Assembly (NCBI RefSeq): GCF_031180965.1
Contig: NZ_JAPSLH010000002.1
Span: forward strand, 186,001 to 250,000
Origin: Chelativorans sp.
GTDB taxonomy: Bacteria > Pseudomonadota > Alphaproteobacteria > Rhizobiales > Rhizobiaceae
DNA length: 64,000 bases
Direction: 5' to 3'
This document shows, piece by piece, positions 1 through 64,000 of the stretch. A program made the translations under genes and the position numbers. Each line of letters begins with the position of its first letter. The first letter of the stretch is position 1. The notes below the pieces were generated by a model. It was given only the letters and a program-made list of their open reading frames with translations. It was not told the origin of the DNA and did no database searches.

Positions 1-792
1 CTGCATGAAGCGGTCGGTGACGATCCGCCCATGCTCCGAGAGCTCGAGCTGCCCGCCAAGGAATCCGATGTTAGGCTCCAGGCCCACATAGACAAAGACC
101 CCATCGACCGGCTCTCTCCGGGACGCTCCCGATGCGCCCTCCCGCAGCGATAGCGCCCTGACGACGTCCTCGCCGATGATTTCCTCGACTGTCGTGCCGA
201 GGCAGATCTTCACATTGGCAAGGCCGGACACGGCGTCCACCAGGGGCCTTGCCGCCCGAAGCTTTTCACCCCTGTGGATGATGAGGACCTTGCCCGCATG
301 TGCCGCGAGCACGCGCGCCTCGTCGAAAGCCGAATCGCCGCCGCCGATAACCGCCACGGTCATACCCCGGTAGAGCGGCCCGTCGCAGGAAGCGCAGTGG
401 GAAACGCCCCTCCCCGCGAATTCCTCCTCGCCGGGAACGCCGAGTTTCCTGCGGTTTGACCCGGCGGCGATGATCAGGCTGCGTGCGGCGATCTCCCCTT
501 CGCCGCATTTCAGTACGGGCACGGGGCCGTCCAGCGCGAGCCCCTCGACCGTGTCGAGGATGAACTCGGCGCCAGCCTGCTCGGCCTGCTCCTGCATGAC
601 AGGTCCAAGCTCGAAGCCGGCGATCGGTTCGGCGGCACCTGGAAAATTCTCGATCCGCTCGACGGTCATGATCTGCCCGCCGGCTCCCATTTTCTCGATC
701 ACGGCCACCCGCACGCCGTGGCGCGCGGCAGTCGCCGCCGCCGTCAGGCCGGCAACGCCGGCGCCGATCACCGCTACGTCGAACTCCCGCAT
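1..792 (-). CDS. Thioredoxin-reductase-like FAD/NAD(P)H oxidoreductase (C-terminus outside window)
   Basis: Class II pyridine nucleotide-disulfide oxidoreductase expected to pass electrons from NAD(P)H through FAD to a redox-active cysteine pair. The reading frame stays open to the window edge, so about 264 residues are visible. An FAD-binding GAGVAG motif lies near residues 10-15, a GGQI...IENFPG stretch follows as in thioredoxin reductases, and the active-site CASC pair is at about residues 132-135, followed by DGP. A second nucleotide-binding motif GGGDSAFDEA follows. The ATG at 792 is 9 bases after the stop of the UGSC-family gene, so the two are almost surely co-transcribed. The fixed neighbour suggests that this reductase may recharge the UGSC protein rather than ordinary thioredoxin (inference). 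Confidence 0.88.
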   Translation of the reverse strand, partial: MREFDVAVIGAGVAGLTAAATAARHGVRVAVIEKMGAGGQIMTVERIENFPGAAEPIAGFELGPVMQEQAEQAGAEFILDTVEGLALDGPVPVLKCGEGEIAARSLIIAAGSNRRKLGVPGEEEFAGRGVSHCASCDGPLYRGMTVAVIGGGDSAFDEARVLAAHAGKVLIIHRGEKLRAARPLVDAVSGLANVKICLGTTVEEIIGEDVVRALSLREGASGASRREPVDGVFVYVGLEPNIGFLGGQLELSEHGRIVTDRFMQ

Positions 793-801
793 CGTCCTCT
801 C

Positions 802-2475
802 CTAGCGCCACTCGTCCACGGAGATGGTGGTCTGGTAACGGGCGCCCATGATCTGCCAGTAGCCGTTGCTCTCGCCGCCCACGACGATCACATTGATCTC
901 CGGCAGCCGGAAGATGTGCACCATCGCGTCCGGGCCCTTCTTCAGCTCGCCCGCCATCGGTTCCTCGCCGAAAGTGGCGCGCGGGTAGACATAGTTCTGG
1001 ATGAGCTGCAGGTCCCAGTAACGGCTGCCCGGCATCTGCGCCGTCTCATGCAGCCAGGCGATGAGGTCGGCCTTTTTGCTGAAGCCGCCGCGCTCCACGA
1101 ACTGACGCGCGGCGATCGGGTCGAGCAGCAGCACCGGCGCAGTCACGGCGTCCGTGCCGAGCAGCATGTCCCGCACATGCTCGCGCCAATGCTTCTCGCG
1201 CAGGCCGAGAGAGAAGGTGGTCGAGCGGCAGCCGAAGAAGACGCTGACGGTGCTGGTGTCCGCCTCAAAGCCCTTCTGCACATGCAACGGCTCCCAGGGG
1301 GAGCGCTCCTCGTTCTCGGCGAAGGTCACGCTGTTATAGGCGTAGTTGTTGCCGAGCGAGCCCATGAAGGTCTCGCCGGGCACGGACCCGCCCTGCAGAT
1401 TCTGCGACAGGAGGCCGTAGGCCCGGCCGATCGTCGCATTGGCGTGGTTGTAGGGCCCGAGAGCGCCGATGCCCGTGTTCATGCCGATCTGGTGCCGGAT
1501 CGGTCCATTGACCACGGCCATGGCGGCGCCGGAGCTCGACGTGCTTCCCCGCGCGCTCACCTGGGTTGCGGCAAGGGCTAGGATGACCGGGAAATATTCC
1601 GGCCGCGCGCCGGCCATGACGGCGTTCACCGCCACCTTCTCGACCGTATAGCTCCAGGCCCCGCGATTGGCCGTCGGCTGCATCTTGCCGACGATCTCGT
1701 CGGGACGGCGGCTCGTGCCCTTCAGCATCTCCGCCACGCGCTTTTCCGTGGGCAGGACGATCGGCAGCTTGTCGGTCCAGTTGTTGCGCAGGAAAAGCTC
1801 GTGCAGGTTCTCTTCCGTGTCGGGCGGAAGGAGGCGGTCGGTCGGTGACTTCGAGGCGACCAGGTCCGCCGAGGTGGTCTGCACCAGCCCCACCGTCATA
1901 CCCTCAACGATCTCCCGCATGACCGGTGCGCCGCGGACGGGATCGGTTCCCATGACATAGTCGCGCAGCTCCGCCGGGCTCTTGCCCATGACCGGCTGGG
2001 GCACAAAGACCAGGGGAAGCTGCGGCAGCCCGCCCATGCGGGTGACCGATTTCACCACTTTCTCGAACTTGTCCGTGTGCACGGCTACGGTCGGCACGCC
2101 GTATTTCGTCTCCAGCGTGATCGCGTGGGTGCAGACGGCGGGCGCGCAGGTGCTGCAATGGCCGACTCCCAGGATGGCGCCGTGTCCGTTGGCGCGAATT
2201 TCTTCCCAGAGCTGCGGATCGTCCTTGGCATAGGTGCTCGCCATCTGGACGATCTTGGTCTTCACGCCGGGCATGAACTCCCGGAACCAGATCTCGATCT
2301 GCTTCAGGAGTTCGATGGAGTCGTCGAAGCGGCTGTCGACGAGATAGATGGTCTTGCCGTCGAGCGTGCCGAGACGCGGGGCGGGAGTCTTGCCGGTAAC
2401 CGCAGGCGGGTAGCCGCGCGGGTCGAGCACCGTGATCTTCGAACTGGTGGATACGCGTTCCTGTTCAGCGAGCAT
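802..2475 (-). CDS. UGSC-family protein (cysteine form), function unknown
   Basis: 557-residue protein. The N-terminal part matches the family named for a U/C-G-S-C redox motif. Here the motif reads GVGHCSTC, with cysteines at about residues 107 and 110, both encoded by TGC, so this is a non-selenocysteine form. A second region of about 340 residues follows, rich in Gly/Ser/Asn (for example GSTSSSGAAMAVVNGP and GSLGNNYAYN), which I cannot assign. The ATG at 2475 overlaps the end of the malonyl-CoA synthetase gene by 11 bases; a longer upstream reading frame exists but only re-reads that gene. The thioredoxin-reductase-like gene follows directly. The Cys-x-x-Cys motif plus the reductase suggests thiol redox chemistry; the substrate is unknown. 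Confidence 0.8.
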   Translation of the reverse strand: MLAEQERVSTSSKITVLDPRGYPPAVTGKTPAPRLGTLDGKTIYLVDSRFDDSIELLKQIEIWFREFMPGVKTKIVQMASTYAKDDPQLWEEIRANGHGAILGVGHCSTCAPAVCTHAITLETKYGVPTVAVHTDKFEKVVKSVTRMGGLPQLPLVFVPQPVMGKSPAELRDYVMGTDPVRGAPVMREIVEGMTVGLVQTTSADLVASKSPTDRLLPPDTEENLHELFLRNNWTDKLPIVLPTEKRVAEMLKGTSRRPDEIVGKMQPTANRGAWSYTVEKVAVNAVMAGARPEYFPVILALAATQVSARGSTSSSGAAMAVVNGPIRHQIGMNTGIGALGPYNHANATIGRAYGLLSQNLQGGSVPGETFMGSLGNNYAYNSVTFAENEERSPWEPLHVQKGFEADTSTVSVFFGCRSTTFSLGLREKHWREHVRDMLLGTDAVTAPVLLLDPIAARQFVERGGFSKKADLIAWLHETAQMPGSRYWDLQLIQNYVYPRATFGEEPMAGELKKGPDAMVHIFRLPEINVIVVGGESNGYWQIMGARYQTTISVDEWR

Positions 2476-4006
2476 TCTCGACCTCCCTGGCATTCGGGCG
2501 TGCCGCGACCGGCGCCCATCCTTCCGCATAGTGCCGGCGCAGCACGTCCTTCTGCACCTTGCCCATCGTGTTGCGGGGCAGTTCCGTAAGGAAAATGATG
2601 TCGCTCGGCCGCTTGTAGCGGGCGAGGCGCTCCGAGAGATGCGCCTCGATGTCCTCCGCCTTGATATCGCGGCTGCCGTCCGGCACGACGGCGGCAATGA
2701 CGCGCTCGCCCATATCCGCGTCCTCGACGCCGAAGACGGCGCTTTCAGCCACGCCCGGAACGGCATCGATCTCGGTCTCGATCTCCTTCGGATAGACATT
2801 ATATCCGCCGGTGATCACCAAGTCCTTCTGGCGCCCGATGATGTGGATGTAGCCGTCGCCGTCGACCTTTCCCACATCGCCGGTAATGAAAAAGCCGTCC
2901 GGGGTGAATTCGGCTGCGGTTTTCTCGGGCATGCGCCAATAGCCCTTGAAGACGTTGGGGCCCTTGACCTGGATCATGCCGATCTGGTCCGTGCCCGCCG
3001 GCACGTTCGTCGCTGGGTCGACGATGCGCACGCTCACCCCCGGCAGCGGAAAGCCGACGGTGCCCGCGCGGCGCTCGCCGTCATAGGGATTGGAGGTGTT
3101 CATATTCGTTTCGGTCATGCCGTAGCGCTCCAGGATGGCGTGGCCGGTGCGCCGCCGCCATCCCTCGTGGGTCTCCGCGCGGAGTGGCGCGGAGCCCGAG
3201 ATGAATACTCGCATATGCCGGCAGGCCTCCGCCGTCAGGCGGGGATGGGAAAGGAGCCGCGTATAGAAGGTGGGGACGCCCATCAGAACGGTGGCGGATG
3301 GCAGTGCCTGCATGATCGCGTCGGGATCGAATTTCGGCAGCAGGATGGCGGAAGCCTTGGAGAAGAAGGTCAGGTTGAGGGCCACGAACAGGCCATGCGT
3401 GTGGAAGATCGGCAGCGCGTGGATCAGGGTGTCCTCGGCTGTGTATCGCCAGCACTCCTTCAGCGCCGCCACATTGGAGAGAAGGTTGCCATGGGTGAGC
3501 ATCGCTCCCTTGGAGCGCCCGGTCGTTCCGGAGGTGTAGAGGATCGCCGCCAGATCGCTCGCCGAAACCGCTGCGGTTTCGAAGCGGTCCTCCTGTTCGT
3601 CGACGACAGGATCAAGGCTCCCGCCGAGGCTTGCCACCGTTGTCCGCCCGTCGCGGCAAAGGTCCCGGGCGGCTCCTTCGCGAGCGGGATCGCAGACGAA
3701 GAGCGCCGGCTCCGCGTCCGACAGGAAATAGGAAGTCTCCGCCGTCGTGTAGGCGGTGTTGAGCGGCAGGTAGACCGCCCCCAGGCGCAGCGCGCCGAGA
3801 TAGAGCAGCACGGCGCCCAGGGATTTTTCCGCCTGCACGGCCACCCGGTCGCCCCGCTTCACGCCAAGCGCGCCGAGCGCGTTGGCATGGCGCGCCGACA
3901 TCCGGTCGAGGTCGCGATAGCTCACCACGCCCCCGCCCGGGATTATGAGGGCGGTGCGGTCGGCGTCAGCATTCGAGATCAGATGCGAGAATAGATTGTC
4001 CGCCAT
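2465..4006 (-). CDS. matB: Malonyl-CoA synthetase (malonate-CoA ligase)
   Basis: Cytoplasmic acyl-adenylate-forming enzyme that joins malonate (or methylmalonate) to CoA using ATP. At 513 residues it has the usual length of rhizobial MatB. Visible signatures are the ATP-binding loop LYTSGTTGRSKGAM near residue 160, the RYGMTETNMNT core motif, the hinge region TGDVGKVDGDGYIHIIGRQKD, and the C-terminal catalytic-lysine region PRNTMGKVQK. The malonyl-CoA decarboxylase gene lies 3 bases upstream, and the pair is the classical matAB arrangement: malonate to malonyl-CoA to acetyl-CoA. No matC transporter or matR regulator is present in the window. Confidence 0.93.
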   Translation of the reverse strand: MADNLFSHLISNADADRTALIIPGGGVVSYRDLDRMSARHANALGALGVKRGDRVAVQAEKSLGAVLLYLGALRLGAVYLPLNTAYTTAETSYFLSDAEPALFVCDPAREGAARDLCRDGRTTVASLGGSLDPVVDEQEDRFETAAVSASDLAAILYTSGTTGRSKGAMLTHGNLLSNVAALKECWRYTAEDTLIHALPIFHTHGLFVALNLTFFSKASAILLPKFDPDAIMQALPSATVLMGVPTFYTRLLSHPRLTAEACRHMRVFISGSAPLRAETHEGWRRRTGHAILERYGMTETNMNTSNPYDGERRAGTVGFPLPGVSVRIVDPATNVPAGTDQIGMIQVKGPNVFKGYWRMPEKTAAEFTPDGFFITGDVGKVDGDGYIHIIGRQKDLVITGGYNVYPKEIETEIDAVPGVAESAVFGVEDADMGERVIAAVVPDGSRDIKAEDIEAHLSERLARYKRPSDIIFLTELPRNTMGKVQKDVLRRHYAEGWAPVAARPNAREVENAR

Positions 4007-4009
4007 GGG

Positions 4010-5377
4010 CTATGCTTTCTCGATTTCGACAATGCCGAGCTGGATGAGCCGGCGCACCTCCGGCGAGGCGATCACCTCCCCGTTCTCGGCGAAGCGCTCG
4101 TGGTTCTCCTCGATCGCCCTTGGGTCGTAGAGATAATTCACCATGATGCCGAAGGACTGCTTCATGGCCGATGCGGACCTGTTGGCCAAAAGGTTGATGC
4201 GCTCAAGCCGGGCGCCATTGCCCAGATGGAAGCGGGAGACCGGGTCGAGGGGCCGGCCGTCGCCGCGCTTTGCATGAAGGAGATAGGCGGCGGCCCCCCG
4301 CAGCAGTGCGGCGCGGACATCCGCATCCTGCGCTGCAGGGTCGAGGAGATCGGCCGCGGCGAGAACATCCCGGTCGCCATTGCCGATCAGCCGCGACGAA
4401 GGTCTGGCCAGTTCTCCGCCGAGCCAGTCGGCAAAGCCCGGGACGGGCGACAGTGTGACGAACGTCCGCAAGTTCGGCAATTCCTGCTGAAGGTCGGTGA
4501 CCACCTGCTTGATCAGGAGGTTGCCGAAGGAAATGCCCTTCAGCCCCACCTGACAGTTGGAGATTGAGTAAAAGACCGCCGTCGCCGCCGTTTCGGCGGG
4601 GATCGGCGTCCGCTCCGCATAGAGCAAACTGTCCATCGAGGTGGCGATCTCCCGTGCAAGCGCCACCTCGACGAAGATCAGCGGCTCGTCCGGCATCTGC
4701 GGATGGAAGAAGCCGAAGCAGCGGCGGTCGACCGGCTGCACCCGCCGGCGCAACTCATCCCAGTCGGTGATTTCGTGCACCGCCTCGTAGCGGATGATCT
4801 TTTCGAGGATGCTGGCCGGGGTGCGCCAATCGATCGCCTGCAGGGTCAGGAAGCCACGGTTGAACCAGGAGGTGAAAAGATGGACGAAGTCGGCGTCGAC
4901 CGCCGCAAGTTCCGGCTCCTCGTCCAGGCGCTGAAGCAGATGCTCGCGCATGCGCACCAGCGCCAGCGTCCCGCCCGGCGCCATGTTCAGCCGACGGAAA
5001 AGCTCCTGACGCATCGGCTCGGCAGCCTTGTGCAGCCTGCCGGCGCTTTCCGGCCCCTGCTCCTCGCCATAGGCGTGAATGGCTTGCGCGAGCGCCCCCT
5101 GGTCGACGTCGAAGCGCCGTAGCAGCGTCTGGAGGAAGGCATGCTGCGCTTCCGGATCGGCCTTTGCATAGGTGTCGATTATGATCGAGGCGAGCGCCAC
5201 GCCCGAGGCCTCTCCCCGGCGCGACAGCAGGATCTCGCACATCGCGCCGAGATCGGCCTCCTTGGCCTTGCCGGGCAGGCTGAGCGAGGGCCAGCGACGA
5301 TCCGTGAGCGCCTGGATCAGGTCCGCCACGAATGTGGAAAATTCCAGCCGCTTTCCAAGACGCGCTTGCGACCACAT
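4010..5377 (-). CDS. matA: Malonyl-CoA decarboxylase
   Basis: Converts malonyl-CoA to acetyl-CoA and CO2, completing malonate use with the ligase downstream. It has 455 residues, near the rhizobial MatA length. The N-terminal third is helical, and the C-terminal catalytic part carries FFHPQMPDEPLIFVEVAL and the conserved LSPVPGF motif, which contains the family's active-site serine. I chose the ATG at 5377, which gives a start MWSQARLGKR; a longer frame runs further upstream into an AT-rich dyad that is more likely an operator. It leads a four-gene minus-strand operon. Confidence 0.92.
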   Translation of the reverse strand: MWSQARLGKRLEFSTFVADLIQALTDRRWPSLSLPGKAKEADLGAMCEILLSRRGEASGVALASIIIDTYAKADPEAQHAFLQTLLRRFDVDQGALAQAIHAYGEEQGPESAGRLHKAAEPMRQELFRRLNMAPGGTLALVRMREHLLQRLDEEPELAAVDADFVHLFTSWFNRGFLTLQAIDWRTPASILEKIIRYEAVHEITDWDELRRRVQPVDRRCFGFFHPQMPDEPLIFVEVALAREIATSMDSLLYAERTPIPAETAATAVFYSISNCQVGLKGISFGNLLIKQVVTDLQQELPNLRTFVTLSPVPGFADWLGGELARPSSRLIGNGDRDVLAAADLLDPAAQDADVRAALLRGAAAYLLHAKRGDGRPLDPVSRFHLGNGARLERINLLANRSASAMKQSFGIMVNYLYDPRAIEENHERFAENGEVIASPEVRRLIQLGIVEIEKA

Positions 5378-5397
5378 GGCTCCGATCCTTCGCCTGA

Positions 5398-5432
5398 CAT
5401 TGCATACAATATGTTGTTTGCAGCATGCAATG
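5398..5432. promoter_or_regulatory. Candidate operator upstream of the malonate operon
   Basis: The leader of the malonyl-CoA decarboxylase gene holds an inverted repeat CATTGCAT (5398-5405) ... ATGCAATG (5425-5432), perfect over 8 bases. A near-palindrome TTGCATACAA (5400-5409) lies inside it and resembles sites of FCD-type GntR regulators, the family of rhizobial MatR. The block is clearly more AT-rich than its surroundings. No GntR gene lies in the window, so the regulator would be encoded elsewhere. The rest of 5378-5571 shows nothing clear. Confidence 0.45.
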
Positions 5433-5571
5433 CCCCCCCGGAAGGTAAAATACACCGATGGAGGACTAAGCGCGCGCTCATCACCACAGCCGGTCCCTTT
5501 CGTGCGGAGAGAGAGAGCCGGCAGGTCAGAAAATGGAACGGGGCACCACCACCCCCGCCCAGCGTAGGCGT

Positions 5572-6879
5572 TCAGTGCGCCCGCAGGTCCGCGATCGCCA
5601 TCACCAGCTCGGGGAAGGCGATGAGGAGGACGATGATCACCAGGTCTGCCAGGATGAAGAAGGTCACGCCGCGGAACACGTCGTTGAGGCTGGCATATCT
5701 CGCGGCGACGTTGCGGATGACGAAGACATTCATGCCGAGCGGCGGCGTGATCATGCCGACCTCGAGCAGCTTCACCAGGAGCACGCCGAACCAGACGAGG
5801 TTTATGGATGCCGCATTGAGCAGCGGCAGGAGCACGGGAAGCGTGACCAGCATGGCCCCGAAGGGCTCCATGAACATGCCGAGGATCAGGTAGAGGATGA
5901 CGATCATCGTCATCAGCTCCACATAGTTGAGATCCCAGGCGTTGATTGCGGCGCTGATGAAGCCGGCCGCGCCGCTAAGCCCCAGGAAGCGGGTGAACAT
6001 CACCGCGCCGACGCCGATGATGAAGAGCGAGACCGAGGTGCCGACGGTTTCGAGCAGCGCCAGGCGGAAGCGGGGCCAGCTCAGTTCGCGCACGGCGAGG
6101 CCGATGACGATGGCTCCTGCCGCACCGATCGCCCCCGCTTCTGTGGCCGTGAACAAGCCGCTGAACAGGCCGCCGAAGACGAGCAGGATGAGCGCCAGGA
6201 GCGGCCACACGGCCCTGAACAGGCTCACCTGCGAAGAGGGCTGAAGGTCCTTCGGCGCCGGGGGGATGATGTCGGGACGCAGCTTGGCGACGCTGTAGAT
6301 GAGCAGGCAGTACGCCACGGCCGTCAGCACGCCGACCGAGATGCCGCCCAGAAACACCTTCGTCACGGAAGTTTCGGCGAACACGCCATAGATGATCATG
6401 AGGATGGAGGGCGGGATCAGCGCGCCGATTGTGCCGCCCGCCGCCAGCGTTCCCGTCGCAAAGCTCGGGCGGTAGCCGGCCTTGATCATCTCGGGTATGG
6501 CGATCCGCCCCATCGCGGCCGCGCAGGCAAGGCTCGACCCGCAGACGGCGGCAAAGCCGGTGCAGCCAAGCACGCCGGCCATACCCAGCCCGCCAGGCAC
6601 GCGCCGCAGCAGCCTGTCGGCGGCGCCGAACAGGCTCGTCGTGAGCCCGGCGTGATAGGCCACGAAGCCCATCAGAAGGAACATCGGAACGGCGGAGAGC
6701 GTCCAGCTGGCAATGAAATCATAGGGCGTGGTGGTGAGAATCCCGACCGCCGGCGTGAAGCCAAGCATCAGCCAGATGCCGGCGAAGGAAACGATGATCA
6801 GCGCCACGGCGACCGGCACCCGCAGAGCCAGGAGGACGAGAAGCGCACCTATCCCCAAAAACCCGGTCGTGACGCTCAC
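5572..6879 (-). CDS. TRAP transporter large permease subunit (DctM type)
   Basis: 435-residue inner-membrane protein made of roughly a dozen hydrophobic helices. It contains the family-typical stretches GGTIGALIPPSILMIIYG and TPPLGMNVFVIRNVA. It forms the sodium-driven channel of a tripartite TRAP importer with the small permease, whose stop codon overlaps its start by 4 bases, and the binding protein just upstream. Its position behind the enoyl-CoA hydratase, MarR and amidohydrolase genes suggests uptake of a phenolic acid such as a hydroxycinnamate, but the substrate cannot be read from this subunit. Confidence 0.92.
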   Translation of the reverse strand: MSVTTGFLGIGALLVLLALRVPVAVALIIVSFAGIWLMLGFTPAVGILTTTPYDFIASWTLSAVPMFLLMGFVAYHAGLTTSLFGAADRLLRRVPGGLGMAGVLGCTGFAAVCGSSLACAAAMGRIAIPEMIKAGYRPSFATGTLAAGGTIGALIPPSILMIIYGVFAETSVTKVFLGGISVGVLTAVAYCLLIYSVAKLRPDIIPPAPKDLQPSSQVSLFRAVWPLLALILLVFGGLFSGLFTATEAGAIGAAGAIVIGLAVRELSWPRFRLALLETVGTSVSLFIIGVGAVMFTRFLGLSGAAGFISAAINAWDLNYVELMTMIVILYLILGMFMEPFGAMLVTLPVLLPLLNAASINLVWFGVLLVKLLEVGMITPPLGMNVFVIRNVAARYASLNDVFRGVTFFILADLVIIVLLIAFPELVMAIADLRAH

Positions 6880-7424
6880 GGTGCCGATCCCTGTTCGCTC
6901 TTTTCCGTGAAGGCCTTGGCTTCCTGGGTATCGTCCAGCCCGGCCAGGCAGAGATAAAGTTTAAGGACCGAGACGAGGCTGCCCAGCGCGAAAGCCACGG
7001 GCAATATGAAAAAACCCGGCCAGACGGGTATGGCGACGCTCAGCGACAGGACGAAGCTCTTGGCCTCATATTCCCGCATGGCGGCAAACCAGGTTGTGTA
7101 GGCCAGGAACAGAAAGGCGGCGAGGCTGAGGAGATGCACCAAGGCCCGGTTGACCCGGTCCAAAGGCCCCTTGAACAGGCTCTCGAGGATGTCGACGCTG
7201 ATCATCTCGTCCCGCCGCTCCGTCCAGGCGAGCGGCAGGAAGGCGATGAGCAGCATATAATAGCGCGATACGATCTCCACCGTCGCCGGCAAGCCGCGCG
7301 AGAAGAGCTGCCGCCCCGCGACGTCGGCGGTGACGTGGACGAGCATGGCGAGCACGCCCACGGCGCCAACAAGCGCCAGGAAGTCGGTGAGATGGCGGGC
7401 AAGGGTGAGGATACGCGCGCGCAT
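6876..7424 (-). CDS. TRAP transporter small permease subunit (DctQ type)
   Basis: 182-residue membrane protein with four predicted hydrophobic helices. It has the DctQ-like DVAGRQLF motif near the end of helix 1 and WTERRDEMISVDI after helix 2. I chose the ATG at 7424 (MRARILTLAR); a longer in-frame extension is arginine-rich, without a ribosome site, and unlike the family. It overlaps the large permease by 4 bases and follows the binding-protein gene by 56 bases. Confidence 0.9.
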   Translation of the reverse strand: MRARILTLARHLTDFLALVGAVGVLAMLVHVTADVAGRQLFSRGLPATVEIVSRYYMLLIAFLPLAWTERRDEMISVDILESLFKGPLDRVNRALVHLLSLAAFLFLAYTTWFAAMREYEAKSFVLSLSVAIPVWPGFFILPVAFALGSLVSVLKLYLCLAGLDDTQEAKAFTEKSEQGSAP

Positions 7425-7480
7425 CGAGATTTCTTCCGCAAGAGGGTAGCGGCGCGGGGGAACTCCGCGCCGCGCGGCGC

Positions 7481-8602
7481 CTACATCCCGTATTTTTCGT
7501 AGTCGACTTTGTCCCAGACCTCCGCCTGGACAACCTCGGCGATGGCCTGCGGATCGTTTCCGGCTTTGTCCACGAGGCCGGTCCATTTCTCGACGAGTTC
7601 GCGGAAGCGGGCAATCTTGGCTTCGGCGTCGCTGATCCCGTACTGGCTTTCGGCGATCCCGGCGGCGGCCTTCAAGTCTTCCTCCACGAATGCGGCGGTG
7701 AGATCGACCAGCTCCTGTTCCGGCTGGATGAACTCGAGCCCCGCCTCTCTCGCCGCCTCGCGCGACTTGCTGGGCCTGTCCAAGCCCCAGTTCTGGGTGA
7801 AGGCGGCATTGGCCTTGTTCGCCGCCCGGACGAAGCCGCGCCGCTCCTCGGCCGTCAGCGCCTTCCAGGTGTCGGAATTCACGGTGAAGTTGGAGGTCGC
7901 GTGATACGTGCCGAGCGGCAGCTCGATGACATAACGGGCGAGGTCCACGAGCCGATAGGAGACGAGATCGGAGATCGAACCCATGCTTCCGTCGATGACG
8001 CCCTGCGACATGCTTTCGAACGTATCGCTGACGGGGATGCTCGCCGGCGAGGCGCCGACATATTCCGCCCAGCGGGCGAAAGGCGCACCGCCGCTTCTGA
8101 GCCGGATCCCCTGCAGATCGGCCCGCGTGCGCACCGGCTTGGTGGTGAGCAGGACGTAGACGTCCGAGGAACCTGCACCCAGGAAGACGGCGCCCAGTTT
8201 GGCGAACTCGGCCTGGCAGTCCTCGCAGGTGGCGATGTATTCGGTCGTCGCCGCGCCCATCACATGCGGGTTGCGGCCAAGAAAGGCGAGATCGCCCACC
8301 AGTGCCGAATTGGGCAGGTCGCCGGGGAAATAGAGCGGCAGCAGGTTGCCGACCTCGGCCACACCCGATTGCAGCGCCCCTTTCATGCCGCCGATATTGA
8401 CGACCTCCGTTCCCAGCATGGTCCCGGTCAGCGAGCCGTTCGTCTCCTTGGGCAGCTCTTCGATAAGCGTGGAATAAAGTGGCGTATGGGCCGGGTGGGC
8501 CGGCGGCGCGCCGGGAGCAAGCCTCAGGTCGCGTGCTTCAGCCGCGAAGCCGGATACGCATAGGGTAAGTGCCAGTGCGGCGGTTGCTAGTACTGATTTC
8601 AT
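7481..8602 (-). CDS. TRAP transporter substrate-binding protein (DctP type)
   Basis: 373-residue periplasmic binding protein. It begins with a signal peptide (MKSVLATAALALTLCVSGFA), followed by a DctP-family body with the dimer/ligand helix motifs LRLRSGG and SDTFESMSQGVIDGSMG. The ATG at 8602 is preceded by a strong AAAGGAGGAG ribosome site; a longer in-frame start adds a non-signal N-terminus and is rejected. It is first in the order binding protein, small permease, large permease. It probably delivers the substrate of the neighbouring CoA ligase (inference). Confidence 0.92.
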   Translation of the reverse strand: MKSVLATAALALTLCVSGFAAEARDLRLAPGAPPAHPAHTPLYSTLIEELPKETNGSLTGTMLGTEVVNIGGMKGALQSGVAEVGNLLPLYFPGDLPNSALVGDLAFLGRNPHVMGAATTEYIATCEDCQAEFAKLGAVFLGAGSSDVYVLLTTKPVRTRADLQGIRLRSGGAPFARWAEYVGASPASIPVSDTFESMSQGVIDGSMGSISDLVSYRLVDLARYVIELPLGTYHATSNFTVNSDTWKALTAEERRGFVRAANKANAAFTQNWGLDRPSKSREAAREAGLEFIQPEQELVDLTAAFVEEDLKAAAGIAESQYGISDAEAKIARFRELVEKWTGLVDKAGNDPQAIAEVVQAEVWDKVDYEKYGM

Positions 8603-8672
8603 GACGTCTCCTCCTTTATGCGCGATCCCCTGATCGCACGTGTTATTGAAGGCCAACCTCCCGACGGCCTTT
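8603..8672 (-). promoter_or_regulatory. Intergenic region with hairpins ahead of the TRAP binding-protein gene
   Basis: Between the amidohydrolase stop and the binding-protein start there is a perfect 6-base stem GCGATC/GATCGC at 8622-8637, directly upstream of the ribosome site. A second stem AAGGCC/GGCCTT spans about 8649-8671. Neither is followed by a T-run on the minus strand. They may be an RNA-processing or stabilising element that raises binding-protein mRNA, or chance structure in GC-rich DNA. Confidence 0.3.
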
Positions 8673-9542
8673 TCAGATCTTCAATAGCCGGCGGGCGTTC
8701 TCCTTCAGAATGAGCGGCCTTACTTCGGGCTTGATGTCGAGCTTCTCGAAATCCGCGAGCCAGCGGTCCGGCAGGATCGCCGGCCAGTCGGAGCCGAACA
8801 GCACGCGGTCCTTCAGCAGCGAATTGGCGTAGCGCACGAGGATCGGCGGGAAATATTTTGGCGACCATCCGGAAAGGTCGATCCACACATTGTGCTTGTG
8901 CGTGGCCACCGCCAGTGCCTCCTCCTGCCAGGGGAAGGAGGGATGCGCCATGATGATCTGCATGTCCGGAAAATCGGCGGCGACATCGTCCAGATAGATG
9001 GGGTTGGAATATTTGAGGCGCATATTGTTGCCGCCACGCATGCCCGCGCCAACGCCCGTTTGCCCGGTGTGGAAGAGCGCCGGCACGCCCGCCTCGGCGA
9101 TCGCCTCGTAGAGCACATAGGCGCTGCGGTCGTTGGGGTAAAATCCCTGAAAGGTCGGGTGGAACTTGAAGCCGCGTATGCCGAAATGCTCGACCAGCCG
9201 CCGCGCCTCGCGCGCCCCCATCTTGCCCTTGGCTGGATCGATGCTGGCGAAGGGGATCAGGACGTCGCGGTGCTCCGCCGCGAGCTCGGCCATCTCCTCG
9301 TTGTTGTAGCGGCGATAGCCGCTCTCCCGCTCGGCGTCCACCGGGAAGATCACCGCACCGATCTTGCGCTCGCGGTAATAGGCAGCCGTCTCCGGTATGG
9401 TCGGCGGATGCTTGAAGGGCGAGCGGAAATAGGTGTGCATCGCCGCCTGAAAGTCGTCATAGCCGTCATCGGCATGCGTGCCGCACGGTTCTTCCGCGTG
9501 GGTGTGGAAATCGATGGCGATCAGCGCATCAGGATCGAACAT
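8673..9542 (-). CDS. Amidohydrolase family 2 (COG2159) metal-dependent hydrolase/decarboxylase
   Basis: 289-residue TIM-barrel enzyme of the family that holds ACMSD, gamma-resorcylate decarboxylase and related C-C bond-cleaving or hydrolytic enzymes. Metal-site motifs are visible: IDFHTHAEE at the N-terminus (HxH), FKFHP mid-protein, IIMAHPSFPW, and the C-terminal FGSDWP aspartate. The start ATG at 9542 (MFDPDALIAID) fits the family; a longer frame is unlikely. It sits between MarR and the TRAP binding protein in the hydroxycinnamate-type operon. It could act on a beta-keto or hydroxy-phenylpropanoid product of the pathway, but that is inference from position. Confidence 0.82.
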   Translation of the reverse strand: MFDPDALIAIDFHTHAEEPCGTHADDGYDDFQAAMHTYFRSPFKHPPTIPETAAYYRERKIGAVIFPVDAERESGYRRYNNEEMAELAAEHRDVLIPFASIDPAKGKMGAREARRLVEHFGIRGFKFHPTFQGFYPNDRSAYVLYEAIAEAGVPALFHTGQTGVGAGMRGGNNMRLKYSNPIYLDDVAADFPDMQIIMAHPSFPWQEEALAVATHKHNVWIDLSGWSPKYFPPILVRYANSLLKDRVLFGSDWPAILPDRWLADFEKLDIKPEVRPLILKENARRLLKI

Positions 9543-9570
9543 GGCACCCTCGCGATTGCGGCAGCGGTTT

Positions 9571-10062
9571 TCATAGGGGCGGCCATCCCGCTGCCTTCCG
9601 GAGCAGAAGCTGGAACTGCACATACTCCTCGTCCGAGAGCATGGCGAGCGCCCGCTGGTCGGCGTCCTGCATCAGCGGCACGAAGGCGTCGACCAGTTCG
9701 CGCCCGGCGGCAGTCACCCGCAGTTCCACCGAGCGGCGGTCGTGCGGCGGCACGAAGCGCTCCACCAGCCCGCGCTCTTCCAGGGAACGCACGAGCTTGG
9801 TCATGTTCGGCCACTTGATCTTCAACACGTCGGCGATGACGCCCTGCCGCACGCCCGGATTTTCCGAGATCGCCAGCAGGATGGTGAATTCGCCGATCTT
9901 CACGTCCCGGCGCTGCAGCTCGGCAAAAGTGCGCTCGAAGACGGTGAGCTGGGCGATGCGCAGGAGGAAGCCCACCGAGCGCTCGAACGGTCCGAAGGAG
10001 AGCCCGGCCTTGCCGTCCGCCTGTTCGACCGGTCCCGTCTGGATCGCCCGTGCCAGCGACAT
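9571..10062 (-). CDS. MarR-family transcriptional regulator
   Basis: 163-residue regulator with a winged helix-turn-helix (IADVLKIKWPNMTKLVRSLEERGLVERFVPPHDRRSVELRVTAAG, written here only to its known pattern), about residues 60-125. The wing carries the usual D-x-R-S motif. It starts at 10062, one base past the enoyl-CoA hydratase stop, so both are in one transcript. By analogy with CouR/FerR-type MarR proteins next to hydroxycinnamoyl-CoA genes, it probably represses this locus and is released by an aryl-CoA thioester. A dyad at 10873-10895 in the divergent promoter is the likely site. Confidence 0.85.
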   Translation of the reverse strand: MSLARAIQTGPVEQADGKAGLSFGPFERSVGFLLRIAQLTVFERTFAELQRRDVKIGEFTILLAISENPGVRQGVIADVLKIKWPNMTKLVRSLEERGLVERFVPPHDRRSVELRVTAAGRELVDAFVPLMQDADQRALAMLSDEEYVQFQLLLRKAAGWPPL

Positions 10063-10063
10063 G

Positions 10064-10843
10064 TCAGGACTCCGCTTCAGGGATGGCCAGCCGGGCGGCC
10101 TTTTTTTCCAGGAAGGCGCGCAGCCTCTCATGGGCTTCGGGCGTCACCTGCGTCAGCGACGCGATCATCGACTCGAAGAAGAGCCCCTCGTCATAGCCGC
10201 TGTCATGGATGCGCTGCAGCGCGTTGATGATGGCATAGTTCGACAGGGGCGCGTTTCTGGCCGCGATGCGCGCAAGCTCCATCGCCTTCTCGAATGTCCC
10301 TCCCGGCTCGGCGAGGTAGTTGACGATGCCGTAGCGCTCGGCCTCGTCGGCTGAAAGCACGCGTCCCGTCAGCATCAGATCCATCATGCGCGAGACGCCC
10401 ATCAGGCGGCTGACATTGACCGACCCGCCGCCGCCGACGAAGATGCCGCGCTGGCCTTCCGGCAGGGCGAAATAGGTGTTCGCGTCGGCGACCCGCACAT
10501 GCGCAGCCGCCGCAAGCTCCAGCCCGCCGCCGACGACGGCCCCGTGGAGCGCGACGAAATAGGGGATGGCCCCGCGCTGGATGCGGGTGAACACGGCATG
10601 CCACTCGCGCGAGCCGGCGATGCCTTGCATCACCGTTTTCTCCACATGCTCGGCAAGGTCCAGCCCCGCGCAAAAATGCTTTCCTTCGCCCCTAAGCACC
10701 GCCGCCTTTGCCTCGCGCGCGGCCCGATCCACGGCCACCGCGAGATCGGTGAGCATGGCATCGCTCATCGCGTTCCGCTTCTCCGGTCGGGAGAGCGTCA
10801 GGACCGCGATGTCGTCGGCGAGTTCGTAGCTTACCAGTGCCAT
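10064..10843 (-). CDS. Enoyl-CoA hydratase/isomerase family protein
   Basis: 259-residue crotonase-fold enzyme. The oxyanion-hole segments HFCAGLDL (about 65) and GAVVGGGLEL (about 105) are clear, and a glutamate sits in LPEGQRGIFVGGGG where the catalytic acid is expected. The ATG at 10843 has a GAGGGC ribosome site; an upstream alternative at 10864 has none. It is divergent from feruloyl-CoA synthetase, so it probably hydrates feruloyl- or coumaroyl-CoA. Whether it also cleaves to the aldehyde (as Ech) or leaves the hydroxyacyl-CoA for the SDR is undecided; the SDR downstream of the ligase favours the latter. Confidence 0.85.
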   Translation of the reverse strand: MALVSYELADDIAVLTLSRPEKRNAMSDAMLTDLAVAVDRAAREAKAAVLRGEGKHFCAGLDLAEHVEKTVMQGIAGSREWHAVFTRIQRGAIPYFVALHGAVVGGGLELAAAAHVRVADANTYFALPEGQRGIFVGGGGSVNVSRLMGVSRMMDLMLTGRVLSADEAERYGIVNYLAEPGGTFEKAMELARIAARNAPLSNYAIINALQRIHDSGYDEGLFFESMIASLTQVTPEAHERLRAFLEKKAARLAIPEAES

Positions 10844-10872
10844 GCCTGCCCTCTGGAGCGCCAACTATGCAA

Positions 10873-10902
10873 ATTGACACTGTACGACATTCAATTATTA
10901 CT
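10873..10902 (+). promoter_or_regulatory. Divergent promoter with dyad operator
   Basis: The dyad ATTGA (10873-10877) ... TCAAT (10891-10895) resembles MarR-type operators. It overlaps a plus-strand promoter for the CoA ligase: TTGACA at 10874-10879 and, 16 bases on, TATTAC at 10896-10901. Placing the dyad between and across the two hexamers would allow repression of both divergent transcripts. Assigning it to the MarR at 9571-10062 is inference. Confidence 0.5.
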
Positions 10903-10983
10903 TTTTGAACGAACCCGATCATGGCTGTCAAGGATGTCTCGCGACGGCTAGAATTGCGGCGGCTTTCCAGGGGAGGACAAGCG

Positions 10984-12840
10984 ATGGACCAGGCGGCGCT
11001 CGCACCGGCGTCCAAACCGACGGCACGCTATCGGCCCGTGCGGTTCTGGGAGCCGAACATCGTGGTGCGGCACGGGGAAGGTGGCGTCCTCTATCTGGAG
11101 CAGGCCGAGCCGCTCCCGCCCTATCCCGAGCGAATTGCCGACATGCTGGTCCATTGGGCGGAGCGGGCGCCGGAGCGAACCCTTTATGCCGAACGCGCGC
11201 CGGACGGCGGATGGCGCCGGCTCACCTATGCCGACGCGCTCGCCAAGGCGCGGCGGCTGGGACAGTTCCTGATCGATCGCGGCCTCTCGGTCGACGCGCC
11301 GCTGGCTATCCTGTCCGGCAACGATCTGGAGCATGCGCTGCTCAGCCTCGCCTGCGCCTATTCCGGCATTCCCTACGCGGCGATCTCTCCGGCTTATTCG
11401 CTGATCTCCACGGACTACGCGCGGCTGCGCGACACCTTCCAGGCGATCCGCCCGGGCCTGATCTTCGCCTGCGAGGCGAAGCAGTTCGCGCCGGCCATCG
11501 AGGCGGTCGCCTCGGACACGCCTCGGCTCTTCACGCGCGGCGCGCGGGGACCCGAGGAAGAGTTCGCGCGGGCGCTGACGACGGAGCCCACACCGGCAGT
11601 GGACGAGGCCTATCGCAGCGTTTCCGGCGATACGATCGCCAAATTCCTCTTCACCTCCGGCTCCACTGGCTCGCCCAAGGCGGTGATCAACACCAACCGC
11701 ATGATCTGCTCAAACCAGATCATGACGCGCGAGACCTTCATCTATTTCAAGGACGAGCCGCCGGTCCTGCTCGACTGGGCTCCCTGGCACCATACGGCGG
11801 GCGGCAACAAGGTCTTCTACATGCCGCTCTTCAACGGCGGCACGCTCTATATCGACGACGGCCGCCCCACACCCGGGGAGATCGCCAAGACTGTGCGCAA
11901 TCTCAAGGAGATTTCGCCCACCTGGTATTTCAACGTGCCGAAGGGCTTCGAGGCGCTGATCCCGCATCTGGAGGCCGACGAGAAGGTTCGGCAGAACTTC
12001 TTCAAGGACCTCAAGATGCTCTGGTATGCGGGCGCGGGCATGGCGCAGCATACCTGGGATGCGCTGGAGCGGATTGCCGAGGAGACGACCGGCGAGCGCA
12101 TCCTGCTGGCGACGGGCCTCGGGGCTACCGAAACGGCGCCTGCCGCGCTGATGTGCACCTGGCCGCAGGAGAAGGCTGGCAATGTGGGCCTGCCGTGCCA
12201 CGGCGTCTCGCTGAAGCTGGTCCCCATGGACGGCAAGCTCGACGCTCGGGTGAAGGGCCCCAACATCACACCGGGCTATTGGAACGCCCCTGCCCTCACG
12301 GCCGACGCTTTCGACGAAGAAGGCTATTACCGCTTCGGCGACGCGCTCCGCTTCGCCGACCCGGACGACATGACGGCCGGCTTCTTCTTTGACGGGCGGA
12401 CGGCGGAGAATTTCAAGCTCGACACAGGCACCTGGGTGAGCACCGGCGCGCTCAGGACGCAGTTCATCAACCACTTTGGGGAAGCCGTGCGCGACGTGGC
12501 GATGGCCGGGGCCGACCGGCCTTTCATCGCTGCCCTTGTATTCCCGGACTACGCGATTCTGGCGCGGCTTGCCGGCGTTGACGCGCCATCCGAACCTCTC
12601 GCACTCTTCGCCCATCCCGCCGTGCGCGCACATTTCCAGGAAAAGCTGAGGACCCTGGCTGCCAAGAGCACCGGATCCTCCACCCTCGTGCGCCGCGTGA
12701 TCCTGGTCGATCCGCCCCCCTCCCTCGACAAGGGCGAGATGACCGACAAGGGCTCGATCAACCAGCGCGCCATCCTGCGCCACCGGAACGAGTGGGTGGA
12801 GGAGGTCTATTCGGGATCCGACCGTGTGATAGAGATCTGA
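10984..12840 (+). CDS. fcs: Feruloyl-CoA synthetase-like aryl-CoA ligase
   Basis: 618-residue AMP-forming ligase that activates a hydroxycinnamate with ATP and CoA. It carries FLFTSGSTGSPKAVINTN, the PWHHTAGGNKVF segment typical of feruloyl-CoA synthetases (versus fatty-acid ligases), GLGATETAP, and the C-terminal lysine region KGEMTDKGSINQ. The ATG at 10984 follows GGGGAGGACAAGCG, a good ribosome site; an upstream in-frame ATG at 10921 lacks one. It is followed after 36 bases by an SDR gene. No vanillin dehydrogenase is seen nearby. Confidence 0.9.
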   Translation: MDQAALAPASKPTARYRPVRFWEPNIVVRHGEGGVLYLEQAEPLPPYPERIADMLVHWAERAPERTLYAERAPDGGWRRLTYADALAKARRLGQFLIDRGLSVDAPLAILSGNDLEHALLSLACAYSGIPYAAISPAYSLISTDYARLRDTFQAIRPGLIFACEAKQFAPAIEAVASDTPRLFTRGARGPEEEFARALTTEPTPAVDEAYRSVSGDTIAKFLFTSGSTGSPKAVINTNRMICSNQIMTRETFIYFKDEPPVLLDWAPWHHTAGGNKVFYMPLFNGGTLYIDDGRPTPGEIAKTVRNLKEISPTWYFNVPKGFEALIPHLEADEKVRQNFFKDLKMLWYAGAGMAQHTWDALERIAEETTGERILLATGLGATETAPAALMCTWPQEKAGNVGLPCHGVSLKLVPMDGKLDARVKGPNITPGYWNAPALTADAFDEEGYYRFGDALRFADPDDMTAGFFFDGRTAENFKLDTGTWVSTGALRTQFINHFGEAVRDVAMAGADRPFIAALVFPDYAILARLAGVDAPSEPLALFAHPAVRAHFQEKLRTLAAKSTGSSTLVRRVILVDPPPSLDKGEMTDKGSINQRAILRHRNEWVEEVYSGSDRVIEI

Positions 12841-12876
12841 GCCGCGGCACGCGGCTGGCTGGGCTGAGGAGATAGA

Positions 12877-13638
12877 ATGAAACCCGAAGGCGTGGTGGCG
12901 GTCGTCACAGGCGGCGGATCGGGGCTCGGCGCGGCCACGGCGCGCGCGCTCGCAGCGCGCGGCGCGCGAGTGGCGGTGCTCGACCTCAATGCAGCGCGCG
13001 CCGAGGAAACCGCCGGGAAGATCGGCGGCATCGCGATTGCGTGTGAGGTGTCGAATGCCGAACAGGGCGAGGCAGCCTTCGCCCACATTGAGGCTGACCT
13101 GGGCACGCCGCGCATCCTCGTCAACTGCGCGGGGATTGCGACTGCCGGGCGCACGGTGGGGAAGAACGGCGCCCACCCGCTGGATCTCTTCCGCAGGACG
13201 GTCGAGGTGAACCTGGTCGGCACCTTCAACATGGTCCGGCTTTTCGCGGCGCAGGCGCAGGATGCCGACCCGCTGGATGGCGGCGAGCGCGGAGTGATCG
13301 TCAACACCGCGTCCGTAGCCGCCTTCGACGGCCAGATCGGCCAGGCCGCCTATTCGGCGAGCAAGGGCGGGATCGTCGCCATGACGCTGCCGATCGCCCG
13401 CGACCTCGCCCGCTCGGGCATCCGCGTCGTCAGCATCGCGCCGGGTATTTTCCGCACGCCGATGCTCGACGAACTGCCGGAGGAGGCGCAACAATCCCTG
13501 GGCGCGCAGGTGCCCTTCCCGCCGCGCCTTGGCGATCCGGAGGAATTTGCGGCCCTTGCCTGCCATGTCGTCGAGAACCAGATGCTGAACGGCGAGACGA
13601 TCCGGCTCGACGGAGCCATTCGGATGGCGCCGAAATAG
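12877..13638 (+). CDS. SDR dehydrogenase, probable 3-hydroxyacyl-CoA dehydrogenase
   Basis: 253-residue short-chain dehydrogenase. TGGGSGLG near residue 12 binds NAD(H), NCAGI is the structural motif, and the active site is Ser...YSASK near residue 160. The sequence resembles the HSD17B10-type 3-hydroxyacyl-CoA dehydrogenases. It is second in the plus-strand operon after feruloyl-CoA synthetase, so the likely step is oxidation of 3-hydroxy-3-arylpropionyl-CoA to the beta-keto thioester. This fits the CoA-dependent beta-oxidative route described for hydroxycinnamates in Agrobacterium. No thiolase is visible in the window. Confidence 0.85.
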
Positions 13639-13701
13639 CGGCGGCGCTCTTACGACTGAGCTCATCATCCACGCACGCCTTCGAGCCGGCGGAGATTACC
13701 C

Positions 13702-13717
13702 TTCACGTATGTGAAAC
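13702..13717. promoter_or_regulatory. Palindrome TTCAC-GTAT-GTGAA between convergent genes
   Basis: A perfect 5-base inverted repeat with a 4-base centre lies just past the SDR stop and directly beside the LysR stop. It matches the site in front of the IclR gene (27748-27763) at 13 of 16 positions. It is not upstream of any gene, and no T-run follows it, so it does not look like a terminator. It could be a displaced regulator site or chance. The rest of 13639-13718 holds nothing clear. Confidence 0.3.
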
Positions 13718-13718
13718 T

Positions 13719-14930
13719 TCAGATGCATGATGCCTCGCGCAGCGCCTCAATGAAATCCCGCTGCAGCGCCGTCGGCTCCCAGTTGCTGCGCCGGGTCATG
13801 CCGATTGGCCGCTCCGAATGGGGAAGCGCGAAGGAGACAACGCTGAGGAGACCGGCGCGCTCGTCATACTCGATCTGCTGCCGCGAGAGGATCGTCAGGC
13901 GGTCCGTCTGCAGCAATATGCCCCTGATCGCCACCAGGGATCCCGTGACGATCGTTCCCTTCGACCTCCATTCCGCAGGGAATTGTTCTGCCAGCGCGTT
14001 GAAGATCGCGCGCGTGGGCGTGCCCTCGCGCGGCAGGACCCACGGATAGTCGGCCAGGTCCCGATGCGTGATCCTCCGCTTGGCGAGCAGCGGGTGGTCC
14101 GCACGGGCTATGATCGACACGCCGTCGCTGAACAGCGTCTCCTGGACGAGTCCTTTTTCGACGGTCTGCCGCCGCAGTGCGCCGACCAGGAGATCTATTT
14201 TTCCGGTCAGCAGCGCCCCCGCAAGGCTGTCATAGTCCCCGTCCAGGATTTCCACGCTTGCCTGCGGGCGCAAACTGCAGAGTTTTGCGACTGCGGCCGG
14301 GATGATCCTGGTCCGCACCAGGGGAAGTGTGCCGATCACCACCCTCCCATCGAACAAGCCCTCATATTCGCGCACCTCCTCGCGGGCGCTGTCGAGCTCC
14401 CTCAGGATCAGGTGCGCCCGGCTCGCCAGCATCGCGCCCGAGGGCGTGAGGCGCAGCGAGCGGTAGGCGCCGTCGAACAGCGGCACGGCGCCGACCCTCT
14501 CCAATTGCCGGGCAGCCCGCTGGACGGACGGCTCCGCCTGCCCGAGAAGGCGCGCAGCGGCCAGGAAGCTGCCGGCATCGGCGAAGGCGGCGAGCGCCCT
14601 CAGCTGCGCGATCGTCGCATGGACCTCCAGCAGGTCAGCCGCCAGGCCCTTGCCGATGCGCGACTGGCGGGCAAGGCTGACGCTCGCCTCGCGCAGAAGC
14701 TCAAGGCTCCGCCGCGCGCGCCGCGCAAGGATCGCGCCCCGCTCGGTGGGGAAGACGCCGGCGCCCTGCCGGTTGAGCAGCAATCCGCCGAACAGCGCCT
14801 CCAGCTTCGAGATGGCCTGCGAGGCGGCCGGCTGGGAGATGTGGACCGCTTCGGCGGCCCGGGAGAGCGAGCCGAGCACGACCGCCGCATCGAAAAGACG
14901 GATGTGGCGCAGATTGGGATAAGACTGCAT
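13719..14930 (-). CDS. LysR-family regulator with two tandem HTH domains
   Basis: About 403 residues from the ATG at 14930; a TTG 102 bases upstream would add 34 residues and overlap galD. Two LysR-type winged HTH units are visible. The first runs at about residues 5-65 (LFDAAVVLGSLSRAAEAVHIS, then a QPAASQAISKLE recognition helix). The second runs at about 95-160 (ALAAFADAGSFLAAARLLGQ, with EPSVQRAARQLERV). A single effector-binding domain follows (VVIGTLPLVRTRIIPAAV onward). Ordinary LysR proteins have one HTH and about 300 residues. It is downstream of galB/galC/galD, so an aromatic-acid intermediate is the likely effector. Confidence 0.88.
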   Translation of the reverse strand: MQSYPNLRHIRLFDAAVVLGSLSRAAEAVHISQPAASQAISKLEALFGGLLLNRQGAGVFPTERGAILARRARRSLELLREASVSLARQSRIGKGLAADLLEVHATIAQLRALAAFADAGSFLAAARLLGQAEPSVQRAARQLERVGAVPLFDGAYRSLRLTPSGAMLASRAHLILRELDSAREEVREYEGLFDGRVVIGTLPLVRTRIIPAAVAKLCSLRPQASVEILDGDYDSLAGALLTGKIDLLVGALRRQTVEKGLVQETLFSDGVSIIARADHPLLAKRRITHRDLADYPWVLPREGTPTRAIFNALAEQFPAEWRSKGTIVTGSLVAIRGILLQTDRLTILSRQQIEYDERAGLLSVVSFALPHSERPIGMTRRSNWEPTALQRDFIEALREASCI

Positions 14931-15006
14931 GCCGTAATCTACGACGGCATCGGAGAATTCGGGAAGCGCCTGCTCCACGCGCTGAACTAGTTCCGGCACC
15001 GCCCGC

Positions 15007-16062
15007 TCACGGAAAGACGAAACCGTCCGCAAGCTTGCGCGCCGTCCGCAGCACGCCGGCGGACTGAACCTCGCCCCTCTCGTCGAGATTGGCGATCACG
15101 GTGAATTCGCCGGTCGGGTGCTCGACCGACATGGATTTGGTGCGGCCGTCCGGAACTTTGGCGTATTTCACCGCCGGCCCGCCCGAGAGCAGGCAGGCGG
15201 TCGCGACGCTCACCGCGCCGAAGACGCCGATCGCGTCATGAACGCGATGCGGGATGAAGCTGCGCGTCGAGATCACGCCGCCCTGCCGCGCCGGGCTGAC
15301 CAGCACCATCTTCGGCACGGATTTTTCCGCCACCTTGCCGAGATTCATCATCGGCCCTGCCTTGAGGCGGATGGATTCGAGCCTTGCCTTGAGCTCCGCA
15401 TTCGACTCGAGCTCCTTCGGCGACTCCTCTCCGGAGACGCCGAAATCGGCCACATCGAGGATGACGCAGGGCATGCCGTTGTCGATCAGCGTCACCTCGA
15501 CGCCGTCGATCACATCGACCGGCTTGCCCGAAGGCAGGAGCGCTCCGCAGGAGGAGCCGGCAGTATCTTGGAAGACGATGGGAATGGGCGCCGCGCTGCC
15601 GGGCACGCCGTCTATGCGCGCGTCGCCCGCGTAATTGACCGTGCCCCCGGGGGTGTCTACCGTCGCGACCGCGATCTGACTGGTGTTCTCCATGAAGATG
15701 CGGATATCGGTCTTGCCAGGCTTTGCCGGCACGAGCCCCCGCTCGATGGCGAAAGGGCCGACGCCGGCGAGGATGTTGCCACAATTCTGCGAGTCCGTGA
15801 CGATCGCCTGGTCCACGAAAACCTGCAGAAAGAGGAAATCCACGTCGACGCCTTCCCGCTCCGAGGGCTTCACCACGGCCACCTTGGAGGTGAGCGGGTT
15901 GGCGCCCCCCAGCCCGTCGATCTGGCGCGGGTCGGGCGAGCCCATGATGCGCAGCAGCAGCGCGTCGCGCTGTTGCGGCTCCTGCGGCAGGTCGGAGGCG
16001 AGGAAATAGCCTCCTTTCGAGGTTCCTCCCCGCATCCACATCGCGCGAATGCCCTCAGACAT
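15007..16062 (-). CDS. galD: 4-oxalomesaconate tautomerase (PrpF/GalD family)
   Basis: 351-residue isomerase of the PrpF superfamily. The start [13 protein letters not shown] is the family signature, with the substrate-binding GGTSKG, and [15 protein letters not shown] carries a catalytic-type cysteine near residue 100. GalD converts the keto to the enol tautomer of 4-oxalomesaconate in gallate and protocatechuate 4,5-cleavage pathways. Its start overlaps the aldolase stop by 8 bases, and the hydratase lies before that, giving the three post-cleavage enzymes in a row. PrpF also acts on aconitate, but the neighbours settle the call. Confidence 0.88.
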
Positions 16063-16726
16063 ATTTCAGGCCCTTTTCCTTCAGCCTTTCGCGCATCTTG
16101 TAGATATCGAGGCCGAGTTCGCCGGCCGCTAGGCGCTGGCGCTTGGCTTCCTCGTTCGCGACGCGCGCCTGTGAGGCTTTCAACACCTCGGCCGCCTTCT
16201 CGCGCGGCACGACGCAGACGCCGTCATCGTCGGCGACGATCACGTCGCCCGGATTGACAAGCGCGCCGGCGCAGACAACCGGAACATTGACCGAGCCTAG
16301 CGTCTCCTTCACCGTCCCCTGGGCGCAGACATAGTGCGACCAGACGGGAAAGCGCATTTTCGTAAGATCGGCGATGTCGCGGACACCGGCATCGATGACG
16401 AGGCCCTTGCAGCCGCGCGCCATGGCCGATGTGGCCAAAAGGTCGCCGAAATAGCCGGCGTCCGACGGCGAGGTGGGCGCAAGCACCAGGATATCTCCAT
16501 CCTTCACCTGCTCGATTGCCACATGCAGCATCCAGTTGTCGCCGGGTGGCGCCGAGATGGTCACCGCCGATCCGGCGATCCGCGCGCCCGAATAGATCGG
16601 CCGCATATAGGAGGCGAGAAGCCCGGTGCGCCCCTGCGCCTCATGCACCGTCGCAACGCCGCATTCGGCGAGACCGGCGATCACGTCCGGCTCGGCGCGC
16701 GCGATGTTCTGGACGACGACACCCAT
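16055..16726 (-). CDS. galC: 4-carboxy-4-hydroxy-2-oxoadipate aldolase (GalC/LigK type)
   Basis: 223-residue class II pyruvate aldolase of the RraA-like fold. It splits 4-carboxy-4-hydroxy-2-oxoadipate into pyruvate and oxaloacetate. [14 protein letters not shown] holds the Arg-Asp pair used by HMG/CHA aldolases, and [28 protein letters not shown] is the conserved core. The ATG at 16726 shares its A with the hydratase stop codon (TGATG), so translation is coupled; a GTG 3 bases earlier is the only alternative. It is the last step before central metabolism. Confidence 0.9.
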
Positions 16727-17457
16727 CACAGTTCATCCACGGTTCGCGGGAAGATGGACTGGAAGGCCTCGGCATATTTGGCCTCGCGGCCGCCCGCCTG
16801 CCCGCCGGAATTGCGGCGGAACTGGTTGGCCCGGTTCTCCGCCACATTGGTGTAGTATTCCCACAGGTGCTGCTGGCCTTCCATGCATTCGATGGCGGCG
16901 CGCTTTTGCTCCCACACTTCTGTGATGTCGAGGATGGTGTCCGGCTTCCAGTTGCACTGCTCGGTCTGATGCGGCTCGAAGAGATAGAGCTGCGGCGCGC
17001 CGAGCACCTTCTCGCCCGGATTGTGGCCCCAGGCCTGCGCGATCATGCGGCATTCGAGCGCCATCCTCGTCGCGTAAGGGTGATCGGTGTTGTAGGGGTC
17101 CTCCATGGAATGGGAGAGCATGAAGGCCGGCTGCACCTTCCGGATCACGTCCACCAGCCGGTATTTCGCCTCGCGGTCCATCTCCAGCGGGTAGTCGCCG
17201 AGATCGAAGAACTGGATGTCGTGCACCCCGAGCGCCTTGGCGGCACTCTCCGCCTCGCCGCGCCGTGCCGCCTTCACGCCTTCCAGCGTCGCGCCGGAGC
17301 TCTTCCAGAGCTTGGCGCTCTCGCCGCGCTCGCCGAAGGAGAGGCAGACCACGGTGACGTCCACGCCCTTTTTCTGGTGCAGGGCGATGGCGCCGCCGCA
17401 GCGCCAGACGAAATCCGCCGAATGGGCGCTGATGACCAGGGCCGTCTTGTTGCTCAT
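16726..17457 (-). CDS. galB: 4-oxalomesaconate hydratase, PIG-L fold (GalB type)
   Basis: 243-residue zinc enzyme of the PIG-L/LmbE deacetylase fold. The metal motif appears as [13 protein letters not shown] at the N-terminus, the form seen in Pseudomonas GalB rather than the HPDD of true deacetylases. A later HPYATRMAL supplies another zinc histidine. GalB hydrates 4-oxalomesaconate to 4-carboxy-4-hydroxy-2-oxoadipate. Its gene order with the aldolase and tautomerase supports this role over N-deacetylation. Confidence 0.87.
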
Positions 17458-17468
17458 CGCTGTGCTCC

Positions 17469-18434
17469 TCAGGACTGCGTCGCCGGGTCGAAGGGCGGCG
17501 TCCCATGCGTGTGGAATGTCTCGATCGTCTTCATGCCCCAGGCCTGCCCTTTCCTGCGCTCGGCCTCGGTCCAGGTGATCGGCTGCCAGTCGGGCCTGAG
17601 GATCAGCCGCGCGCCGGCATTGGCGATCTCGACCCGGTTGCCGGCCGGCTCGTATGCGTAAAGGAAGAAGGTCTGCTGGATCGCGTGCTTGTGCGGGCCT
17701 GATTCGATGAAGACGCCGTTCTCCAGATAGATATCGGCCGCGCGCAGGATCTCCTCCCGCGTATCAACCGCGTAAGTGAGGTGGTGGAAGCGGCCGGAAG
17801 CGCCGTAATGGTCTTCCGTGCAGGCAAGGTCGTAGCTCTTGTTGTTGACGGTGAACCAGCAGCCGGCAAGCCGGCCATTGTCGAGCACCACCTGCTCGGT
17901 GATGCGGCTGCCGAGCGCCTCGAGCATGAAGTCGCGGATCGCGGCGACGTCTCTGGCGAGCAGGTTGATATGGTCGATGCGCCGCACGCAGGCGCCGCGC
18001 CCGTGATAGCGCTGCGCCACATTCTTCAGCGCCGGCCGCTCATGCGGCGGGGCCACATAGAGATTGGTGTCGTAATAGAGCTCAAAGACATGGCCGTCCG
18101 GGCTCTTGAAGCGATAGGCGCGGCCGTGGCCGAGGTCACCGTCCACCCAGCCGATCCCGAGCCCCATCTTCTCGATCGCGGCGACCCGGCGCTCCAGCGC
18201 TTGCGGCGAGGACGCGCGGTAGGACACGTGGCCCATGCCGGTGGTGTCGGAACGGGTCAGCTTCAGCGAATGGAATTCGTAGTCGTCCCAGCCGCGCAGA
18301 TAAGCGGAGTTCTCGTCGCGCCCGCTCTCGGTCATGCCGTAGATGTTGACGAAGAAGTTCAGGCTCTCGTCGAACTTGTTCGTCAGCACCTCCACATGGC
18401 CAAGATGGGCTACGTCGAAGCAGGGTTCAGCCAT
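17469..18434 (-). CDS. Type I extradiol dioxygenase (VOC superfamily, catechol 2,3-dioxygenase-like)
   Basis: 321-residue two-module VOC protein expected to cleave a catechol-type ring next to the diol with Fe(II) and O2. The three iron ligands of the C-terminal module are visible: His in RIDHINLL (about 150), His in FHHLTYAV (about 213) and Glu in GNRVEIAN (about 265). The ATG at 18434 gives a family-like N-terminus (HLGHVEVLT). It is 11 bases upstream of galB, so it should supply the ring-cleavage product used by GalB/C/D. Known gallate and protocatechuate 4,5-dioxygenases are of the unrelated LigB type, so the substrate here is open. Confidence 0.85.
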   Translation of the reverse strand: MAEPCFDVAHLGHVEVLTNKFDESLNFFVNIYGMTESGRDENSAYLRGWDDYEFHSLKLTRSDTTGMGHVSYRASSPQALERRVAAIEKMGLGIGWVDGDLGHGRAYRFKSPDGHVFELYYDTNLYVAPPHERPALKNVAQRYHGRGACVRRIDHINLLARDVAAIRDFMLEALGSRITEQVVLDNGRLAGCWFTVNNKSYDLACTEDHYGASGRFHHLTYAVDTREEILRAADIYLENGVFIESGPHKHAIQQTFFLYAYEPAGNRVEIANAGARLILRPDWQPITWTEAERRKGQAWGMKTIETFHTHGTPPFDPATQS

Positions 18435-18487
18435 CGTCTTTTTCCTTCTTCTTGTCCGCAATCACGTCCTGCGCCGCCGGGCGCGGG

Positions 18488-19594
18488 TCATCCGTCGATG
18501 CGGCCCCAGACCTCGCACGCCAGATCCACGCATAGCTTCAGCTTCTTCCACTGATCTTCTTCGGTGAGCACATTGCCCTCCTCCGTCGAAGCGAAGCCGC
18601 ATTGCGGGCTGACGGCCAGCCATTCCAGCGGCATGACGGCGCTCGCCTCGTCGATCCGACGCAGGATCAGGTCGCGGTCCTCCAGCGCCCCCGTCTTGGT
18701 GGTGAGCAGTCCGAGCATGATCTTCTGGCCGTCCGTCTTCTTCAGCGGGCCGAAATCGCCCGAGCGGTCGTCGTCGAACTCGAGGAAGAGCGCATCCACC
18801 TTGAGCGTCGGGAAGACAAGGTCGGCGATGGCGTCGTAGCCGCCGCTCGCCACCCAGCTGGAACGTGCATTGCCGCGGCAGATATGCAGCGACAGGAGCG
18901 TGTCGTCCCGCCGTTCGGCGATCGCCTGGTTGATCACCTCCACATAGCGAGACAGCGTGGTGTCGGGGTCAAGCCCCCTCTCCTGCATATGCGCCCGGTG
19001 GCGGGGATCGACGAAATAGCTCATCACCGGATCGTCGAGCTGGATATAGCGGCAGCCGGCCTCCTCCAGCGCGCGTATCTCGGCCCGGTAGAAAGCGACG
19101 ACATCGGACCAGAAGGCGTCGATGTCCGGATAGGCGGCCGGATCGGCCACGCCGTCCCCGGCATGGAAATGCAGCCGGCTCGGCGAAGGGATGGTGATCT
19201 TCGGCGTCACCTTGGTGAGCGCGGCCAGGTCGCGGAAATCCGCCGCCATCACCGGCTCCCGCCAGACGATGCGCTCCCGCGCCGTCACATTGAGCGGCAC
19301 GTGCCGGTTGCCCGCAAAGCTCTCCGACACCGCCGGCTGCTCGATCGAGATGCCGGGGATTGCCCGCGCGAAATCGATCCACCAATTCTCGCGCCGCACC
19401 TCGCCGTCGGTGACGGAGAGGAGCCCGATCTCCTCCTGCCGGCGCACCATCTCGCCGATCGCCTCGTTTTCGGCAGCGCGCAATTCGTCGCGGCCGATCT
19501 CGCCGTTACGCCAGCGGCGGCGCGCGGCCTGCACCGAAGGCGGGCGGAGGAGACTGCCCACCTGGTCCGCGCGGAAGAACGGTCGTTTGGCCAA
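18488..19594 (-). CDS. MetE C-terminal-domain-like methyltransferase (cobalamin-independent methionine-synthase family)
   Basis: 368-residue protein with only the catalytic TIM-barrel half of MetE. It starts with FRADQVGSLLRPP, as in YxjG/YxjH-like proteins. Zinc ligands are recognisable in LHICRGN (His-x-Cys) and SPQCGFAS (Cys), with a glutamate in FLEFDDDR. The start is a TTG preceded by AGGAGGG, 9 bases after the TRAP permease. In a cluster with LigM-type demethylases it may take methyl groups from 5-methyl-THF, or directly from a methylated substrate, to a thiol (inference). It lacks the N-terminal half of full MetE. Confidence 0.8.
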   Translation of the reverse strand: MAKRPFFRADQVGSLLRPPSVQAARRRWRNGEIGRDELRAAENEAIGEMVRRQEEIGLLSVTDGEVRRENWWIDFARAIPGISIEQPAVSESFAGNRHVPLNVTARERIVWREPVMAADFRDLAALTKVTPKITIPSPSRLHFHAGDGVADPAAYPDIDAFWSDVVAFYRAEIRALEEAGCRYIQLDDPVMSYFVDPRHRAHMQERGLDPDTTLSRYVEVINQAIAERRDDTLLSLHICRGNARSSWVASGGYDAIADLVFPTLKVDALFLEFDDDRSGDFGPLKKTDGQKIMLGLLTTKTGALEDRDLILRRIDEASAVMPLEWLAVSPQCGFASTEEGNVLTEEDQWKKLKLCVDLACEVWGRIDG

Positions 19595-19603
19595 TTCGCC
19601 CTC

Positions 19604-20908
19604 CTATCCGATCATCGTGTTGGGCAGATAGAGCGCGATCTGCGGGAAGAGCACCAGGATGATGACGGCAAGCAGCATCACGAACCAGAATGGCGCCACG
19701 CCGATAAAGATGTCGCGCAGCGGCACATTGGGCGCCACAGACTTGACGATGAACACATTGACGCCCACCGGCGGGCTGATCAGCCCCATTTCCAGCGTGA
19801 TGACGACGAGGACGCCGAACCAGATCGGGTCGAAGCCGAGTGCCATGACCGCCGGAAAGAAGATGGGCATGGTCAGCACCAGCATGGCGAAGCCCTCGAG
19901 GAAGAGCCCCAGCACCATGTAGCAGGCCAGGATGAGGGCGAGCACCGCCGTCGTGCCGATATCGAGCCCGGTCAGGAATCCGGCCACCTCATGCGGTATG
20001 CGGCTCAGCGCGAGGAACGGGTTCAGCAGGTGTGCCGAGATCAGGATCAGCATCACCGTGGCCGTGGTGACGATGGAATCGCGCAGCGCTCGATAAAGCG
20101 CGTCGGGTTTCAGCTGCCCGGTCAGGACACCGAAGAGGATCACCAGCCCCGCGCCGACCGCCGCCGCCTCCACAGGCGAGAAGAAGCCAAGATAGATGCC
20201 GCCGATGGTCAAAAGCACGATGATCAGGATCGGGATGGCGCCCGCCAGCGCCGCCGACTTCTGCTTGAGGCTCGTGCGCGGGCCCGGCGGGCCGTAATCG
20301 GGCCACAGATAGGACAGCGCCGTGATCAGGATGATGAACATGACGAGCAGCATCAGACCGGGCAGGACGCCCGCCAGGAAAAGACGCCCGATCGATTGCT
20401 GCGTGAGGATGGCGTAGACGACGAAGCCGGTCGAGGGCGGGATCAGGATGCCGAGGGTGCCGCCCGCGGCCACCGCGCCCGTCGACAGCTTCGGGCTGTA
20501 GTTGAACCGCTCCATTTCCCCGAGCGAGACGCGCCCCATTGTCAGCGCCGACGCGACCGACGACCCGCAGAGCGCGGCAAAGCCGCCGCAGCCAATGATG
20601 GTGGCGGAGGCGAGGCCGCCCTTGATGGAGCCGATCAGCGCATAGGCCGCATCATAGAGCCGGCGGCTCATGCCGCTCTCTGTCGCCACATTGCCCATCA
20701 GGATGAAGAGCGGCACCACGATCAGTTCGGCGCTGGAGGCGAGCGTGAAGGTTTCGCTCGCCAGCAGGTTCAAGGCGTTGCTAGGGCTGGAGAGAATGGA
20801 GACGCCAACGAGCCCAACCGTGAACATGGCGAAGGCGACCGGCACGCGCAGCGCGAACAGCACGAAAAGGACAACAAGGCCCAGGAGGCCGATGGCCGTC
20901 GTGCTCAC
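19604..20908 (-). CDS. TRAP transporter large permease subunit (second system)
   Basis: 434-residue DctM-type membrane protein with GGTLGILIPPSTGFVVYAI and SPPVGVNVFIVKSVAP signatures. The start is a GTG at 20908 that overlaps the small-permease stop by 4 bases (GTGA); a longer frame upstream re-reads the small-permease gene. It differs clearly from the permease at 5572-6879, so the window holds two independent TRAP importers. Placement between the O-demethylation genes and the ring-cleavage genes suggests a methoxylated aromatic acid as substrate. Confidence 0.91.
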   Translation of the reverse strand: MSTTAIGLLGLVVLFVLFALRVPVAFAMFTVGLVGVSILSSPSNALNLLASETFTLASSAELIVVPLFILMGNVATESGMSRRLYDAAYALIGSIKGGLASATIIGCGGFAALCGSSVASALTMGRVSLGEMERFNYSPKLSTGAVAAGGTLGILIPPSTGFVVYAILTQQSIGRLFLAGVLPGLMLLVMFIILITALSYLWPDYGPPGPRTSLKQKSAALAGAIPILIIVLLTIGGIYLGFFSPVEAAAVGAGLVILFGVLTGQLKPDALYRALRDSIVTTATVMLILISAHLLNPFLALSRIPHEVAGFLTGLDIGTTAVLALILACYMVLGLFLEGFAMLVLTMPIFFPAVMALGFDPIWFGVLVVITLEMGLISPPVGVNVFIVKSVAPNVPLRDIFIGVAPFWFVMLLAVIILVLFPQIALYLPNTMIG

Positions 20909-21414
20909 AGCATCGCCTCCTTGCGCTCCTCGCGGATGCCGCCGACGAGGATGAGCTCGATGCCGCGCAGCAGCATGGTTAGCGAGGTGAGGACCGAGAA
21001 GGCGGCGAGCGCCCACTGGAACCAGGCTTTTGGAAGGTGGATGATGTTGGTGGCGAGGTTGAGCATCAGCGAAAGCTGCGCCGACTGGATCACTTTCCAG
21101 GCGATGGCGGCGAACAGCACGGCGCCAAGGAAGGCCACGGCGATATCGATCGCCTGATTAAGGCGCGGCGGGAAGGAGTTCTCGAAGATGTCGATGGCGA
21201 TATGCCCGCCCTGGCGGCTGCAATAGGCCATGCCACCGAACACGATGATCACCATCCCCATCTGGCCGAGATCCTGCGCTCCGCGCAGCGGCGCGCCGAA
21301 ATAGCGCCCGATCACGTCAAACAGGATGATGGCCGTGACGAGCGCCAGCGCGGCGCTCCCCAGGATGTTGGCCAGGCCGATCAGCCTGTCCACGAGCTTG
21401 CGCAAGGCCATCAT
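20905..21414 (-). CDS. TRAP transporter small permease subunit (second system)
   Basis: 169-residue DctQ-type protein with four hydrophobic helices and the motif FDVIGRYFGAPLRGAQDL after helix 1. The start MMALRKLVDR at 21414 lies 22 bases after the binding-protein stop. It forms the membrane complex with the large permease that overlaps its end. Confidence 0.9.
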   Translation of the reverse strand: MMALRKLVDRLIGLANILGSAALALVTAIILFDVIGRYFGAPLRGAQDLGQMGMVIIVFGGMAYCSRQGGHIAIDIFENSFPPRLNQAIDIAVAFLGAVLFAAIAWKVIQSAQLSLMLNLATNIIHLPKAWFQWALAAFSVLTSLTMLLRGIELILVGGIREERKEAML

Positions 21415-21436
21415 CGGATCGCTTGGCCGGGCCGGC

Positions 21437-22432
21437 TCAGTTCTTCGCCACCATTGCGTCGAGGATCTCCTGGGCGTCCATATCGGCGATCAGCTTCTCG
21501 CGCAGATTGTCGGCGATCTCCTTGAACGGGGCGATCTCCTCCTCCGTCAGGTCGATCACGTTGTTGTTGGTGTCCGCGCGCACAGTCTCCATCGTGCGCT
21601 CGGCGGAGGCGTTCCACCCTTCCTCACCCTTCTGCGAAAGGCCGCGTCCGGTATGCTTGTCCAGGATGGCCTTGTGCTCGTCGCTAAGCCCGTCATAGCG
21701 CGCCTGGTTCATCACCAGATAGAACAGGATATGGCCGAGCGGCGCCCCCACCGTGTAGGAGTTCGCCACCTCGTCCAGCTTGAAATCGTTGATCGCGCTG
21801 GCGCCGGTGACGATGCCGTCGATCAGCCCGGTCTGCAGGGCGTTGTACATCTCGCCCGCCGGCATCTGCACCGGCGTGGCGCCGAGCGCCTCCACCAGCG
21901 CGCCAGGCACGGAGCCGGAAACACGGATGCGCAAGCCCCTGAGATCCTCGGGTTTGCGGATCTCGCGGTCCTTCATGATGAAGATGCTGGGTTCGGAAAC
22001 CCAGAGCGCCAGCGGGCGCGTGCCGGGGAATTCGCCGGCGAGATGCTGCTCGAAGGCGTTCCAGAGCATGTCGTAGCCGGTCACGCCCTCGGGGATGGCG
22101 CCGGGCATCTCGACAATCATGGATTTGGGAAATTGCGAGGAGGTGTAGCCGGCGAGGCCCCAGGTGATGTCGGCGACGCCCTGGACGGCGCGCACATACT
22201 GCTCCATGGGCCCGGCGCCCAGTTCGCCGGCCGGATAGACGCGGATGGTCAGATCGCCGCCGCTGTCGGCCTCCACGCCTTTGGCGAGCGGCTCCACGAC
22301 CGAAGCCGTGACGACGTGGCTCGGCGCAACGAAATGCGCGAGCGACAGTTCCTCGGCCATTGCGACCGCCGGCGCCGAGATGCTCGAAGCCAGCATGAGC
22401 AAACCGATCGAATGCTTCAGAAGAGCGTTCAT
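21437..22432 (-). CDS. TRAP transporter substrate-binding protein (second system)
   Basis: 331-residue DctP-family periplasmic protein. A signal peptide ends near ISAPAVAMA, and the ligand-site region LRGLRIRVSGSVPGALVEALG carries the usual conserved arginine. The ATG at 22432 follows GGGAGGAATTG. The 203 bases upstream (22433-22635) separate it from the DUF1932 gene and presumably hold a promoter, but I see no clear operator there. Confidence 0.92.
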   Translation of the reverse strand: MNALLKHSIGLLMLASSISAPAVAMAEELSLAHFVAPSHVVTASVVEPLAKGVEADSGGDLTIRVYPAGELGAGPMEQYVRAVQGVADITWGLAGYTSSQFPKSMIVEMPGAIPEGVTGYDMLWNAFEQHLAGEFPGTRPLALWVSEPSIFIMKDREIRKPEDLRGLRIRVSGSVPGALVEALGATPVQMPAGEMYNALQTGLIDGIVTGASAINDFKLDEVANSYTVGAPLGHILFYLVMNQARYDGLSDEHKAILDKHTGRGLSQKGEEGWNASAERTMETVRADTNNNVIDLTEEEIAPFKEIADNLREKLIADMDAQEILDAMVAKN

Positions 22433-22635
22433 CAATTCCTCCCAAACAGCGGCGCTGCCGGTCGGCCGTTCAGCCCCCTGCAGTCCTTCCGGATTGTTAG
22501 TCCCGAGCCTGCTGCTCGGCCAATTCGAACTCTGCCGCCGGGATAAGTTTCTCCTACAGATGCCTATAGCAACCTCAGCTCAGACCCTTGGAAATCATGG
22601 CTGATGTGGCCTCGGTCCGGACTGATGCGGATCGC

Positions 22636-23523
22636 TCACCCCTCGCGCTCGCCGAGCGCCTCGGAGACCAGGGCCGCCAGTTCGGCGGGCTCCTTGCCGG
22701 CGCGGATGGGAAGCTGCCTTTCTCCCACGGCACTCTGCAGCTCGGCGATCGCCGCGGCCAGCGCCTCCCCTTCCGGCAGGCCGAGTTCCCTCATGGCGAG
22801 CGCCGACTCGCGCATCTCCGCTGCGCGCCTGACCCCGTGCGTCGCCACGCGCTCGAACTGGTAGCCGACGAAGCGCTCCCATTCGAACTGCGGGAAGGAC
22901 TTGGCGAGCGAGGCGAAAACGCGGTCCAGGCACCCCGCCCTGTGCGCAGCCACCATGGCCTGGACGGTGATGGCCTCCAGCCCCTTCACGAACAGGCTGC
23001 GCACCATCTTGATCGTGGCGGCCATGCCCGTTTCGGCGCCTACGAACTCTAAATCGAAGCCGAGCTTCGCGAAGAGATCCAGCAGATCTCGATCGAACTC
23101 GCCCGCTACCAGGACCGGCGAGCGGTGGCCGCGCGGATGGACCGGCGACATGACGGCCATGTCCACATAGACGGCGCCCCTGGGGGCGAGGAGTGCCGCG
23201 GTCTGCCGCTTCACCCCTGCGGAAACCGAATTGATGTCGATATAGACTTGGCCAGGGCGAAGCGCCTGATCTACCGACTTGGCGGCCGCCAGGCTGGAAG
23301 CCGCGGTCACGGCGGCGATCACCCAGTCGGCCGCTGCGACCGCTTCGGCGACCGTAGGCTCCATCCTCACGCCGGCCTGTTCGGCGGCGGCGAGGATGCC
23401 GGCCTCCTTCTCCGTCCCGAGTAGGATATCATAAGCGGAGAAAGTGAGAGTTGAGTCCTTTTCGCGCAGCGTTCCGGCGAAAGCGCGCGCCGCCTCTCCG
23501 AACCCGATGAATGCGATATGCAT
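22636..23523 (-). CDS. NAD(P)-binding DUF1932-type dehydrogenase (6-phosphogluconate-dehydrogenase-like)
   Basis: 295-residue protein of the beta-hydroxyacid dehydrogenase fold. The Rossmann motif IGFGEAARAF is at the N-terminus, VYIDINSVSAGVKR lies mid-protein, and KMVRSLFVKGLEA bears the expected catalytic lysine. DUF1932 forms the helical C-terminal domain (about residues 190-260). The gene is third behind purU and metF in the C1 operon. The substrate is unknown; oxidation of an aromatic side-chain alcohol is one option. Confidence 0.75.
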   Translation of the reverse strand: MHIAFIGFGEAARAFAGTLREKDSTLTFSAYDILLGTEKEAGILAAAEQAGVRMEPTVAEAVAAADWVIAAVTAASSLAAAKSVDQALRPGQVYIDINSVSAGVKRQTAALLAPRGAVYVDMAVMSPVHPRGHRSPVLVAGEFDRDLLDLFAKLGFDLEFVGAETGMAATIKMVRSLFVKGLEAITVQAMVAAHRAGCLDRVFASLAKSFPQFEWERFVGYQFERVATHGVRRAAEMRESALAMRELGLPEGEALAAAIAELQSAVGERQLPIRAGKEPAELAALVSEALGEREG

Positions 23524-23556
23524 GGCCTGCCCTCCCCGACCCGGCAGCCCGCGTCG

Positions 23557-24408
23557 TTATTCCGGAAAGACGATGGTCTTGCTGCCGTTGATAAGCACCC
23601 GGTCGTCGAGATGATAGCGCACGGCGCGGGCGAGCACACGCCGTTCGATGTCGCGTCCCTTGCGCACGAGGTCGTCCGGCGTGTCGAGATGGCTGATCCG
23701 CTCGACATCCTGTTCGATGATCGGACCCTCGTCGAGATCGCCGGTGACGTAATGGGCCGTGGCCCCGATCAGCTTCACCCCGCGCTCGAAGGCCTGATGG
23801 TAGGGCTTTGCGCCCTTGAAGCCCGGCAGGAAGGAATGGTGGATGTTGATGCAGCGGCCGCTGAGCTCCGCCGCCATCTCGTCGGATAGGATCTGCATGT
23901 AGCGGGCGAGCACGATGAGGTCTGCCCCGGTCTCCTCGATCACGCGCTTGAGTTCTTGCTCCTGCTCAGCCTTCGTCTCCTTCATGATCGGCAGATGCCA
24001 GAAGGGCAGGTCGCTGAGCATGATGTTGCTGTAGGTCTCGCGCGGATAATTTGAGACAATGCCCGCCACGTCCATGGCGAGTTCGCCCGAGCGCCAGCGA
24101 TAGAGCAGGTCGACAAGGCAGTGGTCGAAGCGCGACACGAGGATCAGCACGCGGCGCCGCGCATCGTGGTCCCTCAGCGACCATGTCATTCCGAACCGCT
24201 CGGCGACCGGCGAGAGGGCCGCGCGGAAGTTTTCCTCATGCTGGCCGCCGCCCCTGAAGAGGATGCGCGTGAAGAACTGACCGGTCGGGGTGTCACCGAA
24301 CTGCTGCAGGTCCTGGATGTCCCCGCCGCCCTCGAAGATCGCCGTCGAGACTGCCGAGACGATCCCGGGCCGATCGCGGCAGAATGCGGTGAGCACAAAG
24401 GAGGTCAT
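23557..24408 (-). CDS. purU: Formyltetrahydrofolate deformylase
   Basis: 283-residue enzyme that hydrolyses 10-formyl-THF to formate and THF. An N-terminal ACT domain ([18 protein letters not shown], residues 8-80) is followed by the formyltransferase-type catalytic domain with [19 protein letters not shown] and [19 protein letters not shown], which hold the Asn-His-Asp catalytic set. It starts 6 bases after metF. With LigM-type demethylase and MetF it would finish oxidation of methoxyl carbon to formate and return free THF, a role known for vanillate and syringate catabolism in Sphingobium. Confidence 0.93.
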
Positions 24409-24414
24409 GGCCGT

Positions 24415-25302
24415 TTATCCGTGCTGCGCGGCGAAATTCCTGATCCACTCCGCCGTCGCCTTGACGCCCCCGAACGGGTAGAAATGGAGCGTCACGCTTC
24501 CGTGCACCTTCGGATCGAGCCCGGCGGCGAGATCATGGATGATCGGGTCGGGACCGGCGGTGTTGAGCAGTTTCGTGATCGACAGGCCGTATTTCGACAT
24601 CACCTTGGCGGAGGCGCCGACGCCGCAGCGCGCCGCAAAGCGCAGCAGCGTCTTCACGCTCGCGGGGCCCGCCACGCCGATGCGCACATTGGAGTCGACG
24701 CCTTCCTCGCGCAGCCGCTCGAGCCAGGTGAAGACCGGCTCGGCATCGAAGCCGAACTGCGTCGTGATCTCGCACTCGTGGCCAAGGCCCCCGAGGATGC
24801 GGTGCTTCTCCTTGACCGCCGCCCAGAGCTTCTCTTCGGAGATGTCCGGATGGCCTTCCGGATATCCGGAGATGCCGACGCGCCTGATCCCGTGCTCCGC
24901 AAGCAGGCCCGTCCTTATGATGGCAAGCGCGTCCTCATAGGGACCTTCGGGCTGCGGCGGGTCGCCCGCCACTACAAAGGCGCTGTCGATCCCCGCCTCG
25001 TTTTTCAGCCGAGACAGGAAGCCCTTGAGTTCCGCCTCGGATTTTAGGCGCCGGGCGGAAACGTGGGAGACGGGCCGGAAGCCAAGCTGGCGCACCTTCG
25101 CGGCGGCTGCGACACGTGCGTCGACCTCCTCGCCGGGCAGGAAGGTGACCGATACGGAGGTTCCGGGCACCAGAAGCGGTGCAGCTTCCTCCAGGCCCTT
25201 CCCGTCCTTCGCGGTGATCTCAATCGAGTATCCCTTGAGCAAGCCGGCGGCCTCGCCGGCGGGCTGTTCGCCCCTTCCTATGCTCCGCGCAAACAATGTC
25301 AT
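24415..25302 (-). CDS. metF: Methylenetetrahydrofolate reductase (MetF), catabolic paralogue
   Basis: 295-residue TIM-barrel flavoprotein. Family features are the EITAKD-type start, DSAFVVAGDPPQPEG, and RVGISGYPEGHPDI. In methoxy-aromatic degradation MetF runs as an oxidase of 5-methyl-THF to 5,10-methylene-THF. I chose the ATG at 25302, which has GGAG at a proper distance; the ATG at 25308 is too close to it. The upstream gap to the demethylase stop (25303-25442) holds nothing clear. It is somewhat divergent from housekeeping MetF. Confidence 0.88.
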   Translation of the reverse strand: MTLFARSIGRGEQPAGEAAGLLKGYSIEITAKDGKGLEEAAPLLVPGTSVSVTFLPGEEVDARVAAAAKVRQLGFRPVSHVSARRLKSEAELKGFLSRLKNEAGIDSAFVVAGDPPQPEGPYEDALAIIRTGLLAEHGIRRVGISGYPEGHPDISEEKLWAAVKEKHRILGGLGHECEITTQFGFDAEPVFTWLERLREEGVDSNVRIGVAGPASVKTLLRFAARCGVGASAKVMSKYGLSITKLLNTAGPDPIIHDLAAGLDPKVHGSVTLHFYPFGGVKATAEWIRNFAAQHG

Positions 25303-25442
25303 CAACATCTCCAGAAGCTTGAGAGAGCAAGGTGCCTGCGTCCGCCCTCGTGGAGCACGGCGAGACACGACGGTTTCTTTTCGGGTTGCGACGCCCGCGC
25401 CGGCCGAAGGGACCGACGCCCTCCGGCCTGGACGGCGTTTTG

Positions 25443-26855
25443 CTATGCGCTCGGGCCGCCTGCCGCGCGCCAGCCACCCTCGACATAGGTCTTGCGAACG
25501 GTCTCCACATAGGGGACCGGGCTCACGATGGCGCGAATCTCCATCTGCCTGTGCGGCTCGACGGTCGGCTTGGCCGTGCCGCCATTCTCCTCGCCCCACA
25601 CGAAGATCACTTCCTGGCCCGGCTGGGCATACTCCTCCTCGAGGATAGCCAGCGTCAGCATCTTGCGCTCGTTCGAGCTGTAGCCGACCCAGGTGGAGAT
25701 GCCGACGGTCTTGCCGTTGCCGGTGATCACCTTGTCATAAGGGTGCATGGAATAGACCGCGGACGGGAATTCCATGAACTTGCCGCGCCCGTCGCCCTTT
25801 TCCAGCTGCGAGGCGAAGACGCGGATGACGTCCTCGTTCTCCAGCGCGAGCGTCACCTTCTTGCGGTGCGGCTGCTTGGCGCGCGCTTCGAGCGCCTCGC
25901 GTCCGATGAAGTCGTGATCGAATTTCAGCACATGGCCGTAACCCAGATCCCAGGGCGTCAGGTAGTAATCCTCGATATTGCCGGAGGCGAAGCTGCCACC
26001 GATCGAGGCCTTGGCCTCGTAGCTGTCTTCCGTCAGCCACTCGCGGAAAGCCTTCATGCTCTCGCCCGTGTAGACGGCGGGAAGCGGCGATGGGACCCAC
26101 CCGGATTCCAGCGTGTTGGAGGAATAGGCGCGGCCGCCCACCTGCAGCAGCCCGAATTCCTCGCCGGCCTTCACGAGCGCCTCGCGCACGGCCTCGCCTT
26201 CCGCCCAGGGGCCAAAGAGCTCGTAGCCCGGCTGGCCTGCCATGCCGTGGCGCAGCGCCCGCACCTTCTTGCCGGCGATCTCGATGGTCGTCATGTTGAA
26301 GAATTTCAGTTCCGGCGCCGGACGGCCCGTCGCCTTTTCCACCACCTTGACCGCGTTCGGCCCCTGCACCTGGAAGCGGTAGGACTTGCGGTTGAACGGA
26401 TCGGGCCGCGCGGCCGACCGCTCGTCGAGCTCCACCTTGACGTCGTAGCCGCCGGTCTCCGCATGGAAGCGGACCCAGTTCAGCGCGGGGATGCGGCCGA
26501 CGAGGTTGAAGCTGTTCTCGGCCAGATGGAACAGGATCACGTCGCCGATGACGTATCCGTCATAGCTGCATGGAACGAACTGCTTGGCCTTGTCGACGGT
26601 GAAATTGGCAAAGCTGTTGATGCCCAGATGCGACAGGAGCTTCAGCGCATCCGGCCCTTCCACCGCCAGATCCGCCATGTGGTAGGACTGGTTGAACAAG
26701 ACGCAGGTCTTCTGCCAGGCCGCCTGCTCGTCACGCCAGTTGGTGAATTCAGGCGGGACGCCCGGATAGACGTTCGGTCCGGTCTTCTGGTTGCGGAGAA
26801 GTTTTGCCGGATTGCCGCTCTCCCGCAGCAGGTCCTCGAGACTGCGCTTTGCCAT
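25443..26855 (-). CDS. ligM: LigM-type THF-dependent O-demethylase (GcvT fold)
   Basis: 470 residues, equal in length to Sphingobium LigM and matching it throughout as I recall that sequence (for example PEFTNWRDEQAAW, NTLESGWVPSPLPAVYTG, SFASGNIEDYYLTPWDLGYG, VIFVWGEENGG). It transfers the O-methyl group of vanillate, 3-O-methylgallate or a similar methoxy acid to THF. The fold is that of aminomethyltransferase GcvT. The ATG at 26855 has GGGAGGAAG upstream. It leads the operon ligM-metF-purU-DUF1932 and carries an IclR-like site 29 bases before its start. DesA-type syringate demethylases are close relatives, so the exact substrate is uncertain. Confidence 0.88.
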   Translation of the reverse strand: MAKRSLEDLLRESGNPAKLLRNQKTGPNVYPGVPPEFTNWRDEQAAWQKTCVLFNQSYHMADLAVEGPDALKLLSHLGINSFANFTVDKAKQFVPCSYDGYVIGDVILFHLAENSFNLVGRIPALNWVRFHAETGGYDVKVELDERSAARPDPFNRKSYRFQVQGPNAVKVVEKATGRPAPELKFFNMTTIEIAGKKVRALRHGMAGQPGYELFGPWAEGEAVREALVKAGEEFGLLQVGGRAYSSNTLESGWVPSPLPAVYTGESMKAFREWLTEDSYEAKASIGGSFASGNIEDYYLTPWDLGYGHVLKFDHDFIGREALEARAKQPHRKKVTLALENEDVIRVFASQLEKGDGRGKFMEFPSAVYSMHPYDKVITGNGKTVGISTWVGYSSNERKMLTLAILEEEYAQPGQEVIFVWGEENGGTAKPTVEPHRQMEIRAIVSPVPYVETVRKTYVEGGWRAAGGPSA

Positions 26856-26883
26856 TCGACGCTTCCTCCCAGGTGGAGTGCAA

Positions 26884-26899
26884 TTTCATGTATATGTAA
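26884..26899. promoter_or_regulatory. Probable IclR operator upstream of ligM
   Basis: The sequence TTTCATGTATATGTAA is close to the site in front of the IclR gene (12 of 16 positions). It sits in an 18-base imperfect palindrome (26883-26900, 14 of 18 symmetric) in an AT-rich patch before the minus-strand ligM start. Control of ligM by the adjacent IclR is inference. Confidence 0.5.
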
Positions 26900-26990
26900 T
26901 TCCACACTCATGAAACACAGTGGAAGGCGCCCTGTCAAGCGCGGCACGGCAGAGCTGTGCGCCCGCCGGAAGAACCAGGTTGAGAAGGCC

Positions 26991-27743
26991 CTAGGCCGCC
27001 TCGGTTTCCCGGCAGCTCATCTCATCGATGATGCGGTTGATCTCTCCCGAGACCGTTTTCTCGGTGGATTGCTCGAAGCGGGGGGACGGGATGGCGACGC
27101 TGACGCTGTATTGGGTATCCAGCGCCACGCCGATGCCCATGACGCCGATCGTGTGTTCCTCCCGCGACAGCGCATAGCCGCGCGCTGCCGTAAGGCGCAG
27201 GTCGTAGCGCAGCTTCTGTTCGTCGGCCAGCGTATGCGGCGTGAAGCGCGTGCGCGGCACCTTCGCAAGATAGGCGTCGAGCTCATCCCTCGGCATGGCG
27301 GCCAGCAGCGCCTTTCCGGAGGCGAAGCTGTACATGGGCACGCGCATCCCCCGCTGTGGGGTGAAGCGCAATGCGTGGCTCGACAATTCGACTTCGACCA
27401 CCTCGACGTCGTTATCGCGCCGGATGAAGAGCGAGGCCGTCTCGCCGGTCGCGCGCGCGACGGCGCGCACCATGGCAGCCCTTCGCTCGGTAAGGCTCGG
27501 CGGATTGCCGGACGCCACCCGCGCCAGCGCCGGCCCGATGACATAGGAGCGGTCGGGAGCGGGAGCGAGCCAGTTGCGGCTGACGAGCGTGGTGAGGAGA
27601 TAGGAAAGACTGCTTTCGGGAATGCCCGTCGCGCGGCTGATCTCGCGCGCCGTGGCCGCGCCGCGGCGAGAGACCTGCTCAAGGATATCCATCGCGCGGG
27701 CCGCCGACTTGACAGAGGCGGAGGACTTGTCTTTCATCATCAT
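26991..27743 (-). CDS. IclR-family transcriptional regulator
   Basis: 250-residue regulator with an N-terminal winged HTH (RAMDILEQVS...TAREISRATGIPESSLSYLL, residues about 15-70) and a GAF-like effector domain with SFASGKALLAAM and GVMGIGVALD. Three ATGs stand in a row at the start; 27743 is taken. It lies between the two LigM-type genes, upstream of one in the same direction and divergent from the other. A palindrome ends only 5 bases before its start, which fits autoregulation. Confidence 0.9.
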   Translation of the reverse strand: MMMKDKSSASVKSAARAMDILEQVSRRGAATAREISRATGIPESSLSYLLTTLVSRNWLAPAPDRSYVIGPALARVASGNPPSLTERRAAMVRAVARATGETASLFIRRDNDVEVVEVELSSHALRFTPQRGMRVPMYSFASGKALLAAMPRDELDAYLAKVPRTRFTPHTLADEQKLRYDLRLTAARGYALSREEHTIGVMGIGVALDTQYSVSVAIPSPRFEQSTEKTVSGEINRIIDEMSCRETEAA

Positions 27744-27747
27744 GTAA

Positions 27748-27763
27748 TTTCAAGTACGTGAAA
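27748..27763. promoter_or_regulatory. Operator-like palindrome in the iclR/ligM2 divergent promoter
   Basis: TTTCA-AGTACG-TGAAA forms a 5-base perfect inverted repeat, 16 bases in total, in the 146-base region between iclR and the second LigM-type gene. Similar sequences lie before ligM (26884-26899) and at 13702-13717. It is the best candidate for IclR binding to both divergent promoters. Confidence 0.55.
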
Positions 27764-27889
27764 ACGAGGAAACGGTCAATTCGCCCGCGGATTGCGACGC
27801 CACCTTTCCGCTGGCGGATTCGCCGCCATCTGCGACCAGGATCTGCACCGTAGCGGGATGGCTGGCGACGGCAAGTCCGGGAGGAAAGA

Positions 27890-29248
27890 ATGGCCGCGGA
27901 TAACCTCGAGCAGAAGATCGCGGAGGCAGGCTCCCCGGTGCGGATGATGCGCAGTTCGCAGATGGGCGCCTATGTCTATCCTATACAGGCGGAATTCTCC
28001 AACTGGCGCGACGAGCAGAAGGCCTGGCGCGAAACCGCCGTCCTCTTCGACCAGTCCGTCCACATGACGGACGTGTATTTCGAGGGGCCGGATCTGCTGC
28101 GCCTCCTTTCCGACCTCGGCGTCAACAGCTTCAGGAACTTCGGCCCCAACAAGGCGAAGCAGTATGTCCCCTGCAGCCATGACGGCTATGTGATCGGCGA
28201 CGCCATCCTTTTCTGCCTTGCGGAGGACCGGGCGAGCCTGGTCGGCCGGCCGCCGGTGATGAACTGGGTGGAGTTCCAGGCCAGGACCGGCGGCTATGAC
28301 GTGGCGGTGGACCGCGACGAGCGCGCCGTCGCCAACCGGAGGGGCCGCAGGACCTACCGCTACCAGCTCCAGGGGCCGAACGCCTGGAAAATCCTTGAGA
28401 AGCTGAATGGCGGACCGCTCCCGGAGATGAAATTCTTTGGCATGGGCGAGATCAGCATCGCCGGTCGCAAGGTGCGCTGCCTGAAGCACGGCATGGCCGG
28501 CGAGCCGGGGCTGGAGTTCTGGGGGCCTTCCGAGGAAGGGCCGGAGATCCGCGCGGCCGTGCTGGAGGCGGGCGCCGAGTTCGGGCTGCGGCCTTCCGGC
28601 TTCCGCGCCTATTCCACCAGCGTGCTGGAAGCGGGCTGGATACCTTCGCCCATGCCGGCGATCTATTCCGGCGACAAGATGAAGGCCTATCGGGAATGGC
28701 TGCCGGCCGACGGCTTCGAAGCCATGTCCTCGCTCGGCGGCAGCTTCTATTCGGACAATGTGGAGGACTATTATCTCACGCCCTGGGACCTGGGCTACGG
28801 CCATGTGGTGAAGTTCGACCATGATTTCATCGGCCGCGCGGCGCTGGAGGAGAAGGCGAAGGGGCCGCACCGCAGGAAGGTGACCCTCGTCTGGAACGAC
28901 GAGGACGTCATCCGCATCTGCCTCCTCGGCAAGGGCGAACCGGGCAAATATCTGGAGATGCCGGCCTCCCACTATGCCACCCTGCCCTATGACAAGGTGT
29001 CGATCGGTGGCGAGATCGTCGGCCTCTCCACCTATTCCGGCTACAATGCCAATGAGCGCGCCTGGCTATCGCTCGCCATGATCGACGAGCGCCATGCCGA
29101 ACCCGGCACCAAGGTCGTCCTGACCTGGGGTGAGGAGGACGGCGGCACGCCACGGCCCGTCGTCGAGCGCCATGTGCAGATGGAAGTGCGCGCCACCGTC
29201 GCGCCCTGCCCCTATTCGGCGGTGGCGCGGGAGAGCTACCGGAGCTGA
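27890..29248 (+). CDS. Second LigM/DesA-type THF-dependent O-demethylase
   Basis: 452-residue paralogue of the ligM product, colinear with it along its whole length. Shared segments include FSNWRDEQKAWRETAVLFDQS, SVLEAGWIPSPMPAIYSGDKMKAYREWLP (in part) and DYYLTPWDLGYGHVVKFDHDFIGR. It begins MAADNLEQKIAEAGSP, as LigM does. The ATG at 27890 follows GGGAGGAAAG. Two such enzymes beside one IclR suggest different methoxy substrates, for example mono- and dimethoxylated acids, as LigM and DesA divide the work in Sphingobium (inference). A hairpin terminator follows. Confidence 0.87.
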   Translation: MAADNLEQKIAEAGSPVRMMRSSQMGAYVYPIQAEFSNWRDEQKAWRETAVLFDQSVHMTDVYFEGPDLLRLLSDLGVNSFRNFGPNKAKQYVPCSHDGYVIGDAILFCLAEDRASLVGRPPVMNWVEFQARTGGYDVAVDRDERAVANRRGRRTYRYQLQGPNAWKILEKLNGGPLPEMKFFGMGEISIAGRKVRCLKHGMAGEPGLEFWGPSEEGPEIRAAVLEAGAEFGLRPSGFRAYSTSVLEAGWIPSPMPAIYSGDKMKAYREWLPADGFEAMSSLGGSFYSDNVEDYYLTPWDLGYGHVVKFDHDFIGRAALEEKAKGPHRRKVTLVWNDEDVIRICLLGKGEPGKYLEMPASHYATLPYDKVSIGGEIVGLSTYSGYNANERAWLSLAMIDERHAEPGTKVVLTWGEEDGGTPRPVVERHVQMEVRATVAPCPYSAVARESYRS

Positions 29249-29274
29249 AGATACTTTCCCGCAGGGAACCGGCG

Positions 29275-29299
29275 GGAGTGCCGGACTGGCCGGCACTCC
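29275..29299. terminator. Bidirectional hairpin terminator
   Basis: A perfect 10-base stem GGAGTGCCGG / CCGGCACTCC with loop ACTGG lies between the convergent second LigM-type gene and the SPW-repeat gene. No long T-run follows on either strand, so it is a strong hairpin rather than a textbook intrinsic terminator. Confidence 0.65.
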
Positions 29300-29312
29300 G
29301 CTGGCGGACCGC

Positions 29313-29681
29313 TCAGGCCGTCGAGACGGTGCGGTCATGCGAGTGCCAGAGTTCGGCCCCCGCGAGGATGGCCACGATCGCGCCGATCACGACATGGGTC
29401 ATTGCGGCCCCGCTGAGGTCTGAGAAGCCGAGCGCCCACGGCGCGGCGATCGCCCAGATGCCGGCCACGAGGCTCAGCCATTCCTGCCACGGATCGAAAG
29501 CCGCCAGCGCCCAGATGGCGAGGATCGCGATGATCGCGCCGATGACCCAGGCGTTCCAGGCGGCTGCCGCCGTGCCGGTGAAACCGACCATCCACGGGCT
29601 GAGCGCGAGGCAAAGGCCGGCAATCACCTTGGCAGCATCGAGGACCATGTCCATCGAGCTATTCGTCACGTTCTTCCACAT
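29313..29681 (-). CDS. SPW-repeat membrane protein
   Basis: 122-residue protein with four hydrophobic helices arranged as two repeats. Each repeat carries an (S/A)PW motif: LALSPWMVGF near residue 30 and IAAPWALGF near residue 85, with FDPWQEWLSL between. SPW-repeat proteins have no settled function. The ATG at 29681 has GGAGACG upstream; a longer frame is unlikely. It is the last gene of the heat-shock-type operon. Confidence 0.82.
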   Translation of the reverse strand: MWKNVTNSSMDMVLDAAKVIAGLCLALSPWMVGFTGTAAAAWNAWVIGAIIAILAIWALAAFDPWQEWLSLVAGIWAIAAPWALGFSDLSGAAMTHVVIGAIVAILAGAELWHSHDRTVSTA

Positions 29682-29716
29682 GGTTCGTCTCCTTTCCAGT
29701 CTGACAAGCGCCTCCC

Positions 29717-30025
29717 TCAATGGGAAGCGATCGCGGCGGCAGCCTTTCCGCCGCCGCGAAGCTCTGCAAAATCGTCCGAAACGGGCAGGCTGTCGGGCTT
29801 GTCCTCGGCCTGCGCGCGGCCGGTCAGGAGGTCATGGAGTTCCTCCTCCCGCCAGCTGCCCGCTGCGATCTCCCGCATGGCGATCTCCACATTCGTAGAG
29901 CCGTCAGCCGAAACGAGCGGCTCCGCGCCGCGATTGAGCGCGCGCGTGCGCGCGGCGGCGGCCACCGCCAGCAGGAAGCGGTTGCCCATGAACCGCTCGC
30001 ATTCGAAAGGCAGGAACACGTTCAT
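29717..30025 (-). CDS. RNA polymerase omega-subunit-like protein (RpoZ paralogue)
   Basis: 102-residue protein with a small but clear match to RpoZ over residues 8-70. NRFLLAVAAAARTRAL corresponds to the NRFELVLLAAHRAR helix of omega, then RGAEPLV, then NVEIAMREIAAG for NPVVALREIAD, then EEELHDLL. The first residues differ from housekeeping omega (MNVFLPFECERF in place of MARVTVEDC). It lies 11 bases after the NDUFS4-like gene. Omega normally assists beta-prime folding and ppGpp response; an extra copy in a heat-shock operon could alter RNA polymerase under stress (inference). Confidence 0.72.
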   Translation of the reverse strand: MNVFLPFECERFMGNRFLLAVAAAARTRALNRGAEPLVSADGSTNVEIAMREIAAGSWREEELHDLLTGRAQAEDKPDSLPVSDDFAELRGGGKAAAAIASH

Positions 30026-30036
30026 GCTGCACCTCC

Positions 30037-30516
30037 TCAGGCGGCCCGGCGCGGCAGGTCCTCCGGCGCGGCCGGTTCCGCCGTGCGGCTTGCAACCTCG
30101 GCCAAGGCAGGGAGTGAGGTTTCAATCTGCAATGCCTTCCGCGGACGGATCGCGGGCGATTGGGCCGGCCGCCGGTCAGCTCTGCCGAGCACCGAATAGG
30201 CAAGCCCCTGCCGCTCGGCATAGGCGATGGCCGCGTTGAGCGTGGGGAAGCTCAATTCCACCTGCACGAGCGTGTCGCGTCCGCCCGTCCATCCCATCAG
30301 CGGCTCGACGAAGGGCGGCGTGCGCCGCTCGAAGGTAAGGCGCCACCCGCCGGTCCCGCCGCGCGCCAAGGTCATCACCGACCGGGCCGGCTTCCAGATG
30401 CGTGCGACCGCGTCTTCCGCGAACAGCGAGCGTCCCATGGAAAGGGCCGGCGCTGCCGGCTGGTTGTCATTCGCCGCCGAAGCGGGAGCCGGGACCGCAA
30501 AATTCTTCACGATCAT
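30037..30516 (-). CDS. NDUFS4-like complex I accessory-subunit paralogue
   Basis: 159-residue protein whose middle (about residues 38-112) matches the ETC complex I NDUFS4 family: ARIWKPARSVMTLARGG, WRLTFERRTPPFVEPLMGWTGGRDTLVQVELSF, then AIAYAERQGLAYSV. Flanks are proline/alanine-rich low-complexity tails absent from the standard alphaproteobacterial protein of about 100 residues. It is co-transcribed with hsp20 and the omega-like gene, away from any nuo gene. It may protect or remodel complex I in stress, or have a new role. Confidence 0.75.
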   Translation of the reverse strand: MIVKNFAVPAPASAANDNQPAAPALSMGRSLFAEDAVARIWKPARSVMTLARGGTGGWRLTFERRTPPFVEPLMGWTGGRDTLVQVELSFPTLNAAIAYAERQGLAYSVLGRADRRPAQSPAIRPRKALQIETSLPALAEVASRTAEPAAPEDLPRRAA

Positions 30517-30573
30517 CTGCGCTCTCCTGCGATCAAGGACCGGGCGCGGCCAGTGACGGCCGGCCCAGCAAAG

Positions 30574-31062
30574 TCAGCTTCTGCCGTTGATCGCGATGCG
30601 CTTTGCCTTGCTCTGCGCGCGCTCACTCTTGGGCAGCGTCACGGTGAGCAGGCCGTTCTTGAAATGGGCATTCACCCTGTCCTCATCGATCTCGACGCCA
30701 AGTGGAATGCGCCGCTCGAAGCGCCCATAGAAGCGCTCGCTGAACTGGCGGTCCTTATCCTCGGTCTCCGCCCGCTTCTCGCCGCGCAGCGCCAGCACGC
30801 CGTCCTGGAGCAGGACTTCGATGTCCTTCTCGTCGAGCCCGGGCACCTCGGCGGTGATCTTGATGTCGCGGTCGGTCTCGCTCACCTCGAGGGACGGCCA
30901 GGTCGCGAAGGACGACAAGCTGCCGAAGGAAGTCGGCATGTTGAAGCCGCGGAATGCCTCGTCGAACAGGCGGTTCACCTCCCTGTGCAGGTCCAGGAAG
31001 GGATTGACGGCGGGCGTCTGGCTGTTGCCGCGCCCCCACGGTATGAGATCACGAATGGTCAT
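30574..31062 (-). CDS. Small heat-shock protein Hsp20 (intact copy)
   Basis: 162-residue ATP-independent chaperone. The alpha-crystallin domain covers about residues 55-150, with SETDRDIKITAEVPGLDEKDIEV at its start, GVLALRGEKR, and AHFKNGLLTVTLPK near its end. The C-terminal AKRIAI is the I-x-I-type anchor. It is intact, unlike the copy just upstream, and belongs to a different Hsp20 class (class C-like, with a long N-terminal arm). The 74-base gap upstream holds no ROSE-like leader. Confidence 0.92.
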   Translation of the reverse strand: MTIRDLIPWGRGNSQTPAVNPFLDLHREVNRLFDEAFRGFNMPTSFGSLSSFATWPSLEVSETDRDIKITAEVPGLDEKDIEVLLQDGVLALRGEKRAETEDKDRQFSERFYGRFERRIPLGVEIDEDRVNAHFKNGLLTVTLPKSERAQSKAKRIAINGRS

Positions 31063-31136
31063 GGTCGTTCCTCCTTTCCGGTATCTGCCAGGCGGACGCC
31101 GGCCTGGCCGGCGCCGCCATGATCTGCCGAGCAGGG

Positions 31137-31613
31137 TCAGGCAGCCTGCTTCTGGCCCTCGATCTGCATCGTCTTGTTGGAAGCGGGGAGAGCGTCCGCG
31201 AGCTGCACCTGGATGCGCCGCGGCTTCATCTCCTCGGGGAGTTCCCGCTTCAGGTCGATGATCAGCAGGCCGTTGTTCAGGCTGGCATTCACCACCTCGA
31301 CATAGTCGGCCAGTTCGAAGCGGCGGACGAAGGAGCGGGTGGCGATGCCGCGATGGACATAGTCGCCGCTATCCTCGGCCGATTTGCTGCCGCTCACGAC
31401 CAGCATGTTGGGTTGGTAGGTGATGTCCAGCTCGTCGGGCATGAAGCCCGCCACGGCCATCTTGACCTAGTAGCTGTCATCACCGGTCTTGACGATGTCG
31501 TAGGGCGGCCAGTTGTCGATGGGCTCGACAGTGCTGGCGCGTTCAAGCAGGTCGAAGACCCGATCGAAGCCGATGCTCGACCGGAACAGGGGAGAGAAGT
31601 CCAGAGTCCTCAT
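31137..31613 (-). pseudogene. IbpA-class hsp20 split by an in-frame amber codon
   Basis: Read through, the gene encodes about 158 residues of the IbpA class: MRTLDFSPLFRSSIGFDRVFDLLE, the crystallin domain MAVAGFMPDELDITYQ..., SFVRRFELADYVEV, NGLLIIDLKRELPEEMKPRRI. After GDDSY a TAG (31467-31469) interrupts the frame at the position where family members have the arginine of a Y-R-(I/V) motif. Translation could only resume at the ATG 31460, giving a chaperone without its N-terminal arm and first strand. The start, at 31613, has AAAGGAGGATG and a ROSE-like leader. Either a nonsense mutation or a sequencing error. Confidence 0.85.
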
Positions 31614-31696
31614 AGTCCACATCCTCCTTTGAGCAACATGGATACGAAGCGTCCGGGACATGTGTCCCGTATGTCGGCCCCTCATGGGCGCCGACA
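31614..31696 (-). promoter_or_regulatory. ROSE-like RNA thermometer in the hsp20 leader
   Basis: The 5' leader of the IbpA-class gene has three successive hairpins on the minus strand: TGTCGG/CCGACA (31696-31672), CGGGAC/GTCCCG (31669-31654), and a last, weak stem where TTGCT (31636-31632) faces the ribosome site AGGAGG (31628-31623). A U(U/C)GCU element opposite the Shine-Dalgarno is the hallmark of ROSE thermometers of rhizobial small heat-shock genes. An RpoH-type promoter lies just upstream. Confidence 0.65.
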
Positions 31697-31702
31697 CCGA
31701 TG

Positions 31703-31730
31703 AGATAGGAAGAAATGCCTAGAATTCAAG
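31703..31730 (-). promoter_or_regulatory. RpoH (sigma-32)-type promoter of the heat-shock operon
   Basis: On the minus strand CTTGAA (31730-31725) and CCTATCT (31709-31703) are 15 bases apart, close to the alphaproteobacterial RpoH consensus. Transcription would begin near 31696, giving a leader of about 83 bases before the hsp20 start, the usual length for a ROSE leader. Confidence 0.65.
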
Positions 31731-31768
31731 AGGTTGGACCGGCAAGCTTGGGCGAAGAAGCTCGGGTA

Positions 31769-33626
31769 CTAGGCGGACGGACTTGCGGCGAAAACCCGGT
31801 CCGCAGGCGATTTCGGCCTGACGCCGGTCAGTTCCTTGAGATCCGCCTCGTCCAGTGTCTCCTTGTCCAGCAGCCTCTGCGCCGTGGCATCGAGCACCGG
31901 GCGGCGCTCGCGCAGGAGCTCGACCGTGCGGGCGAAGGCGCTGTCCACGATGCGCCGCACCTCCTCGTCCACGGTGGCCGCGGTCTCGTCGGAGAAATCG
32001 CGCTCGCGCGGGCCGCCGGCCATTGGATTGGGCGTCAGGAAGCTCCGCTGGTCCTTTTCCAGGGCCACGTGACCCAGCTTCTCCGACATCCCGTAGCGCG
32101 TGACCATTGCGCGGGCGATGTCGGTGACCTTGGCGAGATCGTCGGCCGCGCCGGTGGACAGATGACCGAAGACGATCCATTCCGCCGCCCGGCCGCCGAG
32201 AAGGACGGCCATCTTGTTCTCCAGCTCCTCGCGCGTCATCAGGAAGCGGTCTTCCGTCGGCCGCTGGATCGTATAGCCGAGCGCGCCGACGCCGCGCGGG
32301 ATGATCGACACTTTGTGGACGGGATCGACGCCCGGCAGCGCCAGCGCCACCAGCGCATGACCCATTTCGTGATAGGCGACGATCTCGCGCTCGCGCGGAT
32401 TGAGCAGCCGGTTGCGCTTTTCGAGCCCCGCGATGATACGCTCCACCGCGTTGTTGAAGTCCTTCCATGCTGACCGCGTCCGCACCCCGCCTCGTGGCAA
32501 GCAGCGTCGCCTCGTTGACGAGATTGGCCAGGTCCGCGCCGGTGAAGCCGGGCGTCAGCGCGGCGACCTTCTCGGCGTCCACGTCCGGTGCCAGCTTGGC
32601 CTTTTTCATATGCACGTTGAGGATCTGGATGCGGCCGATCCGGTCCGGCCGGTCAACGAGGATCTGCCGGTCGAAGCGGCCGGCGCGCAAAAGGGCCGGA
32701 TCGAGAATCTCCGGCCTGTTCGTCGCCCCGAGCAGGACGAGGCCGGCGGCCGAATCGAATCCGTCCATCTCGACGAGGAGCTGGTTCAAGGTCTGCTCCT
32801 TCTCGTCGTGGCCGCCGGCGAGCGGGCCGATGCCACGGGCCCGGCCGAGGGCATCCAGCTCATCGATGAAGATGATGGCCGGGGCCTTTGCACGCGCCTG
32901 CTCGAAGAGGTCCCGCACCCGCGCTGCGCCGACGCCCACGAACATCTCGACGAATTCGGGGCCGGAGATGGAGAAGAAGGGGACGCGGGCCTCGCCGGCC
33001 ACCGCTTTGGCGAGAAGCGTCTTGCCCGTGCCGGGGGGACCTACGAGCAGGATGCCCTTCGGCATGCGGCCGCCAAGCCTGCCGTATTCGCCGGGATTCT
33101 TCAGGAAGGCGACGATCTCCTTCAGCTCTTCCTTTGCCTCGTCAACGCCCGCCACATCCTCGAAGCGGACGCCGGTATCATGCTCGACATAGATTTTCGC
33201 CTTGCTCCGGCCGATCTGCATCAGCCCGCCGCCGAAGCCAGCGCTCATGCGCCTGAGCAGGAACATCCAGACGCCGATGAAGAGCGCGACGGGGATCACC
33301 CAGGAGAGGATGTTGCTGATCAGCCTGCTCTCGACCTCGCCGGAATAGCGCACGCCGTAGCGCTGCAGCTCCTCGGCGATCTGCGGATCGACGCGGGTGG
33401 TAACGAACTGCGTCTGGCCGCTGGAAAGGGGCTCCTTGAAGCGCCCCTGCATGAACTGGTCCGAGACGGCCACCTCGGCGATCCTGCCCTCGCGCAGATA
33501 CTGCTCGAATTCGCTATAGGCGATGGGCGCGATCTGCTGGCTGGCCGTATAGAGATACTGGAAAATAAAGAGGCCGATAAAGGCAGCGATCCAGTACCAG
33601 ATGTTGAACTGCGTCTGCTTGGTCAT
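31769..33626 (-). pseudogene. ftsH-like AAA metalloprotease with frameshift
   Basis: Full-length FtsH content in two frames. The first frame (from the ATG at 33626) has the two N-terminal membrane segments flanking a periplasmic domain, Walker A GPPGTGKT, Walker [12 protein letters not shown], and the second region of homology ending [12 protein letters not shown]. Then one extra base within 32461-32465 shifts the frame. The correct continuation ([20 protein letters not shown], the zinc site HEMGH, and the tail to 31769) is in the next frame. As written, the first frame runs on in nonsense to 31719 and lacks the protease domain. Corrected length is about 618 residues. Could be decay, programmed shift or sequencing error. 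Confidence 0.85.
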
Positions 33627-33731
33627 GCCTCGTCCCCGTGGCGCGCTTCACCTTCACTCCGACCAATATAGGTGTCCGACGCGGGAGGGCGAAGCGGGGC
33701 AGTTGGGCTCCCATCGGCAGATGTGCCTGTC

Positions 33732-33760
33732 TTGCCATTTGGCATCAACAACGATATATA
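33732..33760 (+). promoter_or_regulatory. Promoter and operator of the Xre/RES pair
   Basis: TTGCCA (33732-33737) and TATATA (33755-33760) are 17 bases apart, a good sigma-70 promoter. The palindrome TGCCA-TT-TGGCA (33733-33744) overlaps the -35 hexamer, and a half-site TGCCA recurs at 33762-33766, downstream of the -10. This suits autorepression by the antitoxin. On the other strand CCTATAT near 33665-33671 could be the -10 of ftsH. Confidence 0.55.
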
Positions 33761-33780
33761 CTGCCAAAGGAGATACAATA

Positions 33781-34194
33781 ATGCCGCGATTGCAGCCAGT
33801 AGAAACCGTGCCGCCGGACTTCACGCCAGAGCCGATCACGGACGACGAAGGCGCCGCCATGTTCCGCGCCGCCGTCAACCTCTTCCGGCTTTGGCGCCTG
33901 ACGGACGAGGAGGCGGCGGTGCTGCTGGACCTGCCGCTGCGGACCTACCGGCGCTGGAAGGCCGGCGCGATGGGTCGGCTCGACCGTGACCAGAAGGCGC
34001 GGCTTTCCAACATCATGGGCATTCACAAGGCGCTGCGCATCATCTTCCGCGAGGCGCAGCGCGGCTATGACTGGATACGATCGCCCAACTCAGCCTTTGC
34101 CGGCCGCTCGGCGCGCGAGGTGATGCTGCGGGGCGAGCTTACCGACCTGATGCGGGTGCGCCGCTATCTCGACGGGGAGCGCGGCGCCTGGTGA
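33781..34194 (+). CDS. Xre/MbcA/ParS-type antitoxin
   Basis: 137-residue antitoxin. An N-terminal HTH-like part (LFRLWRLTDEEAAVLLDLPLRTYRRWKAG, about residues 38-62) is followed by the DUF2384 toxin-binding part with ALRIIFREAQRGYDWIRSP and FAGRSAREVML. The ATG at 33781 has AAGGAGAT upstream. Its stop codon overlaps the GTG start of the RES toxin (GTGA), the normal order antitoxin-toxin. Confidence 0.9.
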   Translation: MPRLQPVETVPPDFTPEPITDDEGAAMFRAAVNLFRLWRLTDEEAAVLLDLPLRTYRRWKAGAMGRLDRDQKARLSNIMGIHKALRIIFREAQRGYDWIRSPNSAFAGRSAREVMLRGELTDLMRVRRYLDGERGAW

Positions 34195-34904
34195 TCGACA
34201 TTGCCGCCGTGCCGGTCTCCCATGTCGAATGGCAGGGCGCGGTGCGGATCATCCGCAGCATCTTTCCGCCGATCGACCTGTTCGAGGATATCGCCGATCC
34301 GGCCGACTGGCCTCTTCTGGTCTCTGCCGAGATGAAGACCAATCCGCGGCTGATGGAGAGCATCGGCAATCTCGACCTGGTGCCGCCCGAGCGCCGGGTC
34401 GCCGGACCTGGCGCGACCTATCTGATGGCGCCCTTCACCCATGTCAGCGCCGACCGGCCGAGCCGCTTCAGCCCGGGCACCTTCGGCGTGCTCTATGCCG
34501 GCAACACCTTCGAAGTCGCCCTGTTCGAGACGATCCACCATCACGCCCGGTTCATGGCGCGCACCAATGAGCCGCCCGGATGGACCTCGCAGTTCCGTGA
34601 GATCGTGCTCGACATCAACGCTCGCCTGCACGATATCAGGGGAGGCGACGACGCCTACGCGCCGCTGCTGAGCCCCGACGACTATTCGCAAGCCCAGGCT
34701 TTCGGCGCGCGCCTGCGCACCGCGGGATCGGAGGGCGTGGTCTATCCGAGCGTGCGCCGCGAAGGCGGAGAATGCGTCGGCCTCTTCTATCCCGACGGAG
34801 CGGCCAATCCCGTCCAGGGCCGCCATATCGACTATCACTGGGACGGCTCACGCGTGGACTTCTACCGCGAGGCCGGCAACGGCCAGGTCTATCGCATCGT
34901 CTGA
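34191..34904 (+). CDS. RES-domain toxin (NAD+-degrading)
   Basis: 237-residue protein, complete for the family. RES toxins break down NAD+. Visible conserved positions are Arg in VRIIRSIFPP near the N-terminus, Tyr in GVLYAGNT, Glu in VALFETIHHH and Ser in EGVVYPSVR. The GTG start at 34191 overlaps the antitoxin stop, so translation is coupled. The pair sits beside a decayed heat-shock cluster, a spot where mobile or addictive modules may persist. Confidence 0.9.
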   Translation: MIDIAAVPVSHVEWQGAVRIIRSIFPPIDLFEDIADPADWPLLVSAEMKTNPRLMESIGNLDLVPPERRVAGPGATYLMAPFTHVSADRPSRFSPGTFGVLYAGNTFEVALFETIHHHARFMARTNEPPGWTSQFREIVLDINARLHDIRGGDDAYAPLLSPDDYSQAQAFGARLRTAGSEGVVYPSVRREGGECVGLFYPDGAANPVQGRHIDYHWDGSRVDFYREAGNGQVYRIV

Positions 34905-35011
34905 GAAGCCTCGGGTCTCGCCCGCGCCCGTCGCGCATGCTATCGCCGGACACGGGGCCGCCGAACGTGCCGGCGGCGAGGGTCCTTGCGCCAGTGGGAG
35001 CATGCTGCCGG

Positions 35012-36616
35012 ATGGAGGAGTTCGACTACATCATTGTCGGAGCGGGGTCGGCGGGCTGCGTACTAGCCGACCGCCTTTCCGCCTCCGGCCTTCACCGAGT
35101 GCTGCTTCTCGAGGCGGGCGGATCCGACCGGCGGGTCTGGATCAAGGTTCCGATCGGCTATGGCCGCACCTTCCTCGACCGTCGCGTGAACTGGGGCTTT
35201 ACGACCGAGCCCGATGCCGGCCTTGCTGGGCGGCAGGGTTATTGGCCGCGCGGACGCGTCGTCGGAGGCTCGAGCTCGATCAATGCCCTCGTCTATTGCC
35301 GCGGCCTTCCCGGCGACTTCGACGATTGGCGCGATGCCGGCAACCCCGGCTGGGGCTGGGAGGACGTGCTGCCCTATTTCGAACGCTCGGAGAAAATGGT
35401 GGACGGCGCGCTGAGCCGAGGGACCGGGCCGCTCCATGTCGCCGATGTCTCGCGCGAAATGCACCCGCTGAGCCGCCACTATTTCGCCGCGGCGGAAGAG
35501 CTCGGCCTTCGTATCAGCGAGGACTTCAACGGTCCGGAGCCGGAAGGGGTGGGCTTCTATCGCATCACCACGCGCAACGGCTTTCGCTGCTCTGCGGCTG
35601 ACGCATTCCTGCGCCCGGCCCTCACGAGGCGCAACCTCCGCCTGCGGACCGATGCGCTTGTGCGGCGCATCCTCTTTTCCGGTCGCCGCGCCACGGGGGT
35701 CGAGTACGAATGCGCAGGCCGCATTCTGAGCGCGTCGGCACGCCGCGAGGTCATCCTGAGCGCCGGGGCGGTCGGCTCGCCGCAGATCCTGCAGCTTTCG
35801 GGCCTCGGCCCGGGAGCGCTCCTGCAGCGCCTCGGCATCGGCGTGGTCCTCGATAACGTCAATATCGGCGGCAATCTCCAGGATCATCTGGCCGTCAGCT
35901 ACTATTTCAAGGCGAGGGAGCCGACACTGAACGACCTGCTCCATCCCTGGCACGGCAAGGTCATGGCAGGGCTGCGATATGTGCTGACGCGGCGCGGGCC
36001 GCTCTCCCTGAGCGTCAACCAGTGCGGCGGCTTCGTCCGTTCCAGCCCGGCAGCGGCACGGCCGGACCTGCAGCTTTATTTCAACCCGATCACCTACGCC
36101 AAAGTGACCGCCGGCCGGCGCGAGCGGCTGATGCTGGACCCGTATCCAGGCTTCATCCTCTGCTTTCAGCCGACCCGGCCGACGAGCCGCGGGCGCATCG
36201 ACATCCGCTCGCCGAAAGCCGGTGACCCGCCCTCAATCGTGCCCAATTCCCTCGCAACCGAGAAGGACGTTCAGGACGTGATCGCCGGTGGACGCTTCAT
36301 GCAGCGCATTGCCGCGACGAGCGCGATGCGGGAGCTCATAGCCGAGGCCATTCCCCCCGTGCTCAGCGCCATGTCCGACGCGGACATACTGGAAGACTTC
36401 CGCCAGCGCTGCGGTACCGTTTTCCATCCCGCGGGTACCTGCCGGATGGGCGCGGAACCCGACGGCGCGGTGGTCGATGCGAGGCTGCGCGTGCACGGGA
36501 CGGAAGGCCTGCGCGTGATCGACGCCTCGGTCTTCCCAAATCTCACCTCCGGCAACACGAATGCGCCGACGATCATGGTTGCCCAGAAAGGCGCCGACCT
36601 GGTGCTGGAAGGATAG
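35012..36616 (+). CDS. GMC-family FAD oxidoreductase (alcohol/choline dehydrogenase-like)
   Basis: 534-residue flavoenzyme. The FAD motif VGAGSAGCVLADRLS is at the N-terminus, the GMC signature GRVVGGSSSINALVYCRG is near residue 85, and the C-terminal active site shows FHPAGTCRMG (His) and SGNTNAPTIM (Asn). I chose the ATG at 35012 (MEEFDYIIVG); upstream in-frame sequence only re-reads the toxin end. The substrate is probably a primary or aromatic alcohol. It stands alone, 107 bases after the RES gene and convergent with terC. Confidence 0.88.
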   Translation: MEEFDYIIVGAGSAGCVLADRLSASGLHRVLLLEAGGSDRRVWIKVPIGYGRTFLDRRVNWGFTTEPDAGLAGRQGYWPRGRVVGGSSSINALVYCRGLPGDFDDWRDAGNPGWGWEDVLPYFERSEKMVDGALSRGTGPLHVADVSREMHPLSRHYFAAAEELGLRISEDFNGPEPEGVGFYRITTRNGFRCSAADAFLRPALTRRNLRLRTDALVRRILFSGRRATGVEYECAGRILSASARREVILSAGAVGSPQILQLSGLGPGALLQRLGIGVVLDNVNIGGNLQDHLAVSYYFKAREPTLNDLLHPWHGKVMAGLRYVLTRRGPLSLSVNQCGGFVRSSPAAARPDLQLYFNPITYAKVTAGRRERLMLDPYPGFILCFQPTRPTSRGRIDIRSPKAGDPPSIVPNSLATEKDVQDVIAGGRFMQRIAATSAMRELIAEAIPPVLSAMSDADILEDFRQRCGTVFHPAGTCRMGAEPDGAVVDARLRVHGTEGLRVIDASVFPNLTSGNTNAPTIMVAQKGADLVLEG

Positions 36617-36619
36617 GAC

Positions 36620-36650
36620 GGGCGGGGGAGCCTTGCCGGCCTCCCCGCCC
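36620..36650. terminator. GC-rich hairpin between convergent genes
   Basis: GGGCGGGGGAG (36620-36630) pairs with CTCCCCGCCC (36641-36650) with a single bulged G and a 10-base loop. It lies 4 bases after the GMC oxidoreductase stop and before the terC stop, so it can serve both. No T-run follows. Confidence 0.55.
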
Positions 36651-36670
36651 CGCTCCGCATGCCGCCTCGA

Positions 36671-37324
36671 TCAGTTGAGCTGCGCCAGCAACTCGTTGCC
36701 GCCGCGATACATCATCTCCAGCGCGACATAGAGGATGATGGCGAGGCCCACATAGGCGATCCACCTGTGCCTGTTGAGCAGCCGGGCGATGAAGCTTGCC
36801 GCCAGGCCCATGAGCGCGATGGAAAGGACCAGGCCGAAGACGAGAACGCCCGGGTGCTCGCGCGCCGCGCCGGCCACCGCCAGCACATTGTCGAGCGACA
36901 TCGACACGTCCGCGATGACGATCTGCCAGGCCGCCTGGGCGAAGGTCTTGCGCGGCGCCGCGCCGGCGACGGTTCCATCGCTGTTCAGGTCCTGACCGGC
37001 GACGGCCTCAGTGCCCTCAAGCTCGTCGTGGTGGCCGCCCGAGCGCAGTTCGCGCCACATTTTCCAGCAGACCCAAAGGAGCAGCACGCCGCCGGCGAAC
37101 AACAGGCCGACGATCTGCAACAGCTGCGTCGTGACGGCCGCAAAGCCGATGCGCAGCACCGTGGCGGCGATGATGCCGATCAGGATCGCCTTGGCCCGCT
37201 GGTCCTTGGGCAGGCCGGCGGCCGCCAGGCCGATGATGATTGCATTGTCGCCGGCAAGCACCAGGTCGATCATGATGACCTGGAGCAGTGCGGAGAGGGC
37301 TTCAGGGGTAAGGAATTCGCTCAT
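36671..37324 (-). CDS. TerC-family integral membrane protein (YjbE type)
   Basis: 217-residue protein with seven or so hydrophobic helices. The TerC motifs MIDLVLAGDNAIIIGLA and ADVSMSLDNVLAVAGAA each carry the conserved acidic/Asn residues inside the membrane. A hydrophilic loop (about 95-125) separates two halves. Members export or handle metals, often manganese, and are frequently riboswitch-controlled. The 5' leader here is highly structured. The start is the ATG at 37324. Confidence 0.88.
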   Translation of the reverse strand: MSEFLTPEALSALLQVIMIDLVLAGDNAIIIGLAAAGLPKDQRAKAILIGIIAATVLRIGFAAVTTQLLQIVGLLFAGGVLLLWVCWKMWRELRSGGHHDELEGTEAVAGQDLNSDGTVAGAAPRKTFAQAAWQIVIADVSMSLDNVLAVAGAAREHPGVLVFGLVLSIALMGLAASFIARLLNRHRWIAYVGLAIILYVALEMMYRGGNELLAQLN

Positions 37325-37410
37325 TTAGCACCCGATCTGTTTGGGTGCCCATGCGGCGGAGTCGCGTACCCAAGCGCCCACGGCCACATAAGTGGCACAG
37401 TTCTTGGGCG
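37325..37410 (-). promoter_or_regulatory. Structured 5' leader of terC, candidate regulatory RNA
   Basis: On the minus strand an outer stem CGCCCA/TGGGCG (37410-37405 with 37380-37375) encloses a hairpin GCCAC-TTAT-GTGGC (37396-37383). Then a hairpin GCACCC/GGGTGC (37348-37343 with 37333-37328) ends 3 bases before the ATG and covers the only possible ribosome site (GGGTG). An alternative pairing CCCAAG/CTTGGG could compete with the outer stem. I do not recognise the yybP-ykoY manganese consensus in it. The rest of 37411-37620 has no gene and no clear signal; it must hold the promoter. Confidence 0.5.
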
Positions 37411-37620
37411 TCAGAGGGTCAGTCAGACTCCACCGGCATCAGGCCACCCGAAGGACATCCAGTCCGACATCACAGCCTGGAGAAGGCTGCCAGAGGGGCC
37501 CGGCCTGGTGCGACACGCATAGCGGCAAGATATCCCCCGTTCAAGAGGCGTCCAGAGACAACTCTGCTGAATTTTGCTCTTGCTTCCGCGTGACGGCGAC
37601 GGAGGGCATTGTGTTGCAGG

Positions 37621-38865
37621 TTACTGGCGCGGTCGGGCCACCGGCGGGACATAGTCCTCGAGCTCCGGCGCGGGGAAGCGCACCGTCTGGCCGAGTTCGG
37701 CCGAGCGGTAGAGCCCCATGAGGATCTCGACCACGGCGAGCCCGTCATGGAAAGTCTCGAGCGGCCTCTCGCCCTTCCGGAAGCACTCGACCATGTGACG
37801 GTTCTCGTCCGTATAGCCGTAGACGCCCGCCTCGTCCTCCAGCACCGGCATAAGGCCTTGTTCGGCATTCTGCTTTTCGACCAGGTCCTCGCCTTCCGAG
37901 CCGGTGACGGCGCGCGACATGAATACTTTCAGCCCCGTCCCGAGCGAGTTGAACTCCATAGCGTATTCCGGCCCAAGCAGTTCGAGCTGGATGCGTAGCC
38001 CGGCGCCGACATAGGCCCAGGAGGTCGTGGCCTCGATCATCAGCTCGTTGCCATTCTCGTCTTCCAATTCGACGGTGCCGCGGGCAAAGTCCTCGGACGG
38101 GCGGTTGCGGTAGTCGACCTCGGCCCCGTAGCGATCGCGCAGCAGGTCCGCATAGTGTGGACGCGTCCATTTGAGTGTGGCGACCGTACCGTTCACCGCC
38201 TTGACCTTCAGCGAGTTGCGCGGCGCGCCCGGCGCGGTGAGCAGATGCCGCGCCACCTCGACGCTATGGCACATCATGTCGGAGAGCACGCCGCCGCCCT
38301 GCTGGTCCCCCTGCCAGAACCAGGCCTCATGCGGCCCGGAATGCTCCTCCGCCGCGCGGGCGAGATAGGGCCGGCCGGTGGTGGAGGCCGCGCGCCGCCA
38401 GATGATCTCCTTGCCGCGCAGCACGGGCGTGCAGAAGACCTGGTTTTCCAGATAGCCGTGGTTGAGGCCCGCATCTTCCGCCAGCCGCACCATCTCGCGC
38501 GCTTCGGCCACCGTGCGGGCGAGCGGCTTCTCGCAGGCGACGGCAAAGACCTGGCTGCGGCCGCCCTTCACCTCCTCATGCAGCTTGCGCATGACTCCGA
38601 GGCGCGTGTGGTTGGGCGACAGGATCCAGATCGCGTCGACATTTTCGGCCCGCAACAGGCTTTCCAGGCTTTCATGGGCGGTGCAGGTTCCCAGCCCAAG
38701 CTCATCGACGATGGAAACGATGCGGTCGCGGCGCTCCGCGCTGCGGCTGTACACGCCCGTCACCTCCACGTTGCGCACGCCGATCATGGAGCGCAGATGG
38801 AACTGGGCGATAAAGCCCGACCCGACGAAGCCGACGCGAAGTTTTTCTTTCGGAAAACCGGTCAT
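37621..38865 (-). CDS. Gfo/Idh/MocA-family dehydrogenase
   Basis: 414-residue NAD(P)-dependent dehydrogenase. The Rossmann motif VGFVGSGFIAQFH is near residue 12, ACEKPLARTVAEA carries the catalytic-region lysine (EKP), and the C-terminal beta-sheet domain follows. The ATG at 38865 is best placed relative to AGGAG; an ATG 6 bases upstream is possible but too close to it. It is the last gene of the sugar-ABC operon, so it probably oxidises an imported sugar, polyol or cyclitol. Confidence 0.85.
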   Translation of the reverse strand: MTGFPKEKLRVGFVGSGFIAQFHLRSMIGVRNVEVTGVYSRSAERRDRIVSIVDELGLGTCTAHESLESLLRAENVDAIWILSPNHTRLGVMRKLHEEVKGGRSQVFAVACEKPLARTVAEAREMVRLAEDAGLNHGYLENQVFCTPVLRGKEIIWRRAASTTGRPYLARAAEEHSGPHEAWFWQGDQQGGGVLSDMMCHSVEVARHLLTAPGAPRNSLKVKAVNGTVATLKWTRPHYADLLRDRYGAEVDYRNRPSEDFARGTVELEDENGNELMIEATTSWAYVGAGLRIQLELLGPEYAMEFNSLGTGLKVFMSRAVTGSEGEDLVEKQNAEQGLMPVLEDEAGVYGYTDENRHMVECFRKGERPLETFHDGLAVVEILMGLYRSAELGQTVRFPAPELEDYVPPVARPRQ

Positions 38866-38892
38866 TCTCATTCTCCTATTCTCCTGGCGCGC

Positions 38893-39900
38893 TCAGCCGG
38901 CGGGCGCGGTCGAGCCCCTTACGCGGAAGGAGGTCGGCATCATGACCACCTCCCCGGTCCTGTCCTCGCCCGCGAGCACCTTGAGCAGCAGGCGCATGGC
39001 TTCCGTGCCGATCTCCGTCCGTGGCTGGCTCACCGTGGTAAGCGGCGGATAGAAAGCCTGACTTAGGAATATGTCGTCGAAACCCACGACCGATATCTTC
39101 TCGGGCACGGCGAGGCCGAGGCGTCGCAATTCGTTGATGGCGCCGAAGGCCATTTCGTCATTGGCGGCGAAGATGGCAGTCGGCGGCTGCGCCAGCGAAA
39201 GAAGCTCCCGGCAGCAGGTTTCGCCGGAACGCAGCAGATAGTCGCCCACCGCTTCGTAGCCTTGCGGGATGGGAAGGCCTGCTTCACGCATCGCCTGCCG
39301 GTAGCCTTCGCGGCGCAGCACCGCCATCGGCTCGGGGATGGGCCCGGCGATATGGGCGATGCGCGTATGGCCGAGCGAGAGCAGATGCGCCACCGCCTCG
39401 CGCGCGGCGCCCGCATTGTCGATCATGACGTGCGGAAACCCGCTCTCCTCGATCGGCTCCAGGGCAACCACCACCGGCAGGTCCGCCAGCTCCTGCGGAA
39501 AGCCTTCCCGCTCCGGCAGTTTTCCGGTGATAAGGATCATCCCGTCCGCATGGCCGTCCCGCAGCATGTCGAAATACTCGACCTCGCGCTCGGCATTGTT
39601 CTCGGTATTGCCCATGAGCACGGAATAACCGGCCTCCCGCGCCGCCGCTTCCACGCCCTTCATGATGTCGAGATAGAAGGGATTGCCGACATCGCGCACG
39701 ACCATGAGCACGGCCATGGAACGCTGTGTGCGCAGGTTGCGCGCGCTCACATTAGGGCGATAATTCAGCCGCTGCGCCGCCTCGCGGATGCGGCTGCGTG
39801 TCGGCTCGGCGACCAGACCGGAATCGCTCAAGGCGCGCGACACCGTGGCGGGCGAGACCCCCAGCTCCTGGGCGATATCCTTGATCCTGGCGCGGTTCAT
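38893..39900 (-). CDS. LacI-family transcriptional repressor
   Basis: 335-residue regulator. The N-terminal HTH RIKDIAQELGVSPATVSRALSDSG (residues 4-25) and hinge RPNVSARNLRT are textbook LacI, followed by the periplasmic-binding-like effector domain. Its start overlaps the permease stop by 4 bases. Its likely operator is the perfect palindrome at 44484-44497 before the binding-protein gene. Confidence 0.93.
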   Translation of the reverse strand: MNRARIKDIAQELGVSPATVSRALSDSGLVAEPTRSRIREAAQRLNYRPNVSARNLRTQRSMAVLMVVRDVGNPFYLDIMKGVEAAAREAGYSVLMGNTENNAEREVEYFDMLRDGHADGMILITGKLPEREGFPQELADLPVVVALEPIEESGFPHVMIDNAGAAREAVAHLLSLGHTRIAHIAGPIPEPMAVLRREGYRQAMREAGLPIPQGYEAVGDYLLRSGETCCRELLSLAQPPTAIFAANDEMAFGAINELRRLGLAVPEKISVVGFDDIFLSQAFYPPLTTVSQPRTEIGTEAMRLLLKVLAGEDRTGEVVMMPTSFRVRGSTAPAG

Positions 39901-40889
39901 GCACGCATGGCCCGCCCGCGGCCATAGAACATCATCAGGACGAGCAGGGTGAGGCCGAAGATCATCTGCCGGCCGGATTCGTCGATATTGATGGTGGTCA
40001 GAATGCTCTGCAGGATGACGAGCAGCACCGCGCCCGCCATTGTGCCCGTATAACCGCCCTTGCCGCCCGACAGAGGCGTACCGCCCAGTACGACGGCGAT
40101 GATGGAGGGCAGCATGTAGAGTTCGCCCACATTCGCGAAGGACGTGCCGGCATAGCCGATGAGGCAGAGCCCGGCGAGCGCCGCAAATGCACCGGAAAGC
40201 GTGAAGAGCAGGATGCGTATGAGCCGCACAGGCACCCCCGCAAGCATCGCCGCCTGCTCGTTGGAGCCGATCGCGTAGACGCGGTAGCCGAAGACGGTGC
40301 GCCGCAGAAGGAAGGCCATCGCCACGCCGATCAGGAGCCACAGCCAGATGATGCCCGGCAAGCCCAGGAGGAATGGACGCGTGACGAATTCGGCGAGCGC
40401 CGGCGCGGCGCGGCCGGAAGGCACACCCTGGCGGATGACGACAAGAAGCCCCTGCAACACGCCGAGCATGCCGAGCGTCATCACCAGAGGCGGGATGCGC
40501 AGCAGCGTGACGCCGATGCCGTTGAAGGTGCCGAACAGCGCCCCGACGGCCAGGCAGGCGAGGATGGCGGGCAGGATGCCCGCGTCCGAGCCGTTCATGA
40601 CATTGCCGGCAAGGATCGCGCTCAGGGAGACGACACCGCCGACGGAGAGGTCAATGCCTTCCCGTCCGCCCAGAATGACGAGGTTCTGCCCCGCCGCGAC
40701 AATGCCGAGCAGCGCAGCGACGATCAGGAGACGCAGGATCTGCTGCGGGGAGGCAAAGCCTGGCGAAAGCATCTCCCCCAGCGCGAGGAGGGCGACGATC
40801 AGCACCAGGGCGATGACCAGCGGCTGCCTGACCAGCGCGCCCGCGGAAAAGCGCGACACCCCTGCCCTGCCGGCGGTCTCCACGCTCAT
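39897..40889 (-). CDS. Ribose-type sugar ABC transporter permease (RbsC-like), second copy
   Basis: 330-residue membrane protein with about ten hydrophobic helices. GREGIDLSVGGVVSLSAILAG and VLGGTPLSGGKGGYTGT are the RbsC-family signatures. The start ATG at 40889 overlaps the first permease stop by 4 bases. The two permeases are distinct proteins, so the importer probably uses a heterodimeric channel. Confidence 0.92.
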   Translation of the reverse strand: MSVETAGRAGVSRFSAGALVRQPLVIALVLIVALLALGEMLSPGFASPQQILRLLIVAALLGIVAAGQNLVILGGREGIDLSVGGVVSLSAILAGNVMNGSDAGILPAILACLAVGALFGTFNGIGVTLLRIPPLVMTLGMLGVLQGLLVVIRQGVPSGRAAPALAEFVTRPFLLGLPGIIWLWLLIGVAMAFLLRRTVFGYRVYAIGSNEQAAMLAGVPVRLIRILLFTLSGAFAALAGLCLIGYAGTSFANVGELYMLPSIIAVVLGGTPLSGGKGGYTGTMAGAVLLVILQSILTTINIDESGRQMIFGLTLLVLMMFYGRGRAMRA

Positions 40890-41875
40890 GCCCGGACCCT
40901 CCGCGTGACAAGGATGCCCAGCATCAGCGCGAGCAGGATGGCGAGCCCCTGCACCAGGTTCTGCCATTGCGAGGGCGTGCCGACATAGAAGACGAAGGAG
41001 CTGATGAGCCCGATGATAAGCGCGCCCAGTACCGATCCCCCCACCGAGCCGCGCCCGCCGGAAAGCGCCGTACCGCCCAGTACTACGGCCGCAACCGAAT
41101 AGAGCGTCATGGCGCCGCCCACCAGCGGATCGCCGCTCGCCGTGTCGCCGGTGATGCAAAGGGCGGCAAGCGCCGAGAAGAGCCCGCAGAGGACATAGCC
41201 TTTCAGCCGGATCGCGGTGACCGGCAGCCCGCTCTGGAATGCCTTGAACGCATCGTCTCCGACGGCGAGCATCTGCGTCGTGAGTCGCGCGCGGACGGCG
41301 ATGGCGAGCACGATCGCGAGCGCTGCGACCACATAGAAGACGAAGGGGATCTCGAAGAAGCGGCCGCCATAAGTGCGCCAGTAGACCGTCGGCGCCGGCG
41401 TGCCCGCCACCGGCAAAACATAGAGCGCCATGCCGGTGAAGAGGATGCTGGTGGCGAAGGTGGCGACGATCGCCTGCAGCCGGAGCACCGCCACCACAAC
41501 GCCATTCAGGAGCCCGCAGGCAAGCCCCGTCAGGATGCCGACCGCGCAGGCGGCGAGCACCGCGCCGCCGCCCCCGCCCCAGCGCTCCATCAGCACGACA
41601 ATGGCGCAATTGACGAGCGAGAGGATCGCCCCGACGGAAAGATCCACGTCGCCCGAGTAGACCACATAGGTCTGCGCCACGGCCAGCATCATCAGCGCGA
41701 GATAGGTGCTGATGAGGCCGGTGATGGCACGGAAGCCGAGGCTGTTCGGCTGGAACCAGCCATTGAGCGCCAGGAGCACGATGAGGATGACGAGCGCCGG
41801 CAGGAAAGGAAACCGCTCCACGAGCCCCGCAATGCCCGACCGCGAGGCGGCTGTCGTTTCGCTGGCGCTCATCAT
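40886..41875 (-). CDS. Ribose-type sugar ABC transporter permease (RbsC-like), first copy
   Basis: 329-residue membrane protein. SGDVDLSVGAILSLVNC and VLGGTALSGGRGSVGGSVLGALI are the family motifs. The start (ATGATG) overlaps the ATPase stop. It pairs with the second permease encoded downstream. Confidence 0.92.
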   Translation of the reverse strand: MMSASETTAASRSGIAGLVERFPFLPALVILIVLLALNGWFQPNSLGFRAITGLISTYLALMMLAVAQTYVVYSGDVDLSVGAILSLVNCAIVVLMERWGGGGGAVLAACAVGILTGLACGLLNGVVVAVLRLQAIVATFATSILFTGMALYVLPVAGTPAPTVYWRTYGGRFFEIPFVFYVVAALAIVLAIAVRARLTTQMLAVGDDAFKAFQSGLPVTAIRLKGYVLCGLFSALAALCITGDTASGDPLVGGAMTLYSVAAVVLGGTALSGGRGSVGGSVLGALIIGLISSFVFYVGTPSQWQNLVQGLAILLALMLGILVTRRVRA

Positions 41876-43377
41876 GCGGCCTCGTATGCGGCGTGATAGA
41901 GGTTATAGCGGGTGCGGTCGGCGCCCTTGAGCTCGCGGCTCACCGAGCCGCCATTGAAAACGAGGATCCGGTCGGCATTCGCGAGCAGCTCGGCATCCTC
42001 GGACGAATAGAGCACGATGCCCATGCCTTCCGCCGCAAGCGAGCGGATCAGGGCGAAGAGATCGGCCTTGGCCTGGAGGTCGATGCCCTTCGTCGGGTCG
42101 TCGAGCAGGAGCACGTCCGGCCGGTCGATCAGCCAGCGCGCGATCACGATCTTCTGCTGGTTGCCGCCCGAGAGCGCGTTGACGGGCTGATCGTATCCGG
42201 CAAAACGCGTCTTCAGCGCCGAAAGGGGCTTGGCCGCGCGCTCGCGGAGGCTGCCGGGCCGCACTACAGATAGCTTATTGCGTAGGAAATGGATTGGCGT
42301 GACATTCTCCAGGATCGGGCGCCCATGCACCACGCCATCGCGCCCGCGGTCGCCGGAGACATAGGCAAGACCGTTGCGGATCGCCTCACGCGGCGAGCGG
42401 ATCGTCCGTTCCTCGCCCTTGAGGCGGATGGTGCCCTGGCTTGCCGGGCTGACGCCGAAGATGGAGCGCAGCACGGCCGACTGGCCCTGGCCGTGCAGCC
42501 CGCCGAACCCGACAATCTCGCCGCGCCCGACCTCGAAACTGACATTGGCAAAGCCGCGCCCGCCGAGCCCCGTGACGGCAAGCACGGTTTCCGAACTTTC
42601 GGCGGCTGCCGCCGGCGGCGCGCCGTCCGCCGCCGCAAGCTCGCCCTGCTCGCCAACCATCTGGCGGATGATGGCGGAGGGGTCGGTCTGCGAGATGAGC
42701 GAGGTGGCGACCGTCTCGCCGTCGCGGATGACGGTGACCCGGTCGCCGATGGCGAAAATCTCGTCCATGCGGTGCGAGATGAAGACGATACCGCGGCCCT
42801 GCGCCTTCAATTCCCGCAATACGTCGAAGAAGCGCTCCACCTGGGAGCGGTCGAGAGAGGAGGTCGGCTCGTCGAAGATCAGGATTGGCGCCTCGGTCGC
42901 CAGCGTCTTCATGATCTCGACGAGCTGGCGCTGATCCTCGCGCAGATGCTCCACCCGCGTATCGGCGGAAAACCCCTTACCCGCCACATCAGCAAAGCGC
43001 GAGATATAGCGCTCCGCGACCGCCTTCAGCCGGTCACGATCGACGAAGATTCCGCCTTTGGCGGGCAGTTCCGGCAGGCCTATGTTTTCCGCCACCGTCC
43101 GGTGGGCGGCAAGGCTGAGTTCCTGATAGAACGTGGCAATGCCAAGCCCACGCGCGGCGCGCGGCCCGTCGATCGAAACGGGCTTTCCGTTGATCAGCAC
43201 CTCGCCGGCATCGGGACGCACGCTACCGGCGACGATCTTGCACAGCGTGCTTTTGCCGGAGCCGTTCGAGCCGATGAGCACGTGGACCTCTCCCTCCTTG
43301 AGGTCGAAGTCGCCCCGGCTGAGCGCGATGGTCGCGCCATAGGCCTTGCGCGCGCCGCGGATCGAAAGATGCGCCAT
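41872..43377 (-). CDS. Sugar ABC transporter ATP-binding protein (RbsA-like, two ATPase domains)
   Basis: 501-residue duplicated ATPase. The first domain has Walker A IGSNGSGKSTL (about 35) and Walker B PILIFDEPTSS. The second has a degenerate Walker A region (GFGGLHGQGQSAVL, about 280) and LSGGNQQKIVIARWL with LLLDDPTKGID. One good and one degenerate site is normal for this family. It is 64 bases after the binding-protein gene. Confidence 0.94.
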   Translation of the reverse strand: MAHLSIRGARKAYGATIALSRGDFDLKEGEVHVLIGSNGSGKSTLCKIVAGSVRPDAGEVLINGKPVSIDGPRAARGLGIATFYQELSLAAHRTVAENIGLPELPAKGGIFVDRDRLKAVAERYISRFADVAGKGFSADTRVEHLREDQRQLVEIMKTLATEAPILIFDEPTSSLDRSQVERFFDVLRELKAQGRGIVFISHRMDEIFAIGDRVTVIRDGETVATSLISQTDPSAIIRQMVGEQGELAAADGAPPAAAAESSETVLAVTGLGGRGFANVSFEVGRGEIVGFGGLHGQGQSAVLRSIFGVSPASQGTIRLKGEERTIRSPREAIRNGLAYVSGDRGRDGVVHGRPILENVTPIHFLRNKLSVVRPGSLRERAAKPLSALKTRFAGYDQPVNALSGGNQQKIVIARWLIDRPDVLLLDDPTKGIDLQAKADLFALIRSLAAEGMGIVLYSSEDAELLANADRILVFNGGSVSRELKGADRTRYNLYHAAYEAA

Positions 43378-43441
43378 GCGATCACCATTGGATGCGCGAG
43401 CGCGCCCGCCGAAGGCAGGCGCGCCCCAGCTTCGGAGGAGC

Positions 43442-44461
43442 TTACTTGAAGAGAGCTTCGGCTTCCTCGATGGAAAGGGAGTGCGTGTAGGAATAGTGGC
43501 CCGGCTTGCCCTCGAGCTGGGAGTGGATCTCCTTCACATTGCTGCTGTCGATGAAGGGGATTTCCAGATACATGGCGTTGCCGTACTGGCCGGCCGTGGC
43601 GGGCTGCTTCAGTTCCTTGCCCTGCAGCATGAGGACGGCAACGTTTAGCGCGCTCGCCATCACGCCGGGAGGGTTCACCGAGGCCCCGGAGTTGAGGTTG
43701 TTCTCAACCCACAGATCGATGAAGTCCTTGCGGATTTCCCCGGTCGCGGCGATGTCGTTGGTCTTGCCGGCATCAATGATGGAGCGCCAGGCGCCCGCCG
43801 CCATGCCGTCCTGCACCCAGACGCCATTGATGTTGGGATAGGTGGCAAGGATGTTCTGCATGGCCTGTTGGCCCTGCGCCTGATCCCAGTTGGCGTTGAC
43901 CTCGTTCACCACCTTGATGTCCGGATAGTCCTTGAACACGCTGCGGTAGCCCGCCACGCGCATCTCGTTGGCCGGATGGCCCGCCACGCCGTTGATGGCG
44001 ACCACCTCGCCCTTGCCGCCCAGCGTCTCGGCAAGCCACTTGGCGCCGGCAGCACCCCAGGCGGTCTGGTCGATGCCGACATAGATGGCGTCGGGCGAGG
44101 AGACCTCGGCGTCGGTCGAGATCACCAGGATTCCAGCCTCCTTGGCCTGCGCGAAGACCGGATCGAAGGCAGTCGGGCTGTTCGGGTTGATGATGATCGC
44201 GTCGACGCCCTGGTTGATGAAGTTGCGCACATGGGCGATCTGCCCGGGCACGTCCACATTGGCGCTCTGCACGACGACCTCGACATTGACGCCCTTGTCC
44301 GCCCACTTCTTGGCCGCTTCCTGGGCTTCCTCGATCATCTGCGTGCGCCACTCGCTGCCCACCCAGCCGTTCGACAGGCCGATGGTGAAGTCCTGCGCCT
44401 GCGCGCCGACAGCAGAAAGCACTACGGCCGCGGCAGCGGCAAGCAAAACGGATTTCTTCAT
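43442..44461 (-). CDS. Sugar ABC transporter substrate-binding protein (RbsB-like)
   Basis: 339-residue periplasmic protein with signal peptide (ending GAQAQ near residue 23). The type I binding-protein body has NQGVDAIIINPNSPTAFDPV and GEVVAINGVAGHPANEMR. GLSNGWVGSEWRTQM near the N-terminus is typical of the cluster B sugar-binding group. The ATG has AAAGGAGGAG upstream. It is first in the transporter operon and follows the LacI palindrome. Confidence 0.93.
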   Translation of the reverse strand: MKKSVLLAAAAAVVLSAVGAQAQDFTIGLSNGWVGSEWRTQMIEEAQEAAKKWADKGVNVEVVVQSANVDVPGQIAHVRNFINQGVDAIIINPNSPTAFDPVFAQAKEAGILVISTDAEVSSPDAIYVGIDQTAWGAAGAKWLAETLGGKGEVVAINGVAGHPANEMRVAGYRSVFKDYPDIKVVNEVNANWDQAQGQQAMQNILATYPNINGVWVQDGMAAGAWRSIIDAGKTNDIAATGEIRKDFIDLWVENNLNSGASVNPPGVMASALNVAVLMLQGKELKQPATAGQYGNAMYLEIPFIDSSNVKEIHSQLEGKPGHYSYTHSLSIEEAEALFK

Positions 44462-44483
44462 GTTCTCCTCCTTTGAAGCTCGA

Positions 44484-44497
44484 TGAAATCGATTTCA
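44484..44497. promoter_or_regulatory. LacI-type operator upstream of the sugar ABC operon
   Basis: TGAAATCGATTTCA is a perfect 14-base palindrome with the central CG typical of LacI-family sites. It lies 22 bases before the binding-protein start, where binding would block transcription. The LacI gene in the same operon is the obvious partner. The rest of 44498-44619 shows nothing clear. Confidence 0.75.
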
Positions 44498-44619
44498 GGC
44501 GGGATTTCTAGCAGATGCTCAGGCAGTGATCCAGAGCGGGAAGACGGAAAAAATCGCGCCTCTTTGAGGGAGCGGAAGGGACCGCGATCGAAAAGAAGCC
44601 CCTACCCCGAAACGAGCGC

Positions 44620-44829
44620 CTACCGGCCCAAAGGCTGCTTTGCCAGCGTGGTCAATTCGTCCTCGTCGGTGATCCCGGCAAGATAATAGCCGAGAATTCG
44701 CGAGGCGCGTGCTTCCCGGTCATGATCTGTTTCAGCTGGCAGGGACGTCTTGTCGAACACACGCCCAAGTAGTTCCACTTCAGCGGGATTCAGAATGCCT
44801 GCTTCTTTTGCTTTGCTGCGGTAAGGCAT
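44620..44829 (-). CDS. Small hypothetical protein
   Basis: 69-residue soluble, charged protein (MPYRSKAKEAGILNPAE...). I recognise no domain. The predicted helix-rich start and the ILGYYLAGITDEDELTTLAKQ tail give it a real-protein composition, unlike antisense frames. It is alone between the sugar operon and kynB. The region 44830-45013 next to it has no gene or clear signal. Confidence 0.5.
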   Translation of the reverse strand: MPYRSKAKEAGILNPAEVELLGRVFDKTSLPAETDHDREARASRILGYYLAGITDEDELTTLAKQPLGR

Positions 44830-45013
44830 GGATAAAATGTATCGGAGGAGTTGTTAGGCCGTCAATCTCTCCTGCTCGCAGCGGACGGGCAGGAGTTTCG
44901 TGGCCGTATACTTCGCCTCATCGCACAGATTCTTGCATTACCACGCCGGCCCACGGCGATCGATGAAAAGGCCGCAGCGCCGCCCTTGGACCGGCCCTGC
45001 GGAGCGCCGCGAA

Positions 45014-45844
45014 TTATTCTGCGAGAAGGGCCCGCGTCAGCGGATGAGCCGGATCGGCAAGGCCGTCGATCACGGAGAAATGATGCTTGTCCGGCTCGAC
45101 CACCTCGGACGTGGCCGCGCCGAGGCCGGCCCAGATATTGGCGAGCAGCGCATTCTGGCGCAGGAATTCGGCGCGCTCGCCGCCGCCGACCCAGCAGGTG
45201 ACGCGCGCCCCCTCCAGCGGCCGCAGCAACGCCGGGCTCTCGGCAAGCGCCTCCGCCTCGCCAATGCCGAGCGTGCCGTTCATCGCGGTGCGCATGATGG
45301 GACGGAGGTCGTGCACGCCGGAAATCGAGACGACGCGGCGGATCCGCGCCCGCATCTCCGCCGCAAGCGGCGTAGTGGCGGAGACCATCCGGCTGGCAAG
45401 GTGCCCCCCGGCCGAGTGGCCGGCGAGCATTACGGGCCCCCCCACCATCTGCGCCGCCGCTTCCACGGCAGCGCCGATCTCCTCCACGATGCCGGCGATC
45501 CTGATCTCGGGGCAGAGCGTGTAGGAGGGCATGGCTACGGCATAGCCGCTTTCCACCGGCCCGGCAGCAAGATGCGACCAGAAACTCTTGTCGAACCTCA
45601 TCCAGTACCCGCCGTGGACGAAGACGACGAGACCTATGGGCGCCTTGTCGGGCAGAAAGAGGTCGAGCCGGTTGCGCTCCCTCTGTCCATAGGAGATGTC
45701 CAGCCTGGCGCGGCTGGCTGCGGCGAGCCGATCTCGGAAGTCCCGCGCCGGTTCTATCCAAAGGGCCGGCCAGCGGTCGCTGTTCGGGATGTTCGGCCCG
45801 TTTGCGTAGGCATCGTCCCAGTCGGCAATCCTTCGCTCGAACAT
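45014..45844 (-). CDS. kynB: Alpha/beta-hydrolase, probable kynurenine formamidase
   Basis: 276-residue hydrolase of the arylformamidase type. The oxyanion motif HGGYW is near residue 85, the nucleophile elbow AGHSAGG is near 150, and the catalytic His is in DKHHFSVID near the C-terminus. It hydrolyses N-formylkynurenine to kynurenine and formate. The ATG at 45844 has GGAGGGG upstream; one at 45871 does not. Adjacency to kynA, and kynU within the locus, supports the role; it is not the metal-dependent KynB type. Confidence 0.8.
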   Translation of the reverse strand: MFERRIADWDDAYANGPNIPNSDRWPALWIEPARDFRDRLAAASRARLDISYGQRERNRLDLFLPDKAPIGLVVFVHGGYWMRFDKSFWSHLAAGPVESGYAVAMPSYTLCPEIRIAGIVEEIGAAVEAAAQMVGGPVMLAGHSAGGHLASRMVSATTPLAAEMRARIRRVVSISGVHDLRPIMRTAMNGTLGIGEAEALAESPALLRPLEGARVTCWVGGGERAEFLRQNALLANIWAGLGAATSEVVEPDKHHFSVIDGLADPAHPLTRALLAE

Positions 45845-45915
45845 CGGCCCCTCCGCTGAATGGCGCTGCATTGAGCGGCAGGAAAAGCATCCAAGTCAAC
45901 AGCGCGCAGGAGAAG

Positions 45916-45932
45916 TTTTAGGCTTGAAGTAT
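45916..45932 (+). promoter_or_regulatory. Motif shared with the ABM promoter, upstream of the aminobenzoate-ligase operon
   Basis: TTTTAGGCTTGAAGTAT lies in the 226-base region between kynB and the ligase gene. The same motif (15 of 17 bases) is found on the minus strand at 61058-61042 upstream of the 2-aminobenzoyl-CoA monooxygenase/reductase gene. Each reads in the direction of its operon. Probably a common regulator site or promoter element; the MarR at 57464-57940 is the only candidate regulator nearby. Confidence 0.6.
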
Positions 45933-46070
45933 TTTTCGGGCAATGTCATGCTGGGAACCGTGTCACGAGAGTGGGAGGCTCGCCGTGCCGATCGTAATCC
46001 CCGCATGCTCCAGGCCCGGCCGAGGCGGCAGCCGCCGGCCTGCCGCGGCGCTTATGCGGAGAGCCCGGCC

Positions 46071-47696
46071 ATGCTAGGTCCGTCGGCCCATATCGACACC
46101 TTCACGCGCGACAACCTTCCGCCGCCGGAGGAGTGGCCGGACTTCCTGCTCGACGGCTTCCAGTATCCCGAATATCTCAATGCCGCCGTGGAGCTCACCG
46201 ACCGGATGGTCGAGCAGGGCTTCGGCGACCGGACGGCGCTGATCGGCAATGGCCGGCGGCGCACCTACAAGGAGCTCTCCGACTGGACCAACCGGCTCGC
46301 CCATGCGCTGGTCGAGAATTACGGGATAAAGCCGGGCAACCGGGTGCTGATCCGCTCCGCCAACAATCCGGCCATGGTCGCCTGCTGGCTGGCCGCCACC
46401 AAGGCCGGCGCGGTGGTCGTCAACACCATGCCCATGCTGCGCGCGGGCGAGCTTGCCAAGATCGTCGACAAGGCGGAGGTCGGCCTCGCCCTTTGCGATA
46501 CGCGGCTGATGGACGAGCTCGTCGCCTGCGCCAAGGACAGCCGTTTCCTCAAGCAGGTGGTGGGCTTCGACGGCACGGCCAATCACGATGCCGAGCTTGA
46601 CCGCATCGCGCTCGGCAAGCCCGTCACCTTCGAGGCCGTGAAGACCGGCCGTGACGACGTGGCGCTGCTCGGCTTCACCTCGGGCACGACGGGCGTACCC
46701 AAGGCGACGATGCATTTCCACCGCGATCTGCTGATCATCGCCGATGCCTATGCGAAGGAGATCCTGCAGGTGACGCCGGACGACATCTTCGTCGGCTCCC
46801 CGCCGCTTGCCTTCACCTTCGGCCTCGGCGGGCTGGCGATCTTTCCCCTCCGTTTCGGCGCGGCGGCCACGCTTCTGGAGCATGCGACGCCGGCCAACAT
46901 GATCGACATCATCGAGACCTACAAGGCGACTGTCTCCTTCACCGCGCCGACGGCCTACCGGGCCATGCTGAAGGCCATGGACGAAGGCGCGGATCTTTCT
47001 TCGCTGCGCGCCGCCGTCTCGGCCGGCGAGACCCTGCCGGGGCCCGTCTTCGAGGAATGGATGAGGAAGACCGGTAAGCCGATTGTCGACGGGATCGGCT
47101 CGACCGAGATGCTGCACATCTTCATCTCCAACCGCTTCGGTGAGCTGAGGCCCGGCTCGACCGGCCGGGCGGTGGGCGGCTACGAGGCCCGCATCGTGGA
47201 CGAGGACATGCGCGAAGTACCGCGCGGTACGCCCGGCAGGCTGGCCGTCCGCGGCCCCACCGGGTGCCGCTACATGGCCGATGACCGACAGCGCGACTAT
47301 GTGCGCAATGGCTGGAACATCACCGGGGACACATTCCTCCAGGACGAGGAAGGCTATTTCCACTTCGTCGCCCGTTCCGACGACATGATCATCAGCGCCG
47401 GCTACAATATAGCCGGGCCGGAGGTGGAGGCGGCGCTGCTGGCCCATCCCGACGTCGCCGAATGCGCGGTGATCGGCGCGCCCGACCAGGAGCGCGGTCA
47501 GATCGTGGAGGCCCATGTGGTGCTGGTTGAGGGCGTGGCGCGGGACGAGGCCTGCGTCAAGCGGCTGCAGGATCATGTGAAGGCCACCATCGCGCCCTAC
47601 AAATACCCGCGCTCGATCAGGTTCACCGACGCCCTGCCCAAGACGCTGACCGGAAAGATCCAGCGCTTCCGGCTGAGGACGGAGAGCCCCACTTGA
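46071..47696 (+). CDS. abmG: 2-aminobenzoate-CoA ligase
   Basis: 541-residue AMP-forming ligase of the benzoate-CoA ligase group. [21 protein letters not shown] near residue 200, [15 protein letters not shown], and [11 protein letters not shown] at the C-terminus are visible. It activates anthranilate, the product of kynU, as CoA thioester for ABM. The ATG at 46071 has GGAGAG at the right distance; a longer frame from 45924 would swallow the shared motif. Its stop overlaps the kynA TTG start. Confidence 0.88.
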
Positions 47697-48529
47697 CCGA
47701 GCCCCACGATCCCGCGGCGGAAGGTGCCGAGATGTCGTTCCGGGACCGCATGTCCTATAGCGACTATCTGCATCTGGAGCGCGTGCTCGAGGCCCAGGAA
47801 CCCCTGTCCTCCTCGCATGACGAGTTGCTGTTCATCATCCAGCACCAGACCTCCGAACTCTGGATGAAGCTTGCCCTGCACGAAATCAGCTCGGCGATGC
47901 GCATGATCCGCGCCGACAATCTGGAGCCGTCCTTCAAGATGCTGTCCCGGGTGGCGCGCATCTTCGAGCAATTGAACAGCGCCTGGGACGTGCTGCGGAC
48001 GATGACGCCGAGTGAATACACCGAATTCCGCGGCGCGCTTGGCCAATCCTCCGGCTTCCAGTCCTGGCAGTACCGTGCCATCGAGTTCATGGCCGGCAAC
48101 AGGAATCCCGCGATGCTGCGCCCGCATGCGCACCGGCAGGAGGTGGTGCAGAAGCTGGAGGCGATCCTGGCGGAACCCTCGCTTTATGACGAGGCGATCC
48201 TCCTGCTCGGCCGCAGCGGCTTCGATATCGGCGCCGACGGCAGGCGCAGCGACTGGCGGCAGGCCCGCTCCGAGAGTGAGGAGGTGCTGGAGGCCTGGCG
48301 CACGGTCTATCGCGATCCGCAGCGCTACTGGCAGTTCTACGAACTGGCCGAGAAGCTGGTGGATTTCGAGGACTATTTCCGCCGCTGGCGCTTCAACCAT
48401 GTAACGACGGTGGAGCGCATCATCGGCCTGAAGCGCGGCACCGGCGGCACCGCCGGGGTTTCGTATCTCAAAAAGATGCTGGAGGTTGAACTGTTTCCAG
48501 AACTCTGGAAAGTTCGCACCAGGCTCTGA
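47693..48529 (+). CDS. kynA: Tryptophan 2,3-dioxygenase
   Basis: 278-residue haem enzyme that opens the indole ring of tryptophan to N-formylkynurenine. The substrate-site motif [19 protein letters not shown] is near residue 43, and [15 protein letters not shown] carries the haem-ligand histidine, followed by [13 protein letters not shown]. The start is a TTG overlapping the ligase stop (TTGA); an in-frame ATG at 47732 is the alternative and still precedes the conserved domain. Confidence 0.95.
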
Positions 48530-48557
48530 AAACATGAGCTTCTAGGGAGGATACTCG

Positions 48558-49694
48558 ATGAAAAGCATTGCAGCAGGCATTTTCGGGCTGAGCCTCGTGG
48601 CCTCCAGCCTGGCCTATGCCGAGCCGGTGAAGATCGGCGTCATCACCACCTTGTCGGGCGGCGGCGCCGGGCTCGGCATCGACATGCGCGACGCCTTCAC
48701 GCTCGCCATGAAGCAGGCGGGCAACGAGGAGATCGAGCTCGTCATCGAGGACGACGCCCAGAAGCCCGAACTCGCGGTGCAGATCGCCGAGAAGATGATC
48801 CAGAGCGACAAGGTCGACCTGATGACCGGCATCATCTGGTCGAACCTGGCCATGGCCGTGGTGCCCAATGTGGTGGCGCAGGACATCATCTACTTGTCGC
48901 CCAATGCCGGCCCCTCGGCACTGGCCGGCGCCAACTGCAACCCGAACTATTTCAACGTCGCCTATCAGAACGACAATTTCCACGAGGCGATGGGGCAATA
49001 CGCCAGCGAGAACTACAAGAAGACATTCATTCTCGCGCCCAACTATCCGGCGGGCAAGGATTCGCTCACAGGTTTCAAGCGATTCTACAAGGGCGAGCTT
49101 GCCGGCGAGCTTTATACGCAGGTAGGCCAGACCGACTATGCCGCCGAGATCGCGCAGATCCGCGCCTCGGGAGCGGATTCGGTGTTCTTCTTCCTGCCGG
49201 GCGGCATGGGCATCGCCTTCATGAAGCAATACGCGCAATCGGGCGTCGGTATTCCCGTCATGGGCCCGAGCTTCTCCTTCAGCCAGGACGTGCTGCCGGC
49301 CGTGGGAGATGCCGCCCTCGGCGTGAAGAACTCGGCCTCCTGGTCCAAGGACCTCGACAACGAGGCCAACAAGAAATTCGTCGAGGCGTTCCAGGCGGAG
49401 TACGGCCGGCTGCCCTCCATCTACGCGGCACAGAGCTGGGATACGGCAAACCTCATCCTGTCCGCCCTGTCCAAGGCAAGCGTGAAGGACAAGGAAGCTT
49501 TCAGGGCGGCATTGAAGGAGGCTGATTTTGCATCCGTGCGCGGCGACTTCGAGTTCAATACAAACAACCACCCCATCCAGGACATCTATATCCGCGAGGT
49601 CATCAAGGAGGGCGACGTGCTGACCAACAAGATCGTCGCCACGGCCTTCGAGGATCACAAGGACGCCTACGCCGAACAATGCCAGATGCAGTAG
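48558..49694 (+). CDS. Branched-chain-amino-acid-type ABC transporter substrate-binding protein
   Basis: 378-residue LivJ/urea-type periplasmic protein. A signal peptide ends at SLAYA, followed by VKIGVITTLSGGGAGLGIDMRDAF and TGIIWSNLAMAVVP. Located after kynA, it probably binds tryptophan, kynurenine or anthranilate rather than leucine (inference). It is followed by a strong stem-loop before the permease genes. Confidence 0.9.
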   Translation: MKSIAAGIFGLSLVASSLAYAEPVKIGVITTLSGGGAGLGIDMRDAFTLAMKQAGNEEIELVIEDDAQKPELAVQIAEKMIQSDKVDLMTGIIWSNLAMAVVPNVVAQDIIYLSPNAGPSALAGANCNPNYFNVAYQNDNFHEAMGQYASENYKKTFILAPNYPAGKDSLTGFKRFYKGELAGELYTQVGQTDYAAEIAQIRASGADSVFFFLPGGMGIAFMKQYAQSGVGIPVMGPSFSFSQDVLPAVGDAALGVKNSASWSKDLDNEANKKFVEAFQAEYGRLPSIYAAQSWDTANLILSALSKASVKDKEAFRAALKEADFASVRGDFEFNTNNHPIQDIYIREVIKEGDVLTNKIVATAFEDHKDAYAEQCQMQ

Positions 49695-49767
49695 CTGGGC
49701 GGCATGCGCGAGGCCGGAGCGGCTCGTCTACGGACTCCCTGCCGACCGGATATACGGGCCCCCGCAG

Positions 49768-49801
49768 CACCCCTCTCAGGCTCGACAGCCGGAGAGGGGT
49801 G
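49768..49801 (+). terminator. Stem-loop between binding-protein and permease genes
   Basis: A perfect 10-base stem CACCCCTCTC / GAGAGGGGTG encloses a second stem GGCT/AGCC, with only one mismatch between the two. No T-run follows. Between a binding-protein gene and its permease gene such hairpins usually lower downstream expression or protect the upstream mRNA. The rest of 49695-49895 has no gene. Confidence 0.6.
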
Positions 49802-49895
49802 TAAAGGCCGCTACAGCGAACTTTCTACCGGCGGTCAGCCACCCGGCATGACCGGTAGCTCGATGCCCTGATACCCCTTCCCCGGATCCTGCCCA

Positions 49896-50816
49896 TTGTC
49901 CGCTGCCCTCCTCCTTGAACAGCTCCTGAACGGCCTGCAGCTCGGCGTCATGCTGTTCCTGATGGCGGCCGGCCTGACGCTCATCTTCGGCGTCATGGGC
50001 CTCATAAACCTCGCGCATGGCTCCCTCTACATGGTCGGCGCGTTTGCCTGTGCGATGATCGCGTCCGCCACCGGCTCCTTCTGGATCGGCCTTGCGGCCA
50101 GCCTGGTAGCGGCCGCCGCCGCCGGCGCGATCGTGGAGGTGCTCGTCATCCGCCGGCTCTATCAGCGCGACCATCTCGACCAGGTGCTTGCGACCTTCGC
50201 GCTCATCCTGATCTTTTCCGAAGGCACGCGCTGGCTGTTCGGCTCCTTTCCCCTCTATCTCGATATCCCACCGCTGCTCCAGGGGGCCGTGCCCCTGCCC
50301 GGCGGAGGCCAGTATCAGCTCTACCGACTGGCCGTCATCGGCGTCGGCGTCGTCGTGGCCGCCGGCCTTTACCTGCTGATTTCCCGCACCCGGCTCGGCA
50401 TGCGCATCCGCGCGGGCGAGTCGGACCGCGAGATGATCGCCGCCCTGGGCGTCGACATCTCCACCCTCTATACGGTCGTGTTCGCCCTCGGTGCGGCGCT
50501 CGCCGGCCTTGCCGGAGCTCTTGTCGGCGCGCTGCAATCGGTGCAGGTGGGAATGGGCGAGCCGGTGCTGATCCTCGCCTTCGTGGTGATCGTGATCGGC
50601 GGCATCGGCTCCATCAAGGGCGCGCTGTTCGGCGCCGTCCTCGTCGGCGTGGTCGACACTATGGGCCGCTTCCTGCTTCCGCAGGCACTGTCGCTGATGC
50701 TTCCGGCCTCGCAGGCCAATCTCGTGGGCGCGGCGCTTGCCTCCATGCTGATCTATATCGTTATGGCGCTCATCCTGGCGATCAGGCCGAGCGGCCTGTT
50801 CTCCGCGCAGTCGTGA
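49896..50816 (+). CDS. livH: Branched-chain-type ABC transporter permease LivH
   Basis: 306-residue membrane protein with eight or so helices. It has the family start LLEQLLNGLQLGVMLFLMAAGLTLIFGVMGLINLAHG and the loop GESDREMIAALGVDI. No ATG exists near the conserved start; the TTG at 49896 is used, with a weak ribosome site. It is the first gene of livHMGF. Confidence 0.9.
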   Translation: MSAALLLEQLLNGLQLGVMLFLMAAGLTLIFGVMGLINLAHGSLYMVGAFACAMIASATGSFWIGLAASLVAAAAAGAIVEVLVIRRLYQRDHLDQVLATFALILIFSEGTRWLFGSFPLYLDIPPLLQGAVPLPGGGQYQLYRLAVIGVGVVVAAGLYLLISRTRLGMRIRAGESDREMIAALGVDISTLYTVVFALGAALAGLAGALVGALQSVQVGMGEPVLILAFVVIVIGGIGSIKGALFGAVLVGVVDTMGRFLLPQALSLMLPASQANLVGAALASMLIYIVMALILAIRPSGLFSAQS

Positions 50817-50823
50817 GGGGCCG

Positions 50824-51795
50824 ATGACGCGCGAAACCTTCGCCAACGCGCTTCTTGCGCTTCTGCTTCTCGCGGTGCCGATCGCCGCCTCCTACATGGG
50901 CGAGCCATTCTATGTCACCCTTGCCACGCGCATTGCCGTACTTGCGCTGGCGGCAGTGGGGCTCAACATCGCGCTGGGGCTTGGCGGCCTCGTCTCTTTC
51001 GGCCACGCAGCCTTCTTCGGGCTGGGCGGCTATGCCGCGGGCGTGCTGGCGACCCACGCCTTCAATGCAGAGCCGCTGCTTTTCGGGATTGCCTCCACGA
51101 CCTCCATGCCGGTGATCTGGCTCGTCGCGATCGTCGTCTGCGGCCTCGTCGCGCTGCCGATCGGGGCGGTGAGCCTGCGCACCGCCGGCGTCTATTTCAT
51201 CATGATCACGCTCGCCTTCGCGCAGATGATCTATTATTTCGCCGTCTCCTGGCCCGCCTATGGCGGCGAGGACGGGCTTTCCATCTATGTGCGCAACACC
51301 TTTCCGGGGCTGAACACGGCGCAGCCCCTCCCCTTCTTCCTCATCTGCTACGTCCTGCTTCTTCTCGGCCTTCTGCTCTTCCGATTCCTGCGGGATTCGC
51401 GTTTCGGGGCTGCACTCCAGGCGGCAAGGCAGAACGCCACCCGCCTCGCCGCAGTGGGCATTCCGCCCTTCAAGATCCGTCTGGTCGCCTTTGCCATTTC
51501 GGCGATGGTCACCGGGCTGGCGGGAGCGCTCTTTGCTGACCTCAACCGCTTCGCCAGCCCCTCCATGCTTTCCTGGCATATGTCGGGCGAGCTGATCGTG
51601 CTCATCGTGCTGGGCGGCATCGGCCGGCAATTCGGGCCGGTGGCCGGCGCCATGCTCTTCGTTCTGCTTGAATATGTGCTGGGCGGGATCACCGAGCGCT
51701 GGCAGTTCTTTCTTGGGCTCATCCTGCTCGGCGTCGTGCTCTTTGCGCGCGGCGGACTGATCGGCCTTCTCGCCGGGAGGGCGCGCCATGGCTGA
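50824..51795 (+). CDS. livM: Branched-chain-type ABC transporter permease LivM
   Basis: 323-residue membrane protein. LNIALGLGGLVSFGHAAFFGLGGYAAG and the loop ARQNATRLAAVGIPPFKIRLVAFAISA are LivM signatures. The ATG at 50824 lies 7 bases after livH; the end overlaps livG by 8 bases. Confidence 0.92.
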   Translation: MTRETFANALLALLLLAVPIAASYMGEPFYVTLATRIAVLALAAVGLNIALGLGGLVSFGHAAFFGLGGYAAGVLATHAFNAEPLLFGIASTTSMPVIWLVAIVVCGLVALPIGAVSLRTAGVYFIMITLAFAQMIYYFAVSWPAYGGEDGLSIYVRNTFPGLNTAQPLPFFLICYVLLLLGLLLFRFLRDSRFGAALQAARQNATRLAAVGIPPFKIRLVAFAISAMVTGLAGALFADLNRFASPSMLSWHMSGELIVLIVLGGIGRQFGPVAGAMLFVLLEYVLGGITERWQFFLGLILLGVVLFARGGLIGLLAGRARHG

Positions 51796-52537
51796 CCCGG
51801 TGCTCGAGATCCGCGACCTGCGGAAAAGCTTCGGTGCGCTGAAGGCAACGGACGGCGTCAGCCTGACGCTGCTGCCCGGCGAAATTCATGCCCTCATCGG
51901 CCCGAACGGCGCCGGCAAGAGCACGCTGATCCACCAGATATCCGGGGCGCTCAAGCCCGACGGCGGCACGATCCGCTTCCTCGGGCAGGATATTGGCGGC
52001 CTCGGCATGGCGGCGCGGGCGCGGCTGGGGCTGGCACGCAGTTTCCAGACCTCCTCGCTCGCGCAGGAATTTTCCGCCCTCCGCAATGTCATGCTTGCGG
52101 TGCAGGCGAAACAAGGATCGAGCCTGCGCTTCTTCCGCCCGGTGATGCGCGACAAAAGCCTCACCGAACCAGCCATGGCGATGCTGGAGCGGGTTGGCCT
52201 TGCGGCGCGCGCGCAGGTGCCGGCCGCCGAGCTTTCCCATGGCGAGCGCCGCCAGCTGGAAATCGCCATTGCCCTGGCGCTCGGGCCAAAGGCGTTCCTG
52301 CTCGACGAGCCTATGGCCGGCATGGGACCTGAAGGCTCGAAGAGCCTGACGAGATTCCTCGACGATTTGCGCCGCGAAGCACCGATCCTTCTCGTGGAGC
52401 ACGACATGGACGCCGTCTTCGCGCTCGCCGACCGCATCTCCGTACTCGTCTATGGCCGCATCATCGCCACGGGCAAGGTGGACGAGATCCGCAACGATCC
52501 CGAGGTTCGCCGGGCCTATCTGGGGGACGCCGCGTGA
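51788..52537 (+). CDS. livG: Branched-chain-type ABC transporter ATPase LivG
   Basis: 249-residue ATPase. Walker A GPNGAGKSTL is near residue 37, the signature LSHGERRQLEIA near 150, and Walker B AFLLDEPMAGMG near 170, all intact. The first base of the livF GTG lies within its last codons. Confidence 0.93.
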   Translation: MADPVLEIRDLRKSFGALKATDGVSLTLLPGEIHALIGPNGAGKSTLIHQISGALKPDGGTIRFLGQDIGGLGMAARARLGLARSFQTSSLAQEFSALRNVMLAVQAKQGSSLRFFRPVMRDKSLTEPAMAMLERVGLAARAQVPAAELSHGERRQLEIAIALALGPKAFLLDEPMAGMGPEGSKSLTRFLDDLRREAPILLVEHDMDAVFALADRISVLVYGRIIATGKVDEIRNDPEVRRAYLGDAA

Positions 52538-53220
52538 GCCTGCTCGAAGTCGACCGTCTCGAAAGCTTTTATGGCGCCTCTCAGGCGCTGTTCGGCGTCG
52601 GCCTGGATGTGAAGGAGGGCGAGGTCGTCGCCCTGATGGGCCGCAACGGGATGGGCAAGACGACGACGATCCGCACGATTTTCGGCCTTATCCGGCCGCG
52701 CTCCGGGACCATCCGCTTCGCCGGACGGGAGATCGCGGGGAAGCTTCCTCACCGCATTGCACGGCTGGGGCTTGGCCTGGTGCCGGAGGGCCGCCGCTGC
52801 TTCCCCAACCTCACGGTGACGGAAAACCTTGTCGCCGCCGCCCGCAATGGCGAATGGACGCTGCAGAAAGTGGTGGACCTCTTTCCCAGGCTCGGCGAAC
52901 GGCGCAACCAATACGCCAACACCCTGTCGGGCGGTGAGCAGCAGATGCTGGCGATCGGCCGCGCACTGATGACCAATCCTCGCCTTCTTGTCCTCGACGA
53001 GGCGACGGAGGGGCTCGCGCCGGTGATCCGCCGCGACATCTGGGCGGCCATCGCAAAGCTCAAGGCAGGCGGCCAATCGATCCTGGTTGTCGACAAGACA
53101 CTCTCGGAACTCCTGGCGGTCGCCGACCGCTGCTTCGTTCTGGAAAAGGGCGTGACCGTATTCGAGGGCACACCTCAGGCGCTCACGCCGGACCTGCAGG
53201 ACCGGTATCTAGGGGTCTGA
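52534..53220 (+). CDS. livF: Branched-chain-type ABC transporter ATPase LivF
   Basis: 228-residue ATPase with Walker A GRNGMGKTTT, signature LSGGEQQMLAIGRAL and Walker B LLVLDEATEGL. It starts with GTG at 52534, overlapping the livG stop (GTGA). It ends 21 bases from the convergent kynU stop; no clear terminator hairpin is seen there. Confidence 0.93.
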   Translation: MSLLEVDRLESFYGASQALFGVGLDVKEGEVVALMGRNGMGKTTTIRTIFGLIRPRSGTIRFAGREIAGKLPHRIARLGLGLVPEGRRCFPNLTVTENLVAAARNGEWTLQKVVDLFPRLGERRNQYANTLSGGEQQMLAIGRALMTNPRLLVLDEATEGLAPVIRRDIWAAIAKLKAGGQSILVVDKTLSELLAVADRCFVLEKGVTVFEGTPQALTPDLQDRYLGV

Positions 53221-53241
53221 CCGCCCTGAGCGCATTCCGCT

Positions 53242-54489
53242 CTAGGTCACGGCCGCCCTTACCGCAAACCGCTCCTCCCTCCACGCCTCCGTCCGCAGCA
53301 CCTCCTCCAGCACTTCGACTGCGTACCAGACATCGCGGTAGCTCAGATAAAGCGGCGTGAAGCCGAAACGCATTGTGGAAGGCGCACGGAAGTCGCCGAT
53401 CACGCCCCGTTCGATCAGCGCCTGCATGACCTCATAGGCGTGAGGGTGGGCGAAGGAGACCTGGCTGCCGCGCCTTGCCCGTTCGCGGGGGCTTTCAAGC
53501 GTCAGGCCGACCCCCCCGCATCGCGCCTCGACCAGCCGGATGAACAGGTCCGTGAGCGCTAGGCTCTTTTCGCGCACCGCCGTCATCTCGACACCCTCCC
53601 AGGCATCGAGCGCAGCTTGCAGCGCCCTCAGCGAGAGCACCGGCTGCGTGCCGCACTGGAATTTCCGGATGCCGGCATCGCCGTGAAAATGCGGCTCGAA
53701 GGCGAAGGGGCGCGCATGGCCCCACCAGCCGCTGAGCGGCTGGAGCGCCTCGGCCTGATGCCGCCTTGCGACATAGATGAAGGCCGGCGATCCGGGTCCC
53801 CCATTCAGATATTTGTAGGTGCAGCCGACCGCGAAATCGACATTCGCACGGTCGAGCTCGACCGGCAGGGCGCCCGCCGAATGGCAGATATCCCAGACGA
53901 CCAGCGCGCCAGCCTCATGCGCCCTGCGCGTCAGGACCGCCAGGTCGCGCAGCTCACCGGACTTGTAGTTGACGTGGTTGACGAGAACGACGGCGGTGCG
54001 CTCATCGATCAAATCCTCGATGGCCGGCGCATCGACGCCCTCGAGCAGCATCCGCGTGCCCGTGCGCGTGGAGAGCACGCCCTCGGCCATATAGAGGTCG
54101 GTCGGGAAGCTGCTGGCTTCGGCGACGATTACCGGGCGCTCCGGCCGCAGCCCCATCGCCGCGTGCACGGCCTTGTAGATATTGATGGAGGTCGTGTCGC
54201 AGACGACGGTCTGGCCGGGCTCCGCGCCGATGAGCCGCCCGATACGGTCGCCGAGCGTGATGGGCAGGTCGAACCAGCCGGCCGTGTTCCAGCTGCGGAT
54301 CAGCCCCTCGCCCCATTCGTCCCTGGCTGTCTTTTCGAGTTCGCCGAAAACGGCAGGCGAAGCGGGTCCGAGCGAATTGCCGTCGAGATAGACGATCCCT
54401 TCCGGCAGCGTGAACCTCTCGCGTATCGGGCCCAGCGGATCGGCGGCGTCCATCGCCTCGATGGCGGCGAGGGTCAAAGCTCTAGGCAT
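53242..54489 (-). CDS. kynU: Kynureninase
   Basis: 415-residue PLP enzyme that splits kynurenine into anthranilate and alanine. YLDGNSLGP near residue 33 is the N-terminal signature, VVWDICHSAGALPVELD holds the cofactor aspartate, and AVGCTYKYLNGGPGSPAF contains the PLP-lysine (TYKY). It is last in the minus-strand operon, 6 bases after the DNA glycosylase stop. Product anthranilate feeds the aminobenzoate-CoA ligase. Confidence 0.95.
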   Translation of the reverse strand: MPRALTLAAIEAMDAADPLGPIRERFTLPEGIVYLDGNSLGPASPAVFGELEKTARDEWGEGLIRSWNTAGWFDLPITLGDRIGRLIGAEPGQTVVCDTTSINIYKAVHAAMGLRPERPVIVAEASSFPTDLYMAEGVLSTRTGTRMLLEGVDAPAIEDLIDERTAVVLVNHVNYKSGELRDLAVLTRRAHEAGALVVWDICHSAGALPVELDRANVDFAVGCTYKYLNGGPGSPAFIYVARRHQAEALQPLSGWWGHARPFAFEPHFHGDAGIRKFQCGTQPVLSLRALQAALDAWEGVEMTAVREKSLALTDLFIRLVEARCGGVGLTLESPRERARRGSQVSFAHPHAYEVMQALIERGVIGDFRAPSTMRFGFTPLYLSYRDVWYAVEVLEEVLRTEAWREERFAVRAAVT

Positions 54490-54495
54490 CGTTCC

Positions 54496-55059
54496 CTAAA
54501 ACCTCCGGCTGACATAGCGCGAGTCCTTCAGCCCGAACCGCCAGGGCGTTTCGGCGGCGCGCGAGATTCCGATGCGCGGCCCCGCAACCACTGCCGCTTT
54601 TCCGTCCCCCAGCACCAGCCGGAAGGGCGGCTCATAGAGGGCGAGCCCATCCATCGCCTTGTCAATGCCAAGCGCCTGGCAAAGCCGACCCGGCCCGGCG
54701 CAAAGCTGCGGCAGCGCTTTCGTCCCGCGCCGCTCCTGCATCGCATCAATTCCAACCGTCGGCTCGAGCGCCCTCATCAGGACGGCGCTGCCGGGCAGGC
54801 AGACGAAGTTCAGGCACCAGTGGATGCCGTAGGAGCGGTAGACATAGGCGTGCGCGGGCGGCCCGAACATGGACTTGTTGCTCGCCGTCTGCCCTCGGTA
54901 GCTGTGCGATGCCGGGTCCTCGTGGTCGTAGGCCTCGGTTTCGACGATGATCCCGCCCGCCGAGCCCACGAGCAGTTCCGCGCCGATCAGCCGCTTCGCC
55001 ACCTCTGGAGCCGGCTGCGAGAAGAATTCGATCAGGGCCCTGCGCGGAGAGGCGTCCAT
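54496..55059 (-). CDS. 3-methyladenine DNA glycosylase (AAG/MPG family)
   Basis: 187-residue base-excision repair enzyme. [17 protein letters not shown] holds the catalytic glutamate, [23 protein letters not shown] the intercalating and base-binding residues, and [14 protein letters not shown] the late motif. The length is normal. It is placed between the Rid protein and kynU with gaps of 3 and 6 bases, so it is co-transcribed with anthranilate catabolism; there is no evident functional link. Confidence 0.9.
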
Positions 55060-55062
55060 CGC

Positions 55063-55458
55063 TCAATCCGGCACGACCGCCGTGGCCTGGATCTCCACCT
55101 TCGCGCGATCCTCCATCAGGGCCGTGACCTGCACGGCAGCCATCGCCGGATAATGCCGGCCGAACACGTTCCGGTAGGCGACACCGATATCCTTCAGGCG
55201 GGCGAGGTATTCTCGTTTGTCGATGAAGTACCAGGTCATGGAGGTGATGTGCTCCGGCTTCGCATCCGCTTCGGCGAGCACGGCAACGATGTTCGAGAGC
55301 GTCTGGCGCACCTGGTCGACCAGGTCGTCGCTCTCGAATTCGCAAACCCTGTTCCAGCCGACCTGCCCGCCCACGAAGACCAGCCTTCCGCGGGCGGCAA
55401 TTCCGTTCGCGTAGCCGACGGGTTTGGCCCATCCCTCGGGCTGCAAGATAGTATGCAC
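55063..55458 (-). CDS. Rid-family (YjgF/YER057c/UK114) protein lacking the catalytic arginine
   Basis: 131-residue trimer-forming family member (VFVGGQVGWN, DQVRQTLSNIVAVLAEADAKPEHITSMTW, KVEIQATAVV). Where RidA has PARSCVEV with the essential Arg, this has PAMAAVQV, so canonical 2-iminopropionate deaminase activity is unlikely. The gene lies in the aminobenzoyl-CoA operon, where removal of ammonia from an enamine or imine intermediate is needed. It may therefore be a pathway-specific Rid variant (inference). Confidence 0.85.
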   Translation of the reverse strand: MHTILQPEGWAKPVGYANGIAARGRLVFVGGQVGWNRVCEFESDDLVDQVRQTLSNIVAVLAEADAKPEHITSMTWYFIDKREYLARLKDIGVAYRNVFGRHYPAMAAVQVTALMEDRAKVEIQATAVVPD

Positions 55459-55491
55459 GATGAACTACTCCGTTCGTCCCCTAAGGCTGGC

Positions 55492-56649
55492 TTACGGGGC
55501 TTTGGCCGCCGCGAGCACCTGCCTCGCAATCACAACCTTCTGCACGTCGGAAGCGCCCTCATAGATGCGCAGGGCGCGGATCTCGCGATAGAGGCTCTCG
55601 ACGATATGGCCCCGGCGCACCCCGTCGCCGCCATGGAGCTGTACCGCGCGGTCGATCACCTCCTGCGCGCGATCCGTGGCGAAGAGCTTTGCCATCGCCG
55701 CCTCGCGCGTGACGCGGGCGGCACCCATATCCTTCGTCCAGGCAGCGCGGTAGACGAGGAGTGCGGCCGCATCCACGTCCACCGCCATATCCGCTATATG
55801 CCCCTGCACCATCTGCAGCTCCGCCATCGCCGCGCCGAAAAGCTCGCGCTCGGCCACCCGCTTGATGCTCTCGTCCAGTGCGCGCCGAGCAAAGCCGAGA
55901 GCCGCGGCACCCACTGTAGAGCGGAAGACGTCGAGCACGGACATGGCGATGCGGAAGCCCTCGCCCGGCTTCCCGATCATGGCGGAGGCGGGCACACGCA
56001 CGTCCTGGAACGAGAGCCGGGTCAGCGGATGCGGCGCGATCACCTCCAGCCGCTCGGCGATAGTCAGACCCTCCGTACCGGCCGGTACGAGGAAGGCGGA
56101 AATGCCTTTGGCGCCCGGCGCTTCGCCCGTGCGGGCGAAGACGACGTAGAAATCGGCGATGCCGCCATTGGAGATCCAGGTCTTCTCGCCATTGAGGATG
56201 TAGGCGTCACCGTCACGCGTCGCGGTCATGTCCATATTGGCGACGTCCGAGCCGGAGCGCGGCTCGGAAAGCGCGAAGGCAGCGATGGCCTCGCCGACGC
56301 GCGTTTTCGCCAGCCACCGCTGCTGTTCGGGCGTGCCGTAAAAGGTGATCGTGCCGGTGCCGAGGCCCTGCATTGCGAAGACGAAATCGGCAAGCCCGTC
56401 ATGCCGCGCCAGCGTCTCGCGGGAGATGCAAAGCGTGCGGATGTCGATGGGTGCCGGATTTTCCAGATCAATGGCGGTGGGCTTCAGCCATCCGTCGCGC
56501 CCGAGCTTTTTCACAAGCTCGCGGCAGGCCGCGTCGACATCATGGTGATCGACGGGCAGGTTTGCAGCGCACCAGGCCTCCAGCCGCTCCGCATACTCGC
56601 GGTGGCGATCCTCGAAGAATGGCCAGGAAAGGAAGCTTTTCTCGCCCAT
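55492..56649 (-). CDS. Acyl-CoA dehydrogenase family protein
   Basis: 385-residue flavoenzyme. [15 protein letters not shown] and [17 protein letters not shown] are the FAD/substrate motifs, and IYEGASDVQ near the C-terminus holds the expected catalytic glutamate. The ATG at 56649 shares its A with the stop of the enoyl-CoA hydratase gene (TGATG). It probably oxidises a ring-opened or alicyclic CoA intermediate in 2-aminobenzoyl-CoA breakdown. Confidence 0.9.
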
Positions 56650-57467
56650 CAATCCCCCTGGAACACCGGCTTTTCCTTGGCCACGAACGCCCGATACGCC
56701 CTCTCGAAGTCCTTCGTCTGCATGCAGATCGCCTGCGCCTGCGCCTCCGCCTCGATTGCCTGGTCGAGGCTCATCGACCATTCCTGGTTGAGCTGCGTCT
56801 TGGTGATGCCGTGGGCGAAGGTCGGGCCCGAGACGATGCGCGCGGCAAGGTCGAGCGCTTCAGCTTCCAGGGCACCCGCGGAAACGAGGCGGTTGTAGAA
56901 TCCCCAGCGCTCGCCTTCTTCGGCGCTCATGGTGCGGCCGGTGTAGAGAAGCTCGGCGGCGCGGCCCTGGCCGATGATGCGCGGCAGGATCGCGCAAGCA
57001 CCCATATCGCAGCCCGCCAGTCCCACGCGCGTGAAGAGGAAGGCGGTTTTCGCTTCGGGCGTGGCAATGCGGATATCCGACGCCATGGCTAGGATCGCGC
57101 CGGCGCCGACCGCTACCCCGTCCACGGCGGCGATGATGGGCTTGCCGCAATGGAGCATTGCCTTGACGAGATCGCCGGTCATGCGCGTGAAGGCCAAGAG
57201 CTCCTTCATCTCCATGCCGATCAGCGGGCCTATGATGTCATGCACGTCACCGCCCGAGCAGAAATTCCCGCCATTGGGCAGGAGCACCACGGCATCGACG
57301 TCATCCGCATAAACGAGATCGCGGAAGGTGTCGCGCAGCTCGGCATAGGATTCAAAGGTGAGCGGGTTCTTCCGCTCCGGCCGGTTGAGCTGGACGATCG
57401 CGACCCGGCCCTCCATCCGCCAGAGAAAATGCTTCGGCTCGAGGCTGGCCATCCGGATCGAGGTCAA
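56649..57467 (-). CDS. Enoyl-CoA hydratase/isomerase family protein (aminobenzoate operon)
   Basis: 272-residue crotonase. [14 protein letters not shown] and [18 protein letters not shown] form the oxyanion hole. The start is taken as the TTG at 57467, which follows GGGAGGGCGAACA and overlaps the MarR stop; an ATG at 57452 lacks a ribosome site. The long insertion [20 protein letters not shown] after the first motif is a feature of the group found with ABM genes. A ring hydrolase or hydratase role is likely. Confidence 0.88.
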
Positions 57468-57940
57468 TGTTCGCCCTCCCAGTTGCTGCGGAACAGGTGG
57501 AGCATTTCCGATAGCCGGCGCACCTCGGCGGTGCCGATCCCGCCAAGCAGTTCGGCGATCCAGCGCTCGTGGGCGGCGGCCATCTTCTCAAAGAAGGCGG
57601 TGCCGGCCGGCGTCAGCCGCACGACGGAGGTGCGCTTGTCGCCCTCGCGTTTGGCGCGCGCGACATAACCGTCGGCGACCAGCCGGTCGACGATGCCCGT
57701 GACATTGCCGTTCGAGACCAGAAGGAAGCGCGAGAGGTCGGTCATCAGCATGCCTTCCGGCTCGCGGTAGAGCGCCGACATCACATCGAAGCGCGGCAGG
57801 GTGGAATCGAAGTCGCGCTTCAGCCGCTCGCGCAGTTCGCCTTCGACGATGCGCGTCGTGCGCAGCATCCTGATCCAGAGGCGGAGGCGCTCCTTGTCCC
57901 CCGAGCGCGCATCGATCACGGAAAGCGGTGCGCTTACCAT
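57464..57940 (-). CDS. MarR-family transcriptional regulator (aminobenzoate operon)
   Basis: 158-residue regulator with winged HTH ([45 protein letters not shown] in pattern, about residues 65-110). The wing motif is D-K-R-T-S. It overlaps the SDR stop by 7 bases, so it sits inside the operon it probably controls. A CoA-thioester ligand would fit its context. Confidence 0.88.
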
Positions 57941-58695
57941 GTCTCACCCCCCGAAATCGAAATGGCCTGCCCCGTTACCGACGCGGCGCCTGGGCCGCAG
58001 AGCCAGAGCACGGCCGCCGCCACCTCCTCCGGCTGGATGAAGCGTCCATGCGGGTTTTGCGCAAGAAGGCTCGCCCGCGCCTCCGCCGCCGACCGCCCGG
58101 TCTTTTCCACGATGCGGGCGACCGATTGCTCCAGCATGTCGGTTTCCACATAACCGGGGCAGACGGCGTTCACCGTCACGCCGGTTCTGACCAGCTCGAC
58201 TGCGAGCGAGCGCATCAGCCCGATGAGCCCGTGCTTGGAAGCCACATAGGGCGCGACATAGGCATAGCCCTTGAGCCCGGCGACGGAGGCAATGAAGATG
58301 ACGCGGCCCGATTTGCGCGCCGCCATGCCGGCAAGCGCGGGCTGGACAGTGAGGAAGGCGCCGGTGAGATTTACCTGAAGCGTCTTGTTCCAGTCTTCGA
58401 GACTGGTTTTCGCCGCCGGCGCGCTCATGGCAATGCCCGCATTGGCGACGACGATATCGAACGGGCCGCGCTCGGCTTCGGCCTGGCGATAGAGGCCTTC
58501 CACGGATGCCTGATCCGTCACGTCGGCGGAAAGAGCAAAAATGTTCGCGCGCTCGCCGGCGACCTCCTGCAGCGGCTCCAGGCGCCGGCCGCAGATGGTG
58601 ACCGTGACGCCGGCATCGGCTAGGGCGAATGCAACCGCCCGGCCGACACCCGATCCGCCGCCGGTGACGAGTGCGTGGCGTCCCACCACCTGCAT
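57934..58695 (-). CDS. SDR-family dehydrogenase (aminobenzoate operon)
   Basis: 253-residue short-chain dehydrogenase. TGGGSGVGRAVAFALAD binds NAD(P), NAGIAMS follows, and the active site is Ser with YVASK near residue 155. C-terminal [12 protein letters not shown] is typical. The ATG at 58695 shares its A with the ABM stop (TGATG). It probably oxidises a hydroxyacyl-CoA intermediate after ring opening. Confidence 0.9.
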   Translation of the reverse strand: MQVVGRHALVTGGGSGVGRAVAFALADAGVTVTICGRRLEPLQEVAGERANIFALSADVTDQASVEGLYRQAEAERGPFDIVVANAGIAMSAPAAKTSLEDWNKTLQVNLTGAFLTVQPALAGMAARKSGRVIFIASVAGLKGYAYVAPYVASKHGLIGLMRSLAVELVRTGVTVNAVCPGYVETDMLEQSVARIVEKTGRSAAEARASLLAQNPHGRFIQPEEVAAAVLWLCGPGAASVTGQAISISGGETW

Positions 58696-60986
58696 CACAC
58701 TTTCCCCAGCATGGCGTCCTGCCGTTCCTTCAGGCGGTAGAGCTGGTCGCGGCCGCGCAGATAGGGATTGGGCCATGTGACATGGCGATCGCCGAGGTCG
58801 ACTGCCGCGTGCAGGGTCCAATAGGGATCGGCAAGATGCGGCCGGGCAAGGCAGACGAGGTCAGCGCGGCCGGCCATCAGGATCGAGTTCACATGGTCGG
58901 GTTCATAAATGTTGCCGACCGCCATGGTCGCCATGCCTGTTTCGTTGCGGATGCGGTCCGAGAACGGCGTCTGGAACATGCGGCCGTAAACGGGCTGCGC
59001 CCGGGTCGATGTCTGGCCGGCCGAGACGTCGCAGATGTCGACGCCCGCCGCCTGCAGCATGCGCGCGATCTCCACCGCGTCCTCCGGCGTCACGCCCTCC
59101 TCGCCCACCCAGTCATTGGCCGAGATGCGCACGGAGATGGGCTTCTCCTCCGGCCAGACCGCGCGTACCGCCCGGTACACTTCAAGCGGGTAGCGCATGC
59201 GGTTTTCAAGGCTGCCCCCGTACTCGTCGGTACGGCGGTTGGTGAGCGGCGTGATGAAGGCGGAAAGCAGATAGCCATGCGCCATATGCAGCTCGAGCAT
59301 GTCGAAGCCGGCGCGCTCCGCCATCTCGGTTGCCGTGACGAAGGCGTCACGCACCTCGTCCATATCCCTGCGCGTCATTTCCTTCGGCACCTGGTGCGCC
59401 TCGCTCCACGGCACGGCCGAAGGCGCCAGCAGCGGCCAGTTGCCGGAAGGAAGCGGCATTTCCGAATCCTCCCAAGGCACCTGCGTGGAGCCTTTCGGGC
59501 CCGAGTGGCCGAGCTGCGCGCAGATCTTGGCCTCGGTCTCGCTGTGAACGAAATCGACAAGGCGCTTCCAGGCGACTTCGTGCTCGGGCTTGTAGAAACC
59601 CGGGCACCCCGGCGTGATACGCCCTTCCGGCGTCACGCAGGTCATTTCGATATAGACGAGCCCGGCCCCGCCCTTGGCGCGCTCGGCGTAGTGCACGAAG
59701 TGCCAGTCGGTCGGGCAGCCGTCGACCGCCTTGTACTGCGCCATGGGCGAGACCACGACGCGGTTGACGAGGTGCATGTCGCGCAGCCGGAACGGCGCGA
59801 ACATGGGCGGGCGCGCGCCGTTGACATTGCTGCCGGCGCGGCGCTGGAACCAGGCTTCCGCGCCGGCAAGCCACTCCGGATCGCGCAGGCGCAGATTCTC
59901 GTGGCTGATGCGCTGCGAGCGCGTAAGCAGCGAATAGTTGAACTGCACGGGATCGAGATTGAGGTACCGTTCCACATTCTCGAACCATTCGAGCGAGTTG
60001 CGCGCCGCCGACTGCAGCCGCAGCACCTCGGTGCGCCGCGCATCCTCATACTTTCCGAAGGCCGCCTCCAGCGTCGGCTCGGAGTGAAGGTACTCGGCAA
60101 GCGCCACCGCACTCTCCAGCGCAAGCTTGGTGCCCGAGCCGATGGAGAAATGCGCGCTTGCCGCGGCGTCCCCCATCAGCGCCAGGTTCTCGTGCGACCA
60201 GCGGGCGCAGAGCACGCGCGGGAAATTGATCCAGGCCGAGCCGCGGATGTGGTTCGCATTGGACATGAGTCTGTGGCCGCCGAGATGCGCGGCAAAAATG
60301 CGCTCGCAGGTGGCGATCGATTCTTCCTTCGACATTTCGCCGAAGCCGAACTTTTCCCACGTCTCCGGCGCGCATTCGACGATGAAGGTCGCCGTGTTCT
60401 GATCGAACTGGTAGGCATGCGCCCACACCCAGCCGTGCTCCGTCTCCTCGAAGATGAAGGTGAAGGCGTCGTCGAATTTCTGGTGCGTGCCGAGCCAAAC
60501 GAACTTGCACTTGCGCAGATCGATATCGGGCTTGAAGACATCGGCGAACGCGGTCCGCGATTTCGAGTTCAGGCCGTCGGCGGCGATGACGACGTCATGG
60601 CTCTTCATGAAGGGCCGCGGATCGTCGATCTCGGTCTCAAAGTTGAGGTCGACGCCGAGCTCCCGCGCTCTTTCCTGCAGAAGGACGAGAAGCTTCTTGC
60701 GGCCGATGCCGCAGAAGCCGTGGCCGGTAGAAACGGTGCGCGTGCCGCGGTAGAAGACGGCAATGTCGTCCCAATAGGCGAAATGTTCGCGGATCGAGGC
60801 GGCGCTGACCGGGTCGTTGGCTTCCAGATTGGTGAGCGTCTCGTCGGAAAGCACCACGCCCCAGCCGAATGTGTCGTCCGGCCGGTTGCGCTCGTAGACG
60901 GCGACCTCGTGGCTCGCGTCGCGCAGCTTCATTGAGATCGCGAAATAGAGGCCGGCTGGGCCGCCGCCGAGAACCGCAACCTTCAT
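58695..60986 (-). CDS. 2-aminobenzoyl-CoA monooxygenase/reductase (ABM), fused FAD and Old-Yellow-Enzyme domains
   Basis: 763-residue bifunctional flavoprotein. Residues 1-385 form an aromatic-ring monooxygenase ([20 protein letters not shown] motif [20 protein letters not shown]). Residues about 400-763 are an Old Yellow Enzyme domain ([54 protein letters not shown]). It hydroxylates and then reduces 2-aminobenzoyl-CoA, removing aromaticity. Many such proteins are labelled salicylyl-CoA 5-hydroxylase; the kyn genes and the CoA ligase favour 2-aminobenzoyl-CoA. It leads its operon; the ATG at 60986 gives the family N-terminus MKVAVLGGG. Confidence 0.92.
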
Positions 60987-61041
60987 TTCCGCCTGTCCTT
61001 GAGCTTCGCCAGTGAAGAGTGAGGATCGCACCGGGGCCGAG

Positions 61042-61058
61042 ATATTTCAAGCATAAAA
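61042..61058 (-). promoter_or_regulatory. Motif shared with the ligase promoter, upstream of ABM
   Basis: Read on the minus strand, 61058-61042 is TTTTATGCTTGAAATAT, 15 of 17 identical to 45916-45932. It lies 56 bases before the ABM start, in the 157-base divergent region shared with the alpha-2-macroglobulin-like gene. No other gene or clear signal is in that region. Confidence 0.6.
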
Positions 61059-61143
61059 TTTCTGGCTTGGGACGGTCCGTTGACAGGCTTTCACAAAGGT
61101 GGGCGAATATGGAAGGCTCCAGATGGGGCGGGAGGGGACGGCA

Positions 61144-64000
61144 ATGCGCGCTGCTCGCGGGTTTTTCGGTATTCTCTTGATATCTTGCGGGCTGATCGCC
61201 GCCGCCGCGGCGCAGGATGCAAGGCGCGTCGTCACCACCGAAAACGGCGACTATTTCGGCTTCGACCTACGCAGCGAGAAGGATGTCTCCCTCGACGAAT
61301 GCTCGGCCATTTGCCTCGCCGACGATCAATGCCGCGCCTTCACCTACAACACCAAGGCGCGCTGGTGCTTCCTGAAGTCCGACTTCGCGACGCTCCACAG
61401 CTTTGAGGGCGCGGTTGCCGGAAAGGTGGTCACGGCCGCCGCCGAGCCCGACCTGGGCGCGCCGCCGTCGCTCTCCTTCGTGTCCGGCCACGTCCTTCAG
61501 GAGGCTGAGCAATACCGCCGCGAGGTGCTGCGCGATGCAGATCCCGGCGAGGATGGCTTCGCCGTGCTCGCCTCGGCGGCCGCCGACGCGCTGACCAACG
61601 GCGACGCCGCAACCGCCATGGCCAACTACGTCGCGGCCATTGCGCTCGACCCGCAGAACCCGGAACTGTGGACCGGGCTTGCCCGCGCGGCCGCTGCCGC
61701 CGAGCCGCAGGAGAACCAGAGCGCCTATGACCTGCAGCGCGCCGCGACCGGCGCGGGCGTGACCGCCTATCAGCTTTCGCGCACTGCCCATCAGCGAGCC
61801 GAGGCGCTTGCCGCCCTTGCCGGCGCGCTCGAAACCCGCAGCCTCTTCCGGCCCGCCATCAGCGCCTACGAGGCAAGCCTTGCGCTGGAATCGTCCTCCG
61901 AGGTTCAGGCGCTCTATGCCGCGCTGAAGGACAGCCACGGCTTCCGGGTTATCGATCACACGATCGATTCCGACAGCGTGAGCCCGCGCGTATGCGTCCA
62001 GTTCTCCGAAGAGCTGGTGAAAAGCGGCATCGACTACGCGCAATATATGACGGTGGACAACAACCGCGCCGCCGCCATCGACCGCAGCGACAAGGAGCTC
62101 TGCGCCACGGGGCTCAAGCACGGCGAACGATATCGCATCGTGGTGCGCCAGGGCCTGCCGTCCGCAATCGGCGAAGTGATCGAAGAGCCGGTGCCGCTGG
62201 AAGTCTATATCCGCGACCGCTCGCCGGCGCTGCGCTTCACCGGCGAGAATTTCGTCCTGCCGACCAGCGCCCGGCGCGGCATCCCGATTGTTTCCGTCAA
62301 CGCGTCGAGCGCCGAGCTCTCCCTCTACCGCGTCGGCGACCGCTCCCTGACGCGGCTTCTGAGCGACGGCACGTTCCTGCGCCAGCTCAATGAATACGAG
62401 ATCGACCAGGTTTCGGCGGATCTGGGCGAGCCGATCTGGAACGGCACGGTCGAGATCGCTTCCGAGCTCAATAAGGACGTGGTCACCAGCATCCCCGTCG
62501 ACGAGCTCGTGCCGGAGCGCGAGCCCGGCATCTACATGCTCGCCGCCGTGCCAGAGGGAGACCGGAGCGATGCCTGGAACAGCCGGGCGACGCAGTGGTT
62601 CCTCGTCTCCGATATCGGGCTCTCGACCTTTGCCGGCGATGACGGGCTCTCCGTCTTCGCCCGCTCGCTTGCCAGCGCCAAGCCGATCGGCGGCCTGCGC
62701 TTGAAGCTGCTTGCCCGGAACAACGAGGTGCTTGGCGAGGCAACGACGGACGCTAATGGCCACACCCGCTTCGCGCCGGGGCTGATGCGCGCCGAGGCCG
62801 GGCTTTCGCCTGCCGCGGTGCTCGCGCAGAACGGCGAGGATTTCGTCTTCCTCGACATGACCCGCGCCGGCTTCGACCTTTCGGACCGGGGCGTCGCGGG
62901 GCGGCCCTCGCCCGGCCCGCTGGACCTCTTCGCCTGGACGGAGCGCGGCATCTACCGCGCTGGCGAGACGGTGCATGCGGCCGCCCTGCTTCGCGATCCC
63001 TCCGCCGATGCCGTGCAGGATCTCCCCCTCACCTTCATTTTCCAGCGCCCGGACGGCGTGGAGGACCGCCGCATCGTTTCGCAGGGCGGTGGACTTGGCG
63101 GCCACGCTATCGACCTGCCGCTTCCGCAAACCGCCATGCGCGGCACCTGGACCATGCGCGTCCACGCCGACCCCGAGCAGGCGCCGATCGGTGAAAAACT
63201 GTTCCTTGTCGAGGACTTCGTTCCCGACCGCACCGAGTTCGACCTCAAGGCCGAGCAGGACAGGGTCGCGATTGGCTCTTCCGTGCAGGTCTCGCTGGAG
63301 GGTCGCTATCTTTATGGCGCGCCCGCCGCGGGCCTGACGCTCGAAGGGCAATTGACCATCGGCACGACCCGCGATTGGGCAAAATACCCGGGCTATGTGT
63401 TCGGGCTTCAGGACGAGGAGGATGTGGAGGCGGTGCGCGTGCCGCTCTCGAGCCTCCCCGAGACGGATCAGGACGGCAAGGCCAGCTTTGACGTGTTCGT
63501 CGACAGCGTGCCCTCCACGACGCAGCTCCTCAAGGCCGGAATCAGCGTGCAGATGCGCGAGGCGGGCGGGCGCGCCGTCGAGCGCTCCATCGAGGTGGGC
63601 GTCGAGCCGGAGACGGAGGTGATTGGCCTCAGGCCGGAATTCTCCGGCCAGGTGCCCGAAGGCGGGACGGCAGGCTTCCGCGTGATCGCGGTTGACCCCG
63701 CGGGCAACCGCATCGCCATGCCCGGCCTGAAATGGTCGCTCCTCAAGGTGGAGCGGGACTACCAATGGTATCGCAGCGACGGCGCGTGGAACTATGAACC
63801 GATCACCAGGACGAGCCTGGTGCAGAACGGGACCATCGCAGCGGCGCCGGATTCCGAACCGCAGCTCAGCCTGCCCGTCGGCTGGGGGCGCTATCTTCTG
63901 GAGGTTGAAAGTCCCGACGGCGCGGCCGTTTCGAGTGTGGAATTCGACGCCGGCTGGTATGTCGAGGCTGCCTCGACCGAAACGCCGGACGGGCTCGAAA
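61144..64000 (+). CDS. Alpha-2-macroglobulin-like protein with N-terminal PAN domain (C-terminus outside window)
   Basis: At least 952 residues are visible. The ATG at 61144 follows GGAGGGG. A hydrophobic signal sequence carries LISC, a possible lipobox, though a signal-peptidase I site at AAAAAQ is equally likely. A PAN/Apple-like module at about residues 30-95 (CSAICLADDQCRAFTYN...WCFLKSDF) precedes a helical repeat-like stretch (about 125-260). Macroglobulin beta-domains follow (WTERGIYRAGETVHAAALLRD near 600). Bacterial members sit in the periplasm and may trap proteases. The thioester region, if any, lies past the window edge. Confidence 0.88.
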   Translation, partial: MRAARGFFGILLISCGLIAAAAAQDARRVVTTENGDYFGFDLRSEKDVSLDECSAICLADDQCRAFTYNTKARWCFLKSDFATLHSFEGAVAGKVVTAAAEPDLGAPPSLSFVSGHVLQEAEQYRREVLRDADPGEDGFAVLASAAADALTNGDAATAMANYVAAIALDPQNPELWTGLARAAAAAEPQENQSAYDLQRAATGAGVTAYQLSRTAHQRAEALAALAGALETRSLFRPAISAYEASLALESSSEVQALYAALKDSHGFRVIDHTIDSDSVSPRVCVQFSEELVKSGIDYAQYMTVDNNRAAAIDRSDKELCATGLKHGERYRIVVRQGLPSAIGEVIEEPVPLEVYIRDRSPALRFTGENFVLPTSARRGIPIVSVNASSAELSLYRVGDRSLTRLLSDGTFLRQLNEYEIDQVSADLGEPIWNGTVEIASELNKDVVTSIPVDELVPEREPGIYMLAAVPEGDRSDAWNSRATQWFLVSDIGLSTFAGDDGLSVFARSLASAKPIGGLRLKLLARNNEVLGEATTDANGHTRFAPGLMRAEAGLSPAAVLAQNGEDFVFLDMTRAGFDLSDRGVAGRPSPGPLDLFAWTERGIYRAGETVHAAALLRDPSADAVQDLPLTFIFQRPDGVEDRRIVSQGGGLGGHAIDLPLPQTAMRGTWTMRVHADPEQAPIGEKLFLVEDFVPDRTEFDLKAEQDRVAIGSSVQVSLEGRYLYGAPAAGLTLEGQLTIGTTRDWAKYPGYVFGLQDEEDVEAVRVPLSSLPETDQDGKASFDVFVDSVPSTTQLLKAGISVQMREAGGRAVERSIEVGVEPETEVIGLRPEFSGQVPEGGTAGFRVIAVDPAGNRIAMPGLKWSLLKVERDYQWYRSDGAWNYEPITRTSLVQNGTIAAAPDSEPQLSLPVGWGRYLLEVESPDGAAVSSVEFDAGWYVEAASTETPDGLE

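Follow-up and report, generated by a model that had tools for sequence, protein, structure and literature searches.

Architecture of the predicted operon in Chelativorans

The window, by which we mean the whole 64,000-nucleotide stretch of Chelativorans sp. DNA analyzed here, carries on its minus strand a compact array of five genes, all of which had been named in a sequence-only reading and all of which are recovered by Pfam. These are: hsp20A (31137–31613), encoding a class A small heat-shock protein; hsp20B (30574–31062; HSP20, 7.3e-23), an open frame for a second such protein; an NDUFS4-like gene (30037–30516; NDUS4, 4.1e-20; alignments A1 and A4); an RNA polymerase omega-like gene (29717–30025; RNA_pol_Rpb6, 2.8e-12); and an SPW-repeat protein gene (29313–29681; SPW, 3.2e-26). 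The successive intergenic gaps are 74, 57, 11 and 35 nt, and AGGAG-like sites lie upstream of all five starts. The alpha-crystallin domain (PF00011) is found in hsp20B and in the C-terminal piece of hsp20A (HSP20 at 31140–31460), the latter gene being interrupted by one in-frame TAG at 31467–31469; its N-terminal piece, taken alone, has no Pfam match. Immediately 5' of the promoter, an ftsH gene (31769–33626, minus strand) is divided between two frames around 32450–32500, with the AAA and FtsH_ext domains in one and Peptidase_M41 in another. With these two lesions, and with an NDUFS4-like protein that lacks the C-terminal extension found in most relatives, the window copy looks partly decayed; damaged copies are also seen in other cassettes of this kind. 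Neither the stop nor the frameshift figures in the sequence-only reading.

Two control elements precede hsp20A. RpoH (sigma-32) promoters have consensus boxes of the form CTTGAA and CCTATCT-like, and exactly this arrangement, CTTGAA-N15-CCTATCT, lies at 31703–31730 on the minus strand; it is the window's sole match free of mismatches, and three further matches have three mismatches each. The leader suspected to be ROSE-like matches the Rfam ROSE RNA thermometer (RF00435; 31607–31695, minus strand; 52.1 bits, gathering score 45) and spans the ribosome site and start of hsp20A; its predicted fold (-48.3 kcal/mol, z -4.7) covers the ribosome site with a hairpin, and no other ROSE was found in the genome. 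A sigma-70 promoter scan of 29200–31800 found none, which agrees, as far as sigma-70 promoters go, with the downstream genes having no promoters of their own. Promoter and thermometer together suggest that the array would be under heat control. The hairpin claimed for the far end is there, as a perfect 10-bp inverted repeat at 29275–29299 (arms 29275–29284 and 29290–29299) between the array and a convergent gene; its role as a boundary fared less well, since a minus-strand terminator scan called no site there or elsewhere, and it is hence terminator-like at best.

A conserved cassette and its control region

The gene set is not peculiar to this genome. From named genomes we took 80 loci for their resemblance to the NDUFS4-like protein; the NDUFS4-like gene is preceded by hsp20A and hsp20B in 52, which we term cassettes. 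The omega-like gene is present in 30 and the SPW gene in 31 of them, with the complete five-gene order in 27, and they were not found in 22 and 21, respectively; the omega-like gene of one locus (L033) was missed by tblastn and recovered by a profile search. The order is maintained across families, so that the predicted recurrence of set and order is borne out. Additional genes occur in subsets: downstream ftsH in 19/52 (it lies 5' of the promoter in the window), DegP in 14/52, a KefB-type antiporter in 4/52 and a thioredoxin-family gene in some.

The association holds from other directions. The hsp20 pair lies upstream in 13/13 NDUFS4 paralogue places among relatives (five of them on contigs also within the 80 loci) as against 0/4 lower-scoring NDUFS4 regions, and an hsp20 match is absent at all 19 canonical-type NDUFS4 loci (L115, L117–L122, L124–L135). 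All nine strong omega-like matches (E<=2.9e-32) in 201 genomes adjoin an NDUFS4-like gene; seven of these places are included in alignment A2. Given these counts, the gene set is more than a chance neighborhood, which we rule out.

The control region travels with the genes. A ROSE match precedes hsp20A in 51/52 cassettes using a covariance model (R1) built from 25 rows, one for the window and 24 for searched loci, of which 23 belong to the 52 cassettes and match by construction; outside the building set the count is 28/29. This model was used in place of a strict pattern, which had given 35/55. A promoter motif similar to that of the window, with the last box mostly CTAAA-like, starts 122–150 nt before the hsp20A start in 31/51 loci (L059 and L103 of 53 being left out) as against 11/2550 random 85-base stretches.

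The NDUFS4-like protein: a paralogue with an altered tail

That both subunit-like genes are paralogues had been proposed, and they are indeed extra to the canonical genes in the window genome and in most of 16 other genomes checked: the NDUFS4-like gene in 16/16, and the omega-like gene in 13/16, a single omega being present in the other three. The cassette proteins retain much of the NDUFS4 core, with W21, L23, P35–G38, T40, D44, Q48 and F53 kept in 49–53 of 53, and the domain evolves with a dN/dS of 0–0.33 in 13 pairs that we chose and that share rows. The tail is another matter: the canonical tail motif is found in 0/53 cassette proteins versus 31/32 canonical ones (13 of 17 canonical NDUFS4 regions were recognized by pattern and used), and the window protein aligns with positions 2–76 of the 96 in the PF04800 profile, short of the whole domain with its C-terminal tail. 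The loss could mean that the protein no longer docks on complex I. Instead, an additional C-terminal stretch is found in 42/52 cassettes; that of L036 has no Pfam or NCBIfam match. The predicted structure of the L057 protein is weak overall (mean pLDDT 65.9). Foldseek gave 43 matches at E<=0.001, which, judged by their titles, are complex I chains and NDUFS4-family solution structures; these concern the NDUFS4 part and not the extension.

These proteins frequently end in -AA (36/56, against 33/590 other genes called in these loci), as does that of the window. Among the ten extension-less cassettes, this end is seen only in L086 and L112 (and the window). It was also considered as a special end of hsp20A and rejected as such, since it is shared by class A Hsp20 genes that lie outside the cassette. 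In L116 and L123, a second NDUFS4 gene adjoins an omega-like gene with no hsp20 pair directly upstream, and both fall on the canonical side of the tree.

The omega-like protein: divergence beyond the ppGpp site

The window omega-like protein is a clear member of PF01192 (46.9 bits against a cut-off of 26), and its best PDB relative by profile is the omega chain 7ye1_E (E 1.7e-11). Its N-terminus reads MNVFL, where canonical omega has MARVT, and it thus lacks the MAR motif of ppGpp site 1. The accessible portion of one study (PMC7676912) states that in E. coli this site uses omega residues 2–5, that cells without omega have only a modest defect, and that one polymerase variant whose omega lacked residues 2–5 still bound ppGpp.

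Column counts, which leave out 7 of 36 rows, show residues 2–5 to be lost, together with other changes, in 22/29 omega-like proteins. In these 22 derived rows, residues 2, 3, 4 and 5 are kept in 0, 1, 0 and 0, respectively; the seven non-derived rows keep A2 and R3, and all 15 canonical rows have ARVT. Twelve further columns that canonical omega conserves survive in no more than one derived row, so the loss of residues 2–5 is not selective. Part of the core persists, with N15, R16, F17, L19, R26, R28, G33, A49, L50, E52, I53 and A54 kept in 20–22 of the 22; in all, 15 of the 41 conserved columns are kept in at least 19. The dN/dS is <=0.35 in 10/11 pairs and 1.02 in the remaining one, the pairs again being of our choosing and sharing rows. 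None of 34 omega-like proteins ends in -AA.

Patchy distribution and probable horizontal spread

By a threshold that we set, the cassette is present in 13/201 genomes. It lies on plasmids in some alphaproteobacteria, and near-identical cassettes occur in different genera (e.g., L064/L065 and L088/L089), a patchy distribution that points to horizontal spread. Rhizobium etli NXC12 (L137) bears an intact cassette on a plasmid, whereas a Sinorhizobium meliloti plasmid copy (L139) comprises NDUFS4-like and omega-like pieces with no hsp20. Phage origin was considered and set aside, the NDUFS4-like protein having no match in phage records at E 1e-5.

A proposed function and its rivals

Taking together the gene order, the thermosensor, the promoter motif, the paralogy, the residue losses, the low dN/dS and the patchy spread, all read from sequence, we tentatively favor, at somewhat short of an even chance, a protein-protection cassette of alphaproteobacteria, induced by heat and spread horizontally, with client-specific NDUFS4-like and omega-like partners. 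Its heat induction, binding partners, effect on ppGpp and function are what we infer, along the following lines. In heat, the RpoH promoter would drive transcription of the cassette, and the ROSE hairpin would melt and so expose the ribosome site of hsp20A. Unfolding proteins would then be held by the two Hsp20 proteins, with the NDUFS4-like and, where present, the omega-like proteins as small client-specific partners, the former binding the peripheral arm of complex I and the latter the beta-prime subunit of RNA polymerase. Each partner might stabilize its complex, or else direct it towards refolding or towards degradation by DegP and FtsH, and the common omega-like type may weaken ppGpp site 1 of the polymerase. 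A unit acting on or protecting both complexes, as suggested in the sequence-only reading, may thus exist; this two-complex account does not fit all cassettes, because the omega-like and SPW genes are missing from many.

The foremost rival holds that the paralogues are stress-grade replacement subunits, which substitute for heat-damaged NDUFS4 and omega in normal complexes much like the xenologous proteases and chaperones of the tLST, a mobile stress island whose genes are said, in the accessible part of a review, to complement, expand or replace core functions (PMC8290217). The partly kept core residues of both proteins are in line with it. Yet the universal absence of the canonical NDUFS4 tail motif from cassette proteins, the frequent C-terminal addition and the retention of only 15 of 41 omega columns argue against simple replacement subunits, and we regard this account as unlikely.

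A sharper version of the partner idea is less likely still: in heat, the cassette would make an omega variant that takes the place of the normal subunit and releases the polymerase from ppGpp control at site 1, and an NDUFS4 variant that bears an added delivery domain and clamps complex I or passes it on. This version is weakened by the changes that the omega-like proteins show at positions other than the ppGpp residues.

Protein ends of the -AA type can serve as degradation tags, and the excess of such ends in the NDUFS4-like proteins, together with the downstream FtsH and DegP genes, would suit a protease adaptor whose NDUFS4-like head recognizes the client and whose extension hands it over to either FtsH or ClpXP; the omega-like protein would do likewise for polymerase. 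We find this about as improbable: most cassettes have no downstream FtsH or DegP, the omega-like proteins never end in -AA, class A Hsp20 genes do so both inside and outside the cassette, and of the ten extension-less cassettes just L086 and L112 (and the window) have this end. Least probable of all is that both genes are passengers with little to do, picked up by a mobile hsp20 cassette. The omega-like and SPW genes are indeed often missing and several copies are broken, but dN/dS is mostly well under 1 in the chosen row-sharing pairs, the order is conserved across families, and a second NDUFS4 gene adjoins an omega-like gene, with no hsp20 pair directly upstream, in L116 and L123, both on the canonical side of the tree.

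Relationship to known systems

The tLST and the cassette are alike in being mobile islands that carry a pair of small Hsp20 genes, and some cassettes add FtsH, DegP, a KefB-type antiporter or a thioredoxin-family gene. The two are not identical: the tLST core of dna-shsp20-clpG/K includes clpG/clpK, whereas a ClpB/ClpK-type frame was seen in 1/53 cassette sequences when the fetched stretches were scanned for the D2 Walker A motif, with no positive control, and the cassette has ROSE control and the NDUFS4-like, omega-like and SPW genes. The words 'omega', 'NADH' and 'alphaproteobacteria' each have 0 occurrences in the main text of the tLST review (PMC8290217). The cassette omega-like protein shares its Pfam family with RpoZ (PF01192) and differs in being an extra copy with the replacements described above; likewise, the NDUFS4-like protein matches the core domain of complex I NDUFS4 by profile (PF04800; Paracoccus 8qby chain Q; Agrobacterium Atu1810, 2jya) and differs in its tail, its extension and its place beside a canonical gene.

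Transferable stress islands are already known, and in the open-access literature searched we found no description of such a cassette, in which altered polymerase and respiratory-complex subunits are joined to chaperones and an RNA thermometer. If the sharper version of the partner idea is true, mobile DNA would carry exchangeable host polymerase and respiration subunits as a stress-tolerance trait. The cassette itself puts forward an idea open to direct test, that of a natural omega paralogue, presumably produced in heat, which has lost the residues of ppGpp site 1 and yet keeps part of the core; it also provides a bacterial handle on roles of the NDUFS4 domain outside its usual place.

The small heat-shock operons that are under ROSE control in rhizobia (Bradyrhizobium type) share with the cassette an RpoH-type promoter and a ROSE element ahead of a class A Hsp20 gene. 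The accessible parts of their descriptions name no NDUFS4-like, omega-like or SPW genes downstream. The HSP20 genes CH01244 and CH01245, which we do not equate with those of this cassette, are named in the accessible part of a heat RNA-Seq study of R. etli CE3.

Organization of the window copy

The promoter, ROSE leader, five genes and 10-bp hairpin that the sequence-only reading had claimed were all located in the window: an RpoH-type promoter (31703–31730, minus strand) heads the unit, and 3' of it, on the same strand, come a ROSE element (RF00435; 31607–31695) and then hsp20A, hsp20B, the NDUFS4-like gene, the omega-like gene and the SPW gene in that order, with intergenic gaps of 11–74 nt and the last gene ending at 29313. 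A perfect 10-bp inverted repeat (29275–29299) lies between the unit and a convergent gene. Scans recovered no sigma-70-like promoter in 29200–31800, and for the minus strand of the window they gave no terminator-like site. Besides the cassette copies, the Chelativorans genome encodes a further, canonical NDUFS4 and omega; it has four Hsp20 genes and a single ROSE match.

This copy of the cassette is damaged: hsp20A is interrupted by an in-frame TAG (31467–31469), ftsH, the same-strand neighbour immediately 5' of the promoter, is broken over two frames, and the NDUFS4-like protein, which ends in -AA, lacks the C-terminal extension common to most relatives. Draft-sequence error may be the source of the damage. 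Elsewhere, hsp20B is damaged in L042/L094 (the same contig of a named genome, counted twice), the omega-like gene in loci L058, L059 and L074, and the NDUFS4-like gene of one relative (genome G005) contains a TAG.

Several other elements were observed in the window. At 25446–29245, an IclR-type regulator stands between two genes of the aminomethyltransferase fold (GCV_T), which are oppositely oriented; at 33601–34901 (plus strand), immediately next to the broken ftsH, a RES-domain gene comes after an Xre/MbcA-type antitoxin gene in what resembles a toxin–antitoxin pair; and a terC RNA (RF03067, 58.7 bits) maps to 37455–37511 on the minus strand.

Recurrence of the cassette and its control region

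Among 201 genomes (our own and 200 relatives), the NDUFS4-like paralogue, called at an analyst-chosen threshold of E ≤ 7.4e-23, occupies 14 places in 13 genomes: six of the 16 in the genus, five among the other 105 of the family and two among the other 80 of the order. Both hsp20 genes lie upstream of it in all 13 places besides the window, and hsp20 is found upstream in none of the four regions holding the next-best, canonical-like NDUFS4 matches. All nine strong omega-like matches in these genomes, seven of which are themselves rows of the query alignment, stand beside an NDUFS4-like gene; the next match is about 20 orders of magnitude weaker.

We further surveyed named genomes through the best 80 of 570 relatives by similarity, a sample within which counts are not frequencies, in which the contigs of five of the 13 relative places recur and to which two genomes contribute two loci each. 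In 52 of these loci, hsp20A and hsp20B precede NDUFS4 in the same orientation at a distance of no more than 2.7 kb, with a median gap between the hsp20B and NDUFS4 matches of 150 nt (largest 1145); three of the remaining loci have one hsp20 gene and 25 have neither. The 52 cassettes variously include genes for omega-like (30), SPW (31), FtsH (19), DegP (14) and KefB (4), and 42 encode the NDUFS4-like C-terminal extension. The proposed recurrence of the set and its order is borne out by the 27 of these 52 with the complete five-gene order. Two loci, L116 (Parvibaculum MAG) and L123 (Roseitalea), have a second NDUFS4 followed by omega-like without the upstream hsp20 pair, L123 having hsp20, FtsH and DegP genes 3–8 kb downstream; a Sinorhizobium meliloti plasmid (L139) retains NDUFS4-like and broken omega-like pieces, with hsp20 absent.

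The control region is also shared. A ROSE covariance model, built partly from 23 of the 52 cassettes, matches before hsp20A in 51, including 28 of the 29 that did not contribute to it; the sole miss is L059, where hsp20A is cut. It matches none of 19 other loci (L115, L117–L122, L124–L135), and ROSE also precedes some other hsp20A genes (e.g., L088, L089, L101, L102). Of 51 loci, 31 have an RpoH-like motif beginning 122–150 nt 5' of the hsp20A start, as against 11 of 2550 random stretches.

The NDUFS4-like protein

At least two NDUFS4 matches were found in all 16 genomes checked (14 with the cassette, two with the NDUFS4 and omega-like pair alone), and at least two omega matches in 13 of the 16, one second omega falling under the family cut-off. 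A midpoint-rooted tree of 94 NDUFS4 rows, built from few columns by a fast method, separates 56 hsp20-linked and four unlinked rows (L082, L096, L110, L136) from the 34 opposite (SH-aLRT 86); the hsp20-link labels require five changes on it against a shuffled mean of 29.7. In the same tree, the NDUFS4 of L133, from a contig labelled Bacillus subtilis SK6B4, groups with Brucellaceae rows, and this assembly is perhaps mislabelled or contaminated.

The canonical tail motif is present in none of 53 cassette proteins versus 31 of 32 canonical ones; several core columns are retained in 49–53 of the 53, and others are altered (e.g., Q12, kept in one). The extension is predicted to be helical (model mean pLDDT 65.9), and searches gave no match for that of L036 (Pfam and NCBIfam) or the extension-like stretch of L073 (Pfam). 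Separate short matches to the extension occur near hsp20 genes (L072, L073, L077, L091, L094), and in Microvirga (L136:14231–14422) such matches flank the NDUFS4 domain on either side. A C-terminal -AA ends 36 of 56 NDUFS4-like cassette proteins, as compared with 33 among 590 other genes predicted in the same loci, and is retained in two of the ten extension-less cassettes and in the window copy too. Across analyst-chosen pairs that share rows, dN/dS ranges from 0 to 0.33 in 13 pairs of the NDUFS4 domain; for omega-like it is at most 0.35 in ten of 11 pairs and 1.02 in one.

The omega-like protein and ppGpp site 1

From 36 omega-like rows, seven were left out as partial or frameshifted. Among the 29 compared, 22 are of a derived type, which keeps residues 2, 3, 4 and 5 in 0, 1, 0 and 0 rows, respectively; the remaining seven retain A2 and R3, and ARVT is present in all 15 canonical rows. 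The loss extends past these residues: twelve further canonical-omega columns are retained in at most one of the 22. F17, L19, R28, G33, A49, E52 and I53 are retained in all 22, and 15 of the columns conserved in canonical omega (n = 41) in at least 19; the retained columns presumably face beta-prime.

According to excerpts of the E. coli work (PMC7676912), omega residues 2–5 coordinate ppGpp at site 1, and a polymerase whose omega lacks them binds ppGpp just at background; a variant combining this deletion with beta-prime changes still bound ppGpp, and an omega-less strain shows only a modest lag. The site 1 motif is named MAR in a passage of PMC6416229. Omega is also described, in part of PMC5811629, as a folding chaperone of the polymerase's largest subunit, a role that an omega-like gene among chaperone genes would fit.

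Proposed function and dissemination

Judging from gene content and sequence, we advance the following as the most likely working of the cassette. Upon heat, RpoH would lift its transcription and the ROSE element would open. The Hsp20 pair would then hold proteins that are unfolding, and FtsH and DegP, in cassettes having them, would clear those beyond rescue. The small paralogues would each assist one particular machine, binding to complex I or to RNA polymerase, and the common omega-like type would weaken ppGpp site 1.

We found no description of the cassette in the one open-access library searched, and the portions seen of PMC11784457, PMC4167512, PMC3557214 and PMC4971678 do not name the gene set. 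As far as the excerpted account of the transferable stress-tolerance island tLST goes (PMC8290217), the two are alike in small Hsp content and spread and, for part of the cassettes, in FtsH, DegP, KefB or thioredoxin-family genes. However, the cassettes lack the clpG/clpK core of tLST within the stretches scanned, a motif search giving a ClpB/ClpK-type frame in one of 53 sequences, and they bear other genes.

NDUFS4-like matches also occur in 101 of 72,556 plasmid records, many of them shorter ones, since just 29 span at least 80% of the query. Annotated cassettes are found in four plasmid records with the NDUFS4-like gene annotated and in one more where that gene is unannotated.
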